Assembly (NCBI RefSeq): GCF_025574485.1 | Contig: NZ_JAOBPO010000001.1 | Coordinates: 379,501 to 443,500 of the forward strand | DNA length: 64,000 nucleotides | DNA from: Kordiimonas aquimaris | GTDB lineage: Bacteria > Pseudomonadota > Alphaproteobacteria > Sphingomonadales > Kordiimonadaceae | Direction of reading: 5' to 3' | Part shown: positions 1 to 64,000 of the stretch, in pieces | Layout of the letters: every line of letters starts with the position of its first letter | Numbering within the stretch: position 1 is the first letter of the stretch | Translations under genes and position numbers: made by a program | The notes under the pieces: generated by a model | Told to the model about the DNA's origin: nothing | Seen by the model: only the letters and a program-made list of their open reading frames with translations | Database searches by the model: none

Positions 1-1
1 T

Positions 2-403
2 CAGAATGACAGCCTCTGGCAGGCGCTGCCTAAATATTCTGAAACAGTTATGTTGCCACCACTGATCACAACCACGAGAACCAATCGCCGTACTATGTGG
101 CAAGCACAAAAGTCCATTGATGCAACAACTGCTGAAGCGTTGATCATACAGGCTCGCGGGTTTCATACCCGCAAGGGAGATGAGTGGCGCTTTTCCCTTA
201 TTATGCCAGACGGCAAGACCCGAACGTTAAAAACCATAGTCCAGGCGAGAAACCGTCAGCTTATTCAAGCTTACGCTGGCATCAAAAAGCCCGCCAAAGA
301 TTTCATGCCGGGCGTTTGGTCCGGTGAAGTCAAACTTGTACGTGACGGGAAAGTTCTGGATAGCAGGTCGAGCACCGTAAACGTTACTCGATCCACAGAT
401 TGA
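2..403 (+). CDS. Hypothetical protein, C-terminal fragment cut by window edge
   Basis: The reading frame is open from base 2 to the TGA at 401-403, so the start lies left of the window. An internal ATG at 50 exists, but the upstream codons read as ordinary protein (ending KYSETVMLPP), so I treat this as a truncated gene. The visible part is hydrophilic, with a Trp/Gly-containing stretch (PGVWSGEVKLVRDGKVLD) that looks like beta strands of a small extracytoplasmic domain. No family was recognised. It is convergent with the NTF2-like gene that ends at 430. Confidence 0.6.
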   Translation, partial: QNDSLWQALPKYSETVMLPPLITTTRTNRRTMWQAQKSIDATTAEALIIQARGFHTRKGDEWRFSLIMPDGKTRTLKTIVQARNRQLIQAYAGIKKPAKDFMPGVWSGEVKLVRDGKVLDSRSSTVNVTRSTD

Positions 404-429
404 TCAAGAGAGCGCCAAAGGTAACACGC

Positions 430-909
430 TCATCTTGCTCTTTCTTTAGCAGCTGCTGCCATTAAAGATCGCAAGCTATTGTAGTCTGCCAAGTCTATAT
501 GCCGAACAATCTTGTCATCTTTAAATTCAATAATACGTGTAACCTCACTCATGATCGGAGCATACGCTTCTGGGTTTCCATCCCCCAACACATCAACCTT
601 TCCATACATCACAAGATTGAGGACAACTGTATTGTTGCTTTCGTAAGATCGAACAACATAACTGTGCAGGTCCTTAATAGAGCCCGTGTATCCTTCATAC
701 ACTTTTAGCACGTGTTCGCGGCCTTCATGTTTCGCGCCCCAGGTTGGATCTTCAAAAATAATATCTTCATGTACATAAGCTGATGCCGCTCTAGTATCAT
801 TTGCCTCCAGGGCCGCTAAAAAATGTTGTGCTTTTTCGATATTATTTTCTGCAAATGCAGCGGTTGCTGCCCATAGGATTGTAGCTGTCGTTATAATAAA
901 CTTTTTCAT
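430..909 (-). CDS. Secreted SnoaL/NTF2-like protein
   Basis: A precursor of about 159 residues with an N-terminal signal peptide (MKKFIITTATILWAATAAFA). The mature part looks like a SnoaL-like cone-shaped fold: an initial helix (AQHFLAALEANDTRAASAYV), then an acidic/aromatic strand (IIFEDPTWG), and a late strand pair (MSEVTRIIEFKDDKIVRHI). Such domains bind or isomerise small hydrophobic ligands, but the substrate cannot be inferred. The start at 909 is chosen because GGAGA precedes it at good spacing and a signal peptide follows. An in-frame start at 972 would place a non-signal sequence in front. It lies downstream of the membrane-bound AraC regulator on the same strand. Likely periplasmic. 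Confidence 0.75.
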   Translation of the reverse strand: MKKFIITTATILWAATAAFAENNIEKAQHFLAALEANDTRAASAYVHEDIIFEDPTWGAKHEGREHVLKVYEGYTGSIKDLHSYVVRSYESNNTVVLNLVMYGKVDVLGDGNPEAYAPIMSEVTRIIEFKDDKIVRHIDLADYNSLRSLMAAAAKERAR

Positions 910-990
910 TTTTATCTCCGTTATGAAAACTATAACGAAAATATACAGCTCAGCTTCTGTCGTCGTTAACACCGAACCAAGTTTACTTAA

Positions 991-2025
991 TCAATCAACA
1001 ATATGTAAGCGGCGAAAGTGGCTAGGGGTAGTCTTTGCGTATCTTTTGAAAGCATTGTTAAAAGACACTTTGTTGTTGAACCCCACGGCAAAAGCGATTT
1101 CGAGAACAGTTATATCGGTTTCCCGCAACAGCTTTTTTGCTTCGTTGATACGTCGGCTGTTGATGAAGTCATAAAAACTCTGACCAATTGCAGTGTTTAA
1201 TACTTCGGAGGCAACATGCGGTGTCACACCGGCCGCTTGTGCTAGCTCTCTCAGCGTCAGTGCTGGCTTCAGATATAGGCGCTGGCAGTCAATTGTTTCG
1301 ATAATATCACGTGCGATCGCATCAGCACTGTCCGCATCAAGTCCAGACTTGTCATAGGCTGCAGTGACAATAGGCTCAGTCGCTACAAAATATTGTTGCT
1401 GCGCACTACGTGTAAGCCAAAAGATATAGACCGTTCCGAGGAAGTTAAAAACAGCCTGAGCATCAAACAGATTGTTATCCCCAAGAGCCATCAATGGAAA
1501 AACCATAAGATCAAACGTAACCAGAACCAGCAACCCCCAGCACACCTGCTCAAGCCACAGAAGATCAATTCCTGACAGGGACGAAAAGCTTTGCTTGAGG
1601 TTATGCCGGTAACGGCGAACCAGATAAATCAAAACAGGCAAGTAGATCATGACCTGACTAGTTAGAAGATAATAAATGTATGTATGCGGAAAACCGGTAA
1701 ACATCACAGGAACGATGGCAACTAACGCCGAAGGCAGAAGGTGAAGCCAGAAACGAAGCACGCTTATACCAACAGCCGGCGCAACATATCGAAACAGGCA
1801 GGGTACAGCTAGAAAGTTAATAAAAACCAACCCATTGAGGACTTTGTGAAGCTGACCAAGAGAATGAATAACGCCTGATAGCAGCGCGAAAGAGATCACC
1901 GCAACAAAGGCGGCAAGCCATCTGGCATTAGACTTTGGGCTCGCCCACAATAATGCAGCTAATGTTCCGCCAACAGAACTGCTAACAAGTGCAAAAATAC
2001 TGGCTAAAGAAAGCTCGAAGACCAC
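991..2025 (-). CDS. Membrane-embedded AraC-family transcriptional regulator
   Basis: 344 residues. The first ~215 hold about seven hydrophobic segments, in the style of 7TM sensor regions. The C-terminal ~100 form an AraC double helix-turn-helix: the first helix pair is around LRELAQAAGVTPHVASEVLN, the second around DITVLEIAFAVGFNNKVSFN, followed by the typical FKRYAKTTPSHFRR. It probably senses a membrane or periplasmic signal and regulates nearby genes. The start is a GTG; no better in-frame ATG lies nearby. It begins 12 bp after the stop of the TauE-type transporter and is probably co-transcribed with it. The regulated genes are unknown; the transporter and the downstream NTF2-like gene are the obvious candidates. 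Confidence 0.85.
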   Translation of the reverse strand: MVFELSLASIFALVSSSVGGTLAALLWASPKSNARWLAAFVAVISFALLSGVIHSLGQLHKVLNGLVFINFLAVPCLFRYVAPAVGISVLRFWLHLLPSALVAIVPVMFTGFPHTYIYYLLTSQVMIYLPVLIYLVRRYRHNLKQSFSSLSGIDLLWLEQVCWGLLVLVTFDLMVFPLMALGDNNLFDAQAVFNFLGTVYIFWLTRSAQQQYFVATEPIVTAAYDKSGLDADSADAIARDIIETIDCQRLYLKPALTLRELAQAAGVTPHVASEVLNTAIGQSFYDFINSRRINEAKKLLRETDITVLEIAFAVGFNNKVSFNNAFKRYAKTTPSHFRRLHIVD

Positions 2026-2037
2026 CTGCTTACCCGT

Positions 2038-2799
2038 TTACAAATAACTTTCAAAAGCTTGCCATAACAACCGCAATGCCAGCAACGTTAGAATAATATT
2101 CAGGATATAGCTAAAGTGGGCTTCGCTTTGCTTCATCAAAACTCGCTTGCCAACCAATGTACCCAGAAAACCAGCACCAACCATCAGCGCAAGCAAAGGC
2201 ACATAGGCTACAAAAGCAAAACCCAAAAAACTGAACATAATAATTTTAAGCGTATGCTGCGTTACCATCACACTTGAAAAAGTGCCAACTTTTGTGAGGC
2301 GGTCATATTTAAAAGGCGCCACAAATGCCATCACAAACGGCCCGGTTGCACCCACAAACATACTGCCAAAAGTGGTCAAGGCACCACCAACAACAATTCC
2401 TTTTGATGAAACAGCAACACTTCCGGGCTTGGGTCCCCAAACAGAATATAGGATAAAAATACCTAGCATTATTTGTAACAACGCAACAGGCAACGCAATG
2501 ACAAGCTGCGAAGCAACAGCAACACCAATAAGGCTGCCAAGCACAAACCAGCGCATAAACTTCCAGTCAATATGCTTAAAAAACAGCGCCATGCGGCTCA
2601 TATTGGAGCCAGCTTGCACAACACCGTGACACGGAATAAGCGCAAGAGGCGGCATAACCTGCGCCATAACCGCCAAAAGCGTAACCCCGCCGCCAATACC
2701 TGCTGCAGTGGATAGAAAGGAGCCAAAGAAGCTAACACCAACCAACATCCAAAAGCTAAACACAGACAAAGCTTCAGGAATGAGAGATTCTGGTAACAT
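2038..2799 (-). CDS. TauE/SafE (TSUP) family membrane transporter
   Basis: 253 residues, nearly all hydrophobic, with about eight membrane segments. It has the glycine-rich TSUP entry motif (STAAGIGGGVTLLAVMAQ) near residue 30 and its internal repeat later (FGSMFVGATGPFVMAF). The family exports or imports sulfite, sulfoacetate, taurine breakdown products and other organic anions; the substrate here is not inferable. The ATG at 2799 is preceded by AGGA at good spacing. It is first in a probable two-gene unit with the membrane-bound AraC regulator, and divergent from the SRPBCC gene at 2954. Confidence 0.85.
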   Translation of the reverse strand: MLPESLIPEALSVFSFWMLVGVSFFGSFLSTAAGIGGGVTLLAVMAQVMPPLALIPCHGVVQAGSNMSRMALFFKHIDWKFMRWFVLGSLIGVAVASQLVIALPVALLQIMLGIFILYSVWGPKPGSVAVSSKGIVVGGALTTFGSMFVGATGPFVMAFVAPFKYDRLTKVGTFSSVMVTQHTLKIIMFSFLGFAFVAYVPLLALMVGAGFLGTLVGKRVLMKQSEAHFSYILNIILTLLALRLLWQAFESYL

Positions 2800-2953
2800 A
2801 ATGATTATCCTATGTGACTGACAAAGGTCATACCATGTGCTTTGGCATTTTAGAATAAGCGGCTTACTGTTTATATTAAACCACTTGGTTGAATATAATA
2901 TTTAAATAAGCTATGGTGGTTTCATATTCAATGATTATCAAAAGAGGTTAGAC

Positions 2954-3478
2954 ATGGCGTTCTATCAAAAGCTTCTGTTAGTTATGGCATCACTGTTGTT
3001 TTGTCTTTCAGCCAAAGCAGATGAAACCAACCTGCGTACCATTGAAACATCCACACACATCGCGGCAACTCCGGACCGCGTTCTGAAAGCGTTTTATGCC
3101 ACAGATGACTTGGCCGCGTGGTGGTTGGTCTCTCGCTCACTAACCAGTTCCCAAAAGGGAAACCTTTGGTCCATTGTTTGGGAAAATTACGGACAAGACA
3201 AAACACATCATGTCTGGAGCGGTGTGGTGAGCGAAAGCAGCAGCCACCGCCTTGTTATTTCTGATTTAGTTATGATTGAACCAGAACGGCCACTTTTCGG
3301 CCCAATGCAGCTGGAAATTATTGCGCTGGCTGATGGTGATGGCACGCGGTTAACCGTTTTACACCACGGATATCAATACGGCGAACACTGGAATTGGTCA
3401 CACAAAACTGTGGTTGGCGGCTGGGAAAAAGCACTGGCTGAACTGGCTGCATGGTTCGAAGAAGGTGCGCCGCACTGA
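2954..3478 (+). CDS. Exported SRPBCC (AHSA1-like) domain protein
   Basis: 174 residues. A signal peptide (cleavage near LSAKADE, about residue 22) is followed by an AHSA1-type SRPBCC domain: the opening strand TIETSTHIAATPDRVLKAF, the FYATDDLAAWWL segment, and the closing helix VVGGWEKALAELAAWFEEG. Most AHSA1-like proteins are cytoplasmic, so the signal peptide is a notable feature. The domain makes a hydrophobic ligand cavity; function unknown. RBS AAAGAGG lies upstream. A decayed second copy of its 3' end lies about 1 kb downstream at 4482-4566. Confidence 0.8.
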   Translation: MAFYQKLLLVMASLLFCLSAKADETNLRTIETSTHIAATPDRVLKAFYATDDLAAWWLVSRSLTSSQKGNLWSIVWENYGQDKTHHVWSGVVSESSSHRLVISDLVMIEPERPLFGPMQLEIIALADGDGTRLTVLHHGYQYGEHWNWSHKTVVGGWEKALAELAAWFEEGAPH

Positions 3479-3498
3479 GCACAACCAGTATCCATAGA

Positions 3499-4401
3499 TT
3501 ACTCTGCCAGAATTTTATCCATCAGAACGTACGTAATATCGGCATGACCATCACGGTAAGTCGTATAGAAGAGTATTTTTTCGTCATGACTTACAAAAGC
3601 ACCATACTCGTATTCAGCACTATTAACTTGTGCGCCTAAATTCCTGGGTACTGACCAGTGCACACCATCACGATATGATATATATAGGTCATCACCGCCA
3701 AAACCATCCTCTGCATCTGTTCGTGCAAAAATTATATACCTTCCTGCAGGATCAATAAAAGGATCCGGTTCAGAATGCGTGGTATTCAGTAGGTTTAAGC
3801 TACTGACGCTCCAGTCAAAACCAGACTTCTCGGCGACATACATATCCGAGTTTCCTTTCCCACCATCACGACGCGAACCAAAGTAGATATTAGTATTGCT
3901 GGCGACAGACGCATGAAAATCATTTTTGACAGATTTAAAAACACCCAATAAAGGCTCAGGCTCACCCCAATTATTGTCACCTTTATATATTACTTGCCAT
4001 AAATTCCAGTCTGACTCGCCCTTTTGCTCACCAGGTACAGCCCGGTCCGAACTGAAAACAACAAAACCGCCATCAGGTGAAAACCTTGCTGCACGGCTTC
4101 CTTCATCAGTTACAAAAGGGACTGGTTCAGGGGTTGTCCAATCATTATCGGATCGAAACGTTATGAATATCCGGTGTTCTGAGAAACCATTATTGTGCCG
4201 CCCAAAAAGCGCAACGTGACCGTTTGGGTGTATCGAAATCCAGGACTCTCCCGCATCAGTGTTAATTCTTTTGAGCAGGTTTGATAAAACAATATCATTT
4301 GTATAGGTAGCGTTGGCTGATTTCGCTGGTTGGCCTGCAACCAGATCGTTACTTAGAAATATTAACAACAGAGTAGAAAGAATTGATACCTGAGTACGCA
4401 T
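3499..4401 (-). CDS. Secreted PD40/TolB-like beta-propeller protein
   Basis: 300 residues with a signal peptide (MRTQVSILSTLLLIFLSNDLVAG). The rest carries repeated WD40-like PD40 motifs such as ARFSPDGGFVVFSSDR, IYFGSRRDGGKGNSDMYVAE, DPAGRYIIFARTDAEDGFGG and HDEKILFYTTYRDG. These blades are typical of periplasmic propellers resembling TolB or OmpA-associated PD40 proteins. No catalytic domain is attached, so a binding or scaffolding role is likely. A perfect GGAGG ribosome site sits eight bases before the ATG. Convergent with the SRPBCC gene. Confidence 0.8.
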   Translation of the reverse strand: MRTQVSILSTLLLIFLSNDLVAGQPAKSANATYTNDIVLSNLLKRINTDAGESWISIHPNGHVALFGRHNNGFSEHRIFITFRSDNDWTTPEPVPFVTDEGSRAARFSPDGGFVVFSSDRAVPGEQKGESDWNLWQVIYKGDNNWGEPEPLLGVFKSVKNDFHASVASNTNIYFGSRRDGGKGNSDMYVAEKSGFDWSVSSLNLLNTTHSEPDPFIDPAGRYIIFARTDAEDGFGGDDLYISYRDGVHWSVPRNLGAQVNSAEYEYGAFVSHDEKILFYTTYRDGHADITYVLMDKILAE

Positions 4402-4481
4402 AATAAACCTCCATCATATTCCTCTATATCATATTTATGTATTATATAATAACATAACCTTTACTAATCATAGCTATTAAA

Positions 4482-4566
4482 ACGGTGAATATTGGGATTG
4501 GTCATACAGGGTTGGTGGTGTTAGCTGGAAAAGCGTTCGCTGAACTAGCCGCATGGTTGAGAATGG
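4482..4566 (+). pseudogene. Decayed paralogue fragment of the SRPBCC gene
   Basis: Bases 4482-4507 match 3378-3403 of the SRPBCC gene at 21 of 26 positions, with only transitions between them. The fragment reads GEYWDWSY where the gene reads GEHWNWSH. The match continues through the equivalent of GGWEKALAELAAW, but two bases are lost after the Trp codon, so the frame shifts and GKAFAELAAWL continues in another frame. Only the last ~30 codons of the ancestral copy survive, with no start. The remaining part of the 305-bp gap (4402-4706) shows no gene. Confidence 0.7.
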
Positions 4567-4706
4567 CACACCCCACATCAGCCTTTCTAATATAACCCAA
4601 GAGAGCAAACAGCTAACCACTCATGACAGATAGCCCTTTTCACTCTCTTGCCTCAGGCTTGAGTTATATAACTCTGCTTCAAAAAGCTGATCTGACTAAT
4701 AAAGGC

Positions 4707-5663
4707 TTATAGATACCATTCGATAAACTCATCAAAACTCAGCTTTCCGTCCGTATTCGCGTCCCAGCCTTGATAGTATTCATCGCTAATACTCTTCCAA
4801 TAATACCGTTGATGAGTAAAAGCCCATTTACCAACTGTCATTTCCATACTCAATTCCTCATCAGAAGTTACACCCTTTGAAGTACATGTTTGGGGCACTG
4901 GAAATTTTTGAGTATAATCTGTCACAGCATGGTTATGGAGGTCTTGCTTAAGCGCTTTAAGCTTTTGGCGCATCTCCTTAAGGCTAATACCGCCATCACC
5001 ATTGCCATCCAAAATGACAAACTCTCTTTGAAGCTCATATTGAGTTGGTAATAACTGAAGTTTGCTAAATTCAGCCAAAGACAAATCACCTGATGTATTT
5101 GTGTCCATAGCCAAAAATTTAGTTTTAATATGTGCACGGGCAATCTGGGTAAGTGCAGCATCACAACCTTGCAAACGCATACGCATTGCCTGACCAGTTT
5201 GTAAGTCCTTAGACCAGCCTTTCCTTAGGTCACCATCTATATGGAACCAGATTTCATTAAAAGAATAGGGTACCGGATACTTTTTCGCAGCATAAACACC
5301 GGACACATAAAACAGAAACTCAGCTTCTGATAAGCGTTCATTACTATCTTTATCTAAAACCTTAAAATAAGGAAGGGTCAAAGGGCTATCAAAGCCTTTC
5401 ACATCTTCATCACTTACTAAAAAGCCTGCAGACGCTATGGCCCCAATTATCATTCCTGAAACAACCATCATGAAACTCCTTTTATTGAATAGGTTTGCTT
5501 CAAAATGACCTCGCTCCAGATAAACCGTAATCGCATCACGCAAAACAGCACTCGCTGTTACATTTTCATGCTTACACGTATCCATAAATGCTTGCTTATC
5601 ATCATACGGAAGTCTGATCTCGATCACGTCAGACTTTTTATTCGATTTATTGTTGGTTTCCAT
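4707..5663 (-). CDS. Ribbon-helix-helix / single TM / four EF-hand protein
   Basis: 318 residues in three parts. Residues ~12-50 look like a CopG/Arc ribbon-helix-helix: strand IEIRLPYDDKQAF, then a helix pair with the N-x-T-A-S-x-V-L-R turn typical of the fold. One hydrophobic helix follows at ~63-83. The remaining ~235 residues hold four calcium-loop sequences: DKDSNERLSEAE (~104), DTNTSGDLSLAE (~187), DGNGDGGISLKE (~219) and DANTDGKLSFDE (~301). With the RHH inside, the EF-hands would lie in the periplasm. This suggests a membrane-tethered DNA binder that responds to Ca2+; that role is inference. Start: ATG at 5663, with a GTG three bases earlier; neither has a strong ribosome site. The gene stands alone in its transcription unit. 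Confidence 0.75.
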   Translation of the reverse strand: METNNKSNKKSDVIEIRLPYDDKQAFMDTCKHENVTASAVLRDAITVYLERGHFEANLFNKRSFMMVVSGMIIGAIASAGFLVSDEDVKGFDSPLTLPYFKVLDKDSNERLSEAEFLFYVSGVYAAKKYPVPYSFNEIWFHIDGDLRKGWSKDLQTGQAMRMRLQGCDAALTQIARAHIKTKFLAMDTNTSGDLSLAEFSKLQLLPTQYELQREFVILDGNGDGGISLKEMRQKLKALKQDLHNHAVTDYTQKFPVPQTCTSKGVTSDEELSMEMTVGKWAFTHQRYYWKSISDEYYQGWDANTDGKLSFDEFIEWYL

Positions 5664-5699
5664 CACAGGTCATTCTTTGCATTAACAAGGGTTTCAGGA

Positions 5700-5828
5700 A
5701 TGGCTATTATAGAACCATCTTACAAAGAAAAGCGTGTCGAGATCGAAAGCTATTCTGTCCCGACTGTTGTTCAGTTCTGTCGAGACACACTAGCGCATAA
5801 GGGTTTCAGCTATATAAACGCACAATAA
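5700..5828 (+). CDS. Possible small protein (42 residues), uncertain
   Basis: An ATG with AGGA just upstream opens a 42-residue frame (begins MAIIEPSYKEKRVEIES, ends GFSYINAQ) in the gap between comM and the RHH-EF-hand gene, on the opposite strand to both. The composition is plausible for a real small protein, but no family was recognised and the spacing of the ribosome site is tight. The stretch must also contain the promoter of the RHH-EF-hand gene, so it may be only regulatory DNA. Confidence 0.2.
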   Translation: MAIIEPSYKEKRVEIESYSVPTVVQFCRDTLAHKGFSYINAQ

Positions 5829-5848
5829 CCATGTATCAGATCCAGAGA

Positions 5849-7390
5849 TTAACCGGTGCGACGCAGTGATGTTCGTGCGTCAATGCGCCGGTAATTCAGT
5901 GCCTCGGCAATATGCGGTGTAGACACCGTTTCACTAACTGCAAGATCTGCAATAGTGCGAGCAACCTTTAGCACTCGGTGATACCCGCGCGCAGAGAGTT
6001 GATATGTTTCAGCCGCTTTTTCCATTAGTGCGTGAGCGCTGCCATCAAGCTGCAGCACTTTTTCCAGTAGCTTACCGCTCATTTGGGCATTGATCTTCAC
6101 CTTCTGCGCATCTCTCTGTTCAACAAAACGCTGTGTTTGCCGCTCACGCGCAGCAGCCACACGCGCCGCAACAACACTGGATGGCTCGCCAATTGCTGGC
6201 GCGGACAATTCTGCGGCGGTTAAAGCAGGCACATCAACAAACAGATCGATACGATCATAAAGCGGACCAGATATTTTTGCCTGATAATCAGCACCACATA
6301 GAGGCGCACGGCTACAGGCCCGTGCAGCATCTGCCAAATATCCACAACGACACGGGTTCATTGCCGCAAGCAACTGGAACCTGGCTGGATATGTCACATG
6401 CGCTTGCGCTCTCGCGATAACAGCAGTGCCTGTCTCCAAAGGCTGGCGCAGCGCCTCTAACGCACTACGAGAAAACTCTGGCATCTCATCAAGGAAAAGC
6501 ACTCCATTATGCGCCAGTGATACTTCACCAGGGTTAGCATACGCGCCGCCACCAATAAGGGCTGGCTGACTAGCAGAATGGTGTGGTGATCGAAAAGGAC
6601 GGCCACGGGTAATGGCGCCATTTTCCAACGTACCAGCCACAGAAGCAACCATGCTGACTTCCAAGGCTTCCTCTGGTGTTAAAGGAGGCAATATAGAAGG
6701 CATTGCAGACGCCAGCATAGATTTACCCGAACCCGGCGGCCCCATCATTAGCATGGTGTGGCCACCTGCTGCAGCAACCTCAAGCGCACGTTTAGCTGTT
6801 TCCTGACCTTTAATATCAGCAAAATCCACATAACCAGAGCCTTGAGCCAACAATGGCTTAGCGGACGGCGCCGATAAAACCTGCACCCCTTTAAGGTGAT
6901 TCATAAGCGCCAGAAGGCTTGCCGGTGCCAAAACACCGTTACCGCCGGCCCACGAAGCTTCGGAGCCTGTTTCTGCTGGGCAAACAAACCCCATATCACA
7001 TGCATTGGCGTACATGGCAGCAGGTAAAACGCCTGCGACAGAACGTATGCTGGCATCCAGCCCAAGCTCGCCCATCACGACTACGCCCTCAAGGGCATCA
7101 GACGCAATAACACCCATAGCAACCAAAACCGCCACGGCAATGGGAAGGTCGTAATGCGACCCAGCTTTTGGCCGATTTGCAGGTGAAAGGCTAACAGTTA
7201 TTCGCTTTGGTGGAAGCGACAACCCAATGGCAGACAAGGCTGCGCGCACACGTTCTCGTGCTTCACTAACCGCTTTATCTGGCAGGCCCACAATTGTGAA
7301 GGACGGCAAGCCGTTAGACATCATCACCTGCACCTCTACGCGGCAAGCTTCAATTCCTTCAAAGGCGACTGTTTCAATGGTTGCTACCAT
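5849..7390 (-). CDS. comM: YifB/ComM family Mg-chelatase-like AAA+ ATPase
   Basis: 513 residues, full length for the family. The N-terminal Lon-protease-like domain (residues ~20-170: SNGLPSFTIVGLPDKAVSEA, then SLSPANRPKAGSHYDLPIA) is followed by an AAA+ module with Walker A GPPGSGKS near residue 215 and Walker B GVLFLDEMPEF. A C-terminal Mg-chelatase segment ends in YRRIDARTSLR. ComM is a hexameric helicase that promotes branch migration during natural transformation. The gene is often found near gshB, yraN and rsmI in proteobacteria; here those lie at the other end of the window. Confidence 0.93.
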   Translation of the reverse strand: MVATIETVAFEGIEACRVEVQVMMSNGLPSFTIVGLPDKAVSEARERVRAALSAIGLSLPPKRITVSLSPANRPKAGSHYDLPIAVAVLVAMGVIASDALEGVVVMGELGLDASIRSVAGVLPAAMYANACDMGFVCPAETGSEASWAGGNGVLAPASLLALMNHLKGVQVLSAPSAKPLLAQGSGYVDFADIKGQETAKRALEVAAAGGHTMLMMGPPGSGKSMLASAMPSILPPLTPEEALEVSMVASVAGTLENGAITRGRPFRSPHHSASQPALIGGGAYANPGEVSLAHNGVLFLDEMPEFSRSALEALRQPLETGTAVIARAQAHVTYPARFQLLAAMNPCRCGYLADAARACSRAPLCGADYQAKISGPLYDRIDLFVDVPALTAAELSAPAIGEPSSVVAARVAAARERQTQRFVEQRDAQKVKINAQMSGKLLEKVLQLDGSAHALMEKAAETYQLSARGYHRVLKVARTIADLAVSETVSTPHIAEALNYRRIDARTSLRRTG

Positions 7391-7538
7391 CGTTCTAATT
7401 GCTCCTGCATAGAATCAAACAGCTTCAACCTTAACATAAAAACAGAACATATCAAGAACACGGTACGCGACCTTGATATGCCCTCAAACCCCGTTAGATT
7501 ATAAAAACAAAGCTATTCAGCAAAATTTTGAGGACAGC

Positions 7539-8546
7539 ATGACCAAAATTGTAATTCACGGCGCTGGTTCTATCGGATGTTTTATCGGCGGCACTTGGGC
7601 CAGCACAGGGCTTGATGTCACACTTATTGGCCGGGACTATATTCATGAAACCATTAATAAAAATGGCATGACGCTTACTGACTATAGCGGCTTTAAGGTT
7701 AAGCTTTCCAGTAGCGATATTGCTTTTTCAGAAACACCGGCAGCCATGAACGATGCCGACATCATCATTCTTGCCGTTAAGTCCACAGGCACTGAAGCTG
7801 CCGCGCATGAGATTGCTGCAAATGCAAAAGCAGATGCCATTGTCGTTAGCCTGCAAAATGGCATCAGCAACGTGGATATATTAAAACGCCTGCTTCCAAA
7901 CCAAACCGTTTTGGCCGGCATGGTGCCATACAATGTTGCAAATCTCGGTGATGGTCATTGGCACAAAGGCACACAAGGTACTGTTATGGCTGAAATCAAC
8001 CCTGCGCTGGAATGTATCGCTGATGCCTCAAGTCGCGGGCCAGCCGCTCTTAAACTGAAGAATAATATGCCAGCTATTGCGTGGGGGAAATTACTGATAA
8101 ACCTCAACAACGCAATCAACGCTTTGTCTGGTGAACCGCTACTCAAAGAACTTTCACAGCGCGATTTCAGGCGGGTGTTTTCGGCCACAATTACGGAAGC
8201 ACTAGACGTTTTAAAGGCCGCGAATATTACACCTGCTCAAATTGGGCCAATGCCACCCCAAAAACTCGCCAAAATACTTAAAGCACCCAACTTTTTATTT
8301 AATCATATCTTCTTACGCATACAGAAGATTGATGAGCGGGCCCGGTCTTCAATGGCAGAGGACTTTGACGCCGGTCGTACAACAGAGATTGATTATCTAA
8401 ACGGCGAGGTTGTTGCTCTCGCTGATACTCACGGCATTTCTGCGCCGTACAGCAAAGCCATTGTTGATTTGGTGAAAGACGCCGAAACCGGCGGACAAAA
8501 AACATGGTCGGCCAAAGGGCTGCGACAGCGTGTGCTTGGACGTTAA
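7539..8546 (+). CDS. panE: 2-dehydropantoate 2-reductase (ketopantoate reductase)
   Basis: 335 residues. The N-terminal Rossmann motif is IHGAGSIGCFIGG and the ApbA/PanE signature region is ADIIILAVKSTGTEAA followed by SLQNGISN. The C-terminal ApbA domain has the conserved WGKLLINLNNAINAL segment that carries the catalytic Lys, and SMAEDFDAGRTTEIDYLNG. It reduces ketopantoate to pantoate with NADPH in coenzyme A synthesis, though related members act on other 2-oxo acids. The ATG at 7539 follows GAGG at good spacing; an earlier in-frame ATG (7473) would add a tail not seen in the family. Divergent from comM. Confidence 0.88.
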   Translation: MTKIVIHGAGSIGCFIGGTWASTGLDVTLIGRDYIHETINKNGMTLTDYSGFKVKLSSSDIAFSETPAAMNDADIIILAVKSTGTEAAAHEIAANAKADAIVVSLQNGISNVDILKRLLPNQTVLAGMVPYNVANLGDGHWHKGTQGTVMAEINPALECIADASSRGPAALKLKNNMPAIAWGKLLINLNNAINALSGEPLLKELSQRDFRRVFSATITEALDVLKAANITPAQIGPMPPQKLAKILKAPNFLFNHIFLRIQKIDERARSSMAEDFDAGRTTEIDYLNGEVVALADTHGISAPYSKAIVDLVKDAETGGQKTWSAKGLRQRVLGR

Positions 8547-8563
8547 GGTGTGCTTGCACCAAC

Positions 8564-8917
8564 CTAGTTTTGTTCCAAAATATCCAACAGCAAATCAAGC
8601 TCCGTGCCTTGCAACCGCGCAATACGGAGCGCGAGGCGGTTTGCAACTTGAGTTGCACGTGGATCAAGTCCGGTCGTATCAATGGTTACTTTGGGTTTAG
8701 ATTGCTGGGCCAGCGCGTGCAATTCTTCCGCTTCATCCCAAATCAAACCAAAATACTGTATAATCTTCTGTATCATCGCCCATGAAGGCATGCCGCGCCG
8801 ACCGTGTTCAAGAGCAGAAAGATATGCCGCAGACACATCCAGTGCTGTCGCCATCTGCGCTTGATTAACACCTTTGTTGGTGCGGAGCGCGCGGACCTTT
8901 TCGCCAAACGGCGTCAT
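8564..8917 (-). CDS. XRE-family helix-turn-helix regulator
   Basis: 117 residues. Residues ~5-60 form a Cro/C1-type helix-turn-helix (KVRALRTNKGVNQAQMATAL, then VSAAYLSALEHGRRGMPS). The C-terminal half is helical, with RLALRIARLQGTELDLLLDILEQ. Small XRE regulators of this shape commonly follow smr in Alphaproteobacteria. Its start overlaps the stop of smr by four bases (ATGA), so the two are translationally coupled. The targets are unknown. Confidence 0.85.
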   Translation of the reverse strand: MTPFGEKVRALRTNKGVNQAQMATALDVSAAYLSALEHGRRGMPSWAMIQKIIQYFGLIWDEAEELHALAQQSKPKVTIDTTGLDPRATQVANRLALRIARLQGTELDLLLDILEQN

Positions 8918-9510
8918 GAACCAGCCCCTCCTCGATGAACGTTGGGCATTTTACGCCGCAATATCACATAAAGCGCACCATCACCGCCGTGCTCCTGTGC
9001 CGCTGGTCCAAACGAATGAATAAAGGGTTTTAAAGACGCCTCTGACAACCACATTGGTACCATACGGCGCAGCACACCTGTGTGTTGTTCGAAACTATCG
9101 CGTGTGCGGTAAGCAACCGGTGTGTCAGCTGCAGTTTGAACAAATCGTTTACCGCCTTTGCCTGTAACAACAAGCAATGTTTTATCGCCGCGGCGAACGC
9201 AACCTTCTATCACACGCTGTAAAACACGAAAGGCATGATCCTGTGTCATGCCGTGCAAATCCACCGACCTGTCAAACTCCTGCCTGCCTGTCGTTATTTT
9301 ACGCCGTGTTTTGCGGTCAACCTTTGGCGTAGGGGTCGGCGTATCACCAACAAACCAATCCAGTGGTAATGGGCGCTCGGTAAAAGTAACTTTGCCTGGT
9401 GTTTTAGGTAACGGTTTGGGGGCAGGTCTATCACCAAGAGGCGTTACGCTTTTTGTTACCGCCTCCCAAACAGCACGGTCCCGATCACCTAAGCCCTTTT
9501 TATTACTCAC
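8914..9510 (-). CDS. Smr/MutS2 C-terminal domain protein
   Basis: 198 residues. A basic, proline-rich N-terminal ~90 residues precede a Smr domain starting at VDLHGMTQDHAFRVLQRVI, with the conserved LLVVTGKGGKR motif and a C-terminal FGPAAQEHGGDGALYVILRR. Smr domains are nucleic-acid nicking or RNA-cleaving modules; stand-alone proteins like E. coli YdaL have endonuclease activity, but the cellular target here is unknown. It overlaps mltA by four bases upstream and the HTH gene by four bases downstream, so it lies inside a tight operon. Confidence 0.88.
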   Translation of the reverse strand: MSNKKGLGDRDRAVWEAVTKSVTPLGDRPAPKPLPKTPGKVTFTERPLPLDWFVGDTPTPTPKVDRKTRRKITTGRQEFDRSVDLHGMTQDHAFRVLQRVIEGCVRRGDKTLLVVTGKGGKRFVQTAADTPVAYRTRDSFEQHTGVLRRMVPMWLSEASLKPFIHSFGPAAQEHGGDGALYVILRRKMPNVHRGGAGS

Positions 9511-10715
9511 CGGTTTTGCCTCAGCGCCTTTGCCGCAAGCATTTTGGGTAATATAAGCCAGTAGCGCCCGCGGTTTGCCATACGGCCCGCAATTTCTTCA
9601 GCATCGTCGCCAAAGCCCCAAAAAACATCGCCGCGAATTTCACCCTGAATAGCGCCGCCTGTGTCCTGCGCCACCATGAGGCGGTTAAGGGGTAAATCAG
9701 GCGAATCAGATGCGGTGGGGTTTGGATAAGACGCCGACAACCAAATCGGTGCATGTAATGGCAAATGCTTGCGATCAACAGCAAGCGAGTGCCCGGGTGT
9801 CAGTGACACATTCGCCGAACCGAAAGGACCATCACCGCCGTTAAGTTCACGGAAAAACACAAACGACGGATCCGTGTTTAATACATGTTCGATCTGATCA
9901 GGGTTTGCTTCAAGCCACGCACGAATAGACTGACCCGAAATATTGGCACGCTCAATGGCACCTGTTTCGATAAGGTAGCGGCCAATTAAACGATTCGCAT
10001 GGCCATTTTGTGCTGCATAACCAATGCCAAGCAAACTGCCGTCTGGCATTTGAACACGCCCTGACCCCTGTACATGTAAAAAGTAAGCGTCTACGGCGCT
10101 ATCAACCCACAAAACCTCAAGATCGCGATCATCCAGCGCACCATCGTTTATTGCGGCCCTATCAGGGTAAGGCATCAAGCGTCCGTTACGCACTGAGCCT
10201 GCTATTCTACGACCACGCAAGTCACTTCGAAACGCGCCAAGATCAACCATCACAAGTTCTGGCGGGCGCATGTAAAGCGGCACATTATAGCGCGCACTGC
10301 GTTCGCGGCTTCCTTGCAGCAACGCTTCATAATAACCAGTGAAAAGGCCTTCGCTTTCACCGTCTAACGAGACAGCAAGCGGTTCAAAATGGTCCAGCAA
10401 CGCCTGCTGCAGCGCATTACGTGAACCGGCACCTACCAGCGCATTACAGCCCTCTGTCCAGTCGTGCCCGACGCCGCCAATCGCAGCACCCGGCAACCGT
10501 CGGTTTGATGGGAGGTTTGCCATTTTTTCACAGGATTTCAGGAGCGCGGGCTTCGCAGCCATAATGTCCGCTGTATGCCACCCGGGCAAGTCGGCAAAAT
10601 TGATTTCTTCGTAGCGTAAGCCCGGCTGAGGGCCGGCAAGCAAAAGAATGGCAACAACAACCGGCACAATCAGCAGCGCCAACAACACCGCACCCATTGT
10701 AAGGCTGCGCTTCAT
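9507..10715 (-). CDS. mltA: Membrane-bound lytic murein transglycosylase A
   Basis: 402 residues with an N-terminal membrane helix (MGAVLLALLIVPVVVAILLL). The MltA domain contains LFTGYYEALLQGSRERSARY, then VDAYFLHVQGSGRVQ. A C-terminal 3D domain carries MVAQDTGGAIQGEIRGDVFW, which includes the catalytic Asp region. The enzyme cleaves peptidoglycan between MurNAc and GlcNAc to give 1,6-anhydro ends during wall turnover. The start at 10715 puts the membrane helix at the N-terminus and leaves a 4-bp gap after the Tim44-like stop. Operon: Tim44-like, mltA, smr, HTH. Confidence 0.92.
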   Translation of the reverse strand: MKRSLTMGAVLLALLIVPVVVAILLLAGPQPGLRYEEINFADLPGWHTADIMAAKPALLKSCEKMANLPSNRRLPGAAIGGVGHDWTEGCNALVGAGSRNALQQALLDHFEPLAVSLDGESEGLFTGYYEALLQGSRERSARYNVPLYMRPPELVMVDLGAFRSDLRGRRIAGSVRNGRLMPYPDRAAINDGALDDRDLEVLWVDSAVDAYFLHVQGSGRVQMPDGSLLGIGYAAQNGHANRLIGRYLIETGAIERANISGQSIRAWLEANPDQIEHVLNTDPSFVFFRELNGGDGPFGSANVSLTPGHSLAVDRKHLPLHAPIWLSASYPNPTASDSPDLPLNRLMVAQDTGGAIQGEIRGDVFWGFGDDAEEIAGRMANRGRYWLILPKMLAAKALRQNR

Positions 10716-10719
10716 TATT

Positions 10720-11373
10720 TTATCCAGCAAGTGTCGCGACAAGGGTCCATGCAGGATCACGCGATGATGTGTTACGGGCAAAGGTCCATTTGTCGTTCAG
10801 CTCTGTGGCATCAGACACATCCCCTTCAACCACAGCACCATCAGCGTCTACTGTTACAGCGATCACTTCTGCAGCGTAATGAACTGTAATTTCAGCGTTC
10901 TTACCAGTTAGATGCGCATCAACGATATCAGTTTTGGTGATATCCAGTAGTTTATTCTTCAACGTCAGCCCATCTGCTTCGCGCTGCTCAATAGCCGACG
11001 TAAACTGACCGTAAACTGTATCATCAAGGAAATTTTTAAGGGTATCTTTATCGCCTTGCCAGAACGCCTCAAGGATCATGCCGTATGCATTTTGAGCACC
11101 GTTCAAAAACTCTGACACATCAAAGTTTCTGTCTGCGCGGCGAATATCGGCCAAGCCATTTCTGACAGCAGGGTTTTCAATCAAATCAACAACACCGCTC
11201 GACTGGTCCACTTCTACAGCTTCACCGTCAATCGTTTGACCTGTTGTCCTTGCAAAACCGTTACGCCCGGCTGCAGGCGGCAAAGGTTCGTCGCCAGTTT
11301 TTTTGCCGAGTTCAGAGCGCAACCTCAAGGCAATAAACGCAGCTACCATAGCTATCAGGATAATCTCTAACAT
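10720..11373 (-). CDS. Tim44-like domain protein
   Basis: 217 residues. An N-terminal hydrophobic helix (MLEIILIAMVAAFIALRLRS) anchors it in the membrane, then a charged linker, then a Tim44 domain (FLNGAQNAYGMILEAFWQGD ... LKNFLDDTVYGQFTSAIEQR ... AEITVHYAAEVIAVTVD ... DKWTFARNTSSRDPAWTLVA). The family is the bacterial relative of mitochondrial Tim44. In Caulobacter the TimA protein is a membrane protein of this kind. It is first in the operon with mltA and smr and is divergent from fxsA; the 281-bp gap (11374-11654) must contain both promoters, and no other gene is evident there. Confidence 0.9.
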   Translation of the reverse strand: MLEIILIAMVAAFIALRLRSELGKKTGDEPLPPAAGRNGFARTTGQTIDGEAVEVDQSSGVVDLIENPAVRNGLADIRRADRNFDVSEFLNGAQNAYGMILEAFWQGDKDTLKNFLDDTVYGQFTSAIEQREADGLTLKNKLLDITKTDIVDAHLTGKNAEITVHYAAEVIAVTVDADGAVVEGDVSDATELNDKWTFARNTSSRDPAWTLVATLAG

Positions 11374-11654
11374 GTCGTTATTCGCTCGCTTATTTCACGT
11401 TTGTTTATACGCCTTCTCAAAGCTGCCTGAACATCATTTTCAAACACTTATTCAACGAAGTCATAAGGTCATGAACATAAACGCACTTAACTATTTTAAC
11501 ATGACACCATTGAAGAAAGGCTTATTCATGCTTTTATAGATAAGAGGTTTAACCGCAAAGAACAAGCAATGAAGCCTCGTAAAAATATACATTGTGTCGC
11601 TGAGAGACATTTCTGATATACGGAAACACACCCGAAAAGACCTGAAGGATTAAA

Positions 11655-12185
11655 ATGGGCTGGCTGATCTTACTTATATTTGTGGGTATACCGCTCATGG
11701 AATTGTCTGTGCTCATTGAGATAGGTGACGGAATAGGGGCTTTGCCAACCATTGCCCTCTGCCTGTTAACGGCAGGTATCGGCTTATCACTGATACGTAT
11801 GCAAGGCCTAAAAGTGATCTCGGACATGCAACAAGCCAGTAGCTCGGGCACACCGTTGGTTGAACATCTTGTCCATGGTTTCTTTTTACTTGTTGCTGGT
11901 ATGCTCTTATTTTTCCCTGGCTTTGTAACCGACACACTCGGCGCACTTTTGCTGATCCCACCGATCCGCTTAATGCTCGGAAAAGCAGGCTTGGCCCATG
12001 CAGCAGCAAAAGGCACAACCGGCTTTTATAGAAGCTCACATCAAGAGGCAGAAACAAAATCAACAATCATTGTTGATGGTGAATTCTGGGAAGCAGAACC
12101 GCAAACCTCAAAAGTGATTGATCAATCACCAAAAGACCCTGAACCAGCAAATTCGAATACGAGATCAAACAAAACTGAAGATTAA
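11655..12185 (+). CDS. fxsA: FxsA family membrane protein
   Basis: 176 residues. Motifs: the start WLILLIFVGIPLMELSVLIE, then TAGIGLSLIRMQGL and LLVAGMLLFFPGFVTDTLG, with a proline/asparagine-rich hydrophilic tail (~130-176). E. coli FxsA (SuzA) is an inner-membrane protein that counteracts phage T7 exclusion by F plasmids; its normal role is unclear. RBS AAGGAT lies upstream of the ATG. In many Alphaproteobacteria the gene sits between the Tim44-like gene and secB, as here. Confidence 0.9.
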   Translation: MGWLILLIFVGIPLMELSVLIEIGDGIGALPTIALCLLTAGIGLSLIRMQGLKVISDMQQASSSGTPLVEHLVHGFFLLVAGMLLFFPGFVTDTLGALLLIPPIRLMLGKAGLAHAAAKGTTGFYRSSHQEAETKSTIIVDGEFWEAEPQTSKVIDQSPKDPEPANSNTRSNKTED

Positions 12186-12321
12186 ACACCCACACCGCGA
12201 GTTACTGCCGTTTTGATGGTTGTTTGATCACCAAAACCATGCTAGCCCTCGCACCAAATTTGTTGCGATGTACTTAACCCTTATGTGCAGCAGCATCACA
12301 ATAGACTTAAAGAGTAGAAAA

Positions 12322-12879
12322 ATGGCTGAAAACGATACAAACAATCAAATACCTGTAGGCGGCGCGCCAGCAGGCGGCGAAGCACCTCAAGCAGGTGTTC
12401 TTGCTCAGTACATCAAAGACCTTTCATTTGAAAACCCTAACGCACCAGGAAGCCTGCAAAACGGCGGTGGTGCTCAGCCGGCAATCGACGTAAGCGTTAA
12501 TGTTGGTGTGCGCAAAATGAATGATGAGATGTACGAAGTTGATCTCAAAATTTCAGCCAAAGCCGAAAACACCGGCGAAAATGGTGAAAAACAAGTCGCA
12601 TTTGTTGTTGAGCTTGCATACGGCACATTGTTTGGTGTGCGCAATGTTGCAGAAGAGGCGCTACGCCCATTTTTGCTGATACAAGCGCCCATGCTTATGT
12701 TCCCGTTTGCACGTCGCATTATTGCTGATGCAACACGTGACGGTGGTTTCCCGCCGTTGTTACTGGAGCCAATCAACTTTGAAGCGTTATACCGTCAGCA
12801 ACAAGCACAAGAAGGCGGCGCAGCTGCTCAAGAACAGCCACAGGAAGAAGGTGCGCCTGCGCCGATTAACCTGAACTAA
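12322..12879 (+). CDS. secB: Protein-export chaperone SecB
   Basis: 185 residues. The SecB core runs from VLAQYIKDLSFENPNAP through VAFVVELAYGTLFGV to PILLIQAPMLMFPFARR-like sequence (here PFLLIQAPMLMFPFARR) and ends at LLEPINFEALYRQQQAQ. It forms a tetramer that holds preproteins unfolded for SecA. The protein is longer than typical ~155-residue SecB because of Gly/Ala/Pro-rich tails at both ends. The ATG at 12322 is chosen over an in-frame upstream start (12220) because it directly precedes the family N-terminus and follows AGAG. A strong terminator follows at 12903-12942. Confidence 0.95.
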   Translation: MAENDTNNQIPVGGAPAGGEAPQAGVLAQYIKDLSFENPNAPGSLQNGGGAQPAIDVSVNVGVRKMNDEMYEVDLKISAKAENTGENGEKQVAFVVELAYGTLFGVRNVAEEALRPFLLIQAPMLMFPFARRIIADATRDGGFPPLLLEPINFEALYRQQQAQEGGAAAQEQPQEEGAPAPINLN

Positions 12880-12902
12880 GATAAACTACGTACTGATACA
12901 GA

Positions 12903-12942
12903 AAAGGCTGGCCCATTTATTGGTGCCAGCCTTTCTTTTTTT
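12903..12942 (+). terminator. Rho-independent terminator after secB
   Basis: A 10-bp perfect stem (AAAGGCTGGC / GCCAGCCTTT) with a 12-base loop, followed by C and seven T residues. It ends the secB transcript and separates it from the convergent CPBP gene. Confidence 0.9.
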
Positions 12943-12962
12943 GCTGTCGTGATCTGGGTTTT

Positions 12963-13733
12963 TTATGCGCGCGTTAGCGACGTATTATGGAGTTCGCGTT
13001 GATTGTTTTCTCGCTCAACTGTTTGGCGTGCCAGATAGATTGTTGCACCAGCAGCGATATCAACAAGCGCATGCAACACAATTGCGGGCCATAGTGAGCC
13101 TGCCCAAAGATAGACAACTGTAAAAACGAGGCCAGCCAAGAACACGCGCGCGATAAGCGATGCACTTTCCTGGTACAAATGTGCGGCGGTAAAAGATAAT
13201 AGCGCAACAAACGCTGCCGCCCATAGAGGCATCCAGTGTTCAAATATCCATATCAGGAACCCACGAAACATCACCTCTTCCGTTATACCCGCGCTTATGG
13301 AAAGCAAAAAAAACAACATCAATTCCCGCTTGTTCTGAGGCAGTATTCGGCTAGTAGACTCATGGTCCGAAAGTTGTTCGACGGTTTTTTGAGCAAAGGA
13401 TGGTTTGGCGTGTGCCGCCCATACCTGTACACCAAGCAGTATGCCAATGACCGCCACAGCGCCCCATGCGCTAACGGTTGCTACGCCGCCGCCTTCAATC
13501 ATACCAAGCAAGTCGAAGTCCCGCCCGGCTAAGAACCAATATCCCAGCAAGATCAGTGCAGGAATCCATAGGAACGCCAGCGTCTGCCCGTATGAGCTTA
13601 TCCTGTCAAACGGGATACCCTGTTCCCGCTCACGTTTGTCCCGAAGGTGAAATAGGTATGAAATCACCGGCATAGCCAGTGCAATCATCACTGTAAGCCC
13701 TATTTCATACCTTGTTAAATTCTCTATATCCAC
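12963..13733 (-). CDS. CPBP family intramembrane metalloprotease
   Basis: 256 residues with about six to eight membrane segments. The three CPBP/Rce1 motifs are present: EEVMFRG (~152-158), F-x3-H in FTAAHLY (~181-185) and H-x3-D in HALVD (~221-225), which together hold the catalytic Glu and zinc-type His residues. Members cleave prenylated or membrane proteins or act in bacteriocin immunity. The start is set by AGGAG eight bases before a GTG at 13733; the ATG 15 bases earlier has no ribosome site. It is divergent from a TetR regulator 84 bp away, which may control it. Confidence 0.85.
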   Translation of the reverse strand: MDIENLTRYEIGLTVMIALAMPVISYLFHLRDKREREQGIPFDRISSYGQTLAFLWIPALILLGYWFLAGRDFDLLGMIEGGGVATVSAWGAVAVIGILLGVQVWAAHAKPSFAQKTVEQLSDHESTSRILPQNKRELMLFFLLSISAGITEEVMFRGFLIWIFEHWMPLWAAAFVALLSFTAAHLYQESASLIARVFLAGLVFTVVYLWAGSLWPAIVLHALVDIAAGATIYLARQTVERENNQRELHNTSLTRA

Positions 13734-13817
13734 CGCTATTCTCCTCATAAAACACTTGCAAATCCAGATCGTTATGTTTATTTTGTAAATGTAATTTACT
13801 TTTACATATAGGAAAAT

Positions 13818-14477
13818 ATGTCGATGAGTCAAGCAGCAAAGCCAGCCCATCAGTTCAGGTCTCGCAAGACGAGAGATAAACTATTGAACGCGCTTGAGAA
13901 TCTTTTGCATAAACATGATTTTGGCGATATCGGCGTATCAGACATCGCAAAAGAAGCGGGCGTGTCTCCAGCGTCTATCTATCGCCGCTTTGATAGCAAA
14001 GACGGCTTCATCCCTGTTCTTTTTGAACTGTATTTGGCACGCCTGAGCGATGTTACTCAATCTGATGGGGCACAGCTCGACATTGAAGGGCTGGACTTGC
14101 GCACGGTTTTGGTTGCGCTGGCAAAAGTCGGGATTACACAAATCAAAAGTCAGGCGCACATATTACGCGCAATTATGCTGCACGGCCTAAGGCGCGCAGG
14201 GCTTATCGAAGAATATACCGAACAGTATGTGGAAATGACGCTGCATTCGATGCAGGGTATCCTTGCTCATTTTCAGGCAGATATTCACCGAAAAGACATC
14301 GACACAGCCGCTCGTATGCTTGCTTATTACTTCAATAATATCCTGATAACGCGCATTATCTATGCTGGCTACACGCCAGACTTTGGTCTCGTTCTTTCAG
14401 ATGATGAATTCGCAGAAGAAATCGCTGATTTTGCTTATGGTTACTTAACCTGCGGGCAAAGCAATAAAGCAGATTAG
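13818..14477 (+). CDS. TetR/AcrR family transcriptional regulator
   Basis: 219 residues. Residues ~15-65 give the TetR N-terminal domain: RDKLLNALENLLHKHDF, then VSDIAKEAGVSPASIYRRF, then DSKDGFIPVLFE. The C-terminal ligand domain is all helical and not assignable to a substrate class. RBS TAGGA precedes the ATG. It is divergent from the CPBP protease gene with a short shared intergenic region, the usual layout for a TetR repressor and its target. Confidence 0.88.
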   Translation: MSMSQAAKPAHQFRSRKTRDKLLNALENLLHKHDFGDIGVSDIAKEAGVSPASIYRRFDSKDGFIPVLFELYLARLSDVTQSDGAQLDIEGLDLRTVLVALAKVGITQIKSQAHILRAIMLHGLRRAGLIEEYTEQYVEMTLHSMQGILAHFQADIHRKDIDTAARMLAYYFNNILITRIIYAGYTPDFGLVLSDDEFAEEIADFAYGYLTCGQSNKAD

Positions 14478-14488
14478 TTAAAACGGTC

Positions 14489-15070
14489 TCAGGTCGTTAT
14501 TTTTGCAAGCCAAGTACGCCACATATCGTCCTGCACAATCAAATCTGTGGCTGCCTGATACCCTGCGGCTCGTGGGTATTTGCCATCATCTCTTTCCCCG
14601 GCTTCCTTTTGCCATACTGCATTATCAGCAACAGCCTCATATATATTGACATAGAAAACCTTGTTCGCGCGGGCAATTGTTGTCATTTGTCGTGCCGTAT
14701 TTGCTATGCAGGGTGCAGCCTGTTCTCGGCCAACAACAGGGAAAGGGCTGACAAAAACTGTTGGTGCATGTGCACGTGCAGCCATCATTAGTGCCTTGGT
14801 GTTTTTCAAGCGCTCCAGTTGTCCAACCTGTGGTCGTTTATGAGCGCCGAACAAGCAATCTTCCGCACCGAAAGAGAAGACCAAACCAGAAAATGAGTGA
14901 TGCTGTGCTTCACTGTTCCAGCGTTTTAGCACGTCAGCACTTGTTGCGCCCTCTGCACCGAAATTGGCGAAAGAAAACTGCGTCGCCTCAGCCAGTTGGC
15001 CAACCCATCCAGCGCCTTCAGGATCGCCCTCACCTGCAACAAACCCATCACCAAAGAAACCAATGGTCAT
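14489..15070 (-). CDS. SGNH/GDSL-like protein lacking catalytic Ser and His
   Basis: 193 residues. Sequence blocks follow the SGNH hydrolase plan: block I FGDGFVAGEGDPEGAGWVG (residues ~6-24), block II NFGAEGATSADVL, block III FSFGAEDC, and block V DGKYPRAAGY (~162-171). The nucleophile position of the GDS motif is Gly9, the block III Asn is Glu70, and the His of the D-x-x-H motif is Tyr165. This is therefore probably a non-hydrolytic relative, unless other residues substitute. The ATG at 15070 directly precedes the family N-terminus. It follows holA by 10 bp in an apparent leuS-lptE-holA operon. Confidence 0.75.
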   Translation of the reverse strand: MTIGFFGDGFVAGEGDPEGAGWVGQLAEATQFSFANFGAEGATSADVLKRWNSEAQHHSFSGLVFSFGAEDCLFGAHKRPQVGQLERLKNTKALMMAARAHAPTVFVSPFPVVGREQAAPCIANTARQMTTIARANKVFYVNIYEAVADNAVWQKEAGERDDGKYPRAAGYQAATDLIVQDDMWRTWLAKITT

Positions 15071-15080
15071 ATATGCCTCT

Positions 15081-16100
15081 TCAGCGCGCAGCTTTGGCGA
15101 GGCGAAGCAGGGCCCGTGCGCAAATAACATCAACAGGATTACCTGTTGTTTTACAATCCAGCTCTGCGCCAATAAGAATATCCAGCGCTTGCTCAAGCTT
15201 TTTTGATGACCACGCACTAACCTCGCGGGCAAATTTATCTTTTTCAGCGTAAAAAACAGGTGGGCGCAATTTACCGCACGCTTCCGTTGGACTCATGCCT
15301 TTATCAACATGCGCGCGCGCCGTGTGTAAACGCATCAGGCGGCCTTGCAATGTACGCAGTATAGCTATCGCACTTTCGCTAGACGACCATGCACGCTCCA
15401 GGAACTTCTCCAAGTCTTTCAGGTTGCCCGCTGTTACTGCTTCTGCAATCTGATTAAGCCCAAGCGCTGCCGTATCCCCCACGCATGCCTTAGCATCATT
15501 GAGGGTCACTTGCTTGTGGTCAGCGCCTTTATAGAGCACTAATTTTTCAAGCTCACCGCGCGACACCATCCTGTCGCCACCAAGATTATCAACCAGATAA
15601 GCAACCGCATCCTGTGTGGCGGTCAAACCTGCAGAAGACAACGTTGACTGTACCAAGCCAAACAAATCTTGCGCGCTGTCTTCATAACAAACAATCGCCT
15701 GTGCATTCTTTGCTGCCTCAACAGCTTTTCTAAGGCTCGATGTTGGCTTGAGGTCTCCGCCTGTTATAACAAGCAAACCATCGCCCTGGTCGCTAGCCAG
15801 CACCAGCTTGACAGCTTCCGTCGACTCGTTACCGGCCCCTTCAAGCCGCACCAGACGCCGACCACCCATCATGGATATGGCAGCAACTTCATCAAGCAGA
15901 ATTGACGGGCTGGCCTTTACTGCCTCTGGGCCAAGGCGGACTACTTGAAAAGGGTCATTCAGGTCCGGCGCAATTTGCTTACCGATTATTTCAGCGCGCT
16001 CGCGCACCAAGCCTTCATCACGACCAAAAACCAATACAGCACGCGTGCCCGCAGGAACGGCTTTAAGTAATGCGGGTATATCGCGTGGTTTGGCTTTCAA
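15081..16100 (-). CDS. holA: DNA polymerase III subunit delta
   Basis: 339 residues, the family's usual length. It begins RDIPALLKAVPAGTRAVLVF-GRDEGLVRERAE, with the HolA N-terminal fold, and has the conserved VAYLVDNLGGDRMVSRGELEKL segment and RTLQGRLMRLHTARA in the C-terminal collar helices. Delta loads the beta clamp within the clamp loader. The start is a TTG preceded by AGGA; no ATG is available in frame. It lies 23 bp after lptE. Confidence 0.93.
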   Translation of the reverse strand: MKAKPRDIPALLKAVPAGTRAVLVFGRDEGLVRERAEIIGKQIAPDLNDPFQVVRLGPEAVKASPSILLDEVAAISMMGGRRLVRLEGAGNESTEAVKLVLASDQGDGLLVITGGDLKPTSSLRKAVEAAKNAQAIVCYEDSAQDLFGLVQSTLSSAGLTATQDAVAYLVDNLGGDRMVSRGELEKLVLYKGADHKQVTLNDAKACVGDTAALGLNQIAEAVTAGNLKDLEKFLERAWSSSESAIAILRTLQGRLMRLHTARAHVDKGMSPTEACGKLRPPVFYAEKDKFAREVSAWSSKKLEQALDILIGAELDCKTTGNPVDVICARALLRLAKAAR

Positions 16101-16123
16101 ATGATCTGGTCCTGTTTTAACAC

Positions 16124-16630
16124 TTAGTTGCTCAGGCCAGCCGCTTTGTCAGCGGCATTGGCAAAGTGCAATGCCAATCGGCGATGAATACGCTCAGCCA
16201 GTTCTAGTGCTAGTCGGCGTGCAGCATCTTCGCGCTGTGTAACTGTCGCGAAATCCGAGAGCACCAAATCAAAGGATGTGCGTGCGCGGAAACTGTCCTC
16301 TAGAACAGGTTCTCCCGTTTCTTCGCTGATCATTGTAATTCCAGCCACCAGTGTAATCTGTTCCTGCGTGGTGGCGGTATCAGGTCGAACACCAAAGTTT
16401 TCGCTGGTTTGGTTGAGCTTAACATCCAGACGGTAAGCAGGGTTTCCTGCGGCGTTCAAACGGGAAACAAGCCGGTTGCGCATCACCTGCCCCAGACGAT
16501 CAGGTATAGGGCCAACATCAACGCTTGCAAGCTGTTCCTGCATCAGTGCCGAAGACCCACCAGCCTCGTAAAGCGGCTGAAAACCACAAGCCGATAAGGC
16601 AAAGGCTATTATAAAGATTAAATATCTCAT
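16124..16630 (-). CDS. lptE: LPS-assembly lipoprotein LptE
   Basis: 168 residues. The N-terminal lipoprotein signal ends in LSACGFQPLY, which is both a lipobox and the LptE signature. The mature part has GPIPDRLGQVMRNRLVSRLN and RTSFDLVLSDFATVTQREDA, typical of alphaproteobacterial LptE. It plugs the LptD barrel in the outer membrane for lipopolysaccharide insertion. The ATG shares one base with the leuS stop (TGATG), so translation is coupled. A TTG one codon earlier is less likely. Confidence 0.92.
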   Translation of the reverse strand: MRYLIFIIAFALSACGFQPLYEAGGSSALMQEQLASVDVGPIPDRLGQVMRNRLVSRLNAAGNPAYRLDVKLNQTSENFGVRPDTATTQEQITLVAGITMISEETGEPVLEDSFRARTSFDLVLSDFATVTQREDAARRLALELAERIHRRLALHFANAADKAAGLSN

Positions 16631-19206
16631 CAATTCGCCACGATATTAACGATCCGACCAGGCACAACAATAACCTTTCGGATTGTTGCACCATCGGTAA
16701 ATTTTGTCACGTTAGGGCGCGCAAGCGCAAACGCTTCAACATCTTCTTTTGCCATATCCTTAGCTATTTCAATAGTGTCACGCACTTTGCCGTTAACCTG
16801 AACCGCCATTTTTACCGTGTTATCAATTGTCAGCTCTTCAAGTGCTTTTGGCCAAGGCGTATTGGCAACCAATGTCTTATACCCCAAACGCCTCCAAAGC
16901 TCTTCCGATAAATGCGGCATCATTGGACCAACAAGCAACACCATTGTTTCAACAGCTTCCCGCATCGCTTCTGCTGCGCCGTCACCTTCAAGTTTTGCAG
17001 TAATGGCATTTGCAAACTCATAGAGGCGTGCAACTGATTTATTGAAATGCAGGTTTTCAATATCTGCGGTTACGCCCATGATAGTTTTATGCGTGGCTTT
17101 GCGAAGCGCCTGCGCGGTCTCAGACATGCCATCCGGCATGATTGCACCGTTGGCCGCAAGCGGTGTTGTTGGCTCTTCAACCATTCGGTAGATACGCTGT
17201 ACAAAACGCCACGCACCCTCAATGCCCGCCTCTGTCCATAGCAAATCACGCTCAGGCGGGCTATCGGACAAGACAAACCAGCGAGCCGTATCTGAGCCAT
17301 ACTGATCAATGATATCGTCAGGATCCACGACATTGCGCTTGGACTTGGACATCTTCTCGATCCGGCCTTCGGTCACGGCGTGTCCATTATCGGACCGGAA
17401 AAGCGTACCATCATCACGGCGACGCACCTGCTCAGGGAACACCCATTCGCCTTCACTGTCTTTGTAGGTAACATGATTAACCATGCCCTGCGTAAACAGA
17501 CCTTCAAATGGCTCTTCAATGTTGGTGCGCCCAACCTTTTTCAATGCACGCGTAAAGAACCGCGCATACAGCAGGTGCAAAATAGCGTGCTCTACACCAC
17601 CAATATACTGGTTAACAGGCATCCACGAATCTGTCGTATCTTTATCAAACGGCGCATCAGAATCTGGCGTACAAAACCGCAAGAAATACCAACTGCTATC
17701 GACAAATGTGTCCATTGTGTCAGTTTCGCGCAGAGCAGGTTTGCTGCAAGACGGACATGTCGTGTGTTTCCATGTGGGATGATGTTCAAGCGGGTTACCT
17801 GGTTTATCAAACGACACATCATCCGGCAGCTTCACTGGCAGGTCTTCGCTTTTTACCGGCACAACGCCGCAATTATCGCAGTGCACAAACGGAATTGGCG
17901 TACCCCAATAGCGTTGACGGGAAACGCCCCAGTCGCGCAAGCGGTAATTTACCGTGCGCTCGCCCCAGCCCTCGGCTTCGGCACGGTCAATCACGGCAGC
18001 TTTGGCCGCAACATAGTCCATACCATCAAGAAAGCGGGAGTTAAACATTATGCCCGGGCCCGTATAGGCTTCATTTTCTATTGTATATGCAGCAGGGTCT
18101 TCGCCCTCAGGCAGCACAATAGGGAGCACCGGCAAATCATACTTACGCGCAAAATCAAGATCGCGTTGATCGCCCGCAGGGCAAGCAAAAATTGCACCTG
18201 TACCGTATTCCATCAACACAAAGTTTGCGATGTAGACAGGCAATTTCCAGCTTTTATCAAAAGGGTGCGCAACAGTAATTCCTGTGTCAAAACCTTTCTT
18301 TTCGGCCTTTTCGATAGCCTCCTCTGTGGTGCCACCTGCTCGACATTCCTCAACGAAAGCTGCTATATCGGCATTGTCTTTCGCAAGCGAAGCTGCAATC
18401 GGGTGGTCAGCAGAAATAGCGCAAAAACTAGCACCAAAAATAGTATCGGGCCGCGTTGTATACACAGGTATCTTGGCAGGAATGTCACCAGATGGGTTTG
18501 TCACTTCAAAGTCGAAGCGCAATCCTTCAGAACGTCCAATCCAGTTTTCCTGCATCAAGCGTACTTTTTCAGGCCAGCGATCAAGGCCATTTAGTCCTTC
18601 AAGTAGCTCATCGGCAAAATCTGTAATTTTCAGAAACCACTGCGAAAGCTTGCGGCGCTCAACTTCAGCGCCAGAGCGCCAGCCTTTGCCGTCAATAACC
18701 TGCTCGTTTGCAAGCACCGTATTGTCAACAGGGTCCCAGTTAACCCAGCTTTCTTTGCGGTACACGAGATCGTTTTTGAAAAAGTCGATAAAAATCTGCT
18801 GTTCTTTACCGTAATAATCCGCATCACATGTTGCAAACTCACGGTCCCAGTCAACAGAAAGGCCAACATGTTTTAGCTGGTTACGCATATTGGCAATATT
18901 GTCATAGGTCCAATCTGCAGGGTGTACCTTCCGCTCCATTGCCGCATTTTCTGCAGGCATGCCAAAAGCATCCCACCCCATAGGGTGCAATACTTCATAG
19001 CCTTGTGCCTTACGGTACCGGGCCACCACATCACCCATGGTATAATTGCGCACATGCCCAACATGAATACGCCCGGACGGATAAGGAAACATTTCCAGAA
19101 CATAATATTTAGGTTTTTCGGATGCGCTATCTGTCTTGAAGGTTTTGCCTTCTGCCCAGATTTTCTGCCATTTCGCTTCCGTTGCCTTGGCGTTGTAACG
19201 TGACAT
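16630..19206 (-). CDS. leuS: Leucyl-tRNA synthetase
   Basis: 858 residues, full length. The HIGH motif appears as [12 protein letters not shown] near residue 48, and the CP1 editing domain around ~225-420 includes [26 protein letters not shown] is near residue 620 and the anticodon-binding domain follows, ending in [13 protein letters not shown]. It charges tRNA-Leu with leucine and edits mischarged tRNA. It is first in leuS-lptE-holA, a conserved alphaproteobacterial operon. ATG start at 19206. Confidence 0.98.
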
Positions 19207-19314
19207 TACAGTTTCTCACACTCTTATCCAACACGCAGCTAATCCGCCTTGAGCATAGTAGACACCATGCCAACAGCCTAGCTGCGCCGTTTGAAATTTC
19301 CTTAAAACTAAGTC

Positions 19315-19749
19315 TTACGCACCGTCAGCTTCGATACGTAGTGTACGCGCTTGCTGAAGAATTGCTTCCTCAATTTGCAGCACCGTTGCCGCTTGCACCG
19401 GCACTGTCAACCACGCACCATCCCTGCGTTCCTGACGCACAACATTAACCTTAATACCATCAGAGCGAAGTTGTTCAGACCGGAAATACACAGCCACTTT
19501 CACGCGTTCATCCGGCGCATCTGCCGTTGAATACCAATCTGAAATAATCGCCCCAGAACTTGGATAGGCATTATCGATAGGCAGGAAAGCCAGTGTATCC
19601 AGCGTGGCTTGCCACAGATACCCATTCACACCAAGCGCTGTCGTCACAGGGCGAAGGCTCTTGCCGTCATCACCGCCACCAAAAATGCCACATGCCGTCA
19701 GCATCATACTCAAAGATAAAATCATTGCTGTTTTGGCAAATCGAATCAT
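19315..19749 (-). CDS. DUF3576 family lipoprotein
   Basis: 144 residues. The lipoprotein signal ends in MLTACGIFGGG. The DUF3576 body follows: GVNGYLWQATLDTLAFLPI, SGAIISDWYSTADAPDERVK and a C-terminal DGAWLTVPVQAATVLQIEEA. The family is restricted largely to Alphaproteobacteria and commonly lies just upstream of leuS, as here; the conserved link with lptE suggests an envelope role, which is inference. The upstream 248-bp gap (19750-19997) must hold promoters for this gene and for the divergent beta-barrel gene; no other gene is evident there. Confidence 0.88.
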   Translation of the reverse strand: MIRFAKTAMILSLSMMLTACGIFGGGDDGKSLRPVTTALGVNGYLWQATLDTLAFLPIDNAYPSSGAIISDWYSTADAPDERVKVAVYFRSEQLRSDGIKVNVVRQERRDGAWLTVPVQAATVLQIEEAILQQARTLRIEADGA

Positions 19750-19997
19750 GCCTATGTCCTGCTCTCATAAATAAAATTTTTCACACTGATTTTAAAATAT
19801 CAGTCTGTGTTTTTTCTCATCTGCGGTTTATAACGGCCACAGAAGGCGCTGACCAGCCCGAAAAGTGATCAAATAGTGGCAACAGGGCCACAACTGATCG
19901 CAAATTTGCCATCAAGGGTTGCGAACTTTAACAAATTGTCCATACGTTAGTGTTAGATTAACTTTGTCATTAGTAGATCTAGATGCACGTTAAATAG

Positions 19998-20879
19998 GTG
20001 GCGAGACCCTTGAAACGACATTTGAAATACGGTTTATCAGCACTTGCGCTTGCATGTGTGTCTGTAGCTTCTGCTGCAGATGATAAAACGCGCTTCGAAT
20101 CATCTGGCTTTTTGAAAAGCCTTGATCTTCTCATTGCAAAGCAACGCCTCGCCGAAGATAAAAATAAAGACGCCAAGCTTAAAGGCCTTGATTTAAGCCT
20201 TACTGGCCATAACCTTGACCAAAATTCTACTTTCTTATCACTGAATGATTCACGCCCTGTTGTTAAAACGACAACGCCCGGCCTTGAAACGCGGCCTGAT
20301 TTCTCTTCGCTATTAGCGCCAACAGGCGGTGTACGCGGCGAATACGGTCATGATATAGAAGGTGGCACATCACGCCTTGGACTAACTTTTGGCAATGCTG
20401 AAAACGGCGAAAACCGCACGCAAGGTTTAGAAATCGCCCTACAAAGCCAATACCGACGGTCGCTGCAGGGACTTTCTGCCGCAACAGGGTTTGCTGACCT
20501 TGGGCTAGCAGAAACACAATATAAGGCAGGCTTGTCTGTCGGATACTCCGGCTTTGGTATCGACGCGTCGGTGCTCCGCCAATCTAGCTTGTTTGCAACT
20601 GACCTTGCTGGTTATGAAGCTGGTTTTTCTTATCAGGCAAATAGCTGGTCTGCACGCATAGCCATGAGTGAATACACCGAAGGTACCGACCTTTACGGTA
20701 TCGAAAACGAAGCACGCAACATTATCTCCTTTGAGCTTGGTGCAAGCTATCGCTTGACAGAGCGCGTTGGCTTGCGCGGCGGACTCCGTTACTATGATTA
20801 CGGTGACGCTTTCGCTATTCAATCGAAAAACGGCGACACATCGCAGATGATTTTCCTCGGTGGCCGCTTGCGCTTCTAA
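19998..20879 (+). CDS. Outer-membrane beta-barrel protein
   Basis: 293 residues. A signal peptide (cleavage near SVASAADD) is followed by ~80 hydrophilic residues, then amphipathic strands with alternating aromatic and small residues such as AGLSVGYSGFGIDASVLRQS and VGLRGGLRYYDYGDAF. The protein ends in GGRLRF, a C-terminal Phe barrel-insertion signature. The barrel appears small; the specific family was not recognised. The start is a GTG at 19998; a TTG twelve bases on is an alternative. Convergent with the ThiE-like gene. Confidence 0.75.
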   Translation: MARPLKRHLKYGLSALALACVSVASAADDKTRFESSGFLKSLDLLIAKQRLAEDKNKDAKLKGLDLSLTGHNLDQNSTFLSLNDSRPVVKTTTPGLETRPDFSSLLAPTGGVRGEYGHDIEGGTSRLGLTFGNAENGENRTQGLEIALQSQYRRSLQGLSAATGFADLGLAETQYKAGLSVGYSGFGIDASVLRQSSLFATDLAGYEAGFSYQANSWSARIAMSEYTEGTDLYGIENEARNIISFELGASYRLTERVGLRGGLRYYDYGDAFAIQSKNGDTSQMIFLGGRLRF

Positions 20880-20899
20880 CCGCAGCGCTGTAGCGCGGT

Positions 20900-21499
20900 T
20901 CAGATAATCCCAGATATACCAGCCACAGCCATAAGACCAAGGCCGCGTAATTTTCCGGCCGTTTTTACGTTAACACCGCCGAGTGCCGCCACAGGCAGCG
21001 GTGCATTCTTCACTAATCTGGCAAAACGGTGCACACCCAGTCCTTGTTGATCTGTATGGCTCTGTGTTTGAAAGGCCGGCGAAACAAGGGCAAGGTCAAC
21101 ACTAAACCGCGCCGCACGCTGGAGTGCCGCCAGATTATGGCATGCAGCAGTGACAAAATTAAAACCAAAAAAATTAGGGCGAGTACCGCGCAGCATATAT
21201 TCCGGCAAATGCACACCGTCAGCCCTTAATATACGAGCAAGTCTGACATCCCTTGCGATCAAAAATAGATGCCCACAAGCATGTGCATGCTGCAAGACAA
21301 AGCGAGCACAGTCTTTTCTATCCGGATTATTATAAGCCCTGAATATGACAACTGAACCACACGGCAAAAGTTCCAGGGACCTTACTGTTTGTGCTATATT
21401 CTTGGCATCAGTCATAAAAACCAGTTGCCGCACCCCAACACGGGCGGCAACGCCAAGCACACACTTTTGAGCACTTTTAACCTGATCAGCCTTGACCAT
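20900..21499 (-). CDS. Thiamine phosphate synthase / TenI-like protein
   Basis: 199 residues with a ThiE/TenI-type TIM barrel: LARILRADGVHLPEYML, then VDLALVSPAFQTQSH, PVAALGGVNVKTAGKL and AVAGISGII. In ThiE the enzyme joins the pyrimidine and thiazole halves of thiamine; TenI relatives are thiazole tautomerases or of unknown function. No other thi gene lies nearby, so the role is open. Start: ATG at 21499, with AGGA seven bases upstream; the ATG six bases earlier overlaps that ribosome site. Divergent from yggS. Confidence 0.72.
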   Translation of the reverse strand: MVKADQVKSAQKCVLGVAARVGVRQLVFMTDAKNIAQTVRSLELLPCGSVVIFRAYNNPDRKDCARFVLQHAHACGHLFLIARDVRLARILRADGVHLPEYMLRGTRPNFFGFNFVTAACHNLAALQRAARFSVDLALVSPAFQTQSHTDQQGLGVHRFARLVKNAPLPVAALGGVNVKTAGKLRGLGLMAVAGISGII

Positions 21500-21544
21500 A
21501 AGCATTTCCTATCACATAGGTCTCATGCACCCATTGAGCAGGAT

Positions 21545-22243
21545 ATGCAATCAGCAATCGCGAGACATACCTTGAAACAAACAATAGCAAATAACATTGC
21601 ACAAATCGGCAAAGACATAGAAACCATGTGTAGTCATGCCGATGTGCCGCAAGCCAAGCCCAGATTAATCGCTGTATCTAAAGTACAACCGCAGGATCGT
21701 ATCATTGCTGCGCTGGAAGCAGGGCAGCGTGATTTCGGCGAAAACCGCGTGCAGGAAGCTGAAGAGCGCTGGGGCACACTGAAGAACACATATCCTGATG
21801 TAACGTTGCACTTGATTGGTAGCCTGCAAACCAACAAAGCGAACAAAGCGATCGCCCTGTTTGATGAAATTCAATCAGTAGATCGCATCAAACTTGCTAA
21901 AGCATTAGCGAAGGAAATGGCACTACAGGATAAACACCTTCCTATCTATTTACAGGTGAACACAGGCGCTGAACCACAAAAAGGGGGTGTTATGGTGGAA
22001 GAATTAAACACCCTTCATGAGGCGTGTATTGCGCTGGGCCTAAAGGTTGTCGGCCTTATGTGTATCCCGCCCAGCGATGACGACCCTTCGCTGCATTTCG
22101 CGCTGCTCAAAAAACTGGCGAAGAAGGAAAACCTTTCAAAAATTTCTATGGGTATGAGTAGTGATTTTGCGTTAGCGGCAGCGATGGGGGCAACGGATAT
22201 CCGTGTTGGAACTGCCATATTCGGCGAACGCGTTAAAGCGTAA
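21545..22243 (+). CDS. yggS: YggS family PLP-binding homeostasis protein
   Basis: 232 residues. Signature PRLIAVSKVQPQDRIIAALE carries the PLP-binding Lys. GQRDFGENRVQEAEERW, LHLIGSLQTNKANKA and the C-terminal LSKISMGMSSDFALAAAMGA complete the fold-type III barrel. The protein binds pyridoxal phosphate without known catalysis and keeps vitamin B6 and amino-acid pools in balance. The ATG at 21545 follows AGGA; upstream in-frame codons do not resemble the family. Convergent with the L,D-transpeptidase. Confidence 0.9.
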   Translation: MQSAIARHTLKQTIANNIAQIGKDIETMCSHADVPQAKPRLIAVSKVQPQDRIIAALEAGQRDFGENRVQEAEERWGTLKNTYPDVTLHLIGSLQTNKANKAIALFDEIQSVDRIKLAKALAKEMALQDKHLPIYLQVNTGAEPQKGGVMVEELNTLHEACIALGLKVVGLMCIPPSDDDPSLHFALLKKLAKKENLSKISMGMSSDFALAAAMGATDIRVGTAIFGERVKA

Positions 22244-22245
22244 GG

Positions 22246-22773
22246 TTAGGCTCTGCTAATCTGTATAGCATCGCCAGAACGCACCTGCTGCAAGAGCCGA
22301 AGAAGAGTTGCTTTTTCAAGGGCAACACAGCCCTCTGTTGGCGCATAGTCAGACTTTGCAACATGAACAAAAATTGCACTACCCAACCCTGACACAACCG
22401 GGTCATCATTGTGTCCAATCACCAACACCACGTCATAGAGCGAATCGTCCCGCCACATTTTCTCATGCGAATCGCCGAAGGGTAATGATACAAGCTGGTT
22501 ATACTGTGGATGATCTGGTTGATCACACCATCCCATCATCGGTGTAAGCGGTGTAACAGGCAAGACACATACAGGCATTTGCACACGGTCAGGGCGGTAA
22601 AAAACACGCCTTAACGGGTACAATCCAAGCGGCGTTTTCCCGTCACCTTCACGTTTTTCCAAATTGCCTATGTAACCAGCCCGCCCAAGTGCGCAAGGGG
22701 CCTCAATCAAAGGGCCAGCAAGACTGCCGTGCCGCACATCACTTTCGCTTACTGTGACGCACCACCTTTGCAT
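22246..22773 (-). CDS. L,D-transpeptidase (YkuD) family protein
   Basis: 175 residues. The YkuD active-site region is SAIFVHVAKSDYAPTEGCVA, with His137, Gly148 and the nucleophile Cys149; a Glu replaces the common His/Arg just before the Gly. Upstream motifs GRAGYIGNLEKREGDGKTPL and GDSHEKMWRDDSLYDVVLVI match the short alphaproteobacterial YkuD proteins that resemble a catalytic domain alone. No signal peptide is evident, which is odd for a wall enzyme. It lies 2 bp from the ribA stop and is probably co-transcribed with it. Confidence 0.82.
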   Translation of the reverse strand: MQRWCVTVSESDVRHGSLAGPLIEAPCALGRAGYIGNLEKREGDGKTPLGLYPLRRVFYRPDRVQMPVCVLPVTPLTPMMGWCDQPDHPQYNQLVSLPFGDSHEKMWRDDSLYDVVLVIGHNDDPVVSGLGSAIFVHVAKSDYAPTEGCVALEKATLLRLLQQVRSGDAIQISRA

Positions 22774-22774
22774 A

Positions 22775-23869
22775 TTATAGCATATGCCCGGTACGGGTCT
22801 TTTTGGTCGCTAAATATTGTATATTGTGCGGATTTGGCTCGAAGGCATGTGAAACACGCTCCACCACATCAATCCCACACTCTTGCAAACCCTCAACCTT
22901 GTCAGGGTTATTTGTCATTAAGCGGACAGTCTTGAAACCAAGCTTTTTTAACATTTCCGCAGCAGGCGCAAAGACACGTTCATCCACTTCAAAGCCAAGC
23001 TTGGTATTGGCATCCACAGTGTCGTAGCCTTGATCTTGCAGAGCGTATGCCTTCAGTTTGGATATCAACCCAATGCCGCGGCCCTCTTGTGCTAGATAGA
23101 GCAATACCCCACCGCCAGCTTCTGCGATTGCCGCAATAGCGCCGCGCAGTTGTTCGCCGCAATCACACTTGAGAGAGCCAAGAAGGTCACCCGTAAAACA
23201 TTCGCTATGAATGCGCATCAAAACAGGGTCTTGCCGTGAAGGAGCCCCAATTAAGATAGCAACATGTTCGAGACTGCCATCTTTGGGCCTGAAGGCGATA
23301 AGGCGCGTATCTTCTGCACCGCCCAATGGCACTTTGGCGGCAGCAACTTGCGTTAGCGCTTGGGCTTGCAGTTCATCATTTGCAAGCAAGGTATCTGCGT
23401 CAACGCATAATAAATCGTGGTGGTCTGCAAATGCGCTGGCCTCGCCCACTTCAGCCGCGATTACTGCAGGTAACAACTGTGCCACTTTAGCTAGCTTTAC
23501 TGCTGCTTTATCAACCTGTTCTTCACTATGATCTATGCGTTCAAATGGCCCTTTAAGAGGTGTTGCCAAATCAAGAGATGGATCAGCAACAGCCAAAAAG
23601 TCTGACGGCTCAAACCAATCAGGGCGGATAGTACGCACAACACTCCAGCCCTTGCCTGCAACCTTCAGTGCGGCAGCGCGGCGGTTCGTAATCAACATGA
23701 AGCTGTTGTGGGCAAGCGCATCGAAGGCTGCAACCGTGGCAGCGTTTGCTTGCTCCATCGCCAACACCAGCAGTGCCCTGTCCGCGCTGCGGACAATGAT
23801 CGGCACACCGCGGCGCATATCCGATGCAGCGCGTTCAATTGATCTTAATGATGTGTTGCTTTTTGTCAT
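22775..23869 (-). CDS. ribA: GTP cyclohydrolase II
   Basis: 364 residues. The C-terminal ~200 hold the RibA domain: the zinc ligands lie in SECFTGDLLGSLKCDCGEQL, the catalytic stretch is LYLAQEGRGIGLISKLKAYA, and the end reads VRLMTNNPDKVEGLQECGI. The N-terminal ~150 residues resemble a degenerate DHBP-synthase-like extension, common in Alphaproteobacteria. It opens the GTP ring as the first step of riboflavin synthesis. I see no FMN riboswitch in the 243 bases upstream (23870-24112), which hold only promoter sequence. Confidence 0.93.
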   Translation of the reverse strand: MTKSNTSLRSIERAASDMRRGVPIIVRSADRALLVLAMEQANAATVAAFDALAHNSFMLITNRRAAALKVAGKGWSVVRTIRPDWFEPSDFLAVADPSLDLATPLKGPFERIDHSEEQVDKAAVKLAKVAQLLPAVIAAEVGEASAFADHHDLLCVDADTLLANDELQAQALTQVAAAKVPLGGAEDTRLIAFRPKDGSLEHVAILIGAPSRQDPVLMRIHSECFTGDLLGSLKCDCGEQLRGAIAAIAEAGGGVLLYLAQEGRGIGLISKLKAYALQDQGYDTVDANTKLGFEVDERVFAPAAEMLKKLGFKTVRLMTNNPDKVEGLQECGIDVVERVSHAFEPNPHNIQYLATKKTRTGHML

Positions 23870-24112
23870 TATATAGCCTTCATGGCGATAATTCGCAGAA
23901 ACACTTTATGTATCAATCTCATTATAATTTCGTGTTTGTTTTCTCATAGACACAACTAATGATCAAACAATTGTGACTAGCCGTGAGAAGATATATTCTC
24001 AATGAACACTATATAGGCCGGAATGTCATAAACTGAAATATTGCAAATAAGTACGCATTATTTCATAAATATTATAAGTATGATTTAGGCGCTGTTTTTA
24101 AGGAGCTGTTAG

Positions 24113-24808
24113 ATGGCTGGACGAAAATTACTTCTGGTGGACGACGATGTAGACCTACGCGAAGGCCTAGCTGATCAGTTAGCCTTGTATGAAGAGTTTT
24201 CGACAGAAGAGCGCGGCACCGCTAGCGATGCGCTTGAGTTTCTGTCAACTAATCAGGTGGATATGATTATCCTCGATGTCGGCTTGCCTGATATGGATGG
24301 CCGTGAGCTCTGCAAACGCATTCGTAAAAACGGCGTGACAGTTCCAATCTTGATGCTAACAGGAAACGTAACCGAAGCTGATGCTGTTCTCGGCCTTGAT
24401 TCCGGTGCCAATGATTATGTTACCAAGCCTTTCAGCTTTAACGTGTTGCTTGCGCGCATTCGCGCGCACTTCCGTCAGTATGAACAAAGCGAAGACGCCA
24501 CGTTTGATATTGGCCCTTACACGTTTCAACCATCAGCGAAAATTCTGGAAAACCGTACATCCGGACAGAAAATTCGTCTGACAGAAAAAGAAACCAACAT
24601 TCTCAAATACCTTTACCGCGCAAGCGGCAAGGCTGTTGGTCGTGAAGAACTACTGGCTGAGGTTTGGGGTTATAATTCAGGTGTCACAACACACACGCTT
24701 GAAACACATGTATACCGCCTACGCCAGAAAATTGAGGTGGAACCCGGTGCCGCGCGCATTTTGGTTACAGAACCTGGCGGCTATAGCTTGCAAGGTTTAG
24801 GCGGCTAA
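24113..24808 (+). CDS. OmpR-family response regulator, orphan
   Basis: 231 residues. Receiver domain: acidic pocket DDDVD at ~10-14, phospho-acceptor Asp55 in IILDVGLPDMDG, Thr in MLTGNV, and Lys in YVTKPFSF. The C-terminal winged helix is KIRLTEKETNILKYLYRA ... HTLETHVYRLRQKIE. No histidine kinase is adjacent. Single regulators next to xthA occur in other Alphaproteobacteria, and the Caulobacter envelope regulator CenR is of this general type, but identity with CenR is only a guess. Strong RBS AAGGAG upstream. Convergent with xthA. Confidence 0.92.
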   Translation: MAGRKLLLVDDDVDLREGLADQLALYEEFSTEERGTASDALEFLSTNQVDMIILDVGLPDMDGRELCKRIRKNGVTVPILMLTGNVTEADAVLGLDSGANDYVTKPFSFNVLLARIRAHFRQYEQSEDATFDIGPYTFQPSAKILENRTSGQKIRLTEKETNILKYLYRASGKAVGREELLAEVWGYNSGVTTHTLETHVYRLRQKIEVEPGAARILVTEPGGYSLQGLGG

Positions 24809-24815
24809 TTTTCCG

Positions 24816-25598
24816 TTAAAACTCAAAATCAACAAGAACTGGTGCGTGGTCGGATGGTTTTTCCCAGCCGCGCGCCTCTCTTAAGACTTCCATCTTCACT
24901 GCTGTGCCTTTCAATGACGGGCTTGTCCACACATGGTCAAGTCTGCGGCCTTTGTCTGCGGCTGACCAATCACGCGCACGGTAGGACCACCAGCTAAACA
25001 GTTTTTCCGGCAAAGGCGTGTGCTCACGCATAACATCATGCCAGCCATGTGCCGCCATCATTTTCATCATGCCTTCTGTTTCAATCGGTGTATGTGAAAC
25101 AACCTTCAGAAGCTTTTTGTGATCCCATACATCGTCAGGGTGAGGGGCTATATTCAAATCACCGACAAGAATACTTGGTTCATCAAGCTTTTCAGACCAG
25201 CTCGTCATTTCCTCGATGAATTGCAGTTTATGAGCAAACTTGTCGTTTATATCAGGGTTTGGCTCATCACCACCAGCGGGCACATAAAAATTATGGACAG
25301 TAGGCCCACCCTCAAGCTTGATCGCGATATGCCGCGCATCGCCTTTGGTACACCAATCAATTTTAAAGCTATCGGCAAATGCTTGTTTCGCGGCAATAGC
25401 AACACCGTGGTGGCTTTTTTGGCCGTGTATTGCCAGATGCGGCAGACCAATGTCCTCAAACGCCCCGACAGGAAACATCGGATCCTGTACTTTGGTTTCC
25501 TGCAAACACAGCACATCGGGCGCATATGTCTCAACCAGTTGGCGTACAATTGCTTCACGCGCGCGTACTGAATTAATATTCCATGTAATCAGGCGCAT
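24816..25598 (-). CDS. xthA: Exodeoxyribonuclease III
   Basis: 260 residues. Catalytic motifs are in order: LITWNINSVRAR, LCLQETKVQDP (Glu), LVGDLNIAPHPDDVWD (Asp/Asn), GRRLDHVWTSP, and KPSDHAPVLVDF (Asp-His). It repairs abasic and 3'-blocked DNA ends and degrades 3' ends of duplex DNA. ATG start with GGGGAG upstream. A hypothetical gene precedes it on the same strand. Confidence 0.95.
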   Translation of the reverse strand: MRLITWNINSVRAREAIVRQLVETYAPDVLCLQETKVQDPMFPVGAFEDIGLPHLAIHGQKSHHGVAIAAKQAFADSFKIDWCTKGDARHIAIKLEGGPTVHNFYVPAGGDEPNPDINDKFAHKLQFIEEMTSWSEKLDEPSILVGDLNIAPHPDDVWDHKKLLKVVSHTPIETEGMMKMMAAHGWHDVMREHTPLPEKLFSWWSYRARDWSAADKGRRLDHVWTSPSLKGTAVKMEVLREARGWEKPSDHAPVLVDFEF

Positions 25599-25656
25599 CG
25601 CGCTCCCCTTTATATCTGAGTTTCCGGCAGCACTATGCAGCCCTTGATCAACAAGG

Positions 25657-26241
25657 TCAAAAAATCAAAAAGCTATTGCCAATAATACCTATAGGCCAGT
25701 GCCCTTTTTCGAAAAGTTGAAAACGCACAACAAAAGGGTGGTCTTCTTCCTCTCCCGCCATACCAACAAGGGCAGCCTGGTATGTTGCTTGCGCAGCAGC
25801 ACCAGATGTCGCAAGCACAAAGCTTTCATCATCAATACGTAGAAACTCTGCAGCTTCCTTGGCGGCTTCATCAATGGCAACTGTTATTGATTGCGCCACA
25901 TGGGTCATCACCATTTCAAGCGTATCGGCATCCAATGCGAGCAATACCTCGTCCGTGAGAGCCGCACGCAATTGTTCTTCAGCCTCCCACGCAGGGCTAT
26001 TGTAGTCTGTGTTTTCTGCAGCGGCGGCAGCGTCTTCCCATTCAGGCAGGAACACTGGCTCTGCTTCTGGGAAACCAAGAGCAGCGGTATAGTCTGCAGC
26101 CAGTTTGCGTGCTTCACTGTCAGGCCGTTCACCTAATGACCGGAACCAGCGCACATCACTTGCCAGCATAACAAACGGTGCCACGCTTTTCAGGGTAGGG
26201 TGTTCTTCGAGCACATCATCGATGTCCGCGTCTAAATTCAT
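25657..26241 (-). CDS. Hypothetical acidic, Ala-rich protein
   Basis: 194 residues, acidic and alanine-rich, without a signal peptide or membrane helix. The N-terminal DIDDVLEEHPTLKSVAPFVM and middle ALDADTLEMVMTHVAQSITV are helical; the last ~25 residues have strand character (FVVRFQLFEKGHWPIGIIGN). No family was recognised. It lies between lolA and xthA on the same strand, with gaps of 45 and 58 bp, so it may belong to that unit. Cytoplasmic by composition. Confidence 0.7.
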   Translation of the reverse strand: MNLDADIDDVLEEHPTLKSVAPFVMLASDVRWFRSLGERPDSEARKLAADYTAALGFPEAEPVFLPEWEDAAAAAENTDYNSPAWEAEEQLRAALTDEVLLALDADTLEMVMTHVAQSITVAIDEAAKEAAEFLRIDDESFVLATSGAAAQATYQAALVGMAGEEEDHPFVVRFQLFEKGHWPIGIIGNSFLIF

Positions 26242-26286
26242 TAAGCTTCATCCAGGTATTGGAGTGTGTACCGCTGAAGGGAATAG

Positions 26287-26991
26287 TTACCGTGGGCGAC
26301 GGCGCTTGGCAAGGCCGCGTGGGTCATCAAACTCCCACAAACTATCATCCAGGTCCACATTTGGCTGACCATCAGACAATTCAACGGTTGTGATTTGTCC
26401 CTGGGCATCCGTTACCGCCCAGCTTAGCAAACGCAAAGGCACTGCTGCTCCTTCTGCTGTTTCTTCAAAATATACCGTGATGTGACCAAGTTCGGGTTTG
26501 TCGGGATCATTCGCGTGTAAGGCCACCAATCCCTCGAGACCACCCGGCGCCTGCTCTATGTTAGCCCCTACACTTGAAAGGTCTGTCGAGCCACCAAGCA
26601 ATGCGCGCAGCGGCGTGTCTTTAACAGGCCACCGGGTTACCTGACCAATTTCATAGTCTATGAAATTAAGTGTTTTACCGTCTGCAACCACAAGAAACGG
26701 AACATCTTCAGTATAATCAAACCTTACTCGCCCCGGCCGCGCCAAAGATAATTTACCGCGCGTCAATCCACCATCCGGAGCGCGCTGCACAAACTGCGCC
26801 TCAAGGCTTTTCACTGAATCCATATAGGTTTGCACCATACCAAGTGCTTTCAGGCTGGTGTCTTCAGCAATGGTCTGTTCTTCAAGTGGCGGCAATGCTG
26901 GCTCTTGAAGAACGACCAGCGCATCCTGACCGTAAGCAGCAAAACCAGATGCCATCCACAAAACAGCGGCGATTTTGATCATTTTTTTCAA
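26287..26991 (-). CDS. lolA: Outer-membrane lipoprotein carrier protein LolA
   Basis: 234 residues. Signal peptide (IAAVLWMASGFAAYGQ) then the LolA half-barrel: SVKSLEAQFVQRAPDGGLTR, GKLSLARPGRVRFDYTED and FLVVADGKTLNFIDYEIGQV. It ferries lipoproteins from LolCDE to the outer membrane through the periplasm. The start may be the TTG at 26991 (MKKMIK..., GAGA five bases upstream) or the ATG at 26982; the TTG gives a better-charged signal peptide. It follows ftsK, a common alphaproteobacterial arrangement. Confidence 0.93.
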   Translation of the reverse strand: MKKMIKIAAVLWMASGFAAYGQDALVVLQEPALPPLEEQTIAEDTSLKALGMVQTYMDSVKSLEAQFVQRAPDGGLTRGKLSLARPGRVRFDYTEDVPFLVVADGKTLNFIDYEIGQVTRWPVKDTPLRALLGGSTDLSSVGANIEQAPGGLEGLVALHANDPDKPELGHITVYFEETAEGAAVPLRLLSWAVTDAQGQITTVELSDGQPNVDLDDSLWEFDDPRGLAKRRRPR

Positions 26992-27040
26992 GGTATCTCT
27001 CTTTTAACTGTCGTTTTTACGCACATTTTGTGCTTTTTCG

Positions 27041-29470
27041 TTAAAACTCTTCTTCGCGTTCCGGCACTAAAATCTCACGTTGTCCTTTGTGGTTAGGGCC
27101 ACTTATCACGCCTTGTGCTTCCATATCTTCAATAAGCGTTGCCGCTTTGTTATAACCAATTTTCAGGCGGCGCTGAATGTAGCTGGTGGACGCGCGCCTG
27201 TCCCGCAAAACAATATCAACAGCCTTATCGTACAAGCTCTTTTCTTTATCATCTCCAGATGGACCAGGGATGAACGGACTATCAAACCCTTCTTCAGGTT
27301 CCTCTGTAACACTAGAGAGATAATCTGGCGCCGCCTGCTGTTTCAGGTGGGTCACAACATCTTCCACTTCATCATCCGCAACGAAGGCGCCATGCACCCG
27401 CGTGATGCGGCCACCACCAGCCATAAAGAGCATATCCCCCATGCCTAACAGCTGCTCGGCCCCTTGTTCACCGAGAATGGTGCGGCTATCAATTTTACTG
27501 GTAACCTGAAAACTGATGCGCGTCGGGAAATTCGCTTTAATTGTGCCGGTAATTACATCCACGCTCGGACGCTGTGTCGCAGTGATCAAATGGATACCCG
27601 CCGCACGTGCCATTTGAGCCAGACGCTGGATTGTTGCTTCAACATCCTTGCCTGCAACCAGCATCAAATCTGCCATTTCATCAATGACAATGACAATAAA
27701 CGGCAGCGGCGTGAAATCAAACACCTGCTCTTCAATAATCGGCTGCCCGGTTTCTTTATCAAAACCCGTTTGCACCTGACGCGCCAAACGTTCGCCGCTG
27801 GCGTTAGCTTCCTGAACGCGCTTGTTGAACGCCGCCAGATTGCGCACACCAAGTTTGGACATGTTGCGGTAACGCTCTTCCATTTCACGCACAGCCCACT
27901 TCAAGGCAACAACAGCTTTCTTGGGCTCAGTCACGACGGGCGTCAACAAATGCGGAATATCATCGTAAACCGACAGCTCCAGCATCTTGGGGTCAACCAT
28001 GATAAACCGCAGCGTTTCAGGACTATGCCGGTACAACAACGACATAATCATGGTGTTAACACCAACTGACTTACCTGAGCCTGTTGTGCCGGCCACAAGC
28101 AAGTGCGGCATGGATGCCAAATCAGCCACCACTGGCTCACCGCCAATATCCTTACCCAGAATAATCGGCAGGCGCGCCTTGGACGATTCAAAATCGCGCG
28201 AGGCCAGCAGCTCACGCAAGAAAACTGTTTGCCTATCTGAATTTGGTAATTCGATACCAATAGCATTACGCCCAGGCACAACAGCAACCCGCGCTGATAT
28301 AGCGCTCATTGAGCGTGCAATATCATCGGCAAGACCAATTACACGGGCAGACTTCACGCCGCGCGCAGGCTCAAGCTCATAAAGGGTGACAACAGGCCCA
28401 GGCCGCACATCATTAACATCGCCCTGCACCCCAAAATCATCTAAAACACCCTCAAGCATACGCGCATTCTGCTCAAGCGCTTCAGCACTTATACGGCCAA
28501 TTTTTTCAGGCGGTGGTGGCGGCGCAAGTAAATCAAGTGGCGGCAATACATAGGCAGACCCGTCACCAAGGTCCAATGTCGCCTGCGCTTCCTGTGTTTC
28601 TCTTCGACCCCGGCGGGTTTTAGGCGGTGTCTTAACACGCTTGGCTGCAACAACTGGCGCTACAGGTTTGGCTGCCGGTTGAGAAGATGCCTTACGCGGC
28701 TTCACCGTTGGCTCAATACGTTCTTCCAGGCTTGCTCCCTCGCTGGAAGCCTTCCGGAACAAAGCTCCGAACACAGCTTGCAGCCCTGTCCACACAAGCA
28801 TAAGGCCGCGTACTATTAAGCGGTATACCCAACTAACAAACGCACCCACCTTGGCTAGAAATACGCGCCATTCAGCACTACTGAGCGCAAACGAAAACAA
28901 ATAAGCAGGCAAGCCAAGTAAAGCAAATATTAGTCCGTAGCCCCACCAGGGTATTATAATCCCTGACATAAGACCAACCACCATAGAATACAGGCGTTGG
29001 CCAATGACGCCGCCGTAACCGGTTTGCACCACAAATTCAGGGTCGGGCGGTATAACACTGAAAGTAACAGAAAGCAGAATTACCCCAACAGGAAGGGCAG
29101 CGAGGTTAAGCCAGAAAAGCGGCAACCATTTCAAGCGCATCACTTTCACACCCCAAAGAAACAAGGGTAAAACAAGCAGATACGAGGCAAGCGCTAAAGT
29201 TTGCATCAAAACATCAGCAACAATCGCACCGTATTCCCCAAGGAGATTGGTAACTGGTGCATAGTTTTGTGTGTTAAGTGCAGGGTCTTGAGGATTATAG
29301 CTTGCAACAGACAAAGCCATTGCAACCGCAAAGCCACAAAATAAACCACCGACCAACCGCCATCCTGTATTTTTAAAAAACACAGTTACTGCTTCAGGCA
29401 ACAATGGTGCCCGTGCTTTCTTGTTTGCTGGTTTTCGTGGTTTCGCTGCTTGTTTTTTTGCCGTTGCCAT
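27041..29470 (-). CDS. ftsK: DNA translocase FtsK
   Basis: 809 residues. The N-terminal ~220 residues have four membrane helices. After a linker, the motor domain carries Walker A GTTGSGKSVGVN near ~460 and Walker B FIVIVIDEMADLM. The C-terminal gamma winged helix reads SYIQRRLKIGYNKAATLIED. FtsK joins division to chromosome dimer resolution, moving DNA toward dif at the septum. The linker is short compared with E. coli FtsK (1329 residues), as usual in Alphaproteobacteria. ATG start at 29470. Confidence 0.97.
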   Translation of the reverse strand: MATAKKQAAKPRKPANKKARAPLLPEAVTVFFKNTGWRLVGGLFCGFAVAMALSVASYNPQDPALNTQNYAPVTNLLGEYGAIVADVLMQTLALASYLLVLPLFLWGVKVMRLKWLPLFWLNLAALPVGVILLSVTFSVIPPDPEFVVQTGYGGVIGQRLYSMVVGLMSGIIIPWWGYGLIFALLGLPAYLFSFALSSAEWRVFLAKVGAFVSWVYRLIVRGLMLVWTGLQAVFGALFRKASSEGASLEERIEPTVKPRKASSQPAAKPVAPVVAAKRVKTPPKTRRGRRETQEAQATLDLGDGSAYVLPPLDLLAPPPPPEKIGRISAEALEQNARMLEGVLDDFGVQGDVNDVRPGPVVTLYELEPARGVKSARVIGLADDIARSMSAISARVAVVPGRNAIGIELPNSDRQTVFLRELLASRDFESSKARLPIILGKDIGGEPVVADLASMPHLLVAGTTGSGKSVGVNTMIMSLLYRHSPETLRFIMVDPKMLELSVYDDIPHLLTPVVTEPKKAVVALKWAVREMEERYRNMSKLGVRNLAAFNKRVQEANASGERLARQVQTGFDKETGQPIIEEQVFDFTPLPFIVIVIDEMADLMLVAGKDVEATIQRLAQMARAAGIHLITATQRPSVDVITGTIKANFPTRISFQVTSKIDSRTILGEQGAEQLLGMGDMLFMAGGGRITRVHGAFVADDEVEDVVTHLKQQAAPDYLSSVTEEPEEGFDSPFIPGPSGDDKEKSLYDKAVDIVLRDRRASTSYIQRRLKIGYNKAATLIEDMEAQGVISGPNHKGQREILVPEREEEF

Positions 29471-29700
29471 AGGGCTTCCCGCACCTCAATAGAACATTAT
29501 TTAATCTTCAAACGAAATATTTTCTCTGTATTCACATACACTTTAGTGCGGGATGAGCCTCAAGGACAAGAGCGGCAATTTCATGACATGCATTTTCTTG
29601 GGTTTAAGGCATCAAAATGATCGTGGTTTCTGTGTCTGCGACAGCATGCCACTGGACACCGGCACCGGCATTCAATAGAGATAATGTATGGAGAGACATG

Positions 29701-30939
29701 ATGGGCAAGCCAATTAAAAGCAATCAAGAAATCCGGTGTGACGTTACAATTGTTGGTGGCGGCATGGTTGGATTAACCGCTGCTATTGGCCTTGCAGATC
29801 AGGGTTTTAATGTTGCTGTGATTGACCGCGCTCAAAAAGGCGACCTGACAGCCGCAACATATGACGGCCGCGCTAGTGCGCTGGCTTTTGCGACTTGCCG
29901 CATGCTCCAAGCGCTAGGCATTTGGCAGCATATGGAACCTTACGCGCAGCCAATAAATGAAATTCGTGTGTCAGACGGTCCATCATTGATGCATCTGCAC
30001 TTTGATCACCGAGCGCTCGGTGACGGTCCACTCGGAAACATGGTTGAAAACCGGCATACACGCCTTGCCCTGTTTAAACGCATTGATGAAATAGATAACC
30101 TCACCATGTTGATGAATGAAAATGTGGCAAGCATTGACCGTGAACAGGGGCAAGCTACCGTCACACTTGAAAGCGGCAAGCTTGTGCACTCATCATTGCT
30201 GATCGGCGCGGATGGCCGTGGTAGTTTGGTACGCCGCGACGCGAGTATTCCAACATCAAACTTCGCATACAAGCAACACGGTATTGTTTGCTCGATTGAA
30301 CATGAACTTGCCCATGAAGGTATCGCTCATGAACGGTTCTTACCTGCTGGACCATTTGCGATATTACCACTAACCGGCAACCGTTCTTCTTTGGTTTGGA
30401 CCGAAAAAAGCCATCTGGTTGATACAATTATGGGCTTGCCTGAGCGTGCCTTTGCTGCCGAGATCAAACGCCGTGTTGGTGACTTTCTGGGAAATGTGAA
30501 ACCTGTTGGTGGCCGCTGGGCTTACCCACTTACACTACAATATGCAGACACATATACTGATACCCGCATGGCAATTATTGGCGACGCAGCACACGGCATT
30601 CACCCGATAGCTGGCCAAGGTTTAAATTTAGGCTTGCGTGATGTAGCTGCGCTAATTGAAGTACTTACTGATAACGCAAAGGTTGGCCTTGATATTGGAT
30701 CAGATCAGGTTCTTGGCACATACAGCCAATGGCGACACGCTGACAATGCTGCCCTTATTGGCGTCACTGACATACTAAACCGTTTATTTTCCAATGATAT
30801 TTTACCCATTCGCCGGGCACGAGATATGGGGCTTGCGGTTGTTAATGAAATACCACCCCTTAAGAATTTTTTCATGTCACACGCACGCGGAACTGTTGGC
30901 GAACTACCAAAGTTGCTGAGAGGTGAGTCGGTATCATGA
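29701..30939 (+). CDS. UbiH/UbiF/VisC family FAD-dependent hydroxylase
   Basis: 412 residues. N-terminal FAD motif VTIVGGGMVGLTAAIGLADQ; middle DG motif LIGADGRGSLVRRDA; C-terminal FAD motif MAIIGDAAHGIHPIAGQGLN with LRDVAALIE, which together mark UbiH-type aromatic hydroxylases. They add hydroxyls to the quinone ring in ubiquinone synthesis; which ring position is acted on cannot be told. The start at 29701 is chosen because GGAG is seven bases before it; a tandem ATG at 29698 is possible. It overlaps the DUF2244 gene by four bases. Confidence 0.9.
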   Translation: MGKPIKSNQEIRCDVTIVGGGMVGLTAAIGLADQGFNVAVIDRAQKGDLTAATYDGRASALAFATCRMLQALGIWQHMEPYAQPINEIRVSDGPSLMHLHFDHRALGDGPLGNMVENRHTRLALFKRIDEIDNLTMLMNENVASIDREQGQATVTLESGKLVHSSLLIGADGRGSLVRRDASIPTSNFAYKQHGIVCSIEHELAHEGIAHERFLPAGPFAILPLTGNRSSLVWTEKSHLVDTIMGLPERAFAAEIKRRVGDFLGNVKPVGGRWAYPLTLQYADTYTDTRMAIIGDAAHGIHPIAGQGLNLGLRDVAALIEVLTDNAKVGLDIGSDQVLGTYSQWRHADNAALIGVTDILNRLFSNDILPIRRARDMGLAVVNEIPPLKNFFMSHARGTVGELPKLLRGESVS

Positions 30940-31427
30940 CGGGCAGGCAGTTAGCCGGCGCCCCTTTGCTACTAGACTTGAGGCTAACCCCGCACCGCTC
31001 ATTAAAACGTCACCATTTCGAAAAGCTATGCCTGTTTCTTGTTGTTGTATGTGGTCTTGCAAGCATTCGCTTCTGGATTATAGGTGCATGGCCTGTAGTA
31101 CTTTTTCTACTATTTGATATTTTTGCTATTTGGTTGGCATTCACTATTAATTACCGTCGCGGTCAGGCGTTCGAGACTGTGCAATTATCAGAAACTGATC
31201 TGATTATTGCACGCAGCAACCCCAACGGCGAAACCGCAACATGGCACTTTGAGCCCTATTGGGCAAAAGTGTCACTGGAAACCATTGGCGGGGAAGACAA
31301 TAGCCTATCAATAAGCCTGCACGATAAAACCGTGACCTTAGGCATGTTTTTACCGCCCGCAGAACGTTGCAATATTGCACGAAAGATAGAAGACGCCTTG
31401 AAGCGCTGGAAAACCCGCAGCTTTTAA
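30936..31427 (+). CDS. DUF2244 membrane protein
   Basis: 163 residues. Two membrane segments at ~30-75 (FEKLCLFLVVVCGLASIRFW and PVVLFLLFDIFAIWLAFTIN) are followed by a soluble domain with FEPYWAKVSLE, matching the DUF2244 pattern of two helices and a PH-like part. The function is unknown; family members often sit beside cytochrome c oxidase genes, but here the partner is the hydroxylase, which it overlaps by four bases (ATGA). A 7-bp hairpin covers its stop codon at 31415-31436. Confidence 0.82.
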   Translation: MTGRQLAGAPLLLDLRLTPHRSLKRHHFEKLCLFLVVVCGLASIRFWIIGAWPVVLFLLFDIFAIWLAFTINYRRGQAFETVQLSETDLIIARSNPNGETATWHFEPYWAKVSLETIGGEDNSLSISLHDKTVTLGMFLPPAERCNIARKIEDALKRWKTRSF

Positions 31428-31436
31428 AGGCTGCGG
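31415..31436 (+). terminator. Hairpin over the DUF2244 stop codon
   Basis: A perfect 7-bp GC-rich stem (CCGCAGC / GCTGCGG) with an 8-base loop spans the TAA. No clear T-run follows, so it may act as a weak terminator or as 3'-end protection. Confidence 0.4.
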
Positions 31437-31452
31437 ATAAACCATAAAAATA

Positions 31453-31470
31453 CCGGTTACTCGAAACCGG
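31453..31470 (-). terminator. Hairpin terminator of the NTF2-like gene
   Basis: On the minus strand a 6-bp stem (CCGGTT / AACCGG) with a 6-base loop is followed by TATTTTTA. It overlaps the stop codon of the gene it would end. Confidence 0.5.
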
Positions 31471-31921
31471 CCCTGAAAGCGTTACAATCAGTGCCTTTAG
31501 GCTCGTGTTTGTCGATACCATAAACAACGCGCCAACCATCTGAAGATTTAGCCAGTGTAAACTGGTTTACACCGCAACCAACCATTTCGCCTTTGTATAC
31601 CAAGGTAAACGGCGCCCAGACAGTTGCCAGCTCATCTGTGCGAGACATGGTCTGTACGCCAAAAATTTGCTCATTGGCATCACCATCATTTTGCGTATCA
31701 ACCCAGCTTATCCAGCGCTCAAAATTACCGCCGCGAATACTGCCATCGCCGTTCAAGCGATCAAGGCGAGCATCCGGCACAACAAGCGCTCGAATAACAC
31801 TGCCATCACCAGCACGCATGCCGTCAAACAACGTATTAACAACATCTTCCGGTGTAGTTTCGGCAATCGCAGCCCCAGACAATGCAGCTGCGGCACATAG
31901 TGTCACCAGTTTGATTTTCAT
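31457..31921 (-). CDS. Secreted NTF2-like protein
   Basis: 154 residues with a signal peptide (KLVTLCAAAALSGAAIAE). The mature protein fits an NTF2-like fold: an opening helix EDVVNTLFDGMRAGDGSVIR, then ATVWAPFTLVYKGEMVGCGV and FTLAKSSDGWRVVYGIDKH. The -SDGWRV- strand is common in NTF2-like proteins of unknown function. Two Cys residues in the mature part might form a disulfide. Periplasmic by prediction. Convergent with the DUF2244 gene. Confidence 0.75.
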   Translation of the reverse strand: MKIKLVTLCAAAALSGAAIAETTPEDVVNTLFDGMRAGDGSVIRALVVPDARLDRLNGDGSIRGGNFERWISWVDTQNDGDANEQIFGVQTMSRTDELATVWAPFTLVYKGEMVGCGVNQFTLAKSSDGWRVVYGIDKHEPKGTDCNAFRAGFE

Positions 31922-32040
31922 GAACGTCCCCTGTTTCTTTATTCCCTATGTCGTATCATGTTAACTGCTAGCAAAGGCCGTGCAGCCATACAAGCCAACA
32001 GCGATAAGCGGTTTATCGCTAAAGAAGAACCACGCTGCGC

Positions 32041-32874
32041 TCAATGTGCTTGGCAATAAACTTGCGCAATCTGCATGCTGCGCCTATACCGCGCGCCTTC
32101 ATCTGCATAGGTACTGCGTGATAACGGGCGTAAGGCACTTGCCTCATCAGCTTGTGTCACAAAGCCAGCTTCCCGAAACACACGAGGGTTTGTCGTATAA
32201 ACACGACCACGGCGCGGGGCACCTGCAACAACAGTTCCAACAATTTTACCGTTTTCACCAAATACAGGGCCACCAGAAATACCCCCCAGCGAACCTCCAA
32301 ATGTAGGTTTGCGTTCCCGTTCTACCCACGCAACAACACGTTCGTTTATAGTATAGCGCCCCCGTGAGCGCATTGTCGTTGTACCAATGACTGTTGCATA
32401 CACATCTGCCGGTTCACCTTGCGGATAACCCATCATAAAACCATTATCACCGCGGGCGGGTGCTGTGTCTTGCAGGCTAAAGGGTTCCACATTGATACCT
32501 TGGGCACGCAATACGGCAAAGTCTCGGTTTGACGCAGCACCAACAACCGATGTGCGGAAAAGACGGTTACCACGCACCAAGGATACCTCATTGCACCCAT
32601 CAATAACATGGCGTGCCGTTACAAATGTGCCGCGCCGATCAACAGCAAAGGCTGTACCAACACTGTTTTGACTTTTGTAATCAACGTCCACGACAACAGC
32701 ACTGCTGACATCATCCGGGAGCGGGGCACCTTCCGGCAACAAAACAGCACGTTGACTGGCAGGCGGCACGCCAGGAACAGGACGACGCGGCGTACCCTCA
32801 TTCACATTGGTGTAGCGCACCAAGAAAAACAGGATAAACAATACATAAAAACCAAATTCAATGGTGCGGCGCAT
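32041..32874 (-). CDS. Membrane-anchored trypsin-like serine protease
   Basis: 277 residues. One N-terminal membrane helix (~8-20) anchors a chymotrypsin-fold domain. The catalytic triad is visible: His89 in VTARHVIDGC, Asp118 in SNRDFAVLRA, Ser200 in GGISGGPVFGENGKIVGTVV. No PDZ domain follows, unlike DegP or DegS. The active domain would lie in the periplasm. The upstream DUF350 gene is ten bases away on the same strand, so the two and dapB may be co-transcribed. The substrate is unknown. Confidence 0.85.
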   Translation of the reverse strand: MRRTIEFGFYVLFILFFLVRYTNVNEGTPRRPVPGVPPASQRAVLLPEGAPLPDDVSSAVVVDVDYKSQNSVGTAFAVDRRGTFVTARHVIDGCNEVSLVRGNRLFRTSVVGAASNRDFAVLRAQGINVEPFSLQDTAPARGDNGFMMGYPQGEPADVYATVIGTTTMRSRGRYTINERVVAWVERERKPTFGGSLGGISGGPVFGENGKIVGTVVAGAPRRGRVYTTNPRVFREAGFVTQADEASALRPLSRSTYADEGARYRRSMQIAQVYCQAH

Positions 32875-32884
32875 GGGCTACACC

Positions 32885-33298
32885 TTAGCCCGAAATTGCC
32901 GCGGCATTAATGAGTGCTGTTGCGAGCTTAACACTGACCAGAAAGGTGGCCGCGCCTACTTCACCGGCTTCAATGCGCGTGGATATATCTTTTAGAAAGA
33001 GGTCGGCCAGACGAAATGCCACAAGCTGCAACAACAAAGCAATGACACCCCAGAAAAGCAAATCCCACAATGATACTGAAGCTGCCAAAGATGACGCAAG
33101 CGGTATAGCAAACCCAATAATAGCGCCCCCCAAAGAGAGGGCTGCGGCTGTATTTCCGCTGCGGATTAAACCCAGTTCATCATGTTTTGTTATCGCCATA
33201 TAGATAGCAACGCCGCAACCTAGAATGAGAAGGCTAACAGCCGAATGAATTAGAAATACCGGCAATCCGTTCCACAGCGCCAAAAGTGCTTCATTCAT
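32885..33298 (-). CDS. DUF350 family membrane protein
   Basis: 137 residues with four membrane segments, in two repeated halves: LLILGCGVAIYMAITKHDEL with a charged link, AALSLGGAIIGFAIPLASSL, then LLFWGVIALLLQLVAFRLAD and a final helix. This matches the DUF350 pattern. The function is unknown; members are often tied to envelope stress and phage-shock-like loci. It lies between dapB (21 bp upstream) and the trypsin-like protease (10 bp downstream). Confidence 0.85.
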   Translation of the reverse strand: MNEALLALWNGLPVFLIHSAVSLLILGCGVAIYMAITKHDELGLIRSGNTAAALSLGGAIIGFAIPLASSLAASVSLWDLLFWGVIALLLQLVAFRLADLFLKDISTRIEAGEVGAATFLVSVKLATALINAAAISG

Positions 33299-33319
33299 CG
33301 TTATATCCTCAATGTTACT

Positions 33320-34102
33320 TTAAAGGCCAAGTACATCTTGCATGGAGTATCGCCCGGTGTCTTTGCTTTTCAACCAAACGGCAGCACGCACCGCACCGTC
33401 AGCAAACAAAGTGCGGTTTTCGGCGCGGTGAGACAAGGTTATTCGCTCACTTTCGCTTGCTAAAACAACAGAATGCTCGCCAATAACGCTGCCTCCGCGC
33501 AAAGCTGTAAAACCAATTGTGCCTTCCCTGCGTTCACCTGTGATGCCTTCACGCGCTGGCGTACGCACATCATCAAGTACAACGCCGCGCCCTTCAGCGG
33601 CAGCTTCACCAAGCATTAAGGCTGTACCTGACGGTGCATCGACTTTATGGCGGTGATGCATCTCAACAATTTCAATGTCCCAATCAACACCAAGTTTGGC
33701 GGCAGCTTGCTGTGTCAAAGCCATCAGCATATTAACACCCAATGAATAATTGCCCGCCTGCATAACCGCTGTTGATGATGCTGCGGCGTCAAGCGCAGCC
33801 ATATCATCTGTGCTCAGCCCTGTGGTACCAACAATCAACTTGGTTCGTGTATTAGCGGCAAGCAGAGCGTGCGCAGCAGTAGAACCTGGTGGCGTAAAAT
33901 CAATCACCATGTCTGCCACAGCAAAGACTTCTTCAGCGCTACCAACAATAGTGGCATCTGTTCCCGGTATTACTCCGCCGATAGCGTCGTGGCCACTTCT
34001 TTCGGAGCCCACAACCAACTGAAGGTCTTGGCATGCCTGTACCGCAAACGTTAGTGCTTGCCCCATGCGTCCCATACAACCAAGAATCCCAACCTTTGTC
34101 AT
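33320..34102 (-). CDS. dapB: 4-hydroxy-tetrahydrodipicolinate reductase
   Basis: 260 residues. Nucleotide-binding start VGILGCMGRMGQALTFAVQA; catalytic signature EIVEMHHRHKVDAPSGTALM, holding the paired His residues and the Lys; C-terminal GFTALRGGSVIGEHSVVLAS. It makes tetrahydrodipicolinate in lysine and diaminopimelate synthesis, so it supplies peptidoglycan. Cytoplasmic. ATG at 34102. Confidence 0.96.
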   Translation of the reverse strand: MTKVGILGCMGRMGQALTFAVQACQDLQLVVGSERSGHDAIGGVIPGTDATIVGSAEEVFAVADMVIDFTPPGSTAAHALLAANTRTKLIVGTTGLSTDDMAALDAAASSTAVMQAGNYSLGVNMLMALTQQAAAKLGVDWDIEIVEMHHRHKVDAPSGTALMLGEAAAEGRGVVLDDVRTPAREGITGERREGTIGFTALRGGSVIGEHSVVLASESERITLSHRAENRTLFADGAVRAAVWLKSKDTGRYSMQDVLGL

Positions 34103-34200
34103 CGCGCGCCTTTCTTAGAGTGTCATTGTTCATAACCCCTAACATGGCACATATGAAAAAGAAAAGACTGGATAGGCTGGTGTTCACGCGAGAATGAACA

Positions 34201-35256
34201 TTACTTCATGTCATTGATCCATGCACGAATAAGCGCGAGACCTTCTGCATGAACGGTTGTACGCCCGACCTCTGGCATCATCACGCCCGGATCTATGGAT
34301 TTCATACGATGAACGATGATTGAACTGTCGGCATCACCGGGTGCAATGTCATACGAAAACCCTCCAGAACCACGACCTGCTGCAACGGGCCGTTTTTCGT
34401 AGCCCCATGTCGTCGGGTTTTGTTCTCCGTAGGTAAGAAAAAGCCCCGAAGTTGACCCAGGCCCCTCAACTCTGTGGCAATGCGCGCAATTTATGTCAAG
34501 ATATGCGCGTGCACGGTGATCAAGGGGAGCCGCTTCATCGTTTATTCTCGGCAATACTGGAATGGAGTCGTAAGCTGGCAAGCCCTTTAATATACCTTTA
34601 TCTTGCCACCATTGGAGTTGATTCCAGTTGCTACCGTCATAACCAAAGTCTTTGTTTAGATTTCGAGCCTTAGGGCCAATGGGTGAAAGCTTACCGTTCA
34701 GGCTATGACAGCCTTTGCATTGGTTTTTATTCGGTACAATATAGTTGATTGATTGTGGTATTCCGTCGTCATCAACAAAATCAACACTGGTCATGGTACC
34801 TGCCACTTTCAGTGTTGCATCCGTTTGATCTTCATTCCAGACATACGCCCAAGCATTCCAGCCTTTTTCCTGATGAATGAGCAACCGCGTTTCTATCAAG
34901 CGTACATTTTCGTCCGCAGCGCGCATATCTGCAGGATACGCGAAGGTTTTCACCAAAACACTGCCAACGGGAAACGCGAACACCTCTGTATCATCATACG
35001 TTGCTGCCGTGCCGTTTGGCACATACACAAAACGATACTTTTCCGCATAATCGGTAAAAAGTGGCACTTGCAAGTCATATGGTACAACGCCTGCAGTTGG
35101 TGTTTGCTTAGGTGCATTTTCAAACAAACCATATGCTGACAGCTGGCGCGCTGGCCTGGCAGACATCAGCGCTGCATCGTCAACATCGGCACGCGTAGTA
35201 AAGCTCACAATCACAGCAAACAATACTGCGCAAAAGCATGCTGACCGTAGCAGCAT
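34201..35256 (-). CDS. SO2930-family diheme c-type cytochrome
   Basis: 351 residues with a signal peptide (CFCAVLFAVIVSFTTRA). Two covalent haem sites, CKGCH (~182) and CAHCH (~256), with a later Met in VMMPEVGRT that could be a haem ligand. The N-terminal ~170 residues form an extra domain typical of this cytochrome family, known from Shewanella SO2930. It starts 3 bp after the parallel beta-helix gene, and this pairing is characteristic of the family. The physiological role is not established. Periplasmic. Confidence 0.85.
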   Translation of the reverse strand: MLLRSACFCAVLFAVIVSFTTRADVDDAALMSARPARQLSAYGLFENAPKQTPTAGVVPYDLQVPLFTDYAEKYRFVYVPNGTAATYDDTEVFAFPVGSVLVKTFAYPADMRAADENVRLIETRLLIHQEKGWNAWAYVWNEDQTDATLKVAGTMTSVDFVDDDGIPQSINYIVPNKNQCKGCHSLNGKLSPIGPKARNLNKDFGYDGSNWNQLQWWQDKGILKGLPAYDSIPVLPRINDEAAPLDHRARAYLDINCAHCHRVEGPGSTSGLFLTYGEQNPTTWGYEKRPVAAGRGSGGFSYDIAPGDADSSIIVHRMKSIDPGVMMPEVGRTTVHAEGLALIRAWINDMK

Positions 35257-35259
35257 TTC

Positions 35260-36498
35260 CTATTCTGCTTCTTGCGCCAGCTTCACTGGCATAATGGGTG
35301 CGCGCGTACCGGCATACTCTGAAATATTAAAGTTAGGTGATACATCCCACGGCAAGATCATTCCTTTAACAAATTGCAGATCAGCAAACGTGACACCTTC
35401 AGCTTCCCTAATAACAATGCGGTCTTCCTCGTCAGGTCCGAAAAACGCAGACCATATGCCATCAACGGCACCATCCCAAACAATGTCTGGTATGGGCACA
35501 CCGGTTAGCGGCGCAATCAATTCAGCAACCTGCATATCGGGATCAAACCCAGCACGACCATATGTGTTGTCATGCACATAAACGCCGCGCGGCAATGGGT
35601 TATAGGAGGGGTCATTATATTCACGCGGATAAGCGGCCAGCAAAACATTCGCTGAAGCATTTTCACTAAACTCGTTACCAAATACTTCAATGTTATTGTT
35701 GGCCATAACAAGCAAACCTGTACCACGCGGCACAGTTGCTACAATGTTCCCTTCCGGGGCAAAATTAACGGTATCATTCGCGAACGACTGATTATCAAAC
35801 ACACGTACGGTGTGGCCGCCCATTTGGGGTAGATTGGGCAGATCAAAAATTAGGATGCCGCCAGTGTTGTGCGTTGCAACATTGTCATGCACATCAGCAA
35901 AATAGCAATTTTCAATCTCAATACCCGCCACATTATATTCAGCGCGGCTATTGCGGACAATTATATGTTGGCTCTGGCCGACATAAATACCCGCGTCTGA
36001 AGCTCCCTTTACCAGCGCACCGTCGATTAAAACATTCGTACTTTCCACAGGATACAGACCATAGGCACCATTTGTTGCAACAGGGCCGTTTGTCCACTCC
36101 ACACGTACATTCACCATTGATATCTGATCAACGCCTTTAGCCTTAATGCCATCGCCGGGTGTATCTTCAATCGCAAATGCCTCTAGTCGCACGCGGTCAG
36201 ATGTCACCAAAAGCCCTTCGGAGCCCGCAACCTGGCCTTTAAATGATAAAACTGTTTCATTCATACCAGCGCCGCGCAATGTTATGCCATCCACATCAAG
36301 AGACAGTGCTGTCGCTAATTCAAAACGGCCTGCAGGTAATTGAATTACGCTGTCAGGCTCTGCAAGAATAAGTGCTTCCTGAAGGTTTTCTGTAAAATTA
36401 CCCTCCGCAGAAACATCAATAGCAGATTGCCCAAAAACAATTGTGGTCGAAGTTACCGTGAGACAAAACGCAATAAACGGCTTTAAAAAGTGGTGCAT
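35260..36498 (-). CDS. Secreted parallel beta-helix repeat protein
   Basis: 412 residues, with a signal peptide (FIAFCLTVTSTTIVFGQS). Repeats of the right-handed beta-helix run from ~60 to ~320, such as DGITLRGAGMNETVLSFKGQ, SGIYVGQSQHIIVRNSRAEY-like rungs and IEVFGNEFSENASANVLLA. It resembles the SO2929-type partner of the SO2930 cytochrome. Beta-helix proteins of this shape often act on or bind polysaccharides, but no catalytic residues can be assigned. Start at 36498: the signal peptide begins there. A TetR gene is divergent 139 bp away. Confidence 0.82.
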   Translation of the reverse strand: MHHFLKPFIAFCLTVTSTTIVFGQSAIDVSAEGNFTENLQEALILAEPDSVIQLPAGRFELATALSLDVDGITLRGAGMNETVLSFKGQVAGSEGLLVTSDRVRLEAFAIEDTPGDGIKAKGVDQISMVNVRVEWTNGPVATNGAYGLYPVESTNVLIDGALVKGASDAGIYVGQSQHIIVRNSRAEYNVAGIEIENCYFADVHDNVATHNTGGILIFDLPNLPQMGGHTVRVFDNQSFANDTVNFAPEGNIVATVPRGTGLLVMANNNIEVFGNEFSENASANVLLAAYPREYNDPSYNPLPRGVYVHDNTYGRAGFDPDMQVAELIAPLTGVPIPDIVWDGAVDGIWSAFFGPDEEDRIVIREAEGVTFADLQFVKGMILPWDVSPNFNISEYAGTRAPIMPVKLAQEAE

Positions 36499-36637
36499 GG
36501 CTTCCCCCTTGTATGAAAACATCAAGCATCCCAACTGCATTAAACTGCCGTACAGTACTACTTATGTCAATAAATATGAAACAGTTTCACTTTTTGGATG
36601 GTTGCTTTATTATACATGCGCAGGCAAACGGCTGTGA

Positions 36638-37264
36638 GTGACTGAGCAGGAAGCGCCGAAATTTATGGACAAAATCAAAACACGACCAAAACAGGCGCGA
36701 GCTAAGGCTCGTGTAGAAACAATCCTGAACGCAACCCATAGCCTTCTCATAAATGGTAAACCCGAAGACGTATCAACAACAGCAATTGCTCGTGCCGCAA
36801 ACGTACCTGTTGGTTCTATCTATCAATATTTCGAGGACCGGAATGATATCCTGCGTCAACTTTACGAGACGGCGTATATGGAGGTGAGCAATCAAGTAGT
36901 CATAAGCCTGAAGTCAATCGACTCGTCCATCGGGTTTGACGCTATTAACCGCAAACAACTTCACTGTTTCTGGCAAACGGCTCGTAATCATCCTACATTT
37001 CGTGCACTCACACGTTGGGCAAACCATGAGTACAGTTTTGCAGAAGTAACGCCCGGGGTTAAAAGCGGGTTGGGTGAGCTGATCAAAGATACGCTCCAGG
37101 TTGGTGGTATAGAACTTCAAAGCAACAGGCGTGACGCAGTATTGCAAACAACAGTAACACTTGTTTCTGCTCTCATTGATGCGGCAATCGAAGAAGATGA
37201 CGAAGATAAAGCTCAAGCCCTGATTGATGAGCTAGCTACCGTACTATCCTGTTATCTGGGCTAA
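36638..37264 (+). CDS. TetR/AcrR family transcriptional regulator
   Basis: 208 residues from a GTG, or 199 from the ATG at 36665, which has AGGAAG upstream at slightly long spacing. The N-terminal DNA-binding domain is RVETILNATHSLLINGKPED ... TTAIARAANVPVGSIYQYFE. The C-terminal half resembles TetR_C families of the KPxD-type (FWQTARNHPTFRALTRWANH). It is divergent from the beta-helix/cytochrome pair, and probably controls it. Confidence 0.85.
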   Translation: MTEQEAPKFMDKIKTRPKQARAKARVETILNATHSLLINGKPEDVSTTAIARAANVPVGSIYQYFEDRNDILRQLYETAYMEVSNQVVISLKSIDSSIGFDAINRKQLHCFWQTARNHPTFRALTRWANHEYSFAEVTPGVKSGLGELIKDTLQVGGIELQSNRRDAVLQTTVTLVSALIDAAIEEDDEDKAQALIDELATVLSCYLG

Positions 37265-37324
37265 TCAACAAATGTAAAAAGAGCCACTTACAAAGAGACT
37301 CTCTTCCATAAACACCCTTTAAAT

Positions 37325-37744
37325 CTAGCGTTGGCGGTAAGTGGCAATCTTGTTGCTGACACGCCACCCATCAGATAGTTTCAACAGAAGAAGGTAATCT
37401 GTATAGAGACGTTCACCCATTATAATCTCTGCCTTTACAGTTGCAGCATTGCCCACCACATCCATGTTTACAACACGGCCTTTACGGTTGGCTTTCACGC
37501 CAGGCCTGAACCTGCTGATATAGTCAGCTGCCGTAATTCGGCCAAGTGACCCATCAGACATCACATACTGAATTTCCAGACTAGGCAAAAAGGCCTCTTC
37601 AAGCAGATCGGGGCGTCCTTCCTCGGTTCCTACAAAATATTTTCCAACAACTTCTCTTACATCGTCAAAATCGTCCGCGGTCACCACTTGGGTCATTGAA
37701 GCCATCATTACACTGATTGCCATTGCTTTTATTAAACGCTTCAT
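37325..37744 (-). CDS. Secreted lumazine-binding-like (NTF2) protein
   Basis: 139 residues with a signal peptide (AMAISVMMASMTQVVTAD). The mature part is an NTF2-like fold in the putative lumazine-binding subgroup: FDDVREVVGKYFVGTEEGRP, ITAADYISRF, and LLLLKLSDGWRVSNKIATYR. The closest look-alikes in the window are the proteins at 430-909 and 31457-31921. Ligand unknown. Convergent with the TetR gene; a divergent promoter region (37745-37912) separates it from the CadC-like regulator. Confidence 0.78.
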   Translation of the reverse strand: MKRLIKAMAISVMMASMTQVVTADDFDDVREVVGKYFVGTEEGRPDLLEEAFLPSLEIQYVMSDGSLGRITAADYISRFRPGVKANRKGRVVNMDVVGNAATVKAEIIMGERLYTDYLLLLKLSDGWRVSNKIATYRQR

Positions 37745-37912
37745 TTTTTATTCCTTTTGTCATTAAACCGTATTTCGCCCTAATGGCCTGAGGGGCAACA
37801 AGAACCGACAACAAACCAAAAGCCTCGTTTGGTGTCGTGTCTGTTTGATGATTTTTTATGAGGAATTGTGATAAGCCTTTATTTCTAATCGTTTACGAGG
37901 GCATAAAAGAAC

Positions 37913-39892
37913 ATGCGGTGGAAGCTTGGTAAATATCAATTTGAAGCACCAACCAATGTGCTTATAGGCCCAACGGGAAAAAAGCTGCTGGAACCCAAAG
38001 CCTCCGCGCTTCTAAGGTATTTTCTCGAAAACCCTGGCCGAGACATAAGCAGGGATGAATTAATCCAGTCTGTCTGGAACGGACACATCGTAACAGACGG
38101 CGCCATCAACAGGGTCGTGGTACGGCTAAGGCGCGAACTTGGCGATGAATCTAAAATCAAACATATGATCATTACCGTACCGAAGGTTGGGTATAGGTTC
38201 GTTTATCAAGCCATAGAAATGCAAACCGAGATAATTGAGAGCGCTTCCATCGAGCAAAGCCAAAGATATCTGTTAATGATATTGCCTCTATTGATCGCTC
38301 TGGCAATCTGGGCATGGTCTACGCCCACACCACCCCAAGCTAATGCCAACATCACGCCCATGGTACGCCTGACATCGGCACAAACAGAAGCTACACACAC
38401 AGCCCAAGCAGGCAAGCTCGTATATGTTCAGCGCACAGATAAAGAAGCCTCATTATATCTGGCAGCTCAAGCAGACGCTCCTGCTGTTAAGGTCGGCTTA
38501 ACCGGTAAGTTTGTAGATACACCAACATGGTCAGCAAACGGGCGCTATCTCGCTTACCGCCACATGAGCAACAACAATTGTACTTTTCGACTAATTCGCT
38601 TCGTTGAAGGCGTGCCCAAAAGTGATGAAGCCGTCTATGAATGTAGGCCGTCTCAAACAGCAAGCTTCGCTTTCAACCATCAAACAACACATCTTTATTT
38701 TACGGAACAGGAAACTCCGTACGCACCGTTTCATGCATTTGAACTAGATATAGAGACAGGGTCAACACGCCGGCTATCGCAGCCGCTAGCAAACGACAAA
38801 GGCAATCACCACCTGGACACACACCCTGTATCAGGCAAAGTTCTTCTTTTGCATGATCGACACCCTGGCAAAACAAGTGCTTTTGCACTGGATGTTGACA
38901 CTAACAGCTTCGAAAGGTTGATCGATTGGTCATACGGGGTTGATTATGCCATTTGGGGCCATGCTCCCGGTACGATTGTTCACCCAGGAGAACACCCTTC
39001 ATACCGATTGCTTGAAACCCAAGTTGACGATGGCTCTGCACGGATTTTGGTTTCAGATTCACGCCGTATTAAAGAACCAGCCCGCATTGAAAACAGCAAG
39101 GATTACCTCTTCACATCCTATATCTACAATCAGGACGTCTTTCTAAGAGATATGGATCAAGCATCAATTAATAGTTCGGTAATGGACTATCTCGCCACCC
39201 TTTCCAGAGATGGTCGGCGCCTTGCTTTCATATCCAAGCGCACAGGCACGAGCCTGATCTGGATCCAAAACCTGGAAACGGGAAACATGCATAGCATCAA
39301 TGCCAAAACCAGCGGTCTGAAGCTACGTGCCATGGATTGGTCATTCGACAACGAAAAGCTGTTAGTCACGACCAGTTCTGGATTAATTATCGTCAACACA
39401 CAAACAAGTCAGCTTGAAAAACAGCTTGAACTTGAAAACACAGCCTACGGTGCCACCTGGTCTGTAGAGGGTGAAATCACATATAGCTTTAACACTGATG
39501 GTCGCTGGCATTTGTTCCGCTATAATCTAGCAACCGGACAAACCATTGAAGAAGACAGTCGTTGGGCATTCTTGCTGAATGGAGCTAACCGTCAAATCCG
39601 TATTGATCAAAATTATCAGATATATGAACAAGGCATGGAAATCCTCAAAAACCAATGCGCTTCACCTATACGGCTTCAAGACCTTACGCTGAGGCTTGAT
39701 CACAACACCCTTTACTGCATAAGCAGTGAAAAACCTCTGGATCTCGTTCAATTAGACGGGGCTGGAAATACTCGCCTCATAGAGAATGCTCTTTCAGAAA
39801 CTCGCCACTATAGCGTTGCTAAAAACCGTATAGCTCGAACTGACATCGTAAGTATCGTAAGCGACATTATGCGTACCAATTATCAGGAATAA
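37913..39892 (+). CDS. CadC-like membrane regulator with propeller domain
   Basis: 659 residues. N-terminal OmpR-type winged helix (~1-100): LLEPKASALLRYFLENPGRD, ISRDELIQSVWNGHIVTDGA, then VPKVGYRF. One membrane helix at ~119-136 (YLLMILPLLIALAIWAWS). The rest (~150-659) has TolB/PD40-like blades, for example FVDTPTWSANGRYLAYRHMS and LATLSRDGRRLAFISKRTGT. This is the ToxR/CadC plan: cytoplasmic DNA binding, periplasmic sensing. The signal is unknown. The gene is monocistronic, ending near a strong hairpin at 39929-39956. Confidence 0.85.
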   Translation: MRWKLGKYQFEAPTNVLIGPTGKKLLEPKASALLRYFLENPGRDISRDELIQSVWNGHIVTDGAINRVVVRLRRELGDESKIKHMIITVPKVGYRFVYQAIEMQTEIIESASIEQSQRYLLMILPLLIALAIWAWSTPTPPQANANITPMVRLTSAQTEATHTAQAGKLVYVQRTDKEASLYLAAQADAPAVKVGLTGKFVDTPTWSANGRYLAYRHMSNNNCTFRLIRFVEGVPKSDEAVYECRPSQTASFAFNHQTTHLYFTEQETPYAPFHAFELDIETGSTRRLSQPLANDKGNHHLDTHPVSGKVLLLHDRHPGKTSAFALDVDTNSFERLIDWSYGVDYAIWGHAPGTIVHPGEHPSYRLLETQVDDGSARILVSDSRRIKEPARIENSKDYLFTSYIYNQDVFLRDMDQASINSSVMDYLATLSRDGRRLAFISKRTGTSLIWIQNLETGNMHSINAKTSGLKLRAMDWSFDNEKLLVTTSSGLIIVNTQTSQLEKQLELENTAYGATWSVEGEITYSFNTDGRWHLFRYNLATGQTIEEDSRWAFLLNGANRQIRIDQNYQIYEQGMEILKNQCASPIRLQDLTLRLDHNTLYCISSEKPLDLVQLDGAGNTRLIENALSETRHYSVAKNRIARTDIVSIVSDIMRTNYQE

Positions 39893-39928
39893 GCAAACTT
39901 CGTTAGTCTGTTTTATGCCCACAAGCAG

Positions 39929-39956
39929 TAAAGGCCGCCAGATACGGCGGCCTTTA
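39929..39956. terminator. Bidirectional hairpin between convergent genes
   Basis: A perfect 11-bp stem (TAAAGGCCGCC / GGCGGCCTTTA) with a 6-base loop, lying between the CadC-like regulator and the end of dnaJ. There is no long T-run, but the stem ends in TTTA on either strand. Confidence 0.7.
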
Positions 39957-39983
39957 TCACATACCAAACAATGTTATGGTTTC

Positions 39984-41129
39984 CTAATCGGTCAGGTCGT
40001 CCCACAGTTCCTTAACTTTAGTGAAGAAACCTTCAGACTGAGGCGACACACTTTCGCCGCTCTCGTCAGCGAAGTCCTGCATCAACTCTTTTTGCCGCTT
40101 GGTCAGGTTAACAGGTGTTTCAACAACTGTTTCGATAATCATATCGCCAACAAAGCCACCATTTAACTCTGGCATACCCTTGCCTTTGAGACGGAACTGT
40201 CTGCCAGACTGCGTTCCTTCCGGCACACGAATACGGGCGCGCTTGCCTTCAATTGTCGGCACCTCAATCTGACCACCAAGCGTTGCAGTAGCCATCGGGA
40301 TTGGCACACTGCAAAACAGCATATCAGCGTCACGTTTAAACAGGGCATGAGGCTTTATTGAAAGGAATATATACAGGTCACCGGACGGAGCGCCATGTGC
40401 GCCTGCTTCACCTTCGCCCGACAGGCGAATACGGGTTCCTTCTTCGACACCTTTAGGGATTTTAACCTGAAGCGTCTTTTCTTTTTGTACCTTCCCGGCA
40501 CCGCGGCAAGCCTTACATGGGTTGGTAATCGTTTGACCTGCACCCTGACAAGTTGGGCAAGTGCGCTCAACCATGAAGAAACCCTGGTTGGCACGCACCT
40601 TACCTGCACCGCCACATGTTCCGCAAACCTCAGGGCTTGAACCAGGCTCAGCGCCAGAGCCACTACACGGATCACATGAAACAGATGCAGGGATAGTGAT
40701 TTTATCGGATTTGCCATTGTAGGCATCTTCAAGAGAGATTTCCATGTTGAAGCGAAGGTCTGACCCACGCGCAGGGCCGCCTCTGCGGCCACCACCGCGA
40801 CGGCCACCGCCGCCCATGAAATCACCAAAGAATTCCTCGAATACATCCGAGAAATCAAATCCGCCAGCGCCGGCACCGCCGCGGCCACCGCCGCCCATGC
40901 CGCCCTCAAACGCAGCATGACCATATCGATCATAGGCAGCACGTTTTTCAGGGTCTTTCAGCACATCGTATGCTTCGCCGAATTCTTTAAATTTCTTTTC
41001 GGCTTCCGGGTTGTCAGGGTTGCGGTCCGGGTGAAATTCCATCGCTTTTTTGCGGAAGGCTTTTTTTAGAGTACCTTCATCCGCATCGCGACCAACACCA
41101 AGAAGCTCATAATAATCTGTTTTTGCCAT
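39984..41129 (-). CDS. dnaJ: Chaperone protein DnaJ
   Basis: 381 residues, all domains present: J-domain with HPD (~33-35) in [20 protein letters not shown], then a Gly/Phe-rich stretch (~75-110), then a zinc domain with four CxxCxGxG motifs ([32 protein letters not shown]), then the C-terminal substrate-binding and dimer part. It stimulates DnaK ATPase and hands over unfolded proteins. Downstream of dnaK, with a 103-bp gap holding a hairpin. Confidence 0.97.
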
Positions 41130-41173
41130 TAGCTTTTTCCTGAAGCGTTAGCGTGAACACAGCGCCTTTATGA

Positions 41174-41208
41174 AAATGCCGCCCCAAGCATGCGCTGAAG
41201 CGGCATTT
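41174..41208 (-). terminator. Hairpin between dnaK and dnaJ
   Basis: On the minus strand a 9-bp stem (AAATGCCGC / GCGGCATTT) encloses a 17-base loop and is followed by TTTTC. Such hairpins between dnaK and dnaJ can lower dnaJ relative to dnaK by partial termination or by mRNA processing. Confidence 0.55.
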
Positions 41209-41232
41209 ATTTAATGCTGTGCTATCACAGGA

Positions 41233-43164
41233 TTACTTCTTGTCGTCTTCGTCAACTTCTTCAAAGTCAACGTCTACAACATCGTCATCTTTGGCTTCAC
41301 CAGCTTCCGAAGCTTTTGCTGCGGCATCTGCTTGTTGAGCCTCTGACTGACCAGCTTCCTGGCTTTCTTTGTAGATTTGCTCACCAAGCTTCATGGATGC
41401 TTGGGCAAGTGCCTCTGTTTTTTGCTTGATTGCATCCGCATCTTCACCTTCAAGGGACGTACGCAACTCAGCGATTGCAGCTTCAATCGCAGTTTTATCT
41501 TCCTCAGTGACTTTATCCTTGTGCTCATCAAGGTTTTTCTCTGATGAGTGGATCAGTGCTTCAGCTTGGTTTTTCGCTTCAACCAGTTCTTTGCGCTGTT
41601 TGTCTGCGTCTGCGTTGGCTTCTGCGTCTTTTACCATTTGCTCGATATCATCATCGGATAGGCCACCAGATGCCTGAATTCGGATCTGTTGTTCTTTACC
41701 TGTGCCTTTATCTTTAGCAGACACATTAACGATACCGTTCGCATCAATATCAAACGTTACCTCAATTTGCGGAACGCCGCGCGGTGCAGACGGAATACCG
41801 ACCAAATCAAACTGCCCCAGCAATTTGTTATCCGCCGCCATTTCACGTTCGCCCTGGAACACACGAATAGTTACCGCGCCCTGGTTGTCTTCAGCAGTAG
41901 AGAACACTTGTGACTTCTTCGTCGGGATCGTCGTGTTGCGCTCAATCAAGCGTGTAAACACACCGCCCAGCGTTTCAATACCAAGTGAAAGCGGCGTTAC
42001 ATCAAGAAGAAGAACGTCTTTAACGTCGCCCTGCAAAACGCCAGCTTGAATAGCCGCGCCCATGGCAACCACTTCATCAGGATTAACACCCTTATGTGGT
42101 TCACGGCCAAAGAAATCTTTTACGATTTCCTGGATTTTAGGCATACGGGTCTGACCACCAACGAGGACAACATCGTCGATTTCTCCAGCCGCAAGGCCTG
42201 CATCTTTCAGCGCTTTTTTACATGGCTCAAGTGTACGCTTCACCAAATCTTCAACCAAACTTTCGAGCTTAGAGCGTGTAAGTTTGATCTGTAGGTGCTT
42301 AGGACCAGAGGCATCTGCTGTGATAAACGGCAGGTTCACCTCTGTTTGCTGTGATGAAGACAATTCAATCTTCGCTTTTTCTGCTGCTTCTTTCAGACGC
42401 TGCAGCGCCATCTTGTCTTGGCGCAGATCAATCGTGTTTTCTTTTTTGAACTCGTCAGCGAAATAATCAACCAAACGCATGTCAAAGTCTTCACCACCCA
42501 AGAACGTATCACCATTCGTAGATTTCACCTCAAAGACGCCGTCACCAATCTCAAGAACCGATACATCGAACGTGCCACCACCAAGGTCAAACACTGCAAT
42601 AGTGTGGCCGTCTTCTTTATCAAGGCCGTACGCAAGCGCTGCGGCTGTTGGCTCGTTGATAATCCGAAGCACTTCAAGGCCTGCGATCTTACCGGCATCT
42701 TTCGTTGCCTGACGCTGCGCATCGTTAAAGTATGCTGGTACTGTAATAACAGCCTGATCAACACCTTCACCAAGGTAGCTTTCAGCTGTTTCTTTCATTT
42801 TCTGCAAAATCATTGCAGATATCTGGCTTGGTGAATATTTCTCACCTTTGGCTTCCACCCACGCATCGCCATTATCAGCTTTGATGATGTTGTAGGGAAC
42901 CATGTTCAAATCTTTTTGCGTTGTTGGGTCATCGAATGTACGACCGATAAGACGCTTGATTGCAAACAGTGTGTCTGTTGGATTTGTTACTGCTTGGCGC
43001 TTTGCGGCCATGCCAACGAGACGCTCACCGTCGTCTGAGAAGCCAACAATAGAAGGTGTAGTACGCGCACCCTCAGAATTTTCAATAACTTTTGGTTTAG
43101 ACCCGTCCATAATAGATACGCATGAATTTGTCGTACCCAAATCGATCCCGATTACTTTAGCCAT
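41233..43164 (-). CDS. dnaK: Chaperone protein DnaK (Hsp70)
   Basis: 643 residues, full length. Hsp70 signatures: [16 protein letters not shown], then [20 protein letters not shown] and [17 protein letters not shown]. The C-terminal lid ends in [18 protein letters not shown], the typical acidic tail. It binds unfolded segments under ATP control, with DnaJ and GrpE. RBS GAGG upstream of ATG. The 378-bp gap (43165-43542) holds a heat-shock-type promoter for this gene and the lepB promoter; no other gene is evident. Confidence 0.98.
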
Positions 43165-43295
43165 TTTTATACCTCATCCCTTTTTAGCCGATTGCCACAG
43201 CCCGTATTTGGCACCGATAGCAACCTCTTGGGGCTTTGATTTTTTCCTCAAGGTAGCAGACCCGAAAACAACCCGAAGTCCGCCGGTTTCAGCGC

Positions 43296-43326
43296 CTATA
43301 TAGGGTCGGTCTTTTCGCTTCGCAAG
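43296..43326 (-). promoter_or_regulatory. Putative RpoH heat-shock promoter of dnaK
   Basis: On the minus strand CTTGCG and, 15 bases on, CCCTATATAG resemble the alphaproteobacterial sigma-32 pattern (CTTG- in the -35 box and a C-rich TATA in the -10 box). The site is about 130 bases before the dnaK ATG, leaving a leader of ~125 bases. Confidence 0.5.
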
Positions 43327-43542
43327 GGTTGTTGCAAATTATATTTTGAATATTCATCATTCAATAAAGGAGATAACCACATGCATAACCGGATAATAAC
43401 GACGGCATACAGGAAACAAAAACAATGTTAATTCGCAATTTCTCAGTACGCAAAGGGTAGCCGAGCGGCTATAATATCCCTATATAGGACAAAGATAGTG
43501 GTACATGTAAATGTGGTGATTAAATAATAACAAGGCCTCAAA

Positions 43543-44343
43543 GTGACAGCGGACAACACATCTAGCGTGCAACAAAGCAGCGACTCATCAAAGACAAACA
43601 AGGTTGAAAAACCCGCAAGCGACATGACCACAATCCTAAAGGATATTGGTGTTATTGCCTTTTTCTATCTGATATTCAGCACTTTTGGTTGGGCCAGTTT
43701 TCATATTCCATCAGGCAGTATGGAACCAACACTTGAGGTTGGTGACCGCATCTTTGTCTCCAAGTTTTCCTATGGGTATAATCGCTTTTCTGTACCTTTT
43801 GATCCTGCCTTCATTCCTGAAAGCCGCCTGATTGGTGACGCACCGCAACGCGGTGATGTAGCTGTTTTTACACTGCCAAAACGTGGGTACGAGGATTTTA
43901 TCAAACGGGTAATTGGTCTGCCCGGCGACCGGATACAAATGCGCGCAGGGCGCCTTTATATTAATGGCGACATGGTTGAGCGAACATTGGTTCGCGAAGT
44001 AAATTACACCACCTATCAGGGCGAACAGCGCCGCGTGAAAGAATATGACGAAACACTACCGGGCGGGGTAGTACACCGTATCTACGAAAGTTCTGACCGT
44101 GGTCGGTGGGACAATGCCGGGCCGTATGTTATTCCTCCGGGTCATTATTTTATGATGGGTGATAACAGGGATGGATCATCAGACAGCCGCAACCTCGGCG
44201 ACATCGGCTATGTGCCAGAAGCCTATTTTGTTGGCCAAGCGCAAGTAACAACCTTTAGCCTGTATGATTGTGATCAAGGCAAAGATGTTTATTGCCTGTT
44301 TAACACAGTACCTCTTGGCCGGTTTTTCAATGGTATAGAGTAA
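43543..44343 (+). CDS. lepB: Signal peptidase I
   Basis: 266 residues from a GTG; an ATG at 43624 is a weaker alternative because it lacks a ribosome site. After a polar N-terminus, one membrane helix (~30-50) leads to the catalytic box IPSGSMEPTLEVGDRIFV (Ser ~59), then the Lys box GYEDFIKRVIGLPGDRIQM (Lys ~121) and the terminal FMMGDNRDGSSDSRNLG. It removes signal peptides of secreted proteins at the membrane's outer face. Confidence 0.95.
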   Translation: MTADNTSSVQQSSDSSKTNKVEKPASDMTTILKDIGVIAFFYLIFSTFGWASFHIPSGSMEPTLEVGDRIFVSKFSYGYNRFSVPFDPAFIPESRLIGDAPQRGDVAVFTLPKRGYEDFIKRVIGLPGDRIQMRAGRLYINGDMVERTLVREVNYTTYQGEQRRVKEYDETLPGGVVHRIYESSDRGRWDNAGPYVIPPGHYFMMGDNRDGSSDSRNLGDIGYVPEAYFVGQAQVTTFSLYDCDQGKDVYCLFNTVPLGRFFNGIE

Positions 44344-44442
44344 AACTAACGCTAATAGAATATTGTTCTCTAAGGCAACTTGTTTTCATATGGGTTCAGC
44401 CTGACTTACTAATCACAACACCATTATTCGGAGTCATATCCA

Positions 44443-45180
44443 ATGAACATGCGTCAAATTGATGAGATGTACAAAGAGTATGGCTCATTAAAAGTTAACC
44501 AAAACATTCATATTTCCATAAAGCATAAGTTTGTTTTTATACCTGTACCCAAAACAGGCTCTACAACTTTAAAAAAAGTTTTTCAGTCTATCGAAATGCG
44601 AGAGCTGAAACGAAAGTGGATAAAACCCCATCCACTACCTGAGCACTCTCCTTTTATTAAACCCTACCAACTTCAGAGGGAGCAGCTTAGTGACATACTA
44701 AAAAGCTCAGAGTATGTTAAATTTACCTTTGCCAGAAACCCTTATCATCGACTTTACTCGGCGTGGCGGGATAAAATTCATGGCAACAGGGCAGAGAAAG
44801 CTCAAATACTTAAAGCACGTCAACTAGATCCGGAAAACCTGGAGCAGGATATCTCTTTTTCAGAATTCATTGAAACAATACAAACTATAGATAAGTATAA
44901 ACTTGACCCACATTGGTCACCACAATACCACGAAATTTTTAACGAAAGAATAAAGTTTGATTTTATCGGCAAGCTTGAACGATTTGACGAAGATTTATCT
45001 ATACTTGCAAAAATGCTAAAAATGCCACTCGCAAGCGAAGTTCCAGAACAACCAATTAACAATAAGAGCTATGGCCACAAAAGCACATCTAGCGCATACA
45101 ATAGCAAAGATATAAGAATCGCCACCGAATTATATGCTGAAGACTTTTCTTTTTTTAATTACCCTACATACAGGATTTGA
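44443..45180 (+). CDS. Sulfotransferase family protein
   Basis: 245 residues. The 5'-phosphosulfate-binding loop is FVFIPVPKTGSTTLKKVF (~30-47), and the 3'-phosphate region is VKFTFARNPYHRLYSAWRD. These match the carbohydrate sulfotransferase (Sulfotransfer_2) group using PAPS. Codon and base use are clearly more AT-rich than lepB and dnaQ, which suggests horizontal transfer. It ends two bases from the convergent dnaQ stop. RBS GGAG is upstream. The substrate, possibly a surface glycan, is unknown. Confidence 0.82.
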   Translation: MNMRQIDEMYKEYGSLKVNQNIHISIKHKFVFIPVPKTGSTTLKKVFQSIEMRELKRKWIKPHPLPEHSPFIKPYQLQREQLSDILKSSEYVKFTFARNPYHRLYSAWRDKIHGNRAEKAQILKARQLDPENLEQDISFSEFIETIQTIDKYKLDPHWSPQYHEIFNERIKFDFIGKLERFDEDLSILAKMLKMPLASEVPEQPINNKSYGHKSTSSAYNSKDIRIATELYAEDFSFFNYPTYRI

Positions 45181-45182
45181 AC

Positions 45183-45851
45183 CTAGCGTAACCACATAGG
45201 GTTAGATAATTTCTGTATAAACCCTTTATGGGCGTCAAGTTCAGTCTCGCTAACGACAAACTCTCGCTTTTCTCTCACCTTTTTAGGGCCTCGTGCTATT
45301 TTTATCGACTTATCTACCGACAGGTCCATCCCCGCCTGACGCCCTCCCATCAGCTCAATATATACATCTGCTAAAATTTCGGCATCAAGCAATGCACCGT
45401 GCAATGTACGGTGGTTATTGTTTACATCGAAGCGCTTGCAAAGCGCATCAAGGCTGTTGGCTGCACCTGGAAACTTGGTACGGGCAATTGCGAGCGTATC
45501 AACAAACCTCTTTGGATGAACAATCGGTCGCCCAGCATTCTCGAGTTCCCAATTGATAAAACGCATATCAAACTCGGCGTTGTGCGCAACCAGCACACTA
45601 TCGTCACCGATAAACTCAAGGAAACCATCCATCACATCTGAAAAAACAGGTTTATCTTTAAGAAACTCTGTTGAAAGGCCGTGAATTTTAAAAGCACTGT
45701 CTGGTACCTCACGTTCAGGATTAACATAAACATGATAGTTTTCACCCGTGAGGGATTTATCGACCATTTCAACAAGGCCTATTTCGATAAGGCGGTCACC
45801 CATCATAGGATCAAACCCTGTCGTCTCCGTATCGAAAATTAACTCTCGCAT
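45183..45851 (-). CDS. dnaQ: DNA polymerase III subunit epsilon
   Basis: 222 residues. 3'-5' exonuclease motifs: Exo[13 protein letters not shown] (Asp-Glu), Exo[20 protein letters not shown], Exo[21 protein letters not shown] (His-Asp). It proofreads for DNA polymerase III. It overlaps coaE by 13 bp and is last in ppsR-maf-aroE-coaE-dnaQ, which runs away from the origin. Confidence 0.97.
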
Positions 45852-46447
45852 GAAACTGCCTGCTCCCTGAGTTCCTGTGTTATCCGGGCAACTTCAGATC
45901 GTGCATGATCAAGCCCTTTGTCCGTTTCAATAACATAGTCCGCGCCGGCACGTTTGTCAGCATCTGGTGTCTGGCGGGCAAGAATATTATCAAACTTTTC
46001 CGGCGTCATGCCTTTGCGGTCAAGCACACGTGCGCGCTGCACATCCACTGGCGCAGACACGACAACAACCTTGTTACACGCTTTGTTGCCGCCTGTTTCA
46101 AAAAGCAGCGGCACATCAAGCACAACAAAAGGTACGCCTTTTTTCTGAGCATTTTCAAAGAACGCCGCACGCACCACACCAACCATGGGGTGGATAATGG
46201 CTTCAAGCTGCTCTTTTAATTCAGGTTTTGCAAAGACCATGGCACCAAGCTTCTGCCGGTCCAAAACACCCTCTTTGACCACACCTGGAAAAGCAGCAGC
46301 AATAGGGGCAATAGCAGGGCCACCTTTAGCCTGCAATGAATGCACCACTGCGTCAGCATCAAACACCGGCACATCCAGCTCCGCAAACATCTTTGCCGTT
46401 TCAGACTTACCCATACCGATCGAGCCCGTAAGGCCAACAACAATCAT
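45839..46447 (-). CDS. coaE: Dephospho-CoA kinase
   Basis: 202 residues. The P-loop [20 protein letters not shown] opens the protein; [20 protein letters not shown] and [20 protein letters not shown] follow as in CoaE. It adds the 3' phosphate that completes coenzyme A. It overlaps aroE by four bases at its start and dnaQ by 13 at its end. Confidence 0.96.
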
Positions 46448-47295
46448 GACAATGCCTCGTCTAGTTTGTTGCGAAGGCGCTCATCTAATCCGACATCAAC
46501 ACCAAACCATATTTTGAAAGCAGCTGCACCTTGGTGCACAAGCATACCAAGTCCATCAACAGCAACAAGACCTCTGTCCGTTGCTTGTGCCAAGAGTTCT
46601 GTTTGAAGGGGCTTGTACACAATGTCGTACACAATTGTGCCTACTGCTACTTGAACAAGATCAAGATCAAGCGGTAGTTGGCCCGTCATTCCCAGCACTG
46701 TTGTGTTCACCACGAGGCCGGCGCCTGCCAATGCATTTTCGCGGTCACCCCAGTCAACCACCACAATGCGGCCACGCCCGATTTCATCAGCGATGGCTTC
46801 GGCTTTTTCTCTCGTTCGGTTTGCAATCATAACCATTGGTACATTGCTGGTCAGCAAACCAAGGCATGCCGCTCTTGCAGCACCACCTGCGCCTAAAACC
46901 AAAGCCGGTCTATCCTGTTGCCAGCCAGGTGCTGATAACTTCAGATGCTGCATGAGGCCAATACCATCAGTATTAAACCCTGTTGTTGTACCGTCTGGAT
47001 TGATTTTCACTGTATTGACCGCACCCATTTGCCGGGCAAGGGGGGCAAGTTTATCCAGAAAAGGGATAATCGCCGTTTTATGTGGTACCGTTAGGTTAAA
47101 GCCTGTGTATCCTTCATTTTTGAAAATCTCTAGCTGCTGCTCCAAAGCGCCCTCAAGCACATCAACAGCAATATAGTCTCCCTTAATGCCGGTTTCAGAA
47201 AACCAGTGCTTATGAATAAGCGGCGACAAGGACTGGGCAACAGGGTGCCCAATAACGGCAGCTTTTTTAATGGTATTTTCATCCAAATTCATCAT
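46444..47295 (-). CDS. aroE: Shikimate dehydrogenase
   Basis: 283 residues. Substrate site: [20 protein letters not shown], then [17 protein letters not shown] with the catalytic Lys, [15 protein letters not shown] site [17 protein letters not shown] and [20 protein letters not shown]. It reduces 3-dehydroshikimate with NADPH in aromatic amino-acid synthesis. It overlaps maf and coaE by four bases each. Confidence 0.96.
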
Positions 47296-47894
47296 TGGCC
47301 AAGCATTCCGTACTGCCGCAAGAAAACCAGAACATTTATTAGCGGCAGACCAAGTATAGTAAAATGATTGCCTTCAATTTTATCAAAGAGTTGTGCCCCC
47401 AAACCTTCAATCTGATATGCACCCACGCTCCAGAAAGCATCACTGCCAATTGCCTGTAAATAATCATCAATAAACGATCCAGAAAGAGGCCTCATGTGCA
47501 GCGTTGCTGTATCAACGGCGCGCCATATGGGTTGACCATTTTCATACATTACCGCAGCAGAATGCAATTGATGTGATCGACCCGACAGTAGGTTAAGTGT
47601 TTCTTTCGCGCTTTGAGTGTTTTGCGCTTTAGAGATGATATTAGCACCACATACTAGCGTTTGGTCAGCACCCAAAACCAGTTTATCGGGATTGATAATA
47701 GATACGCTTCGCGCTTTAGCATCAGCGAGAGCATCAGCAATATTACGCGCTGTTGTACCAGAAGAAATTAAGCTTTCCTTGAGGGAGATTTCGTCAATCA
47801 ACGCAGGCACAGTATCAAATACAACGCCTGCATTCTCTAACATGCGTTTGCGGGTTTCACTGCCCGAAGCAAGAATAAGGCAACCAGCTTGCAT
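47292..47894 (-). CDS. maf: Maf family nucleotide pyrophosphatase
   Basis: 200 residues. The Maf signature LILASGSETRKRMLENAG opens the protein; DKLVLGADQTLVCGANIISK and the later YLQAIGSDAFWSVGAYQIEG follow. Maf proteins hydrolyse non-canonical or canonical nucleoside triphosphates and affect septation. The ATG at 47894 lies one base after the ppsR stop and directly precedes the signature; an upstream in-frame ATG at 47936 would overlap ppsR by 41 bases. Confidence 0.93.
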   Translation of the reverse strand: MQAGCLILASGSETRKRMLENAGVVFDTVPALIDEISLKESLISSGTTARNIADALADAKARSVSIINPDKLVLGADQTLVCGANIISKAQNTQSAKETLNLLSGRSHQLHSAAVMYENGQPIWRAVDTATLHMRPLSGSFIDDYLQAIGSDAFWSVGAYQIEGLGAQLFDKIEGNHFTILGLPLINVLVFLRQYGMLGQ

Positions 47895-47895
47895 C

Positions 47896-48771
47896 TCAGG
47901 TTTTGTCCAGTTTTTCTTTATTACCACTGCGTGCATCCTGCCATTGGTAATATCTATTCAAGATTGCCGCAGCCGTTTCCTCAATTGACCGGCGCGTTAC
48001 ATCAATTGTCTGCCATCCGCGGTCTGTACAATAACGCCGACATTGTTTTATCTCGTCCTGAATATGCTGAAGGTCGATGTAATCACCTTCTTCTTCTTCA
48101 TTGATTGATCTTAACCGGTTGGTCCGAATTTGCGATAGCCGCTCGGGGCTTGTTGTTAAACCGATGACAAATTTGTCACGCAACACATCTAGCAAAGGAG
48201 GCATTGGCACAAAGGGCACAAAGGGTACATTCATTGTTTTGTAACCCTTGTTTGCCAGATAAATGCTGGTCGGTGTTTTTGAGGAACGTGATACACCTAT
48301 CAAAACAATATCTGCTTGCGGTAAATCCTCAACTAGCTGCCCATCATCATGAGCCATGGAAAATTGCAAAGCATCAATGCGCTCAAAGTAATCAGCATCC
48401 AAAATATGTTGCCGCCCTGGTTTGTGTGTGGCTTGCACGCCGAGGTAAGAGCCAAGCAACTTAATAACCGGATCCAGAATGGGTAAAACCGGTAAGTTCG
48501 CAGCGCGGCATTGTTGCTCAAGAACGTCGCGTATCTCAAGGTTCACCAGCGTGTACATGATAAGACCTGGGTGCTCCTTGATATCATCCATCAAACGCTC
48601 CATTTGCATAGCAGAACGAACAAGCGGCCAGTAATGCTTGTGAACCTCAACACCTTCAAATTGAACAAGGGCAGCAGATACAATTGCCTCAAGTGTCTCA
48701 CCAGTTGAATCAGACACTAGATGCAAATGATATTCATCGTTTTTAGTAGCTGGTGGCTGATTAAAGTTCAT
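47896..48771 (-). CDS. ppsR: Pyruvate phosphate dikinase / PEP synthase regulatory protein
   Basis: 291 residues, the DUF299 family: HLHLVSDSTGETLEAIVSAA at the N-terminus, then VLIGVSRSSKTPTSIYLANK, a P-loop-like element, and IGLTTSPERLSQIRTNRL. These proteins are ADP-dependent kinase/phosphorylases that switch pyruvate phosphate dikinase or PEP synthase. The gene faces away from the origin gap and heads a five-gene run with maf, aroE, coaE and dnaQ. Confidence 0.94.
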   Translation of the reverse strand: MNFNQPPATKNDEYHLHLVSDSTGETLEAIVSAALVQFEGVEVHKHYWPLVRSAMQMERLMDDIKEHPGLIMYTLVNLEIRDVLEQQCRAANLPVLPILDPVIKLLGSYLGVQATHKPGRQHILDADYFERIDALQFSMAHDDGQLVEDLPQADIVLIGVSRSSKTPTSIYLANKGYKTMNVPFVPFVPMPPLLDVLRDKFVIGLTTSPERLSQIRTNRLRSINEEEEGDYIDLQHIQDEIKQCRRYCTDRGWQTIDVTRRSIEETAAAILNRYYQWQDARSGNKEKLDKT

Positions 48772-48841
48772 TGTTTATCCTGTTATTGGCCTACTACTGG
48801 AACTCTATCAATATCTTGCCGAGTCGGCATTAACTTCAGGA

Positions 48842-48857
48842 ATAAGTCTGTGGATAA
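48842..48857 (-). repeat. 16-bp repeat copy 1 with DnaA box
   Basis: ATAAGTCTGTGGATAA, identical at 49141-49156. It includes a perfect DnaA box at its right end. Confidence 0.8.
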
Positions 48858-49140
48858 CACCTAGCACAACACATTGAGCAAACAAGGTAGGAGGATTGTC
48901 CTCATTTTGAAATGATGTTTTTAATATGGTTATATTTTTAATGCACAGGAGATAGAACTGGGGACAATTATACTAATTTATCACCAGATTTGCATGTTAT
49001 CCCCACTATTCACATAATATTTTGTGTTTAATTAACAGAAAAAAATTCAATAGTTTCACCATCTAAATGTCGGAAAATTTATTTTACTAACAAATCGACA
49101 GGTGGTTTACATTCACAATGAAGCATCACTTTATCAGGGT

Positions 49141-49156
49141 ATAAGTCTGTGGATAA
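49141..49156 (-). repeat. 16-bp repeat copy 2 with DnaA box
   Basis: ATAAGTCTGTGGATAA, same orientation as the copy 299 bases to the left. TCAGG precedes both copies with slightly different spacing. Confidence 0.8.
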
Positions 49157-49291
49157 AATGTTTTCCCCGTTGTTAACAGGCACCAAATACTACTACATCC
49201 TTTCTTTATAATTATTATTTATTAGTAGTTCAGCTTAGTATGGCTCAAATATAAAGTATCTCCTGTCTCCATAAAACCAAGTGAGTAACCA

Positions 49292-50323
49292 GTGACTAAA
49301 ATTTTGCTTGAAACATTAAAAGGCAACCCAGGTGACCGCGTACCGTTTTGGTATATGCGTCAGGCGGGGCGTTACCTACCAGAATACCGTGAGGTAAGAG
49401 CAACAACCAGTAGCTTTATGGAGTTTTGTTACAGCCCGGATAAAGCAGCTGAAGTAACGCTGCAGCCTATTCGGCGGTATGGTATGGATGGCGCTATTCT
49501 GTTCGCGGACATATTGGTTGTTCCAGACGGTCTTGGACAGAAGGTTTGGTTTGAGACGGGACACGGGCCAAAACTCACACCTGTGAATAATCAGGAAACC
49601 TATGACAACCTGTCATTTAAAAACTTTCATGACAAGGTTGGTGCTGTATATCAAACAATTGCGAAACTAAAACATATGCTGCCAAGCGATGTAACATTGC
49701 TTGGGTTTGCTGGCGCACCGTGGACTGTTGCCACATATATGATTGAAGGCGCTGGCAGTAAGGACCATGCAGCGGCACGGCAACTGGGGTACCGTGATTC
49801 TGAATTGTTTAATAAACTGCTTGATCTGTTGGTAGATGCAACGGCAGCCTACCTTATTCGTCAAATTGAAGCTGGTGCTGATGCGGTACAAATTTTTGAT
49901 AGCTGGTCAGCAGCTTTGCCTGCCAGTGCGTTTGAAGATTGGGTTATTAAACCAACTCGCGCAATTGTTGAAAAAGTGAAGGCCGTTTATCCGGAAACAC
50001 CCATTATAGGTTTCCCGCGCTTATCGGGTGCAGCGCTGCCTGCTTTTGTTGATGCAACAGGTGTTAATGCTGTTTCACTTGATACAGGTGTACCGCTTTC
50101 ATGGGCTGCAGATACTGTTCAACAGAAAGTTTGTGTTCAAGGGAACCTGGATCCACATCTTGTTGTTGCTGGCGGAGAACGAATGATATGCGAGGCTGAA
50201 TATATTCTCGAGACGTTAAGCGGTGGTGCGCATGTCTTTAACCTCGGGCATGGTTTTGTGCCGGAAACGCCGCCAGAGAATGTTGCGCAGTTATCGGCGT
50301 TTGTTAAAAATTATCGCCGATGA
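49292..50323 (+). CDS. hemE: Uroporphyrinogen decarboxylase
   Basis: 343 residues from a GTG start. Signatures PFWYMRQAGRYLPEYREVR near the N-terminus and LLGFAGAPWTVATYMIEGAG in the middle are diagnostic. The enzyme removes four carboxyl groups from uroporphyrinogen III in haem and related tetrapyrrole synthesis. It faces right, out of the origin gap, and starts the hemE-hemJ-rho-mnmE order. Confidence 0.97.
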   Translation: MTKILLETLKGNPGDRVPFWYMRQAGRYLPEYREVRATTSSFMEFCYSPDKAAEVTLQPIRRYGMDGAILFADILVVPDGLGQKVWFETGHGPKLTPVNNQETYDNLSFKNFHDKVGAVYQTIAKLKHMLPSDVTLLGFAGAPWTVATYMIEGAGSKDHAAARQLGYRDSELFNKLLDLLVDATAAYLIRQIEAGADAVQIFDSWSAALPASAFEDWVIKPTRAIVEKVKAVYPETPIIGFPRLSGAALPAFVDATGVNAVSLDTGVPLSWAADTVQQKVCVQGNLDPHLVVAGGERMICEAEYILETLSGGAHVFNLGHGFVPETPPENVAQLSAFVKNYRR

Positions 50324-50369
50324 TTTAGCGGCTAAATATAACTAATTAGCGAGCATTAAAGGATATTTT

Positions 50370-50813
50370 ATGGAAGGCTTTCTTGGTGAATTTTACTTAT
50401 GGGTAAAAGCGTTTCATATTATTTTTGTTATCTTCTGGATGGCGGCATTGTTCATGATGCCGCGTTTTTTCGCTTATCATTGTCAATATGATGTTGGTTC
50501 AGATGAGGATAAACATTGGATTGAGCGCGAAACCCGCCTTAAAAAAATCATCATGAATCCAGCTATGATGATTGCATGGACACTTGGAATATTACTGGTT
50601 TTAAATATAGGTATGGGTGCTGGTGGATGGCTGCACTTAAAGCTTCTTCTTGTGGTATTTCTCACCGGGTTTCATATTTATCTGGGCAAGCAAATGAAGG
50701 TACTTGCTTCCGGTGAGCATGTCAGAGAGGAAAAGTTTTATCGCAAAATAAATGAAGTGCCGGCGGCCTTCATTATTATCATTGTTATTCTCGCGGTGGT
50801 GAGGCCATTTTAA
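50370..50813 (+). CDS. hemJ: Protoporphyrinogen oxidase HemJ
   Basis: 147 residues with four membrane helices. HemJ signature KAFHIIFVIFWMAALFMMPR (His16), the helix with MIAWTLGILLVL, then LHLKLLLVVFLTGFHIYLGK. It converts protoporphyrinogen IX to protoporphyrin IX in the membrane in bacteria without HemG or HemY. It lies 46 bp after hemE and acts later in the same pathway. Confidence 0.92.
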   Translation: MEGFLGEFYLWVKAFHIIFVIFWMAALFMMPRFFAYHCQYDVGSDEDKHWIERETRLKKIIMNPAMMIAWTLGILLVLNIGMGAGGWLHLKLLLVVFLTGFHIYLGKQMKVLASGEHVREEKFYRKINEVPAAFIIIIVILAVVRPF

Positions 50814-50906
50814 ACCCGCACTTTTTCAATATTAAAAAGAGCTTTTAGTACACACTATATTTTTCGTTCATATGATATATAATAACATCTAATTTGGAGA
50901 GATTAG

Positions 50907-51797
50907 ATGTACCGTCTACTAGCAATGGCAATAAAGACTATTTCTGTTATTTGGTTGATTTTTACATCGACAGCGATTTTGTCGCAGCAGAACGATGATG
51001 AACTTCCTGTTTATGGTGCAAAAGACCTTAAGTTAGATACTTCAAAATTACGCCCGCATCGATTGCTGTATGATCCGAAAGACGGCATCGGTGGCTATAA
51101 AGATGGCCTGTTTGCTGACGGTATATATATAAACCCGCAGGTTTCCATAACATTAGACCGGACTGTTTATTACAATTCCCAAAATGATGTGCAGGATGCC
51201 ATTAGGGTTCGATGGGTAGCTAACACTCACCCGCACACCGACGAACTTATCGTTGATGCAAAAACACTAAGTACAATTAATGAGCAAGTAAGAACTGGCA
51301 AGAATTGGGAAACAAAAAACAAGCTACTATATGTCCGAGATAATACTGCGAACATATCTTTGGTTTCGGATAAACAAGATCCTTCTTTTACCTCGTTTCC
51401 ACTTGAACACAGTGATCACTATGGTTTGATGATTCTTCCCTATCTTTTCGCTTCAATGGATATACCCATAGGGTCTCATTTCAAGTTGCCAGCTATTGGT
51501 TCAAGCGAAGAAAGTTTCATTGAAATACAAACCTTAGGTCCAGCATCCTTTATTGATGCTGAAAATAAGGAACAAGCAGCCAACTTATTCAAAAGTGTTC
51601 ATAGCTGGGGTTATATTGAGTGGTATATTGATCCTGACAACAGCCCATATCACAAACATGCGGTTTGGCATTTTGGTGCTGATGGTACGCCTAATTCCAC
51701 AGCTGTTTCCAAAGTTATCGATTCGGTGAATTTTAAATCAGATATTTACGAGAATATTCTGGATAAAGAAGCACTAAAGCAAGATGGTTCAAACTAG
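50907..51797 (+). CDS. Hypothetical secreted protein
   Basis: 296 residues with a signal peptide or N-terminal anchor (IKTISVIWLIFTSTAILSQQ). The mature part is rich in Asp, Tyr and His, with strands such as GIYINPQVSITLDRTVYYNS. No domain was recognised. It is AT-rich and sits between hemJ and rho, where these genes are usually direct neighbours in Alphaproteobacteria, so it looks like an insertion. Envelope or periplasmic location is inferred. Confidence 0.7.
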   Translation: MYRLLAMAIKTISVIWLIFTSTAILSQQNDDELPVYGAKDLKLDTSKLRPHRLLYDPKDGIGGYKDGLFADGIYINPQVSITLDRTVYYNSQNDVQDAIRVRWVANTHPHTDELIVDAKTLSTINEQVRTGKNWETKNKLLYVRDNTANISLVSDKQDPSFTSFPLEHSDHYGLMILPYLFASMDIPIGSHFKLPAIGSSEESFIEIQTLGPASFIDAENKEQAANLFKSVHSWGYIEWYIDPDNSPYHKHAVWHFGADGTPNSTAVSKVIDSVNFKSDIYENILDKEALKQDGSN

Positions 51798-51877
51798 AGG
51801 TTTGTGTCTGGATTTAGTTTTTGGTTATTTCGCCGCTTTGTCTGTTTGTTCAAACTTATGGCTAAAATCTAATTCAC

Positions 51878-51906
51878 TTGACACATAAGCCCGAAATGGT
51901 AGCATA
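51878..51906 (+). promoter_or_regulatory. Possible promoter upstream of rho
   Basis: A perfect TTGACA lies at 51878-51883; the -10 element near 51902 (GCATAT) is poor. A 9-base direct repeat (TCGATGTGT, 13 apart) follows just downstream. The whole 339-bp stretch 51798-52136 has no gene and may be a long rho leader. Confidence 0.35.
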
Positions 51907-52136
51907 TGCCTTGTCGATGTGTTCTATCGATGTGTCAAATTTCTCCCGCAGTTTTCTATGATCGTTTGATAAATAACGGCGGAATCTTATCAGGATGATT
52001 ATGGTTTCATAATTGTTCAACTTCATAGCAATAGATACAGTCTAATCATTCGAATTATAGCTGCACGTAATCCAATCACGATGAATCCATCTTTCTGAAC
52101 AAATTTCATTAATAATATAGAGTTTTGGGCGATCCC

Positions 52137-53393
52137 ATGCATTTACAGGATCTCAAAGAGAAATCACCAGCGGACCTTCTTTCACTAGCTGAAGAAGTAG
52201 GCGTTGAAAACGCGAGCAGTATGCGCAAGCAGGACATGATGTTCGCAATCCTTAAACATCTTGCAGAAGACGACGTAGAGATATCTGGTGGTGGGGTTAT
52301 TGAAATCCTGTCTGACGGATTTGGTTTTCTACGCAGCCCTGAGGCAAACTATTTGCCGGGGCCAGATGATATTTATGTTAGCCCAAGCCAGATAAGGCGC
52401 TTTGCGCTGAGAACAGGTGATACGGTTGAAGGTCAAATCCGCGGACCAAAAGACGGTGAGCGGTATTTTGCGCTGTTGAAGGTTGCTTCGATTAATTTCG
52501 ATGAGCCTGAAAAAGTAAAACACAAAGTTCACTTTGATAACCTGACACCGCTTTATCCTGACGACCGTCTCAAGTTAGATCCTGATAACCCAACAGTTAA
52601 AGACAAATCACCGCGTGTTATTGATTTGGTGGCACCAATTGGTAAAGGTCAGCGGGCACTTATCGTAGCACCGCCGCGTACTGGTAAAACGGTATTGCTG
52701 CAAAATATTGCTAAAAGCATAACGGCTAACCATCCTGAATGTTATGTGATTGTTCTGTTGATTGATGAGCGACCGGAAGAAGTGACCGATATGCAGCGTA
52801 GCGTGAAAGGTGAGGTTGTTTCCTCCACCTTTGATGAGCCAGCATCGCGTCACGTTCAGGTTTCAGAAATGGTGATTGAAAAAGCGAAGCGCTTGGTAGA
52901 GCACGGCAAAGATGTTGTTATCTTGCTTGATAGTATCACGCGCCTTGCCCGTGCGTACAACACTGTTGTGCCATCGTCAGGTAAGGTTCTAACCGGTGGT
53001 GTTGATGCTAATGCACTGCAACGCCCTAAACGTTTCTTTGGTGCTGCGCGTAACATTGAGGAAGGTGGTTCGCTTTCAATCATTGCAACAGCGTTGATTG
53101 AAACAGGTAGTCGGATGGATGAGGTTATCTTTGAGGAATTCAAAGGTACAGGTAACAGTGAAATTATTCTGGATCGTAAAGTTGCAGACAAACGCGTGTT
53201 CCCGGCGATCGATATTCTGAAGTCCGGTACACGGAAAGAAGAGTTGCTTGTTGACCCAGGCATGTTGTCTAAAATGTGGGTGCTTCGCCGTATTCTTACA
53301 CCGATGGGTACAGTGGATGCGATGGAATTTTTGCTGACCAAGTTGAAGGATTCGCAAAACAACGAAGACTTCTTCAATCAGATGAACAATTAA
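52137..53393 (+). CDS. rho: Transcription termination factor Rho
   Basis: 418 residues, full length. The N-terminal helical domain ([20 protein letters not shown]) leads to a cold-shock-like RNA-binding fold with [20 protein letters not shown]. The motor has Walker [15 protein letters not shown] and the Walker B region [16 protein letters not shown] with the R-loop. The hexamer translocates on RNA and ends transcription. Start at the ATG 52137, matching the family N-terminus; a TTG at 52125 is also in frame. The long upstream gap may serve autogenous control. A perfect terminator follows. Confidence 0.97.
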
Positions 53394-53416
53394 TATCTCA
53401 ATGTAAACAAGTTTGG

Positions 53417-53444
53417 AAAGGCCCGCTTCTTGCGGGCCTTTTTT
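53417..53444 (+). terminator. Rho-independent terminator after rho
   Basis: A perfect 10-bp stem (AAAGGCCCGC / GCGGGCCTTT) with a 5-base loop, running into six T residues. Confidence 0.92.
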
Positions 53445-53452
53445 ATGCAGCA

Positions 53453-55114
53453 TTATTCTTTTGCAGCATCAAGAAACTGATGTGGATCAAGCAAGATAAT
53501 ATCGTCTCGCTTTCTAAGTTCGCGCATAAACCAGTTTTTATGTCCTGCGCCGTATGTGATCATAACCCGTTTACCTTGGCCACTTAACTTATCAAGGGCG
53601 TCGGCGATATGACTGTAGTGTGCCTGGTTTATTTTAGTCCAGCCGCCGGGGCCGATCTCGTCATTAAATAACCTGTCATATGGCTCAAGTTGCCATGCAG
53701 TTACAGCGTCGTAAGCGTCACTGTTGATATAATAAGGGTCTTCTTCCAAACCTTTGCGTGCTTCTGCTGCTTTATCAATTGCTGCCTGATATTCAGCCCA
53801 ATCTGCCGCACGGGTAGGGTCATTTTGAATACGGCGCAAAGCTTTGCTGCGATAGTCATTCATGTGGCTATTCCAGCCTGCTGTCCCGATCATCTCAAAC
53901 TTTAGTCGCCGCGAAAGCGGGAACAGGGCACCAACATATTCTGGGAAGCGTTTTGTGCGTGGTTCCTGAATTTCACCTGTTTCACGAAAGCCTTTCATTG
54001 TTGATTCCATGCGGTTTGGCGGGATTTCCACGAGCACATAATCAGGACTTACTGCTTCAAACACGCGCGTCAGATACGGCAAGCCATATGTTTCACTTGT
54101 TGTATGTCCGCCGTGTATCATACCGAGCATGACAACTTCATTTTTTACAGTGCTTCTAGGTTTCTCTGGAACAGGCGGAATTTCAAGAATAGACAAGGTG
54201 CCGTCCACTTCCGTGGTGACAAAAAGCTGATTACCATAAGCGCGCATAACAATTGGCTGTGTACCAACTGTTATTTGCTCAATAACAGCGCGCTCTTTGA
54301 CATCAATAACCGAGACGGTATCGCCGCTAGCGTTGTTAACAAATGCAAAGCGACCATCACTGCTTTCCGTGACAGCAAATGGGCGTTTACCAATGCCATC
54401 TTTTATTGTGGTAATAACTTCAAATGAAGCGGTGTTGATTAAAGCAATTTCGTCTGAGCCACCACAGGCAACCATATAGGTGTTTTCACCCTCTACAAGT
54501 GCGCCGCCTTCTGGCGAACTACACACAGGTGTACGTGTAACTTCTGTTTCATTTAAAAGGTCAATTACGGATACGGTATTGTCACTGCGGTTAGGAACAA
54601 ATGCTAATACACCGTCGTGCGTTACATCGCCGGGATAAGGTCTTTTGCCGGTTGTATATGTTTTGATTACTGTGTTGTTTGTCGGATCAAACACAGTAAA
54701 CCGATCAGCAAATTCACTTACAACATAAGTGTGACCGGCTGCCAGGTTTTCACTAAATAAACTGGGGCTTTTGCCTACTTTCCAGCGAGAAATTTCTTCT
54801 CCTGTTGTTGCATCCAGTTCTATCAGATGCTCACCTTGAAAGGTTGTTACTAACCAACCATTTTTGCTGCGAACAATGTCAAGTGGTACCCCTTTAACAG
54901 GCCAGCGTGATACTTCTTTCCCTGTTTGCAGGTCAATACGAACAACAGCATCTTCTCCCGAAAGGGCAATCAGCACTGTGTCACCGTCCAGCCGCATACC
55001 GTGCGGTGCAGAACCAACTGAGAATGTTTTGCTAACAGTAATACCTGTTTCGGCAAATACTGGCGTTGATGCGACCGCCAGAACCAATGTGTATAGTATG
55101 ATTGCTAAACGCAT
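53453..55114 (-). CDS. YVTN beta-propeller fused to TraB/TIKI-like domain
   Basis: 553 residues with a signal peptide (LAIILYTLVLAVASTPVFAE). Residues ~25-335 are YVTN-type propeller blades (AFVPNRSDNTVSVIDLLNET and AFVNNASGDTVSVIDVKERA). From ~350 a second domain starts with VVMLGMIHGGHTTSETYGLP, then YVLVEIPPNRME, and ends in RVMITYGAGHKNWFMRELRK; the G-x-x-H / Glu / G-x-G-H pattern resembles the TraB/GumN/TIKI metalloprotease-like fold. The fusion is unusual to me. The start at 55114 is set by the signal peptide and a GGGG upstream. Faces rho. Confidence 0.8.
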   Translation of the reverse strand: MRLAIILYTLVLAVASTPVFAETGITVSKTFSVGSAPHGMRLDGDTVLIALSGEDAVVRIDLQTGKEVSRWPVKGVPLDIVRSKNGWLVTTFQGEHLIELDATTGEEISRWKVGKSPSLFSENLAAGHTYVVSEFADRFTVFDPTNNTVIKTYTTGKRPYPGDVTHDGVLAFVPNRSDNTVSVIDLLNETEVTRTPVCSSPEGGALVEGENTYMVACGGSDEIALINTASFEVITTIKDGIGKRPFAVTESSDGRFAFVNNASGDTVSVIDVKERAVIEQITVGTQPIVMRAYGNQLFVTTEVDGTLSILEIPPVPEKPRSTVKNEVVMLGMIHGGHTTSETYGLPYLTRVFEAVSPDYVLVEIPPNRMESTMKGFRETGEIQEPRTKRFPEYVGALFPLSRRLKFEMIGTAGWNSHMNDYRSKALRRIQNDPTRAADWAEYQAAIDKAAEARKGLEEDPYYINSDAYDAVTAWQLEPYDRLFNDEIGPGGWTKINQAHYSHIADALDKLSGQGKRVMITYGAGHKNWFMRELRKRDDIILLDPHQFLDAAKE

Positions 55115-55204
55115 ATTGACCCCTTTTTCTATGCCCGAAGGTAACATAGATGGATACGGAAGGAGCGTCACGTCACACTTATTTTATAGAGGGTGTTGAG
55201 GGAA

Positions 55205-55699
55205 TTATGCGTCAAGCTTTCCAGCATGTTCCAGCGCATACCCTTCAGCAATAGAAAGAGCGCCTTCAAGAACAAGTAAAGCGCGTTTCGTATACAAACC
55301 ACCATCGCCTGAATAGCCACCGAAGTTGCCGTTGCTACCGATCACCCGGTGGCAAGGGATAAGGATAGGAATAGGATTGCGTCCACACGCTGTACCAACA
55401 GGTTGGGCTGCGGAACCTATTTTTTTGGCTAAGGCACCGTATGTAACAGTTTGGCCGTAGGGTATATCAAGCATGGCACCCCACACTTTTTCCTGATGTT
55501 TGCTTCCCATTGGATTTAGTGGCAAGTCAAAGTCGTTCAAGTCTCCGTCGAAATATGCGTCCAGTTGTCGTTTTGTTTCTTCCAGCAGAGGGGATGTTTC
55601 CTGAAAAGGACTCCAGCCCCAATCAAGGGCAATGATTGCGCCTTCTAGCTCGGTGATGGTTATGTCGATCACCGGCGTATGCATGGAAAGTTGATACAT
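55205..55699 (-). CDS. ogt: Methylated-DNA-protein cysteine methyltransferase
   Basis: 164 residues. Active-site motif PIPILIPCHRVIGSNGNFGG holds the acceptor Cys; the upstream DIPYGQTVTYGALAKKIGSA is the helix-turn-helix DNA binder. It repairs O6-alkylguanine by a single suicidal methyl transfer. It lies between the propeller/TraB gene and mnmE on the opposite strand to mnmE. Confidence 0.92.
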   Translation of the reverse strand: MYQLSMHTPVIDITITELEGAIIALDWGWSPFQETSPLLEETKRQLDAYFDGDLNDFDLPLNPMGSKHQEKVWGAMLDIPYGQTVTYGALAKKIGSAAQPVGTACGRNPIPILIPCHRVIGSNGNFGGYSGDGGLYTKRALLVLEGALSIAEGYALEHAGKLDA

Positions 55700-55824
55700 T
55701 TTACGTGTGCTGCCTTAGTGGAGTGATTAACCGCTATGAATATTATATCCTTCTTTGCTACTGTGCGGCGAAAGCGTGAGCAAGCGAAAACAATATTTCA
55801 TTGGAAAATAGGCATAGGTATCTT

Positions 55825-57186
55825 GTGGAAATAATAGACACAATTTTTGCATTATCGAGTGGAGCAGGAACATCTGGTGTTGCCGTGGTACGCCTATCTG
55901 GCCCGCAGTCTATTGAGGCGTTATTAAAGCTGAGCTCAGGTTCTGTTCCTGCGGCACGATATGCTTCACTGCGAAAACTTAAAGACCCAAAGAGCGGAGA
56001 GACGCTTGACCAAGCGCTTGTTGTTGTTTTTCCAGCGCCAGCAAGTTTTACAGGCGAGGATGTGGTTGAGCTTCATTTGCATGGTGGCCGTGCTGTTGTT
56101 GATGGTGTCTTGTCAGTACTTGCTGTGATGGATGGTGTGCGGCCAGCTGAGGCGGGTGAGTTCTCCCGGCGTGCTTTTGAAAACGGTAAGCTAGACCTCA
56201 CGGAAGCAGAAGGGTTGAACGACCTTATCCATGCGCAAACGGCAGCACAACGCAGCCTGGCTTTGAAGCAAATGGACGGTGCTTTGCGTACACTTTACGA
56301 GGATTGGCGGTCTCGGCTTCTGTCTCATCTTGCACACCTTGAGGCAGATATTGACTTTCCGGACGAGGATTTGCCGGAAGGTGTTGCTGGTTTAGTTCTT
56401 CCCCAAATATTGTCCCTTAGGTCTGATATAACACAACATATTGTAGATAGTGAGCGAGGTCGCTTGGTGCATGATGGTTTTCGCATCGTGATTATCGGTG
56501 AGCCCAATGTAGGTAAGTCAACACTACTTAATGCAATAGCACGAACAGATGTAGCGATTGTATCGGATGAGGCTGGCACCACACGCGATGCAATTGAAAT
56601 TCAATTAGACTTGGGCGGCTTTCCGGTTCGTATTATCGATACCGCTGGTCTACGCTCAACAGACAGCGCTGTTGAGAAAGAGGGTATTCGCAGAGCGGAA
56701 GAAAAGGCTGCGGATGCTGGGTTGAGGTTATTACTTGTTCCGGTTGATGAATGGCCACACATACCTTCAGGGCTGTCCAGGTGGGTTGATGAAAATACGA
56801 TAATTATTGTTACACAGGTTGATCGTGCTGAATATGACGCAATGTTTCACGTGGAACATTCGGAGCGCTTACATGAACATGACCCCGTGTTTGTCTCTGC
56901 AAAAACAGGTGATGGCATTGATGGTTTGTTCGAAAGACTTAAGCGCATAGTTCAGGACAAAATGGCACCACAAGAAATGCCGACACTTACACGAATACGA
57001 CACCAACAAGCACTTGAAGTTGCCATTGATCATTTAGTTCGATTTGAAGGAAATGCAGGTATGGACGCCGTGCTTGCAGCTGAAGATGTACGCATGGCTG
57101 TGCGGGCAATCGGCGGCATAACTGGGCGCGTTGGTGTCGAGGATATGCTTGATATTGTGTTCTCTGACTTTTGTATTGGAAAATAA
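55825..57186 (+). CDS. mnmE: tRNA modification GTPase MnmE (TrmE)
   Basis: 453 residues from a GTG at 55825. The N-terminal tetrahydrofolate domain (IIDTIFALSSGAGTSGVAVV) is followed by a helical domain and an inserted G domain with G1 IGEPNVGKSTLLNA near residue 230 and DTAGLRST. The C-terminal FCIGK Cys is present. With MnmG it modifies U34 of tRNAs. AGG six bases before the GTG decides the start; a TTG at 55801 would add a non-family tail. A parS-like site is inside the gene at 56843. Confidence 0.96.
   Translation: MEIIDTIFALSSGAGTSGVAVVRLSGPQSIEALLKLSSGSVPAARYASLRKLKDPKSGETLDQALVVVFPAPASFTGEDVVELHLHGGRAVVDGVLSVLAVMDGVRPAEAGEFSRRAFENGKLDLTEAEGLNDLIHAQTAAQRSLALKQMDGALRTLYEDWRSRLLSHLAHLEADIDFPDEDLPEGVAGLVLPQILSLRSDITQHIVDSERGRLVHDGFRIVIIGEPNVGKSTLLNAIARTDVAIVSDEAGTTRDAIEIQLDLGGFPVRIIDTAGLRSTDSAVEKEGIRRAEEKAADAGLRLLLVPVDEWPHIPSGLSRWVDENTIIIVTQVDRAEYDAMFHVEHSERLHEHDPVFVSAKTGDGIDGLFERLKRIVQDKMAPQEMPTLTRIRHQQALEVAIDHLVRFEGNAGMDAVLAAEDVRMAVRAIGGITGRVGVEDMLDIVFSDFCIGK
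56843..56858. other. parS: parS site variant inside mnmE
   Basis: TGTTTCACGTGGAACA, one base from the perfect palindrome TGTTTCACGTGAAACA, and encoding MFHVEH. ParB-binding site, 2.5 kb left of the second site. Confidence 0.85.
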
Positions 57187-57360
57187 GTTGCCTACAGAGC
57201 AGTGTATTGAGCCTGTTGAAGTAAAGCTTTAACTGAATTTTCGAGAAAATACTAAGGCAGTATAATGCCTTGTTCGTTGGCTTTGACTTAGACGATAAAC
57301 GCCGATATACGATGCTGGCATAACGCGGCGCGTGTTAAAGTAATTTGTTAGGATGTTAAT

Positions 57361-59238
57361 GTGATACATGACTTTGATGTCATTGTTATTGGTGGTGGCC
57401 ATGCTGGGTGCGAAGCTGCGGCTGCTTCTGCCCGGACAGGCGCAAGCACACTGTTGATTACACATAAGCCAGAAACCATTGGTGAAATGTCTTGTAACCC
57501 TGCCATCGGTGGCTTGGGTAAGGGACATTTAGTTCGTGAAATTGATGCTTTAGATGGTGTGATGGGTGTGGTTGCTGATGCGTCAGGCATTCAATTTAGG
57601 TTACTTAACCAACGCAAGGGCCCAGCGGTCCAGGGCCCGCGCTGCCAATCTGACCGTAAGTTGTATCGTACAGCGATGCAGAAGATTCTGAACAATTACC
57701 CAAACCTCACTATTCAAGGAAGCGCTGTTGAGGATCTTATCCTTGAAGAGAATGATGGAAGCAGTGTCTGTCGAGGTGTTATCACATCATCTGGTGAGAG
57801 GCTTACAGCTAACGCAGTTATCCTAACAACGGGCACTTTTTTACGCGGCCTTATCCATATCGGCGAGAAAACAACACCAGCAGGGCGCATTGGTGAAGCA
57901 CCATCGCTTGGTCTTTCAGATACGTTGGAACAGTTAGGTTTTGAGCTGGGACGACTAAAGACAGGAACACCCGCACGCCTTGATGGTCGTACAATTGATT
58001 GGTCGCAGTGTATCGAACAACCAGGAGATACGCCGCCGGTTCCTTTTTCTTTCATGACATCAGAAATCGAAGTGCCGCAAATCAGTTGTTATATGACACG
58101 CACAACAGAACAAACACATAGGCTTATAAGCGATAACCTGCACAGAGCGCCAATGTATTCAGGTAAAATTGATAGCAATGGCCCGCGCTACTGTCCGTCA
58201 ATTGAAGACAAAGTTGTTCGCTTCGCTGATAAATCTAGTCATCAAATATTTCTGGAGCCTGAAGGCTTAGATGATCATACGGTATATCCTAATGGTATAT
58301 CAACGAGCCTGCCTGAAGATGTTCAAGACGAGATGATTGCATCAATTCCGGGTTTGGAAAATGCAAAAATCATTCAATATGGCTATGCTATTGAATATGA
58401 TTTCATCGACCCGAGAGAACTAAAGCCAACACTTGAGACACATAAAGCCCATGGGCTTTATTTGGCAGGTCAAATCAATGGTACGACAGGGTATGAAGAG
58501 GCTGCTGCGCAAGGCCTAATGGCTGGTGTTAACGCGGCTTTACAGGCAAAGGGCATTGATGAGCCTTTCACTCTTGATCGCGCTGATGGATATATAGGCG
58601 TGATGATTGATGACCTGATAACACAAGGCACGCGTGAGCCATACCGTATGTTTACGAGCAGAGCAGAGTACCGTCTTGCTTTACGAGCAGACAATGCAGA
58701 CCAAAGATTAACCGAGAAGGGCGCTGCTGTTGGTCTTGTCGCTGGTGAGAGATTGCAGAGATATAGAAAAAAGAAACAGACCCTTGATCATGCGCGCGGT
58801 GTATTAGAACAATTATCCTTAACACCGAATGAGGCTGCAAAATTTGGCTTTAAAATAAACATGGATGGTGTGCGCCGTTCTGCGGTCACTCTTCTTGGTT
58901 TTACTGATATCAGCTTCGATGCGCTCAAGGGTGTGTGGCCTGAAGAGCTCGCTGATATATCGCCACCTATCGCCCGGCAGGTAGAGATTGACGGCATGTA
59001 TCGCAGTTATCTTGATCGACAAGATCAAGATATCGCGGCATTCAGGAAAGATGAAGCATTGGAAATACCCAGTGGTCTTGATTTTGAACAGATTCAGGGC
59101 TTGTCTAACGAAATGCGTGAGAAGTTTAAGACGGCACGACCAGCCACACTGGGCGCCGCTGCACGTATCGCTGGTGTAACGCCTGCTGCTCTCACTGTCT
59201 TGCTGGGTTATGTAAAAAAACGTAAAAGCGCTGCCTAA
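57361..59238 (+). CDS. mnmG: tRNA uridine-5-carboxymethylaminomethyl modification enzyme MnmG (GidA)
   Basis: 625 residues from a GTG at 57361 with GGAT upstream. FAD motif [20 protein letters not shown], then the GidA signatures [20 protein letters not shown] and [20 protein letters not shown]. The C-terminal helical domain starts at ~550. With MnmE it makes cmnm5U34 in tRNAs. The 174-bp gap before it (57187-57360) has no gene. Confidence 0.97.
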
Positions 59239-59289
59239 TGACCGTTTTACTTGTTTTAGGCTCAATGACGTTTTTGCGAGTTGTGTAAT

Positions 59290-59910
59290 ATGTATGGACC
59301 GGAAGATTTTGTTGAGGACACCAATGTTTCACGTGAAACATTGCAGAAGCTCACTCAATATGCAGATGCGTTGGTAAAATGGCAAAAGGCTAAAAACCTT
59401 GTTGCAAACTCAACACTTGAGGACCGATGGCGTAGGCACTTTCTGGATTCAGCCCAAATGTTTTCACATATGCGAAAGCGGCTAGGAGACAGGCCCATCC
59501 GAATGATTGATATTGGTTCGGGGGCTGGTTTTCCTGGATTAGTCCTATCAATTATGGGGTTGGGTACGGCCCATATGGTAGAATCGAATGGCCGTAAGTG
59601 TGTCTTTATGAATCAAATTGTGCGCACAACTGCAGCAGATGCTTTTGTGCATAATGTGCGAATCGAAGCTTTTGATGCGCCGGACTATGATGTTGTTGTG
59701 TCGCGCGCTTGTGCTAAAGTTGAGCAATTGTTGGATTGGTCGCACCCGTTTCGACAGAATTCTACGGAAATGTGGCTCTTAAAAGGTGAAGGCGTTGAAG
59801 ATGAATTGACCCAAGCTGAAGCTTCATGGAAGATGAAAAGTGAACGATTTGAAAGCTTGTCCAGCTCATCGGGTACAATTTTAAGGCTTTATGAGATAGA
59901 AAAGAAATAA
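59290..59910 (+). CDS. rsmG: 16S rRNA (guanine-N7) methyltransferase RsmG (GidB)
   Basis: 206 residues from the ATG at 59290. SAM site MIDIGSGAGFPGLVLSIMGL, and ALVKWQKAKNLVANSTLEDR near the N-terminus, typical of GidB. It methylates N7 of G527 in 16S rRNA. The VSRET segment near the N-terminus is encoded by a perfect parS site at 59325-59340. A TTG nine bases earlier is possible but less likely. It lies 51 bp after mnmG and 34 bp before parA. Confidence 0.95.
   Translation: MYGPEDFVEDTNVSRETLQKLTQYADALVKWQKAKNLVANSTLEDRWRRHFLDSAQMFSHMRKRLGDRPIRMIDIGSGAGFPGLVLSIMGLGTAHMVESNGRKCVFMNQIVRTTAADAFVHNVRIEAFDAPDYDVVVSRACAKVEQLLDWSHPFRQNSTEMWLLKGEGVEDELTQAEASWKMKSERFESLSSSSGTILRLYEIEKK
59325..59340. 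other. parS: Perfect parS site inside rsmG
   Basis: TGTTTCACGTGAAACA, a perfect 16-bp palindrome. It codes for NVSRET in RsmG, so the site is held within a coding frame. Confidence 0.95.
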
Positions 59911-59944
59911 TTACCTGTTTTTGTTTAGGTTTAAGGGTTTGAGT

Positions 59945-60745
59945 ATGCAGCACGCCACCGGTGCACAAATAATTGCAGTTGCCAATCAGAAAGGCGGGGT
60001 TGGTAAAACAACAACCGCAATTAACCTTGCCACAGCAATTGCAGCCGTTGGTAAAAAGGTGCTTGTTTTAGACCTTGACCCACAAGGTAATGCGAGCACT
60101 GGTTTAGGAATAGACCGGTCTCGTCGTGACATTACGTCTTATGATGTTGTTCTAGGTGCAGCGCAGGTGGGTGATGCAACAATTGAAACAGAAGTTCCTG
60201 GTTTGGCGTTAATACCATCAAATGTTGATCTATCCGGTGCAGACCTAGAGCTGGCAGAGTTGCCCCAGCGTAACTTTAGACTTAAATATGCATTGGAAAA
60301 GGCACAATCCCGGGAAAGTTATGATTATATCCTTATTGATTGTCCGCCCTCACTCTCCTTGCTGACAATCAATGCGCTAGTGGCGGCCGATTCGATCATG
60401 GTTCCTTTGCAATGTGAATTTTTTGCACTTGAAGGTTTGAGTTTGTTGCTAAAAACCGTTGAGCAGGTGCGCACTAGCCTTAACCCAACACTTACCATTA
60501 ATGGTGTTGTGCTTACCATGTTTGACAAGCGTAATAACCTGTCTGAACAGGTAGCATCTGATGTGCGGGCTTATCTCGGCGAGAAGGTGTTTAATACGGT
60601 TATTCCGCGTAATGTACGGATTTCGGAAGCGCCAAGTTTTGGTAAACCAGCGCTACTGTATGATCACCGCTGTACCGGTAGTCGAGCATACATTGATTTG
60701 GCCCGTGAAGTATTGGTGCGTGATGCGGCTCAGCACGCTGCATAA
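59945..60745 (+). CDS. parA: Chromosome partitioning protein ParA
   Basis: 266 residues. Deviant Walker A IIAVANQKGGVGKTTTAINL, then KKVLVLDLDPQGNASTGLGI and YDYILIDCPPSLSLLTINAL, with the rest of the ParA fold. It forms ATP-dependent gradients on the nucleoid and pulls the ParB-parS complex. The ATG at 59945 is chosen; an upstream TTG at 59921 would add eight non-family residues. parB follows after 35 bp. Confidence 0.97.
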   Translation: MQHATGAQIIAVANQKGGVGKTTTAINLATAIAAVGKKVLVLDLDPQGNASTGLGIDRSRRDITSYDVVLGAAQVGDATIETEVPGLALIPSNVDLSGADLELAELPQRNFRLKYALEKAQSRESYDYILIDCPPSLSLLTINALVAADSIMVPLQCEFFALEGLSLLLKTVEQVRTSLNPTLTINGVVLTMFDKRNNLSEQVASDVRAYLGEKVFNTVIPRNVRISEAPSFGKPALLYDHRCTGSRAYIDLAREVLVRDAAQHAA

Positions 60746-60780
60746 AATATATAATTAAAGCAATTAGTTACAGGTGATAC

Positions 60781-61698
60781 ATGTCGAAAACGACAAGGAC
60801 AGGTTTAGGGCGCGGACTTTCTGCACTATTGGGCGATGATCGTCCCGTTATTGATACACCTATCGATACAGGTGCGGCAGCTGTTGGTGTTGATGGTGTC
60901 TCACGCCGCCGACGGCTACCTATAGAGTTCCTTGAGCGCAACGGCGATCAGCCTCGATACCATTTTGATGAAGCATCAATTGATGAGCTTGCTTCCTCAA
61001 TAAAGGAAAAAGGGCTTTTACAGCCCATTCTTGTGCGCGAAGTTGGTACTGACAGATATCAAATCGTTGCTGGTGAGCGGCGTTGGCGTGCATCACAAAA
61101 GGCAGGCATTCATGAAGTGCCGGTTATGGTTCTTGAGCTTTCTGACACCGAGGCGCTTGAGGTTGCCATCGTTGAAAACATTCAACGTCAGGATTTGTCG
61201 GCAATAGAAGAAGCCACGGCTTATCAGCGTTTAATAGATGAGTTTGGTCATACTCAAGACGCTGTTTCCAAAATAGTGGGGAAAAGCCGCAGTCATATCA
61301 CGAACTTACTGCGTCTTCTTAATTTGCCGCAAAAAGTCCGCGACCTTGTTGATATGGGCAAGATATCAATGGGCCATGCACGCGCTTTGGTAACCGCGGA
61401 AGACCCGGTTGGTCTCGCGGCTAAAATTGTTGCTGACGGTTTAAGCGTTCGCCAAACAGAGGCAGCAGCTAAAGGCGATAAAGGCGGTGAAAAAACAAAA
61501 CGTCAACCACAACCAGGGGGACGTTTTGGTGGAGGAAAAGACGCTGACACCATTGCTCTTGAAAAAGACCTGACCGCAGCACTTTCAATGAAGGTTAGTA
61601 TTGATCATCAGGATGAGGGCGGCAAAGTTACAATAGCGTATGCCGACCTCGAGGAACTTGATGCCTTATGCTCAAAACTGGGTGTGTGCGGGTTTTAG
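60781..61698 (+). CDS. parB: Chromosome partitioning protein ParB
   Basis: 305 residues. N-terminal GLGRGLSALLGDD motif, the ParA-stimulating box typical of chromosomal ParB; CTP site VAGERRWRASQKAG (GERRxRA); helix-turn-helix at ~150-175 (QDAVSKIVGKSRSHITNLLR); and a C-terminal dimer domain. It loads at parS, slides as a clamp, and condenses the origin region. The two parS sites lie 1.4 and 3.9 kb upstream. Confidence 0.97.
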   Translation: MSKTTRTGLGRGLSALLGDDRPVIDTPIDTGAAAVGVDGVSRRRRLPIEFLERNGDQPRYHFDEASIDELASSIKEKGLLQPILVREVGTDRYQIVAGERRWRASQKAGIHEVPVMVLELSDTEALEVAIVENIQRQDLSAIEEATAYQRLIDEFGHTQDAVSKIVGKSRSHITNLLRLLNLPQKVRDLVDMGKISMGHARALVTAEDPVGLAAKIVADGLSVRQTEAAAKGDKGGEKTKRQPQPGGRFGGGKDADTIALEKDLTAALSMKVSIDHQDEGGKVTIAYADLEELDALCSKLGVCGF

Positions 61699-61719
61699 GC
61701 TAAGGGGCTTGGTTAGCAT

Positions 61720-62670
61720 TTAAAGCTTTGCTTCAATTGCGTCCCATATCTGTGCTTGAAGATTAACGTTATCATATTCATTTACGGCCTGAAGGCCTGT
61801 AGGTGATGTTACGTTAATTTCAGTAAGCCAATCGCCAATTACATCAATGCCAACAAAGGTTAAGCCCCGTTTTTTCAAGTCAGGGCCAATTGCAGCACAA
61901 ATTTCTTTTTCCCGTTCTGTTAGTTGTGACTGAACAGCCTTGCCGCCTGCAACAAGGTTTGAGCGCACTTGACCAGCTGCGGGTACACGGTTGATGGCAC
62001 CAACGGCCTCACCATCAATCAGAATAATGCGCTTATCACCGTTTCTTACCTCCGGTAAAAACTTTTGCACCATCACAGGCTCTCTCGAGCTTTCAAGAAA
62101 CATTTCCATTAAGCTTCCTAGGTTGGAATCATCAGCCCTAAGGTGAAACACTCCGGCGCCGCCATTGCCGTATAATGGTTTTACGATGATTTCCCCGTGT
62201 TCTTCCCTGAAGCTGTCCACTTCGTCTTCGCGCCGTGTAATCAGTGTGGGCGGCATGAGCCCTTCGAAGTGTGTAACAAATAGCTTTTCTGGCGCATTGC
62301 GTACCTCGGCCGGGTTGTTGACAACCAGTGTTTGAGGATGAACCAGCTCCAGCAGGTGTGTGGCGGTAATATAGGACATATCAAACGGTGGGTCCTGCCG
62401 CATCCAGACAACATCCAGATCGGCCAGATCAATCGTCTCTGGCGCGCCAAGGTATGCAAAGTGGTTCCCGCGTTCGCGCTTTACGGACACCTTTCGTGCA
62501 GACGTAAACACTGTACCATCTTTGTATGAAAGGTCTTCAGCTAGATAATGCCATAAAACATGCCCGCGCGCTTGAGCTTCGAGCATCAAAACGAATGTGC
62601 TGTCGCCGTCTATATTAACATCTTCAAGTGGGTCCATTTGAAAGGCGACTTGAAGGCTGCGGTCTATCAT
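61720..62670 (-). CDS. gshB: Glutathione synthetase
   Basis: 316 residues. N-terminal AFQMDPLEDVNIDGDSTFVL motif is diagnostic for GshB; the ATP-grasp part has IIVKPLYGNGGAGVFHLRAD, VMVQKFLPEVRNGDKRIILI and LTEINVTSPTGLQAVNEYD. It joins gamma-glutamylcysteine to glycine. It lies 54 bp after yraN in rsmI-yraN-gshB and faces parB. Confidence 0.96.
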   Translation of the reverse strand: MIDRSLQVAFQMDPLEDVNIDGDSTFVLMLEAQARGHVLWHYLAEDLSYKDGTVFTSARKVSVKRERGNHFAYLGAPETIDLADLDVVWMRQDPPFDMSYITATHLLELVHPQTLVVNNPAEVRNAPEKLFVTHFEGLMPPTLITRREDEVDSFREEHGEIIVKPLYGNGGAGVFHLRADDSNLGSLMEMFLESSREPVMVQKFLPEVRNGDKRIILIDGEAVGAINRVPAAGQVRSNLVAGGKAVQSQLTEREKEICAAIGPDLKKRGLTFVGIDVIGDWLTEINVTSPTGLQAVNEYDNVNLQAQIWDAIEAKL

Positions 62671-62724
62671 ATTGTTTATCCTGTATTATCTTCTGGCTTG
62701 TTGATTACATTGGATCTGACGAGT

Positions 62725-63093
62725 TTACCACCCAGGTCGCCATGCATCCAACATATGGGACGGCAATTGTCCGGGTGCAACCGTTATTACATCAAAGCGA
62801 ACCGCAAAATTTTGTGATGTTTGTTGCTGTAGCCACAAACACGCTGCGTTTTCAATTCGCTGTTGTTGCTTGCTTGTAATACTTTCGAGGGCAAGCTCAG
62901 TTGTTTTGCGAGCCTTTACTTCAACAAAAACAATATAATTGCCTTTCTGGGCAATGATGTCGATTTCACCTGCTGTTGAGCGAAAGCGTTGCTCACGAAT
63001 TTTGTAACCTTTTGCTCGCAACAGCATGGCGGCGAGCATCTCTGCCTTTCTGCCGCGTTTTTCAGCATCTTTATGTTTGGTCCTTGATGCCAT
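62725..63093 (-). CDS. yraN: YraN family protein (UPF0102)
   Basis: 122 residues. Restriction-endonuclease-like fold: GRKAEMLAAMLLRAKGYKIR, then the conserved AGEIDIIAQKGNYIVFVEVK with acidic catalytic-type residues (E-D-E-x-K). The nuclease-like activity is unproven in most members. ATG at 63093, four bases after the rsmI stop; an upstream TTG at 63126 would overlap rsmI. Conserved pair with rsmI. Confidence 0.9.
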   Translation of the reverse strand: MASRTKHKDAEKRGRKAEMLAAMLLRAKGYKIREQRFRSTAGEIDIIAQKGNYIVFVEVKARKTTELALESITSKQQQRIENAACLWLQQQTSQNFAVRFDVITVAPGQLPSHMLDAWRPGW

Positions 63094-63097
63094 TGTT

Positions 63098-63997
63098 TTA
63101 GCGAGATGTTTCCGCAGAAAGCTCAAGGGCTTTTTTGTATAATGGATTCTTCTTTTCTCCGCTTACTTCTGCAACAAAGGCAGCAGCTGTTTTAACGGAC
63201 ATATACTTTAGGGCTGTTGATAGCAGTTTATCTGTTTCGATGTTTGTGTTTTGCTTCTGGCTGTTTTGTTTGCTTGGCGGTGCTATTACGACAACAACTT
63301 CGCCCTTAGGCTCTCCGTTGGTTTCATAATAATCTACCAGTTCGTCCAGATTACCACGAACTACTTCTTCAAACTTTTTACTGATTTCGCGGCATACAAC
63401 AACACTGCGCTCCTTTAGTGCATAACGGGCATCTTTAAGGCTATTGAGTAGCCGCCGTGCGCTCTCATAATACACGAGAGTTGCCGAATTATCTTTCTCG
63501 GCTTCGAACCAGTTTCTGCGTGCGTTGGTCTTGTTGGGTGAAAAACCCATAAAGATAAACCTATCAGTAGGTAGCCCTGCCAGCGTGAGTGCGGAAACCA
63601 CTGCTGATGGCCCTGGAAGGGTGGTTACTTTTAGGCCTGAGGCAGCTACATCAGCGACAAGTTTATACCCTGGGTCTGATATAAGCGGTGTGCCCGCATC
63701 AGAAACGAGAGCAATGCTTTTACCATCTTTAATCTTGCTTATAAGCTTTGGGCGCTGCGTTTGACCATTGTGTTCGTGGTATGGAATTAGTGGTTTTTTT
63801 ATCAAAAAAGCATTCATGAGTTTTGCTGTAACTCTAGTGTCTTCGCAGGCAACAATGTCAACACGCCGCAGCGTATCAAGCGCGCGGGATGTAATATCAC
63901 CGAGATTACCAATAGGGGTCGCTACAACGTATAGCCCGGCAGAAAGGGAGGCTTCTTTGTCGTTGTGTGGTGTCTCTGTGGTGGGTTTTGTTTTCAT
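63098..63997 (-). CDS. rsmI: 16S rRNA 2'-O-methyltransferase RsmI
   Basis: 299 residues. Tetrapyrrole-methylase-like fold: LYVVATPIGNLGDITSRALD, CEDTRVTAKLM, ALVSDAGTPLISDPGYKLV and LPGPSAVVSALTLAGLPTDR. It methylates the ribose of C1402 in 16S rRNA. The C-terminal ~50 residues (KQNSQKQN onward) are a basic, Gln-rich linker and a tail absent from some members. The ATG lies three bases from the window end. It heads rsmI-yraN-gshB. Confidence 0.95.
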   Translation of the reverse strand: MKTKPTTETPHNDKEASLSAGLYVVATPIGNLGDITSRALDTLRRVDIVACEDTRVTAKLMNAFLIKKPLIPYHEHNGQTQRPKLISKIKDGKSIALVSDAGTPLISDPGYKLVADVAASGLKVTTLPGPSAVVSALTLAGLPTDRFIFMGFSPNKTNARRNWFEAEKDNSATLVYYESARRLLNSLKDARYALKERSVVVCREISKKFEEVVRGNLDELVDYYETNGEPKGEVVVVIAPPSKQNSQKQNTNIETDKLLSTALKYMSVKTAAAFVAEVSGEKKNPLYKKALELSAETSR

Positions 63998-64000
63998 TGA

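What the first reader, a model, noticed from the sequence alone, without database searches (positions are those of the whole stretch)
4707..5663. Ribbon-helix-helix domain fused across a membrane helix to four EF-hands
Seen: an N-terminal RHH-like segment (IEIRLPYDD..., N-x-T-A-S-x-V-L-R), one hydrophobic helix at ~63-83, and four calcium loops with D-x-[DN]-x-[DGS] spacing. Known: CopG/Arc RHH proteins bind DNA as dimers; EF-hands bind Ca2+. Inference: with the N-terminus inside, this is a one-component transmembrane calcium sensor with direct DNA contact. I do not recall a described system of this layout. Loop 1 has Asn109/Glu110 in place of the usual Gly and may be weak.
Basis: partly seen in the sequence, partly recalled or inferred. 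Interest (0 to 1): 0.7.

Follow-up and report, generated by a model that had tools for sequence, protein, structure and literature searches.

The report
Membrane-anchored EF-hand gene regulator
A marine bacterium encodes a protein that appears to hold a DNA-gripping domain inside the cell and calcium-binding loops outside the inner membrane, and it belongs to a family whose genes carry a shared DNA target site, so it is probably a one-piece switch linking the cell envelope to gene activity.

Summary
In detail: 4707-5663 (-) encodes 318 aa with an N-terminal ribbon-helix-helix (RHH) domain, one membrane helix and four EF-hand loops. It is not a one-off. A genome scan with the RHH part alone found 160 relatives and kept 80 loci; their 83 distinct proteins all have a hydrophobic segment 48-73 residues after the RHH motif start (16.4 expected), and 73 have an EF-hand loop after it (1.4 expected). 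Henriciella members carry a TonB_C domain instead. A palindrome, TGTCCGGACA (loosely TGTCNNGACA), lies upstream of these genes or of a convergent partner, often an extra signal peptidase: 81 exact copies within 2.5 kb of the gene (433,624 bp), 1 farther off (589,331 bp). Copies repeat at 21, 22 or 32 bp, on one DNA face. The window gene has three such sites at -124, -102 and -81; two sites 22 bp apart with at most one mismatch occur once in its 3.8-Mb genome, there. Best reading: a membrane-tethered, self-regulating one-component regulator of the known transmembrane-transcription-regulator kind, with a new pairing of DNA-binding and sensor domains. Calcium sensing and direct DNA binding are untested.

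The parts
4707..5663 (-). CDS of the RHH-TM-4xEF-hand protein (318 aa plus stop)
   Evidence: full-length paralog in the same genome and relatives
5508..5639 (-). RHH domain, residues 9-52; K9, K10, E15, R17, K23, S38, R42 invariant in 83 aligned sequences (for most of them K9, K10, E15 and R17 were part of the search pattern)
5415..5480 (-). transmembrane helix, about residues 62-83; R62, G70 and G74 invariant in 8 four-loop Kordiimonadaceae sequences
5319..5354 (-). EF-hand loop 1, residues 104-115
5070..5105 (-). EF-hand loop 2, residues 187-198
4974..5009 (-). EF-hand loop 3, residues 219-230
4728..4763 (-). EF-hand loop 4, residues 301-312
5163..5165 (-). Cys167, invariant in 8 four-loop Kordiimonadaceae sequences (possible disulfide with Cys260, inferred)
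4884..4886 (-). Cys260, invariant in 8 four-loop Kordiimonadaceae sequences
5778..5787 (-). operator-like site O1, TGTCTCGACA, at -124 from the ATG
5756..5765 (-). operator-like site O2, AGTCGGGACA (1 mismatch), at -102, 22 bp from O1
5735..5744 (-). operator-like site O3, GATCTCGACA (2 mismatches), at -81, 21 bp from O2
5717..5725 (-). TTGTAAGAT, possible -10 region; TTGTA lies 62-63 bp after the start of an operator-like site in 10 of 15 promoters of four-loop genes
   Evidence: role as -10 inferred

Best explanation
The gene encodes a single-pass, membrane-tethered one-component transcription regulator. The cytoplasmic RHH domain, as a dimer, binds 10-bp TGTCNNGACA palindromes. The periplasmic part is a four-loop EF-hand module, perhaps held by one disulfide. 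Three operator-like sites about two helical turns apart lie just upstream of the gene's own likely promoter, so the protein most likely controls its own gene and perhaps few others. The even spacing puts every bound dimer on the same face of the DNA, as expected if the DNA is docked on the membrane. Shown here by computation: the domain layout, its conservation, and the gene-linked phased sites. Inferred: that the RHH domain is what binds the sites, dimerisation through the RHH domain and the GxxxG-like helix, the sign of regulation (the position upstream of the possible -10 suggests activation at least as much as blocking), and that Ca2+ or another EF-hand ligand in the periplasm changes the DNA-binding state.
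For: Family selected on the RHH part alone: 83 of 83 distinct proteins have the hydrophobic segment (16.4 expected after shuffling the same stretch) and 73 of 83 an EF loop behind it (1.4 expected). Sites: 35 of 89 upstream regions hold exact TGTCCGGACA, about 0.1 expected; 81 exact sites within 2.5 kb of the gene against 1 farther away. The 3 relatives found later in other families of the class by the RHH profile all have TGTCNNGACA within about 160 bp upstream of the likely start (positions worked out by hand). Phasing: of 104 sites, 29 have a neighbour at 21 bp, 27 at 22 bp and 9 at 32 bp, 0.4-0.7 expected each. Window gene: the only place in its genome with two sites 22 bp apart at 1 mismatch or fewer. 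In K. laminariae (3.6 Mb) the only exact palindrome lies at -119 of its four-loop gene. The RHH-adjacent signal peptidase gene has two sites before it in 5 of 5 genomes, the 9 other S26 genes of the same genomes have none.
Against: No direct binding data. No Pfam RHH family reaches its cut-off in the window protein. 9 of 80 loci have no TGTCNNGACA in the expected places, and 48 of 90 genes examined have none within 300 bp upstream of their own start (many of these have it before the partner gene). The patterns are not enriched genome-wide (loose 49 against 42 for the reversed control in the window's genome; exact 40 against 38 summed over 11 genomes), so the regulon is small or the other sites are chance. 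O2 and O3 of the window are imperfect. The gene is patchy: 13 of 19 genus genomes have no match. K9, K10, E15 and R17 were part of the search pattern for most relatives, so their invariance there is partly by selection. The full AlphaFold2 model is weak (pLDDT 69.2). No evidence of a Ca2+ effect.
Confidence: 0.77

Rival explanations
1. Membrane-anchored DNA-binding autoregulator as above, but the EF-hand part is a structural or protein-binding module that stays Ca2+-loaded; the real signal is another periplasmic protein, envelope state or proteolysis.
For: Marine habitat with high Ca2+ (recalled); the RHH-membrane part is also joined to TonB_C and to another domain (L148), so the EF-hands are one of several sensor types; SPARC_Ca_bdg matches in 8 of 8 four-loop sequences.
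Against: Acidic positions 1 and 12 of all four loops are invariant in 8 sequences that are about 30% identical to the window protein, so ion binding is likely under selection.
Confidence: 0.4
2. In Caulobacteraceae-type members the hydrophobic segment with P-S-x-A is cut by a signal peptidase, releasing the EF-hand part, and the RHH part reports signal-peptidase load by controlling the neighbouring extra lepB gene.
For: lepB near the gene in 37 of 80 loci, 35 of them tail-to-tail, 33 with a gap of at most 210 bp; operator-like site before lepB in 35 of those 37; P-[SATV]-x-A at the segment end in 60 of 83 proteins.
Against: No lepB near the window gene and no such motif in the window protein; tail-to-tail genes need not be functionally linked; cleavage is untested.
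Confidence: 0.3
3. The palindrome is the site of another transcription factor, and the RHH-like segment does not bind DNA.
For: No binding experiment; Pfam RHH scores are below cut-off.
Against: The element seen near the sites across own promoters, lepB promoters and Kordiimonadales partner promoters is the RHH-membrane gene; 5 of 5 against 0 of 9 S26 promoters within the same five genomes.
Confidence: 0.1
4. RHH antitoxin of a toxin-antitoxin pair fused to unrelated parts.
For: The best PDB profile match is an antitoxin (DinJ).
Against: No toxin-like gene seen beside it: neighbours are a comM-like gene (recalled from its sequence) and a PD40 protein; all 83 distinct relatives have the membrane segment.
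Confidence: 0.02

Closest known systems
Transmembrane transcription regulators (TTRs) such as ToxR and CadC; survey PMC10269533 (abstract, part 1 of 2 of Results, and Methods read)
   Same: Cytoplasmic DNA-binding domain, one membrane helix and a periplasmic sensor domain in one chain
   Different: ToxR/CadC use a winged helix (recalled); here the DNA-binding domain is RHH and the sensor EF-hand or TonB_C. The survey used Pfam models, and the RHH part here lies below Pfam cut-offs in the members scanned; its main text holds no 'RHH', 'ribbon', 'CopG' or 'calcium', but it speaks of over a hundred DNA-binding domains listed in supplementary tables that were not seen
RHH repressors and antitoxins (Arc, MetJ, CopG, RelB/DinJ, ParD, NikA, AmrZ)
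   Same: Strand-helix-helix layout and, by recall, short palindromic operators in phased arrays
   Different: Those named are soluble (recalled); here a hydrophobic segment follows the domain in all 83 distinct relatives
Periplasmic bacterial EF-hand proteins such as Caulobacter CaBP (PMC13171946, passages seen)
   Same: EF-hand loops placed in the periplasm of an alphaproteobacterium
   Different: CaBP is described as a 133-aa three-loop protein with a Sec signal peptide; its authors postulate an unidentified membrane component. Whether the RHH-membrane-EF family is that component is unknown
Signal peptidase I (Peptidase S26, LepB)
   Same: Neighbour whose promoter carries the palindrome in Caulobacteraceae-type loci
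   Different: Not part of the window locus

Membership tests
RHH superfamily | one strand followed by two helices, resembling known RHH proteins | tested here: met
   Two helices in the right place, pLDDT 86.6; the strand is not assigned, as expected for a single chain; Foldseek top 14 all RHH by recalled names, none significant alone; PDB profile hit DinJ E 2.7e-4
RHH superfamily | passes a curated RHH model | tested here: not met
   window protein: DUF6290 E 0.03, below cut-off; best of the relatives scanned: RelB E 5.6e-4, 20.2 of 22.4 bits
RHH superfamily | intertwined dimer and sequence-specific DNA binding | not testable with these tools
   no dimer prediction or binding assay; site conservation is indirect support
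Transmembrane transcription regulators | DNA-binding domain plus at least one membrane helix in one chain | tested here: met
   subject to the RHH rows above
Transmembrane transcription regulators | controls a target promoter from the membrane | tested here: inconclusive
   phased sites at own promoter; no expression data
ToxR/CadC family | winged-helix DNA-binding domain | tested here: not met
   the N-terminal part is RHH-like
EF-hand | 12-residue loops with D1 and E12, passing a Pfam cut-off | tested here: met
EF-hand | binds Ca2+ | not testable with these tools
   needs ITC or similar
Type II antitoxin | cognate toxin gene adjacent | tested here: not met
   neighbours of the window gene inspected

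The most novel reading that the evidence does not exclude
An alphaproteobacterial family of membrane-tethered RHH regulators with exchangeable periplasmic sensors (one to several EF-hands, or TonB_C), each reading a phased TGTCCGGACA array on one DNA face docked at the membrane. In one branch the regulator is itself a signal-peptidase substrate and controls a dedicated extra signal peptidase, so that secretion load and calcium are sensed together. The window protein is the uncleaved, four-loop, self-regulating branch.
Probability: 0.3. Interest if true: 0.88.

Novelty: new variant of a known kind. Interest (0 to 1): 0.76.

Why it matters
It would be an RHH-based transmembrane regulator with a calcium-binding sensor, together with its predicted operator, giving a directly testable route from periplasmic calcium or secretion state to transcription. 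A recent Caulobacter study (PMC13171946, passages) says that the membrane component linking periplasmic EF-hand sensing to transcription is unknown; a member of this family lies in C. vibrioides strain DSM 9893 (L149), beside an extra signal peptidase gene preceded by two copies of the site. The same-face spacing of sites also offers a clean test of how a membrane-bound factor reads DNA.

Tried and rejected
Weak NCBIfam hit to XopAW (35.2 bits, cut-off 120; residues 183-272, the EF-hands): rejected. Toxin-antitoxin reading: no toxin seen beside it. Plasmid spread: no match at E 1e-3 for P0001 or the L139 protein in 72,556 plasmid records. A large regulon in the window's genome: loose palindrome 49 against 42 in the reversed control, not supported. 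Wide spread over the class: only 4 of 240 class genomes, own included, have the RHH at E 1e-6 or better; in the order samples most further matches of A1 and A2 are EF-hand stretches only, so the family is lineage-restricted. A single conserved neighbour for the window type was not found: paralog near TonB receptor/FecR/ECF sigma, K. laminariae type next to TraB/GumN, others differ. My first neighbour clustering took some antisense ORFs for genes in GC-rich loci and undercounted lepB; one search replaced it. A count of P-S-x-A (56) searched whole proteins despite its label; one search recounted it at the segment end (60). Of the 7 loci with a site elsewhere on the 3' side, L129's lies inside a gene and L108's partner start is unclear, so only 5 are good partner-promoter cases. 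Literature: 'ribbon-helix-helix' with 'EF-hand', alone or with 'Caulobacter' or 'transmembrane', gave 0 papers; one search gave 0; none of the listed titles or abstract starts describes this layout (one search listed 20 of 485, 15 of 31); the string TGTCCGGACA gave 18 papers, none with a bacterial subject in the listed titles and abstract starts. Only open PMC text was searched.

Full report
WHAT IS THERE. Window 4707-5663 (-) is an open frame of 318 codons plus stop from ATG 5663, with a GTG one codon upstream. Pfam finds EF-hands above cut-off. The N-terminal 60 residues have the pattern of a ribbon-helix-helix (RHH) domain but reach no Pfam RHH cut-off. Four further lines support RHH: sub-threshold hits of relatives to several RHH families; a profile of 16 sequences whose best PDB match is the RHH antitoxin DinJ, E 2.7e-4; an AlphaFold2 model with mean pLDDT 86.6 and helices 20-32 and 37-51 (a single chain cannot show the paired strand); and a Foldseek list headed by ParG, an antitoxin, ParD, KacA, YiiF, NikA and Arc, coherent by recalled names though not individually significant (best E 0.27). 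The full-length model is weak overall (pLDDT 69.2, pTM 0.53), better in the EF-hands; its Foldseek list is calmodulin-type EF-hand proteins, best E 2.6e-3 with low TM-scores.

IT IS A FAMILY. The genome itself has a full-length paralog (29% identity) and a shorter relative. Some part of the protein matches in 6 of 19 genus genomes and in 10 of 29 genomes of the taxonomic family, so the gene is patchy. Among 8 four-loop Kordiimonadaceae sequences (A1; two near-identical, two tandem paralogs) the invariant residues include Asp1 and Glu12 of every loop, Cys167, Cys260, Arg62, Gly70, Gly74 and RHH residues. In a wider set of 18, E115, D187, E198 and D219 stay invariant and D104 and D301 nearly so, while the two cysteines and the glycines no longer reach 90%. 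A scan of genome contigs with the RHH part only (A3, 52 residues) found 160 relatives and kept the best 80, in records named after Kordiimonas, Ponticaulis, Henriciella, Parvularcula, Maricaulis, Caulobacter, Phenylobacterium, Brevundimonas, Sphingomonas and others. Of 83 distinct proteins, 83 have a hydrophobic segment (16.4 expected after shuffling the same stretch) and 73 an EF loop behind it, against 1.4 expected from shuffled tails. The ten without are six Henriciella proteins (two scanned, both TonB_C above cut-off), L148 with another domain, two short ones (L133, L144) and L109, cut by its contig end. K+R before the segment exceed those after in 76 of 83, equal in 7. A 122-aa relative (L036) has RHH and a C-terminal hydrophobic segment only. 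The search pattern contains KK[ST]Ex[IL]E[VI]R[LV], so conservation of those residues in the 80 loci is partly by selection; K23, S38 and R42 are not in the pattern and are also invariant in the 83 rows of A5.

THE SITE. Upstream regions of 89 genes share exact TGTCCGGACA in 35 cases, about 0.1 expected in order-1 shuffles. In the 80 loci the exact palindrome occurs 81 times within 2.5 kb of the gene (433,624 bp) and once beyond (589,331 bp). By locus, TGTCNNGACA lies upstream of the gene itself in 29, upstream of a nearby lepB in 27, both in 8, elsewhere within 2.2 kb on the 3' side in 7, and in none of these places in 9. Of the 7, five Kordiimonadales loci (L085-L088, L107) have it 64-106 bp before the start of a tail-to-tail partner gene with a signal-peptide-like start, three of them twice, 32 bp apart; L129's lies inside a gene and L108 is unclear. 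The window's own genome shows the same: its only exact copy (C1:105985) lies 105 bp before the partner of its short relative. lepB lies near the gene in 37 of 80 loci, 35 tail-to-tail and two in the same direction; 33 of the 35 have a gap of at most 210 bp and 15 overlap; 35 of the 37 carry the site before lepB. In five Caulobacteraceae genomes the adjacent S26 gene is one of 2-4 S26 matches; 5 of 5 adjacent ones have two TGTCNNGACA sites, 0 of 9 others have one within 450 bp before the domain. Three relatives met only afterwards in other families of the class have, read by eye, the RHH, a hydrophobic segment, EF loops and TGTCNNGACA upstream: an out-of-sample check, 3 of 3.

PHASING. Around 104 sites, a second site with two mismatches or fewer lies at 21 bp in 29, at 22 bp in 27 and at 32 bp in 9 cases, against 0.4-0.7 expected; pairs in which both members are in the list are counted from both sides. 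These are whole helical turns, so dimers would sit on one DNA face. That fits docking at a membrane; it is also usual in soluble cooperative factors (recalled), so it is support and not proof.

THE WINDOW PROMOTER. Sites lie at -124 (TGTCTCGACA), -102 (AGTCGGGACA) and -81 (GATCTCGACA) from the ATG. Searching the whole genome for two sites 22 bp apart with up to 3 mismatches gives 18 places (12 for the reversed control); one has 1 mismatch, the other 17 have 3; that one is the window gene's promoter (other spacings were not searched genome-wide). A single TGTCNNGACA in the window is not rare by itself: two in 64 kb, 0.95 expected. A TTGTA element lies 62-63 bp after the start of an operator-like site in 10 of 15 promoters of four-loop genes, one of the 15 being a broken copy; in the window it begins a TAAGAT that could be the -10. 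By hand count the sites would then sit at about -73, -51 and -30 from the transcription start. The first two suit an activator and the third overlaps the -35, so the sign of control is open. A consensus scan listed no sigma-70 site there. The comM-like gene upstream (recalled name) ends at 5849, so the array is intergenic.

HOW IT LIKELY WORKS. RHH dimers at the inner face of the membrane hold the phased array; the periplasmic EF-hand module changes the dimer geometry through the GxxxG-like helix when its ligand state changes; the output is the level of the regulator itself and possibly few genes. Shown by computation: layout, conservation, sites. Inferred: binding by RHH, dimer, sign, ligand. 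In the Caulobacteraceae-type branch the output seems to include an extra signal peptidase, and over the whole set the segment ends in a signal-peptidase-like P-[SATV]-x-A in 60 of 83 proteins, which suggests but does not show a feedback loop.

KNOWN OR NEW. One-component regulators in the membrane are a known kind (TTRs; PMC10269533, abstract, part 1 of 2 of Results and Methods read). That survey relied on Pfam models, and the RHH here is below their cut-offs in the members scanned; its main text has none of the words RHH, CopG, ribbon or calcium; its supplementary tables were not seen. Ten literature searches listed no description of this layout (long hit lists were seen in part). I therefore file it as a new variant of a known kind.

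LIMITS. Most genomes searched are unnamed; the window lies in a genome of the genus that includes Kordiimonas laminariae (G002 and L104 share a contig length of 507,590 bases). The 80 loci are the best half of 160, so counts lean towards sequences close to the query. Related loci are not independent, so the statistics overstate the number of independent events; the spread over several families and three promoter settings partly answers this.

Noticed in passing
L105, L106, L111, L112, L113, L115 (Henriciella): The same RHH-membrane part is joined to a different periplasmic domain, TonB_C in the two scanned (Pfam 1.1e-7 and 1.7e-8), with the exact palindrome about 100 bp upstream in all six.
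   Followed up: partly
L149:7333-8136 (-) and 32 further loci: A signal peptidase I gene lies tail-to-tail within 210 bp of the short RHH-membrane-EF gene, in 15 cases overlapping it, mostly with one or two copies of the site before it. In the five genomes tested it is one of 2-4 S26 genes.
   Followed up: partly
L166:7778-8881 (-), own genome C1: A 368-aa protein with a signal-peptide-like start and no Pfam match lies tail-to-tail with the short RHH-membrane-EF gene and has the genome's only exact TGTCCGGACA 105 bp before its start.
   Followed up: partly
L121 and L146/L169: Two to four RHH-membrane-EF genes stand in tandem in Kordiimonadales MAGs, some with a variant site TGTAAGGACA/TGTCCTTACA.
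   Followed up: no
L172:6882-7897: A broken four-loop copy (stop inside) has no TGTCNNGACA within 200 bp of its likely start.
   Followed up: no
L036:1381-1662: A short relative with RHH and a C-terminal hydrophobic segment only, beside a rhodanese-like gene (recalled from its sequence).
   Followed up: no
window 3499-4401 (-): PD40 beta-propeller protein with a signal-peptide-like start, downstream of the finding.
   Followed up: no
L165:7879-12504: The window protein's paralog lies tail-to-tail with a TonB-dependent receptor, followed by FecR and an ECF sigma factor.
   Followed up: no
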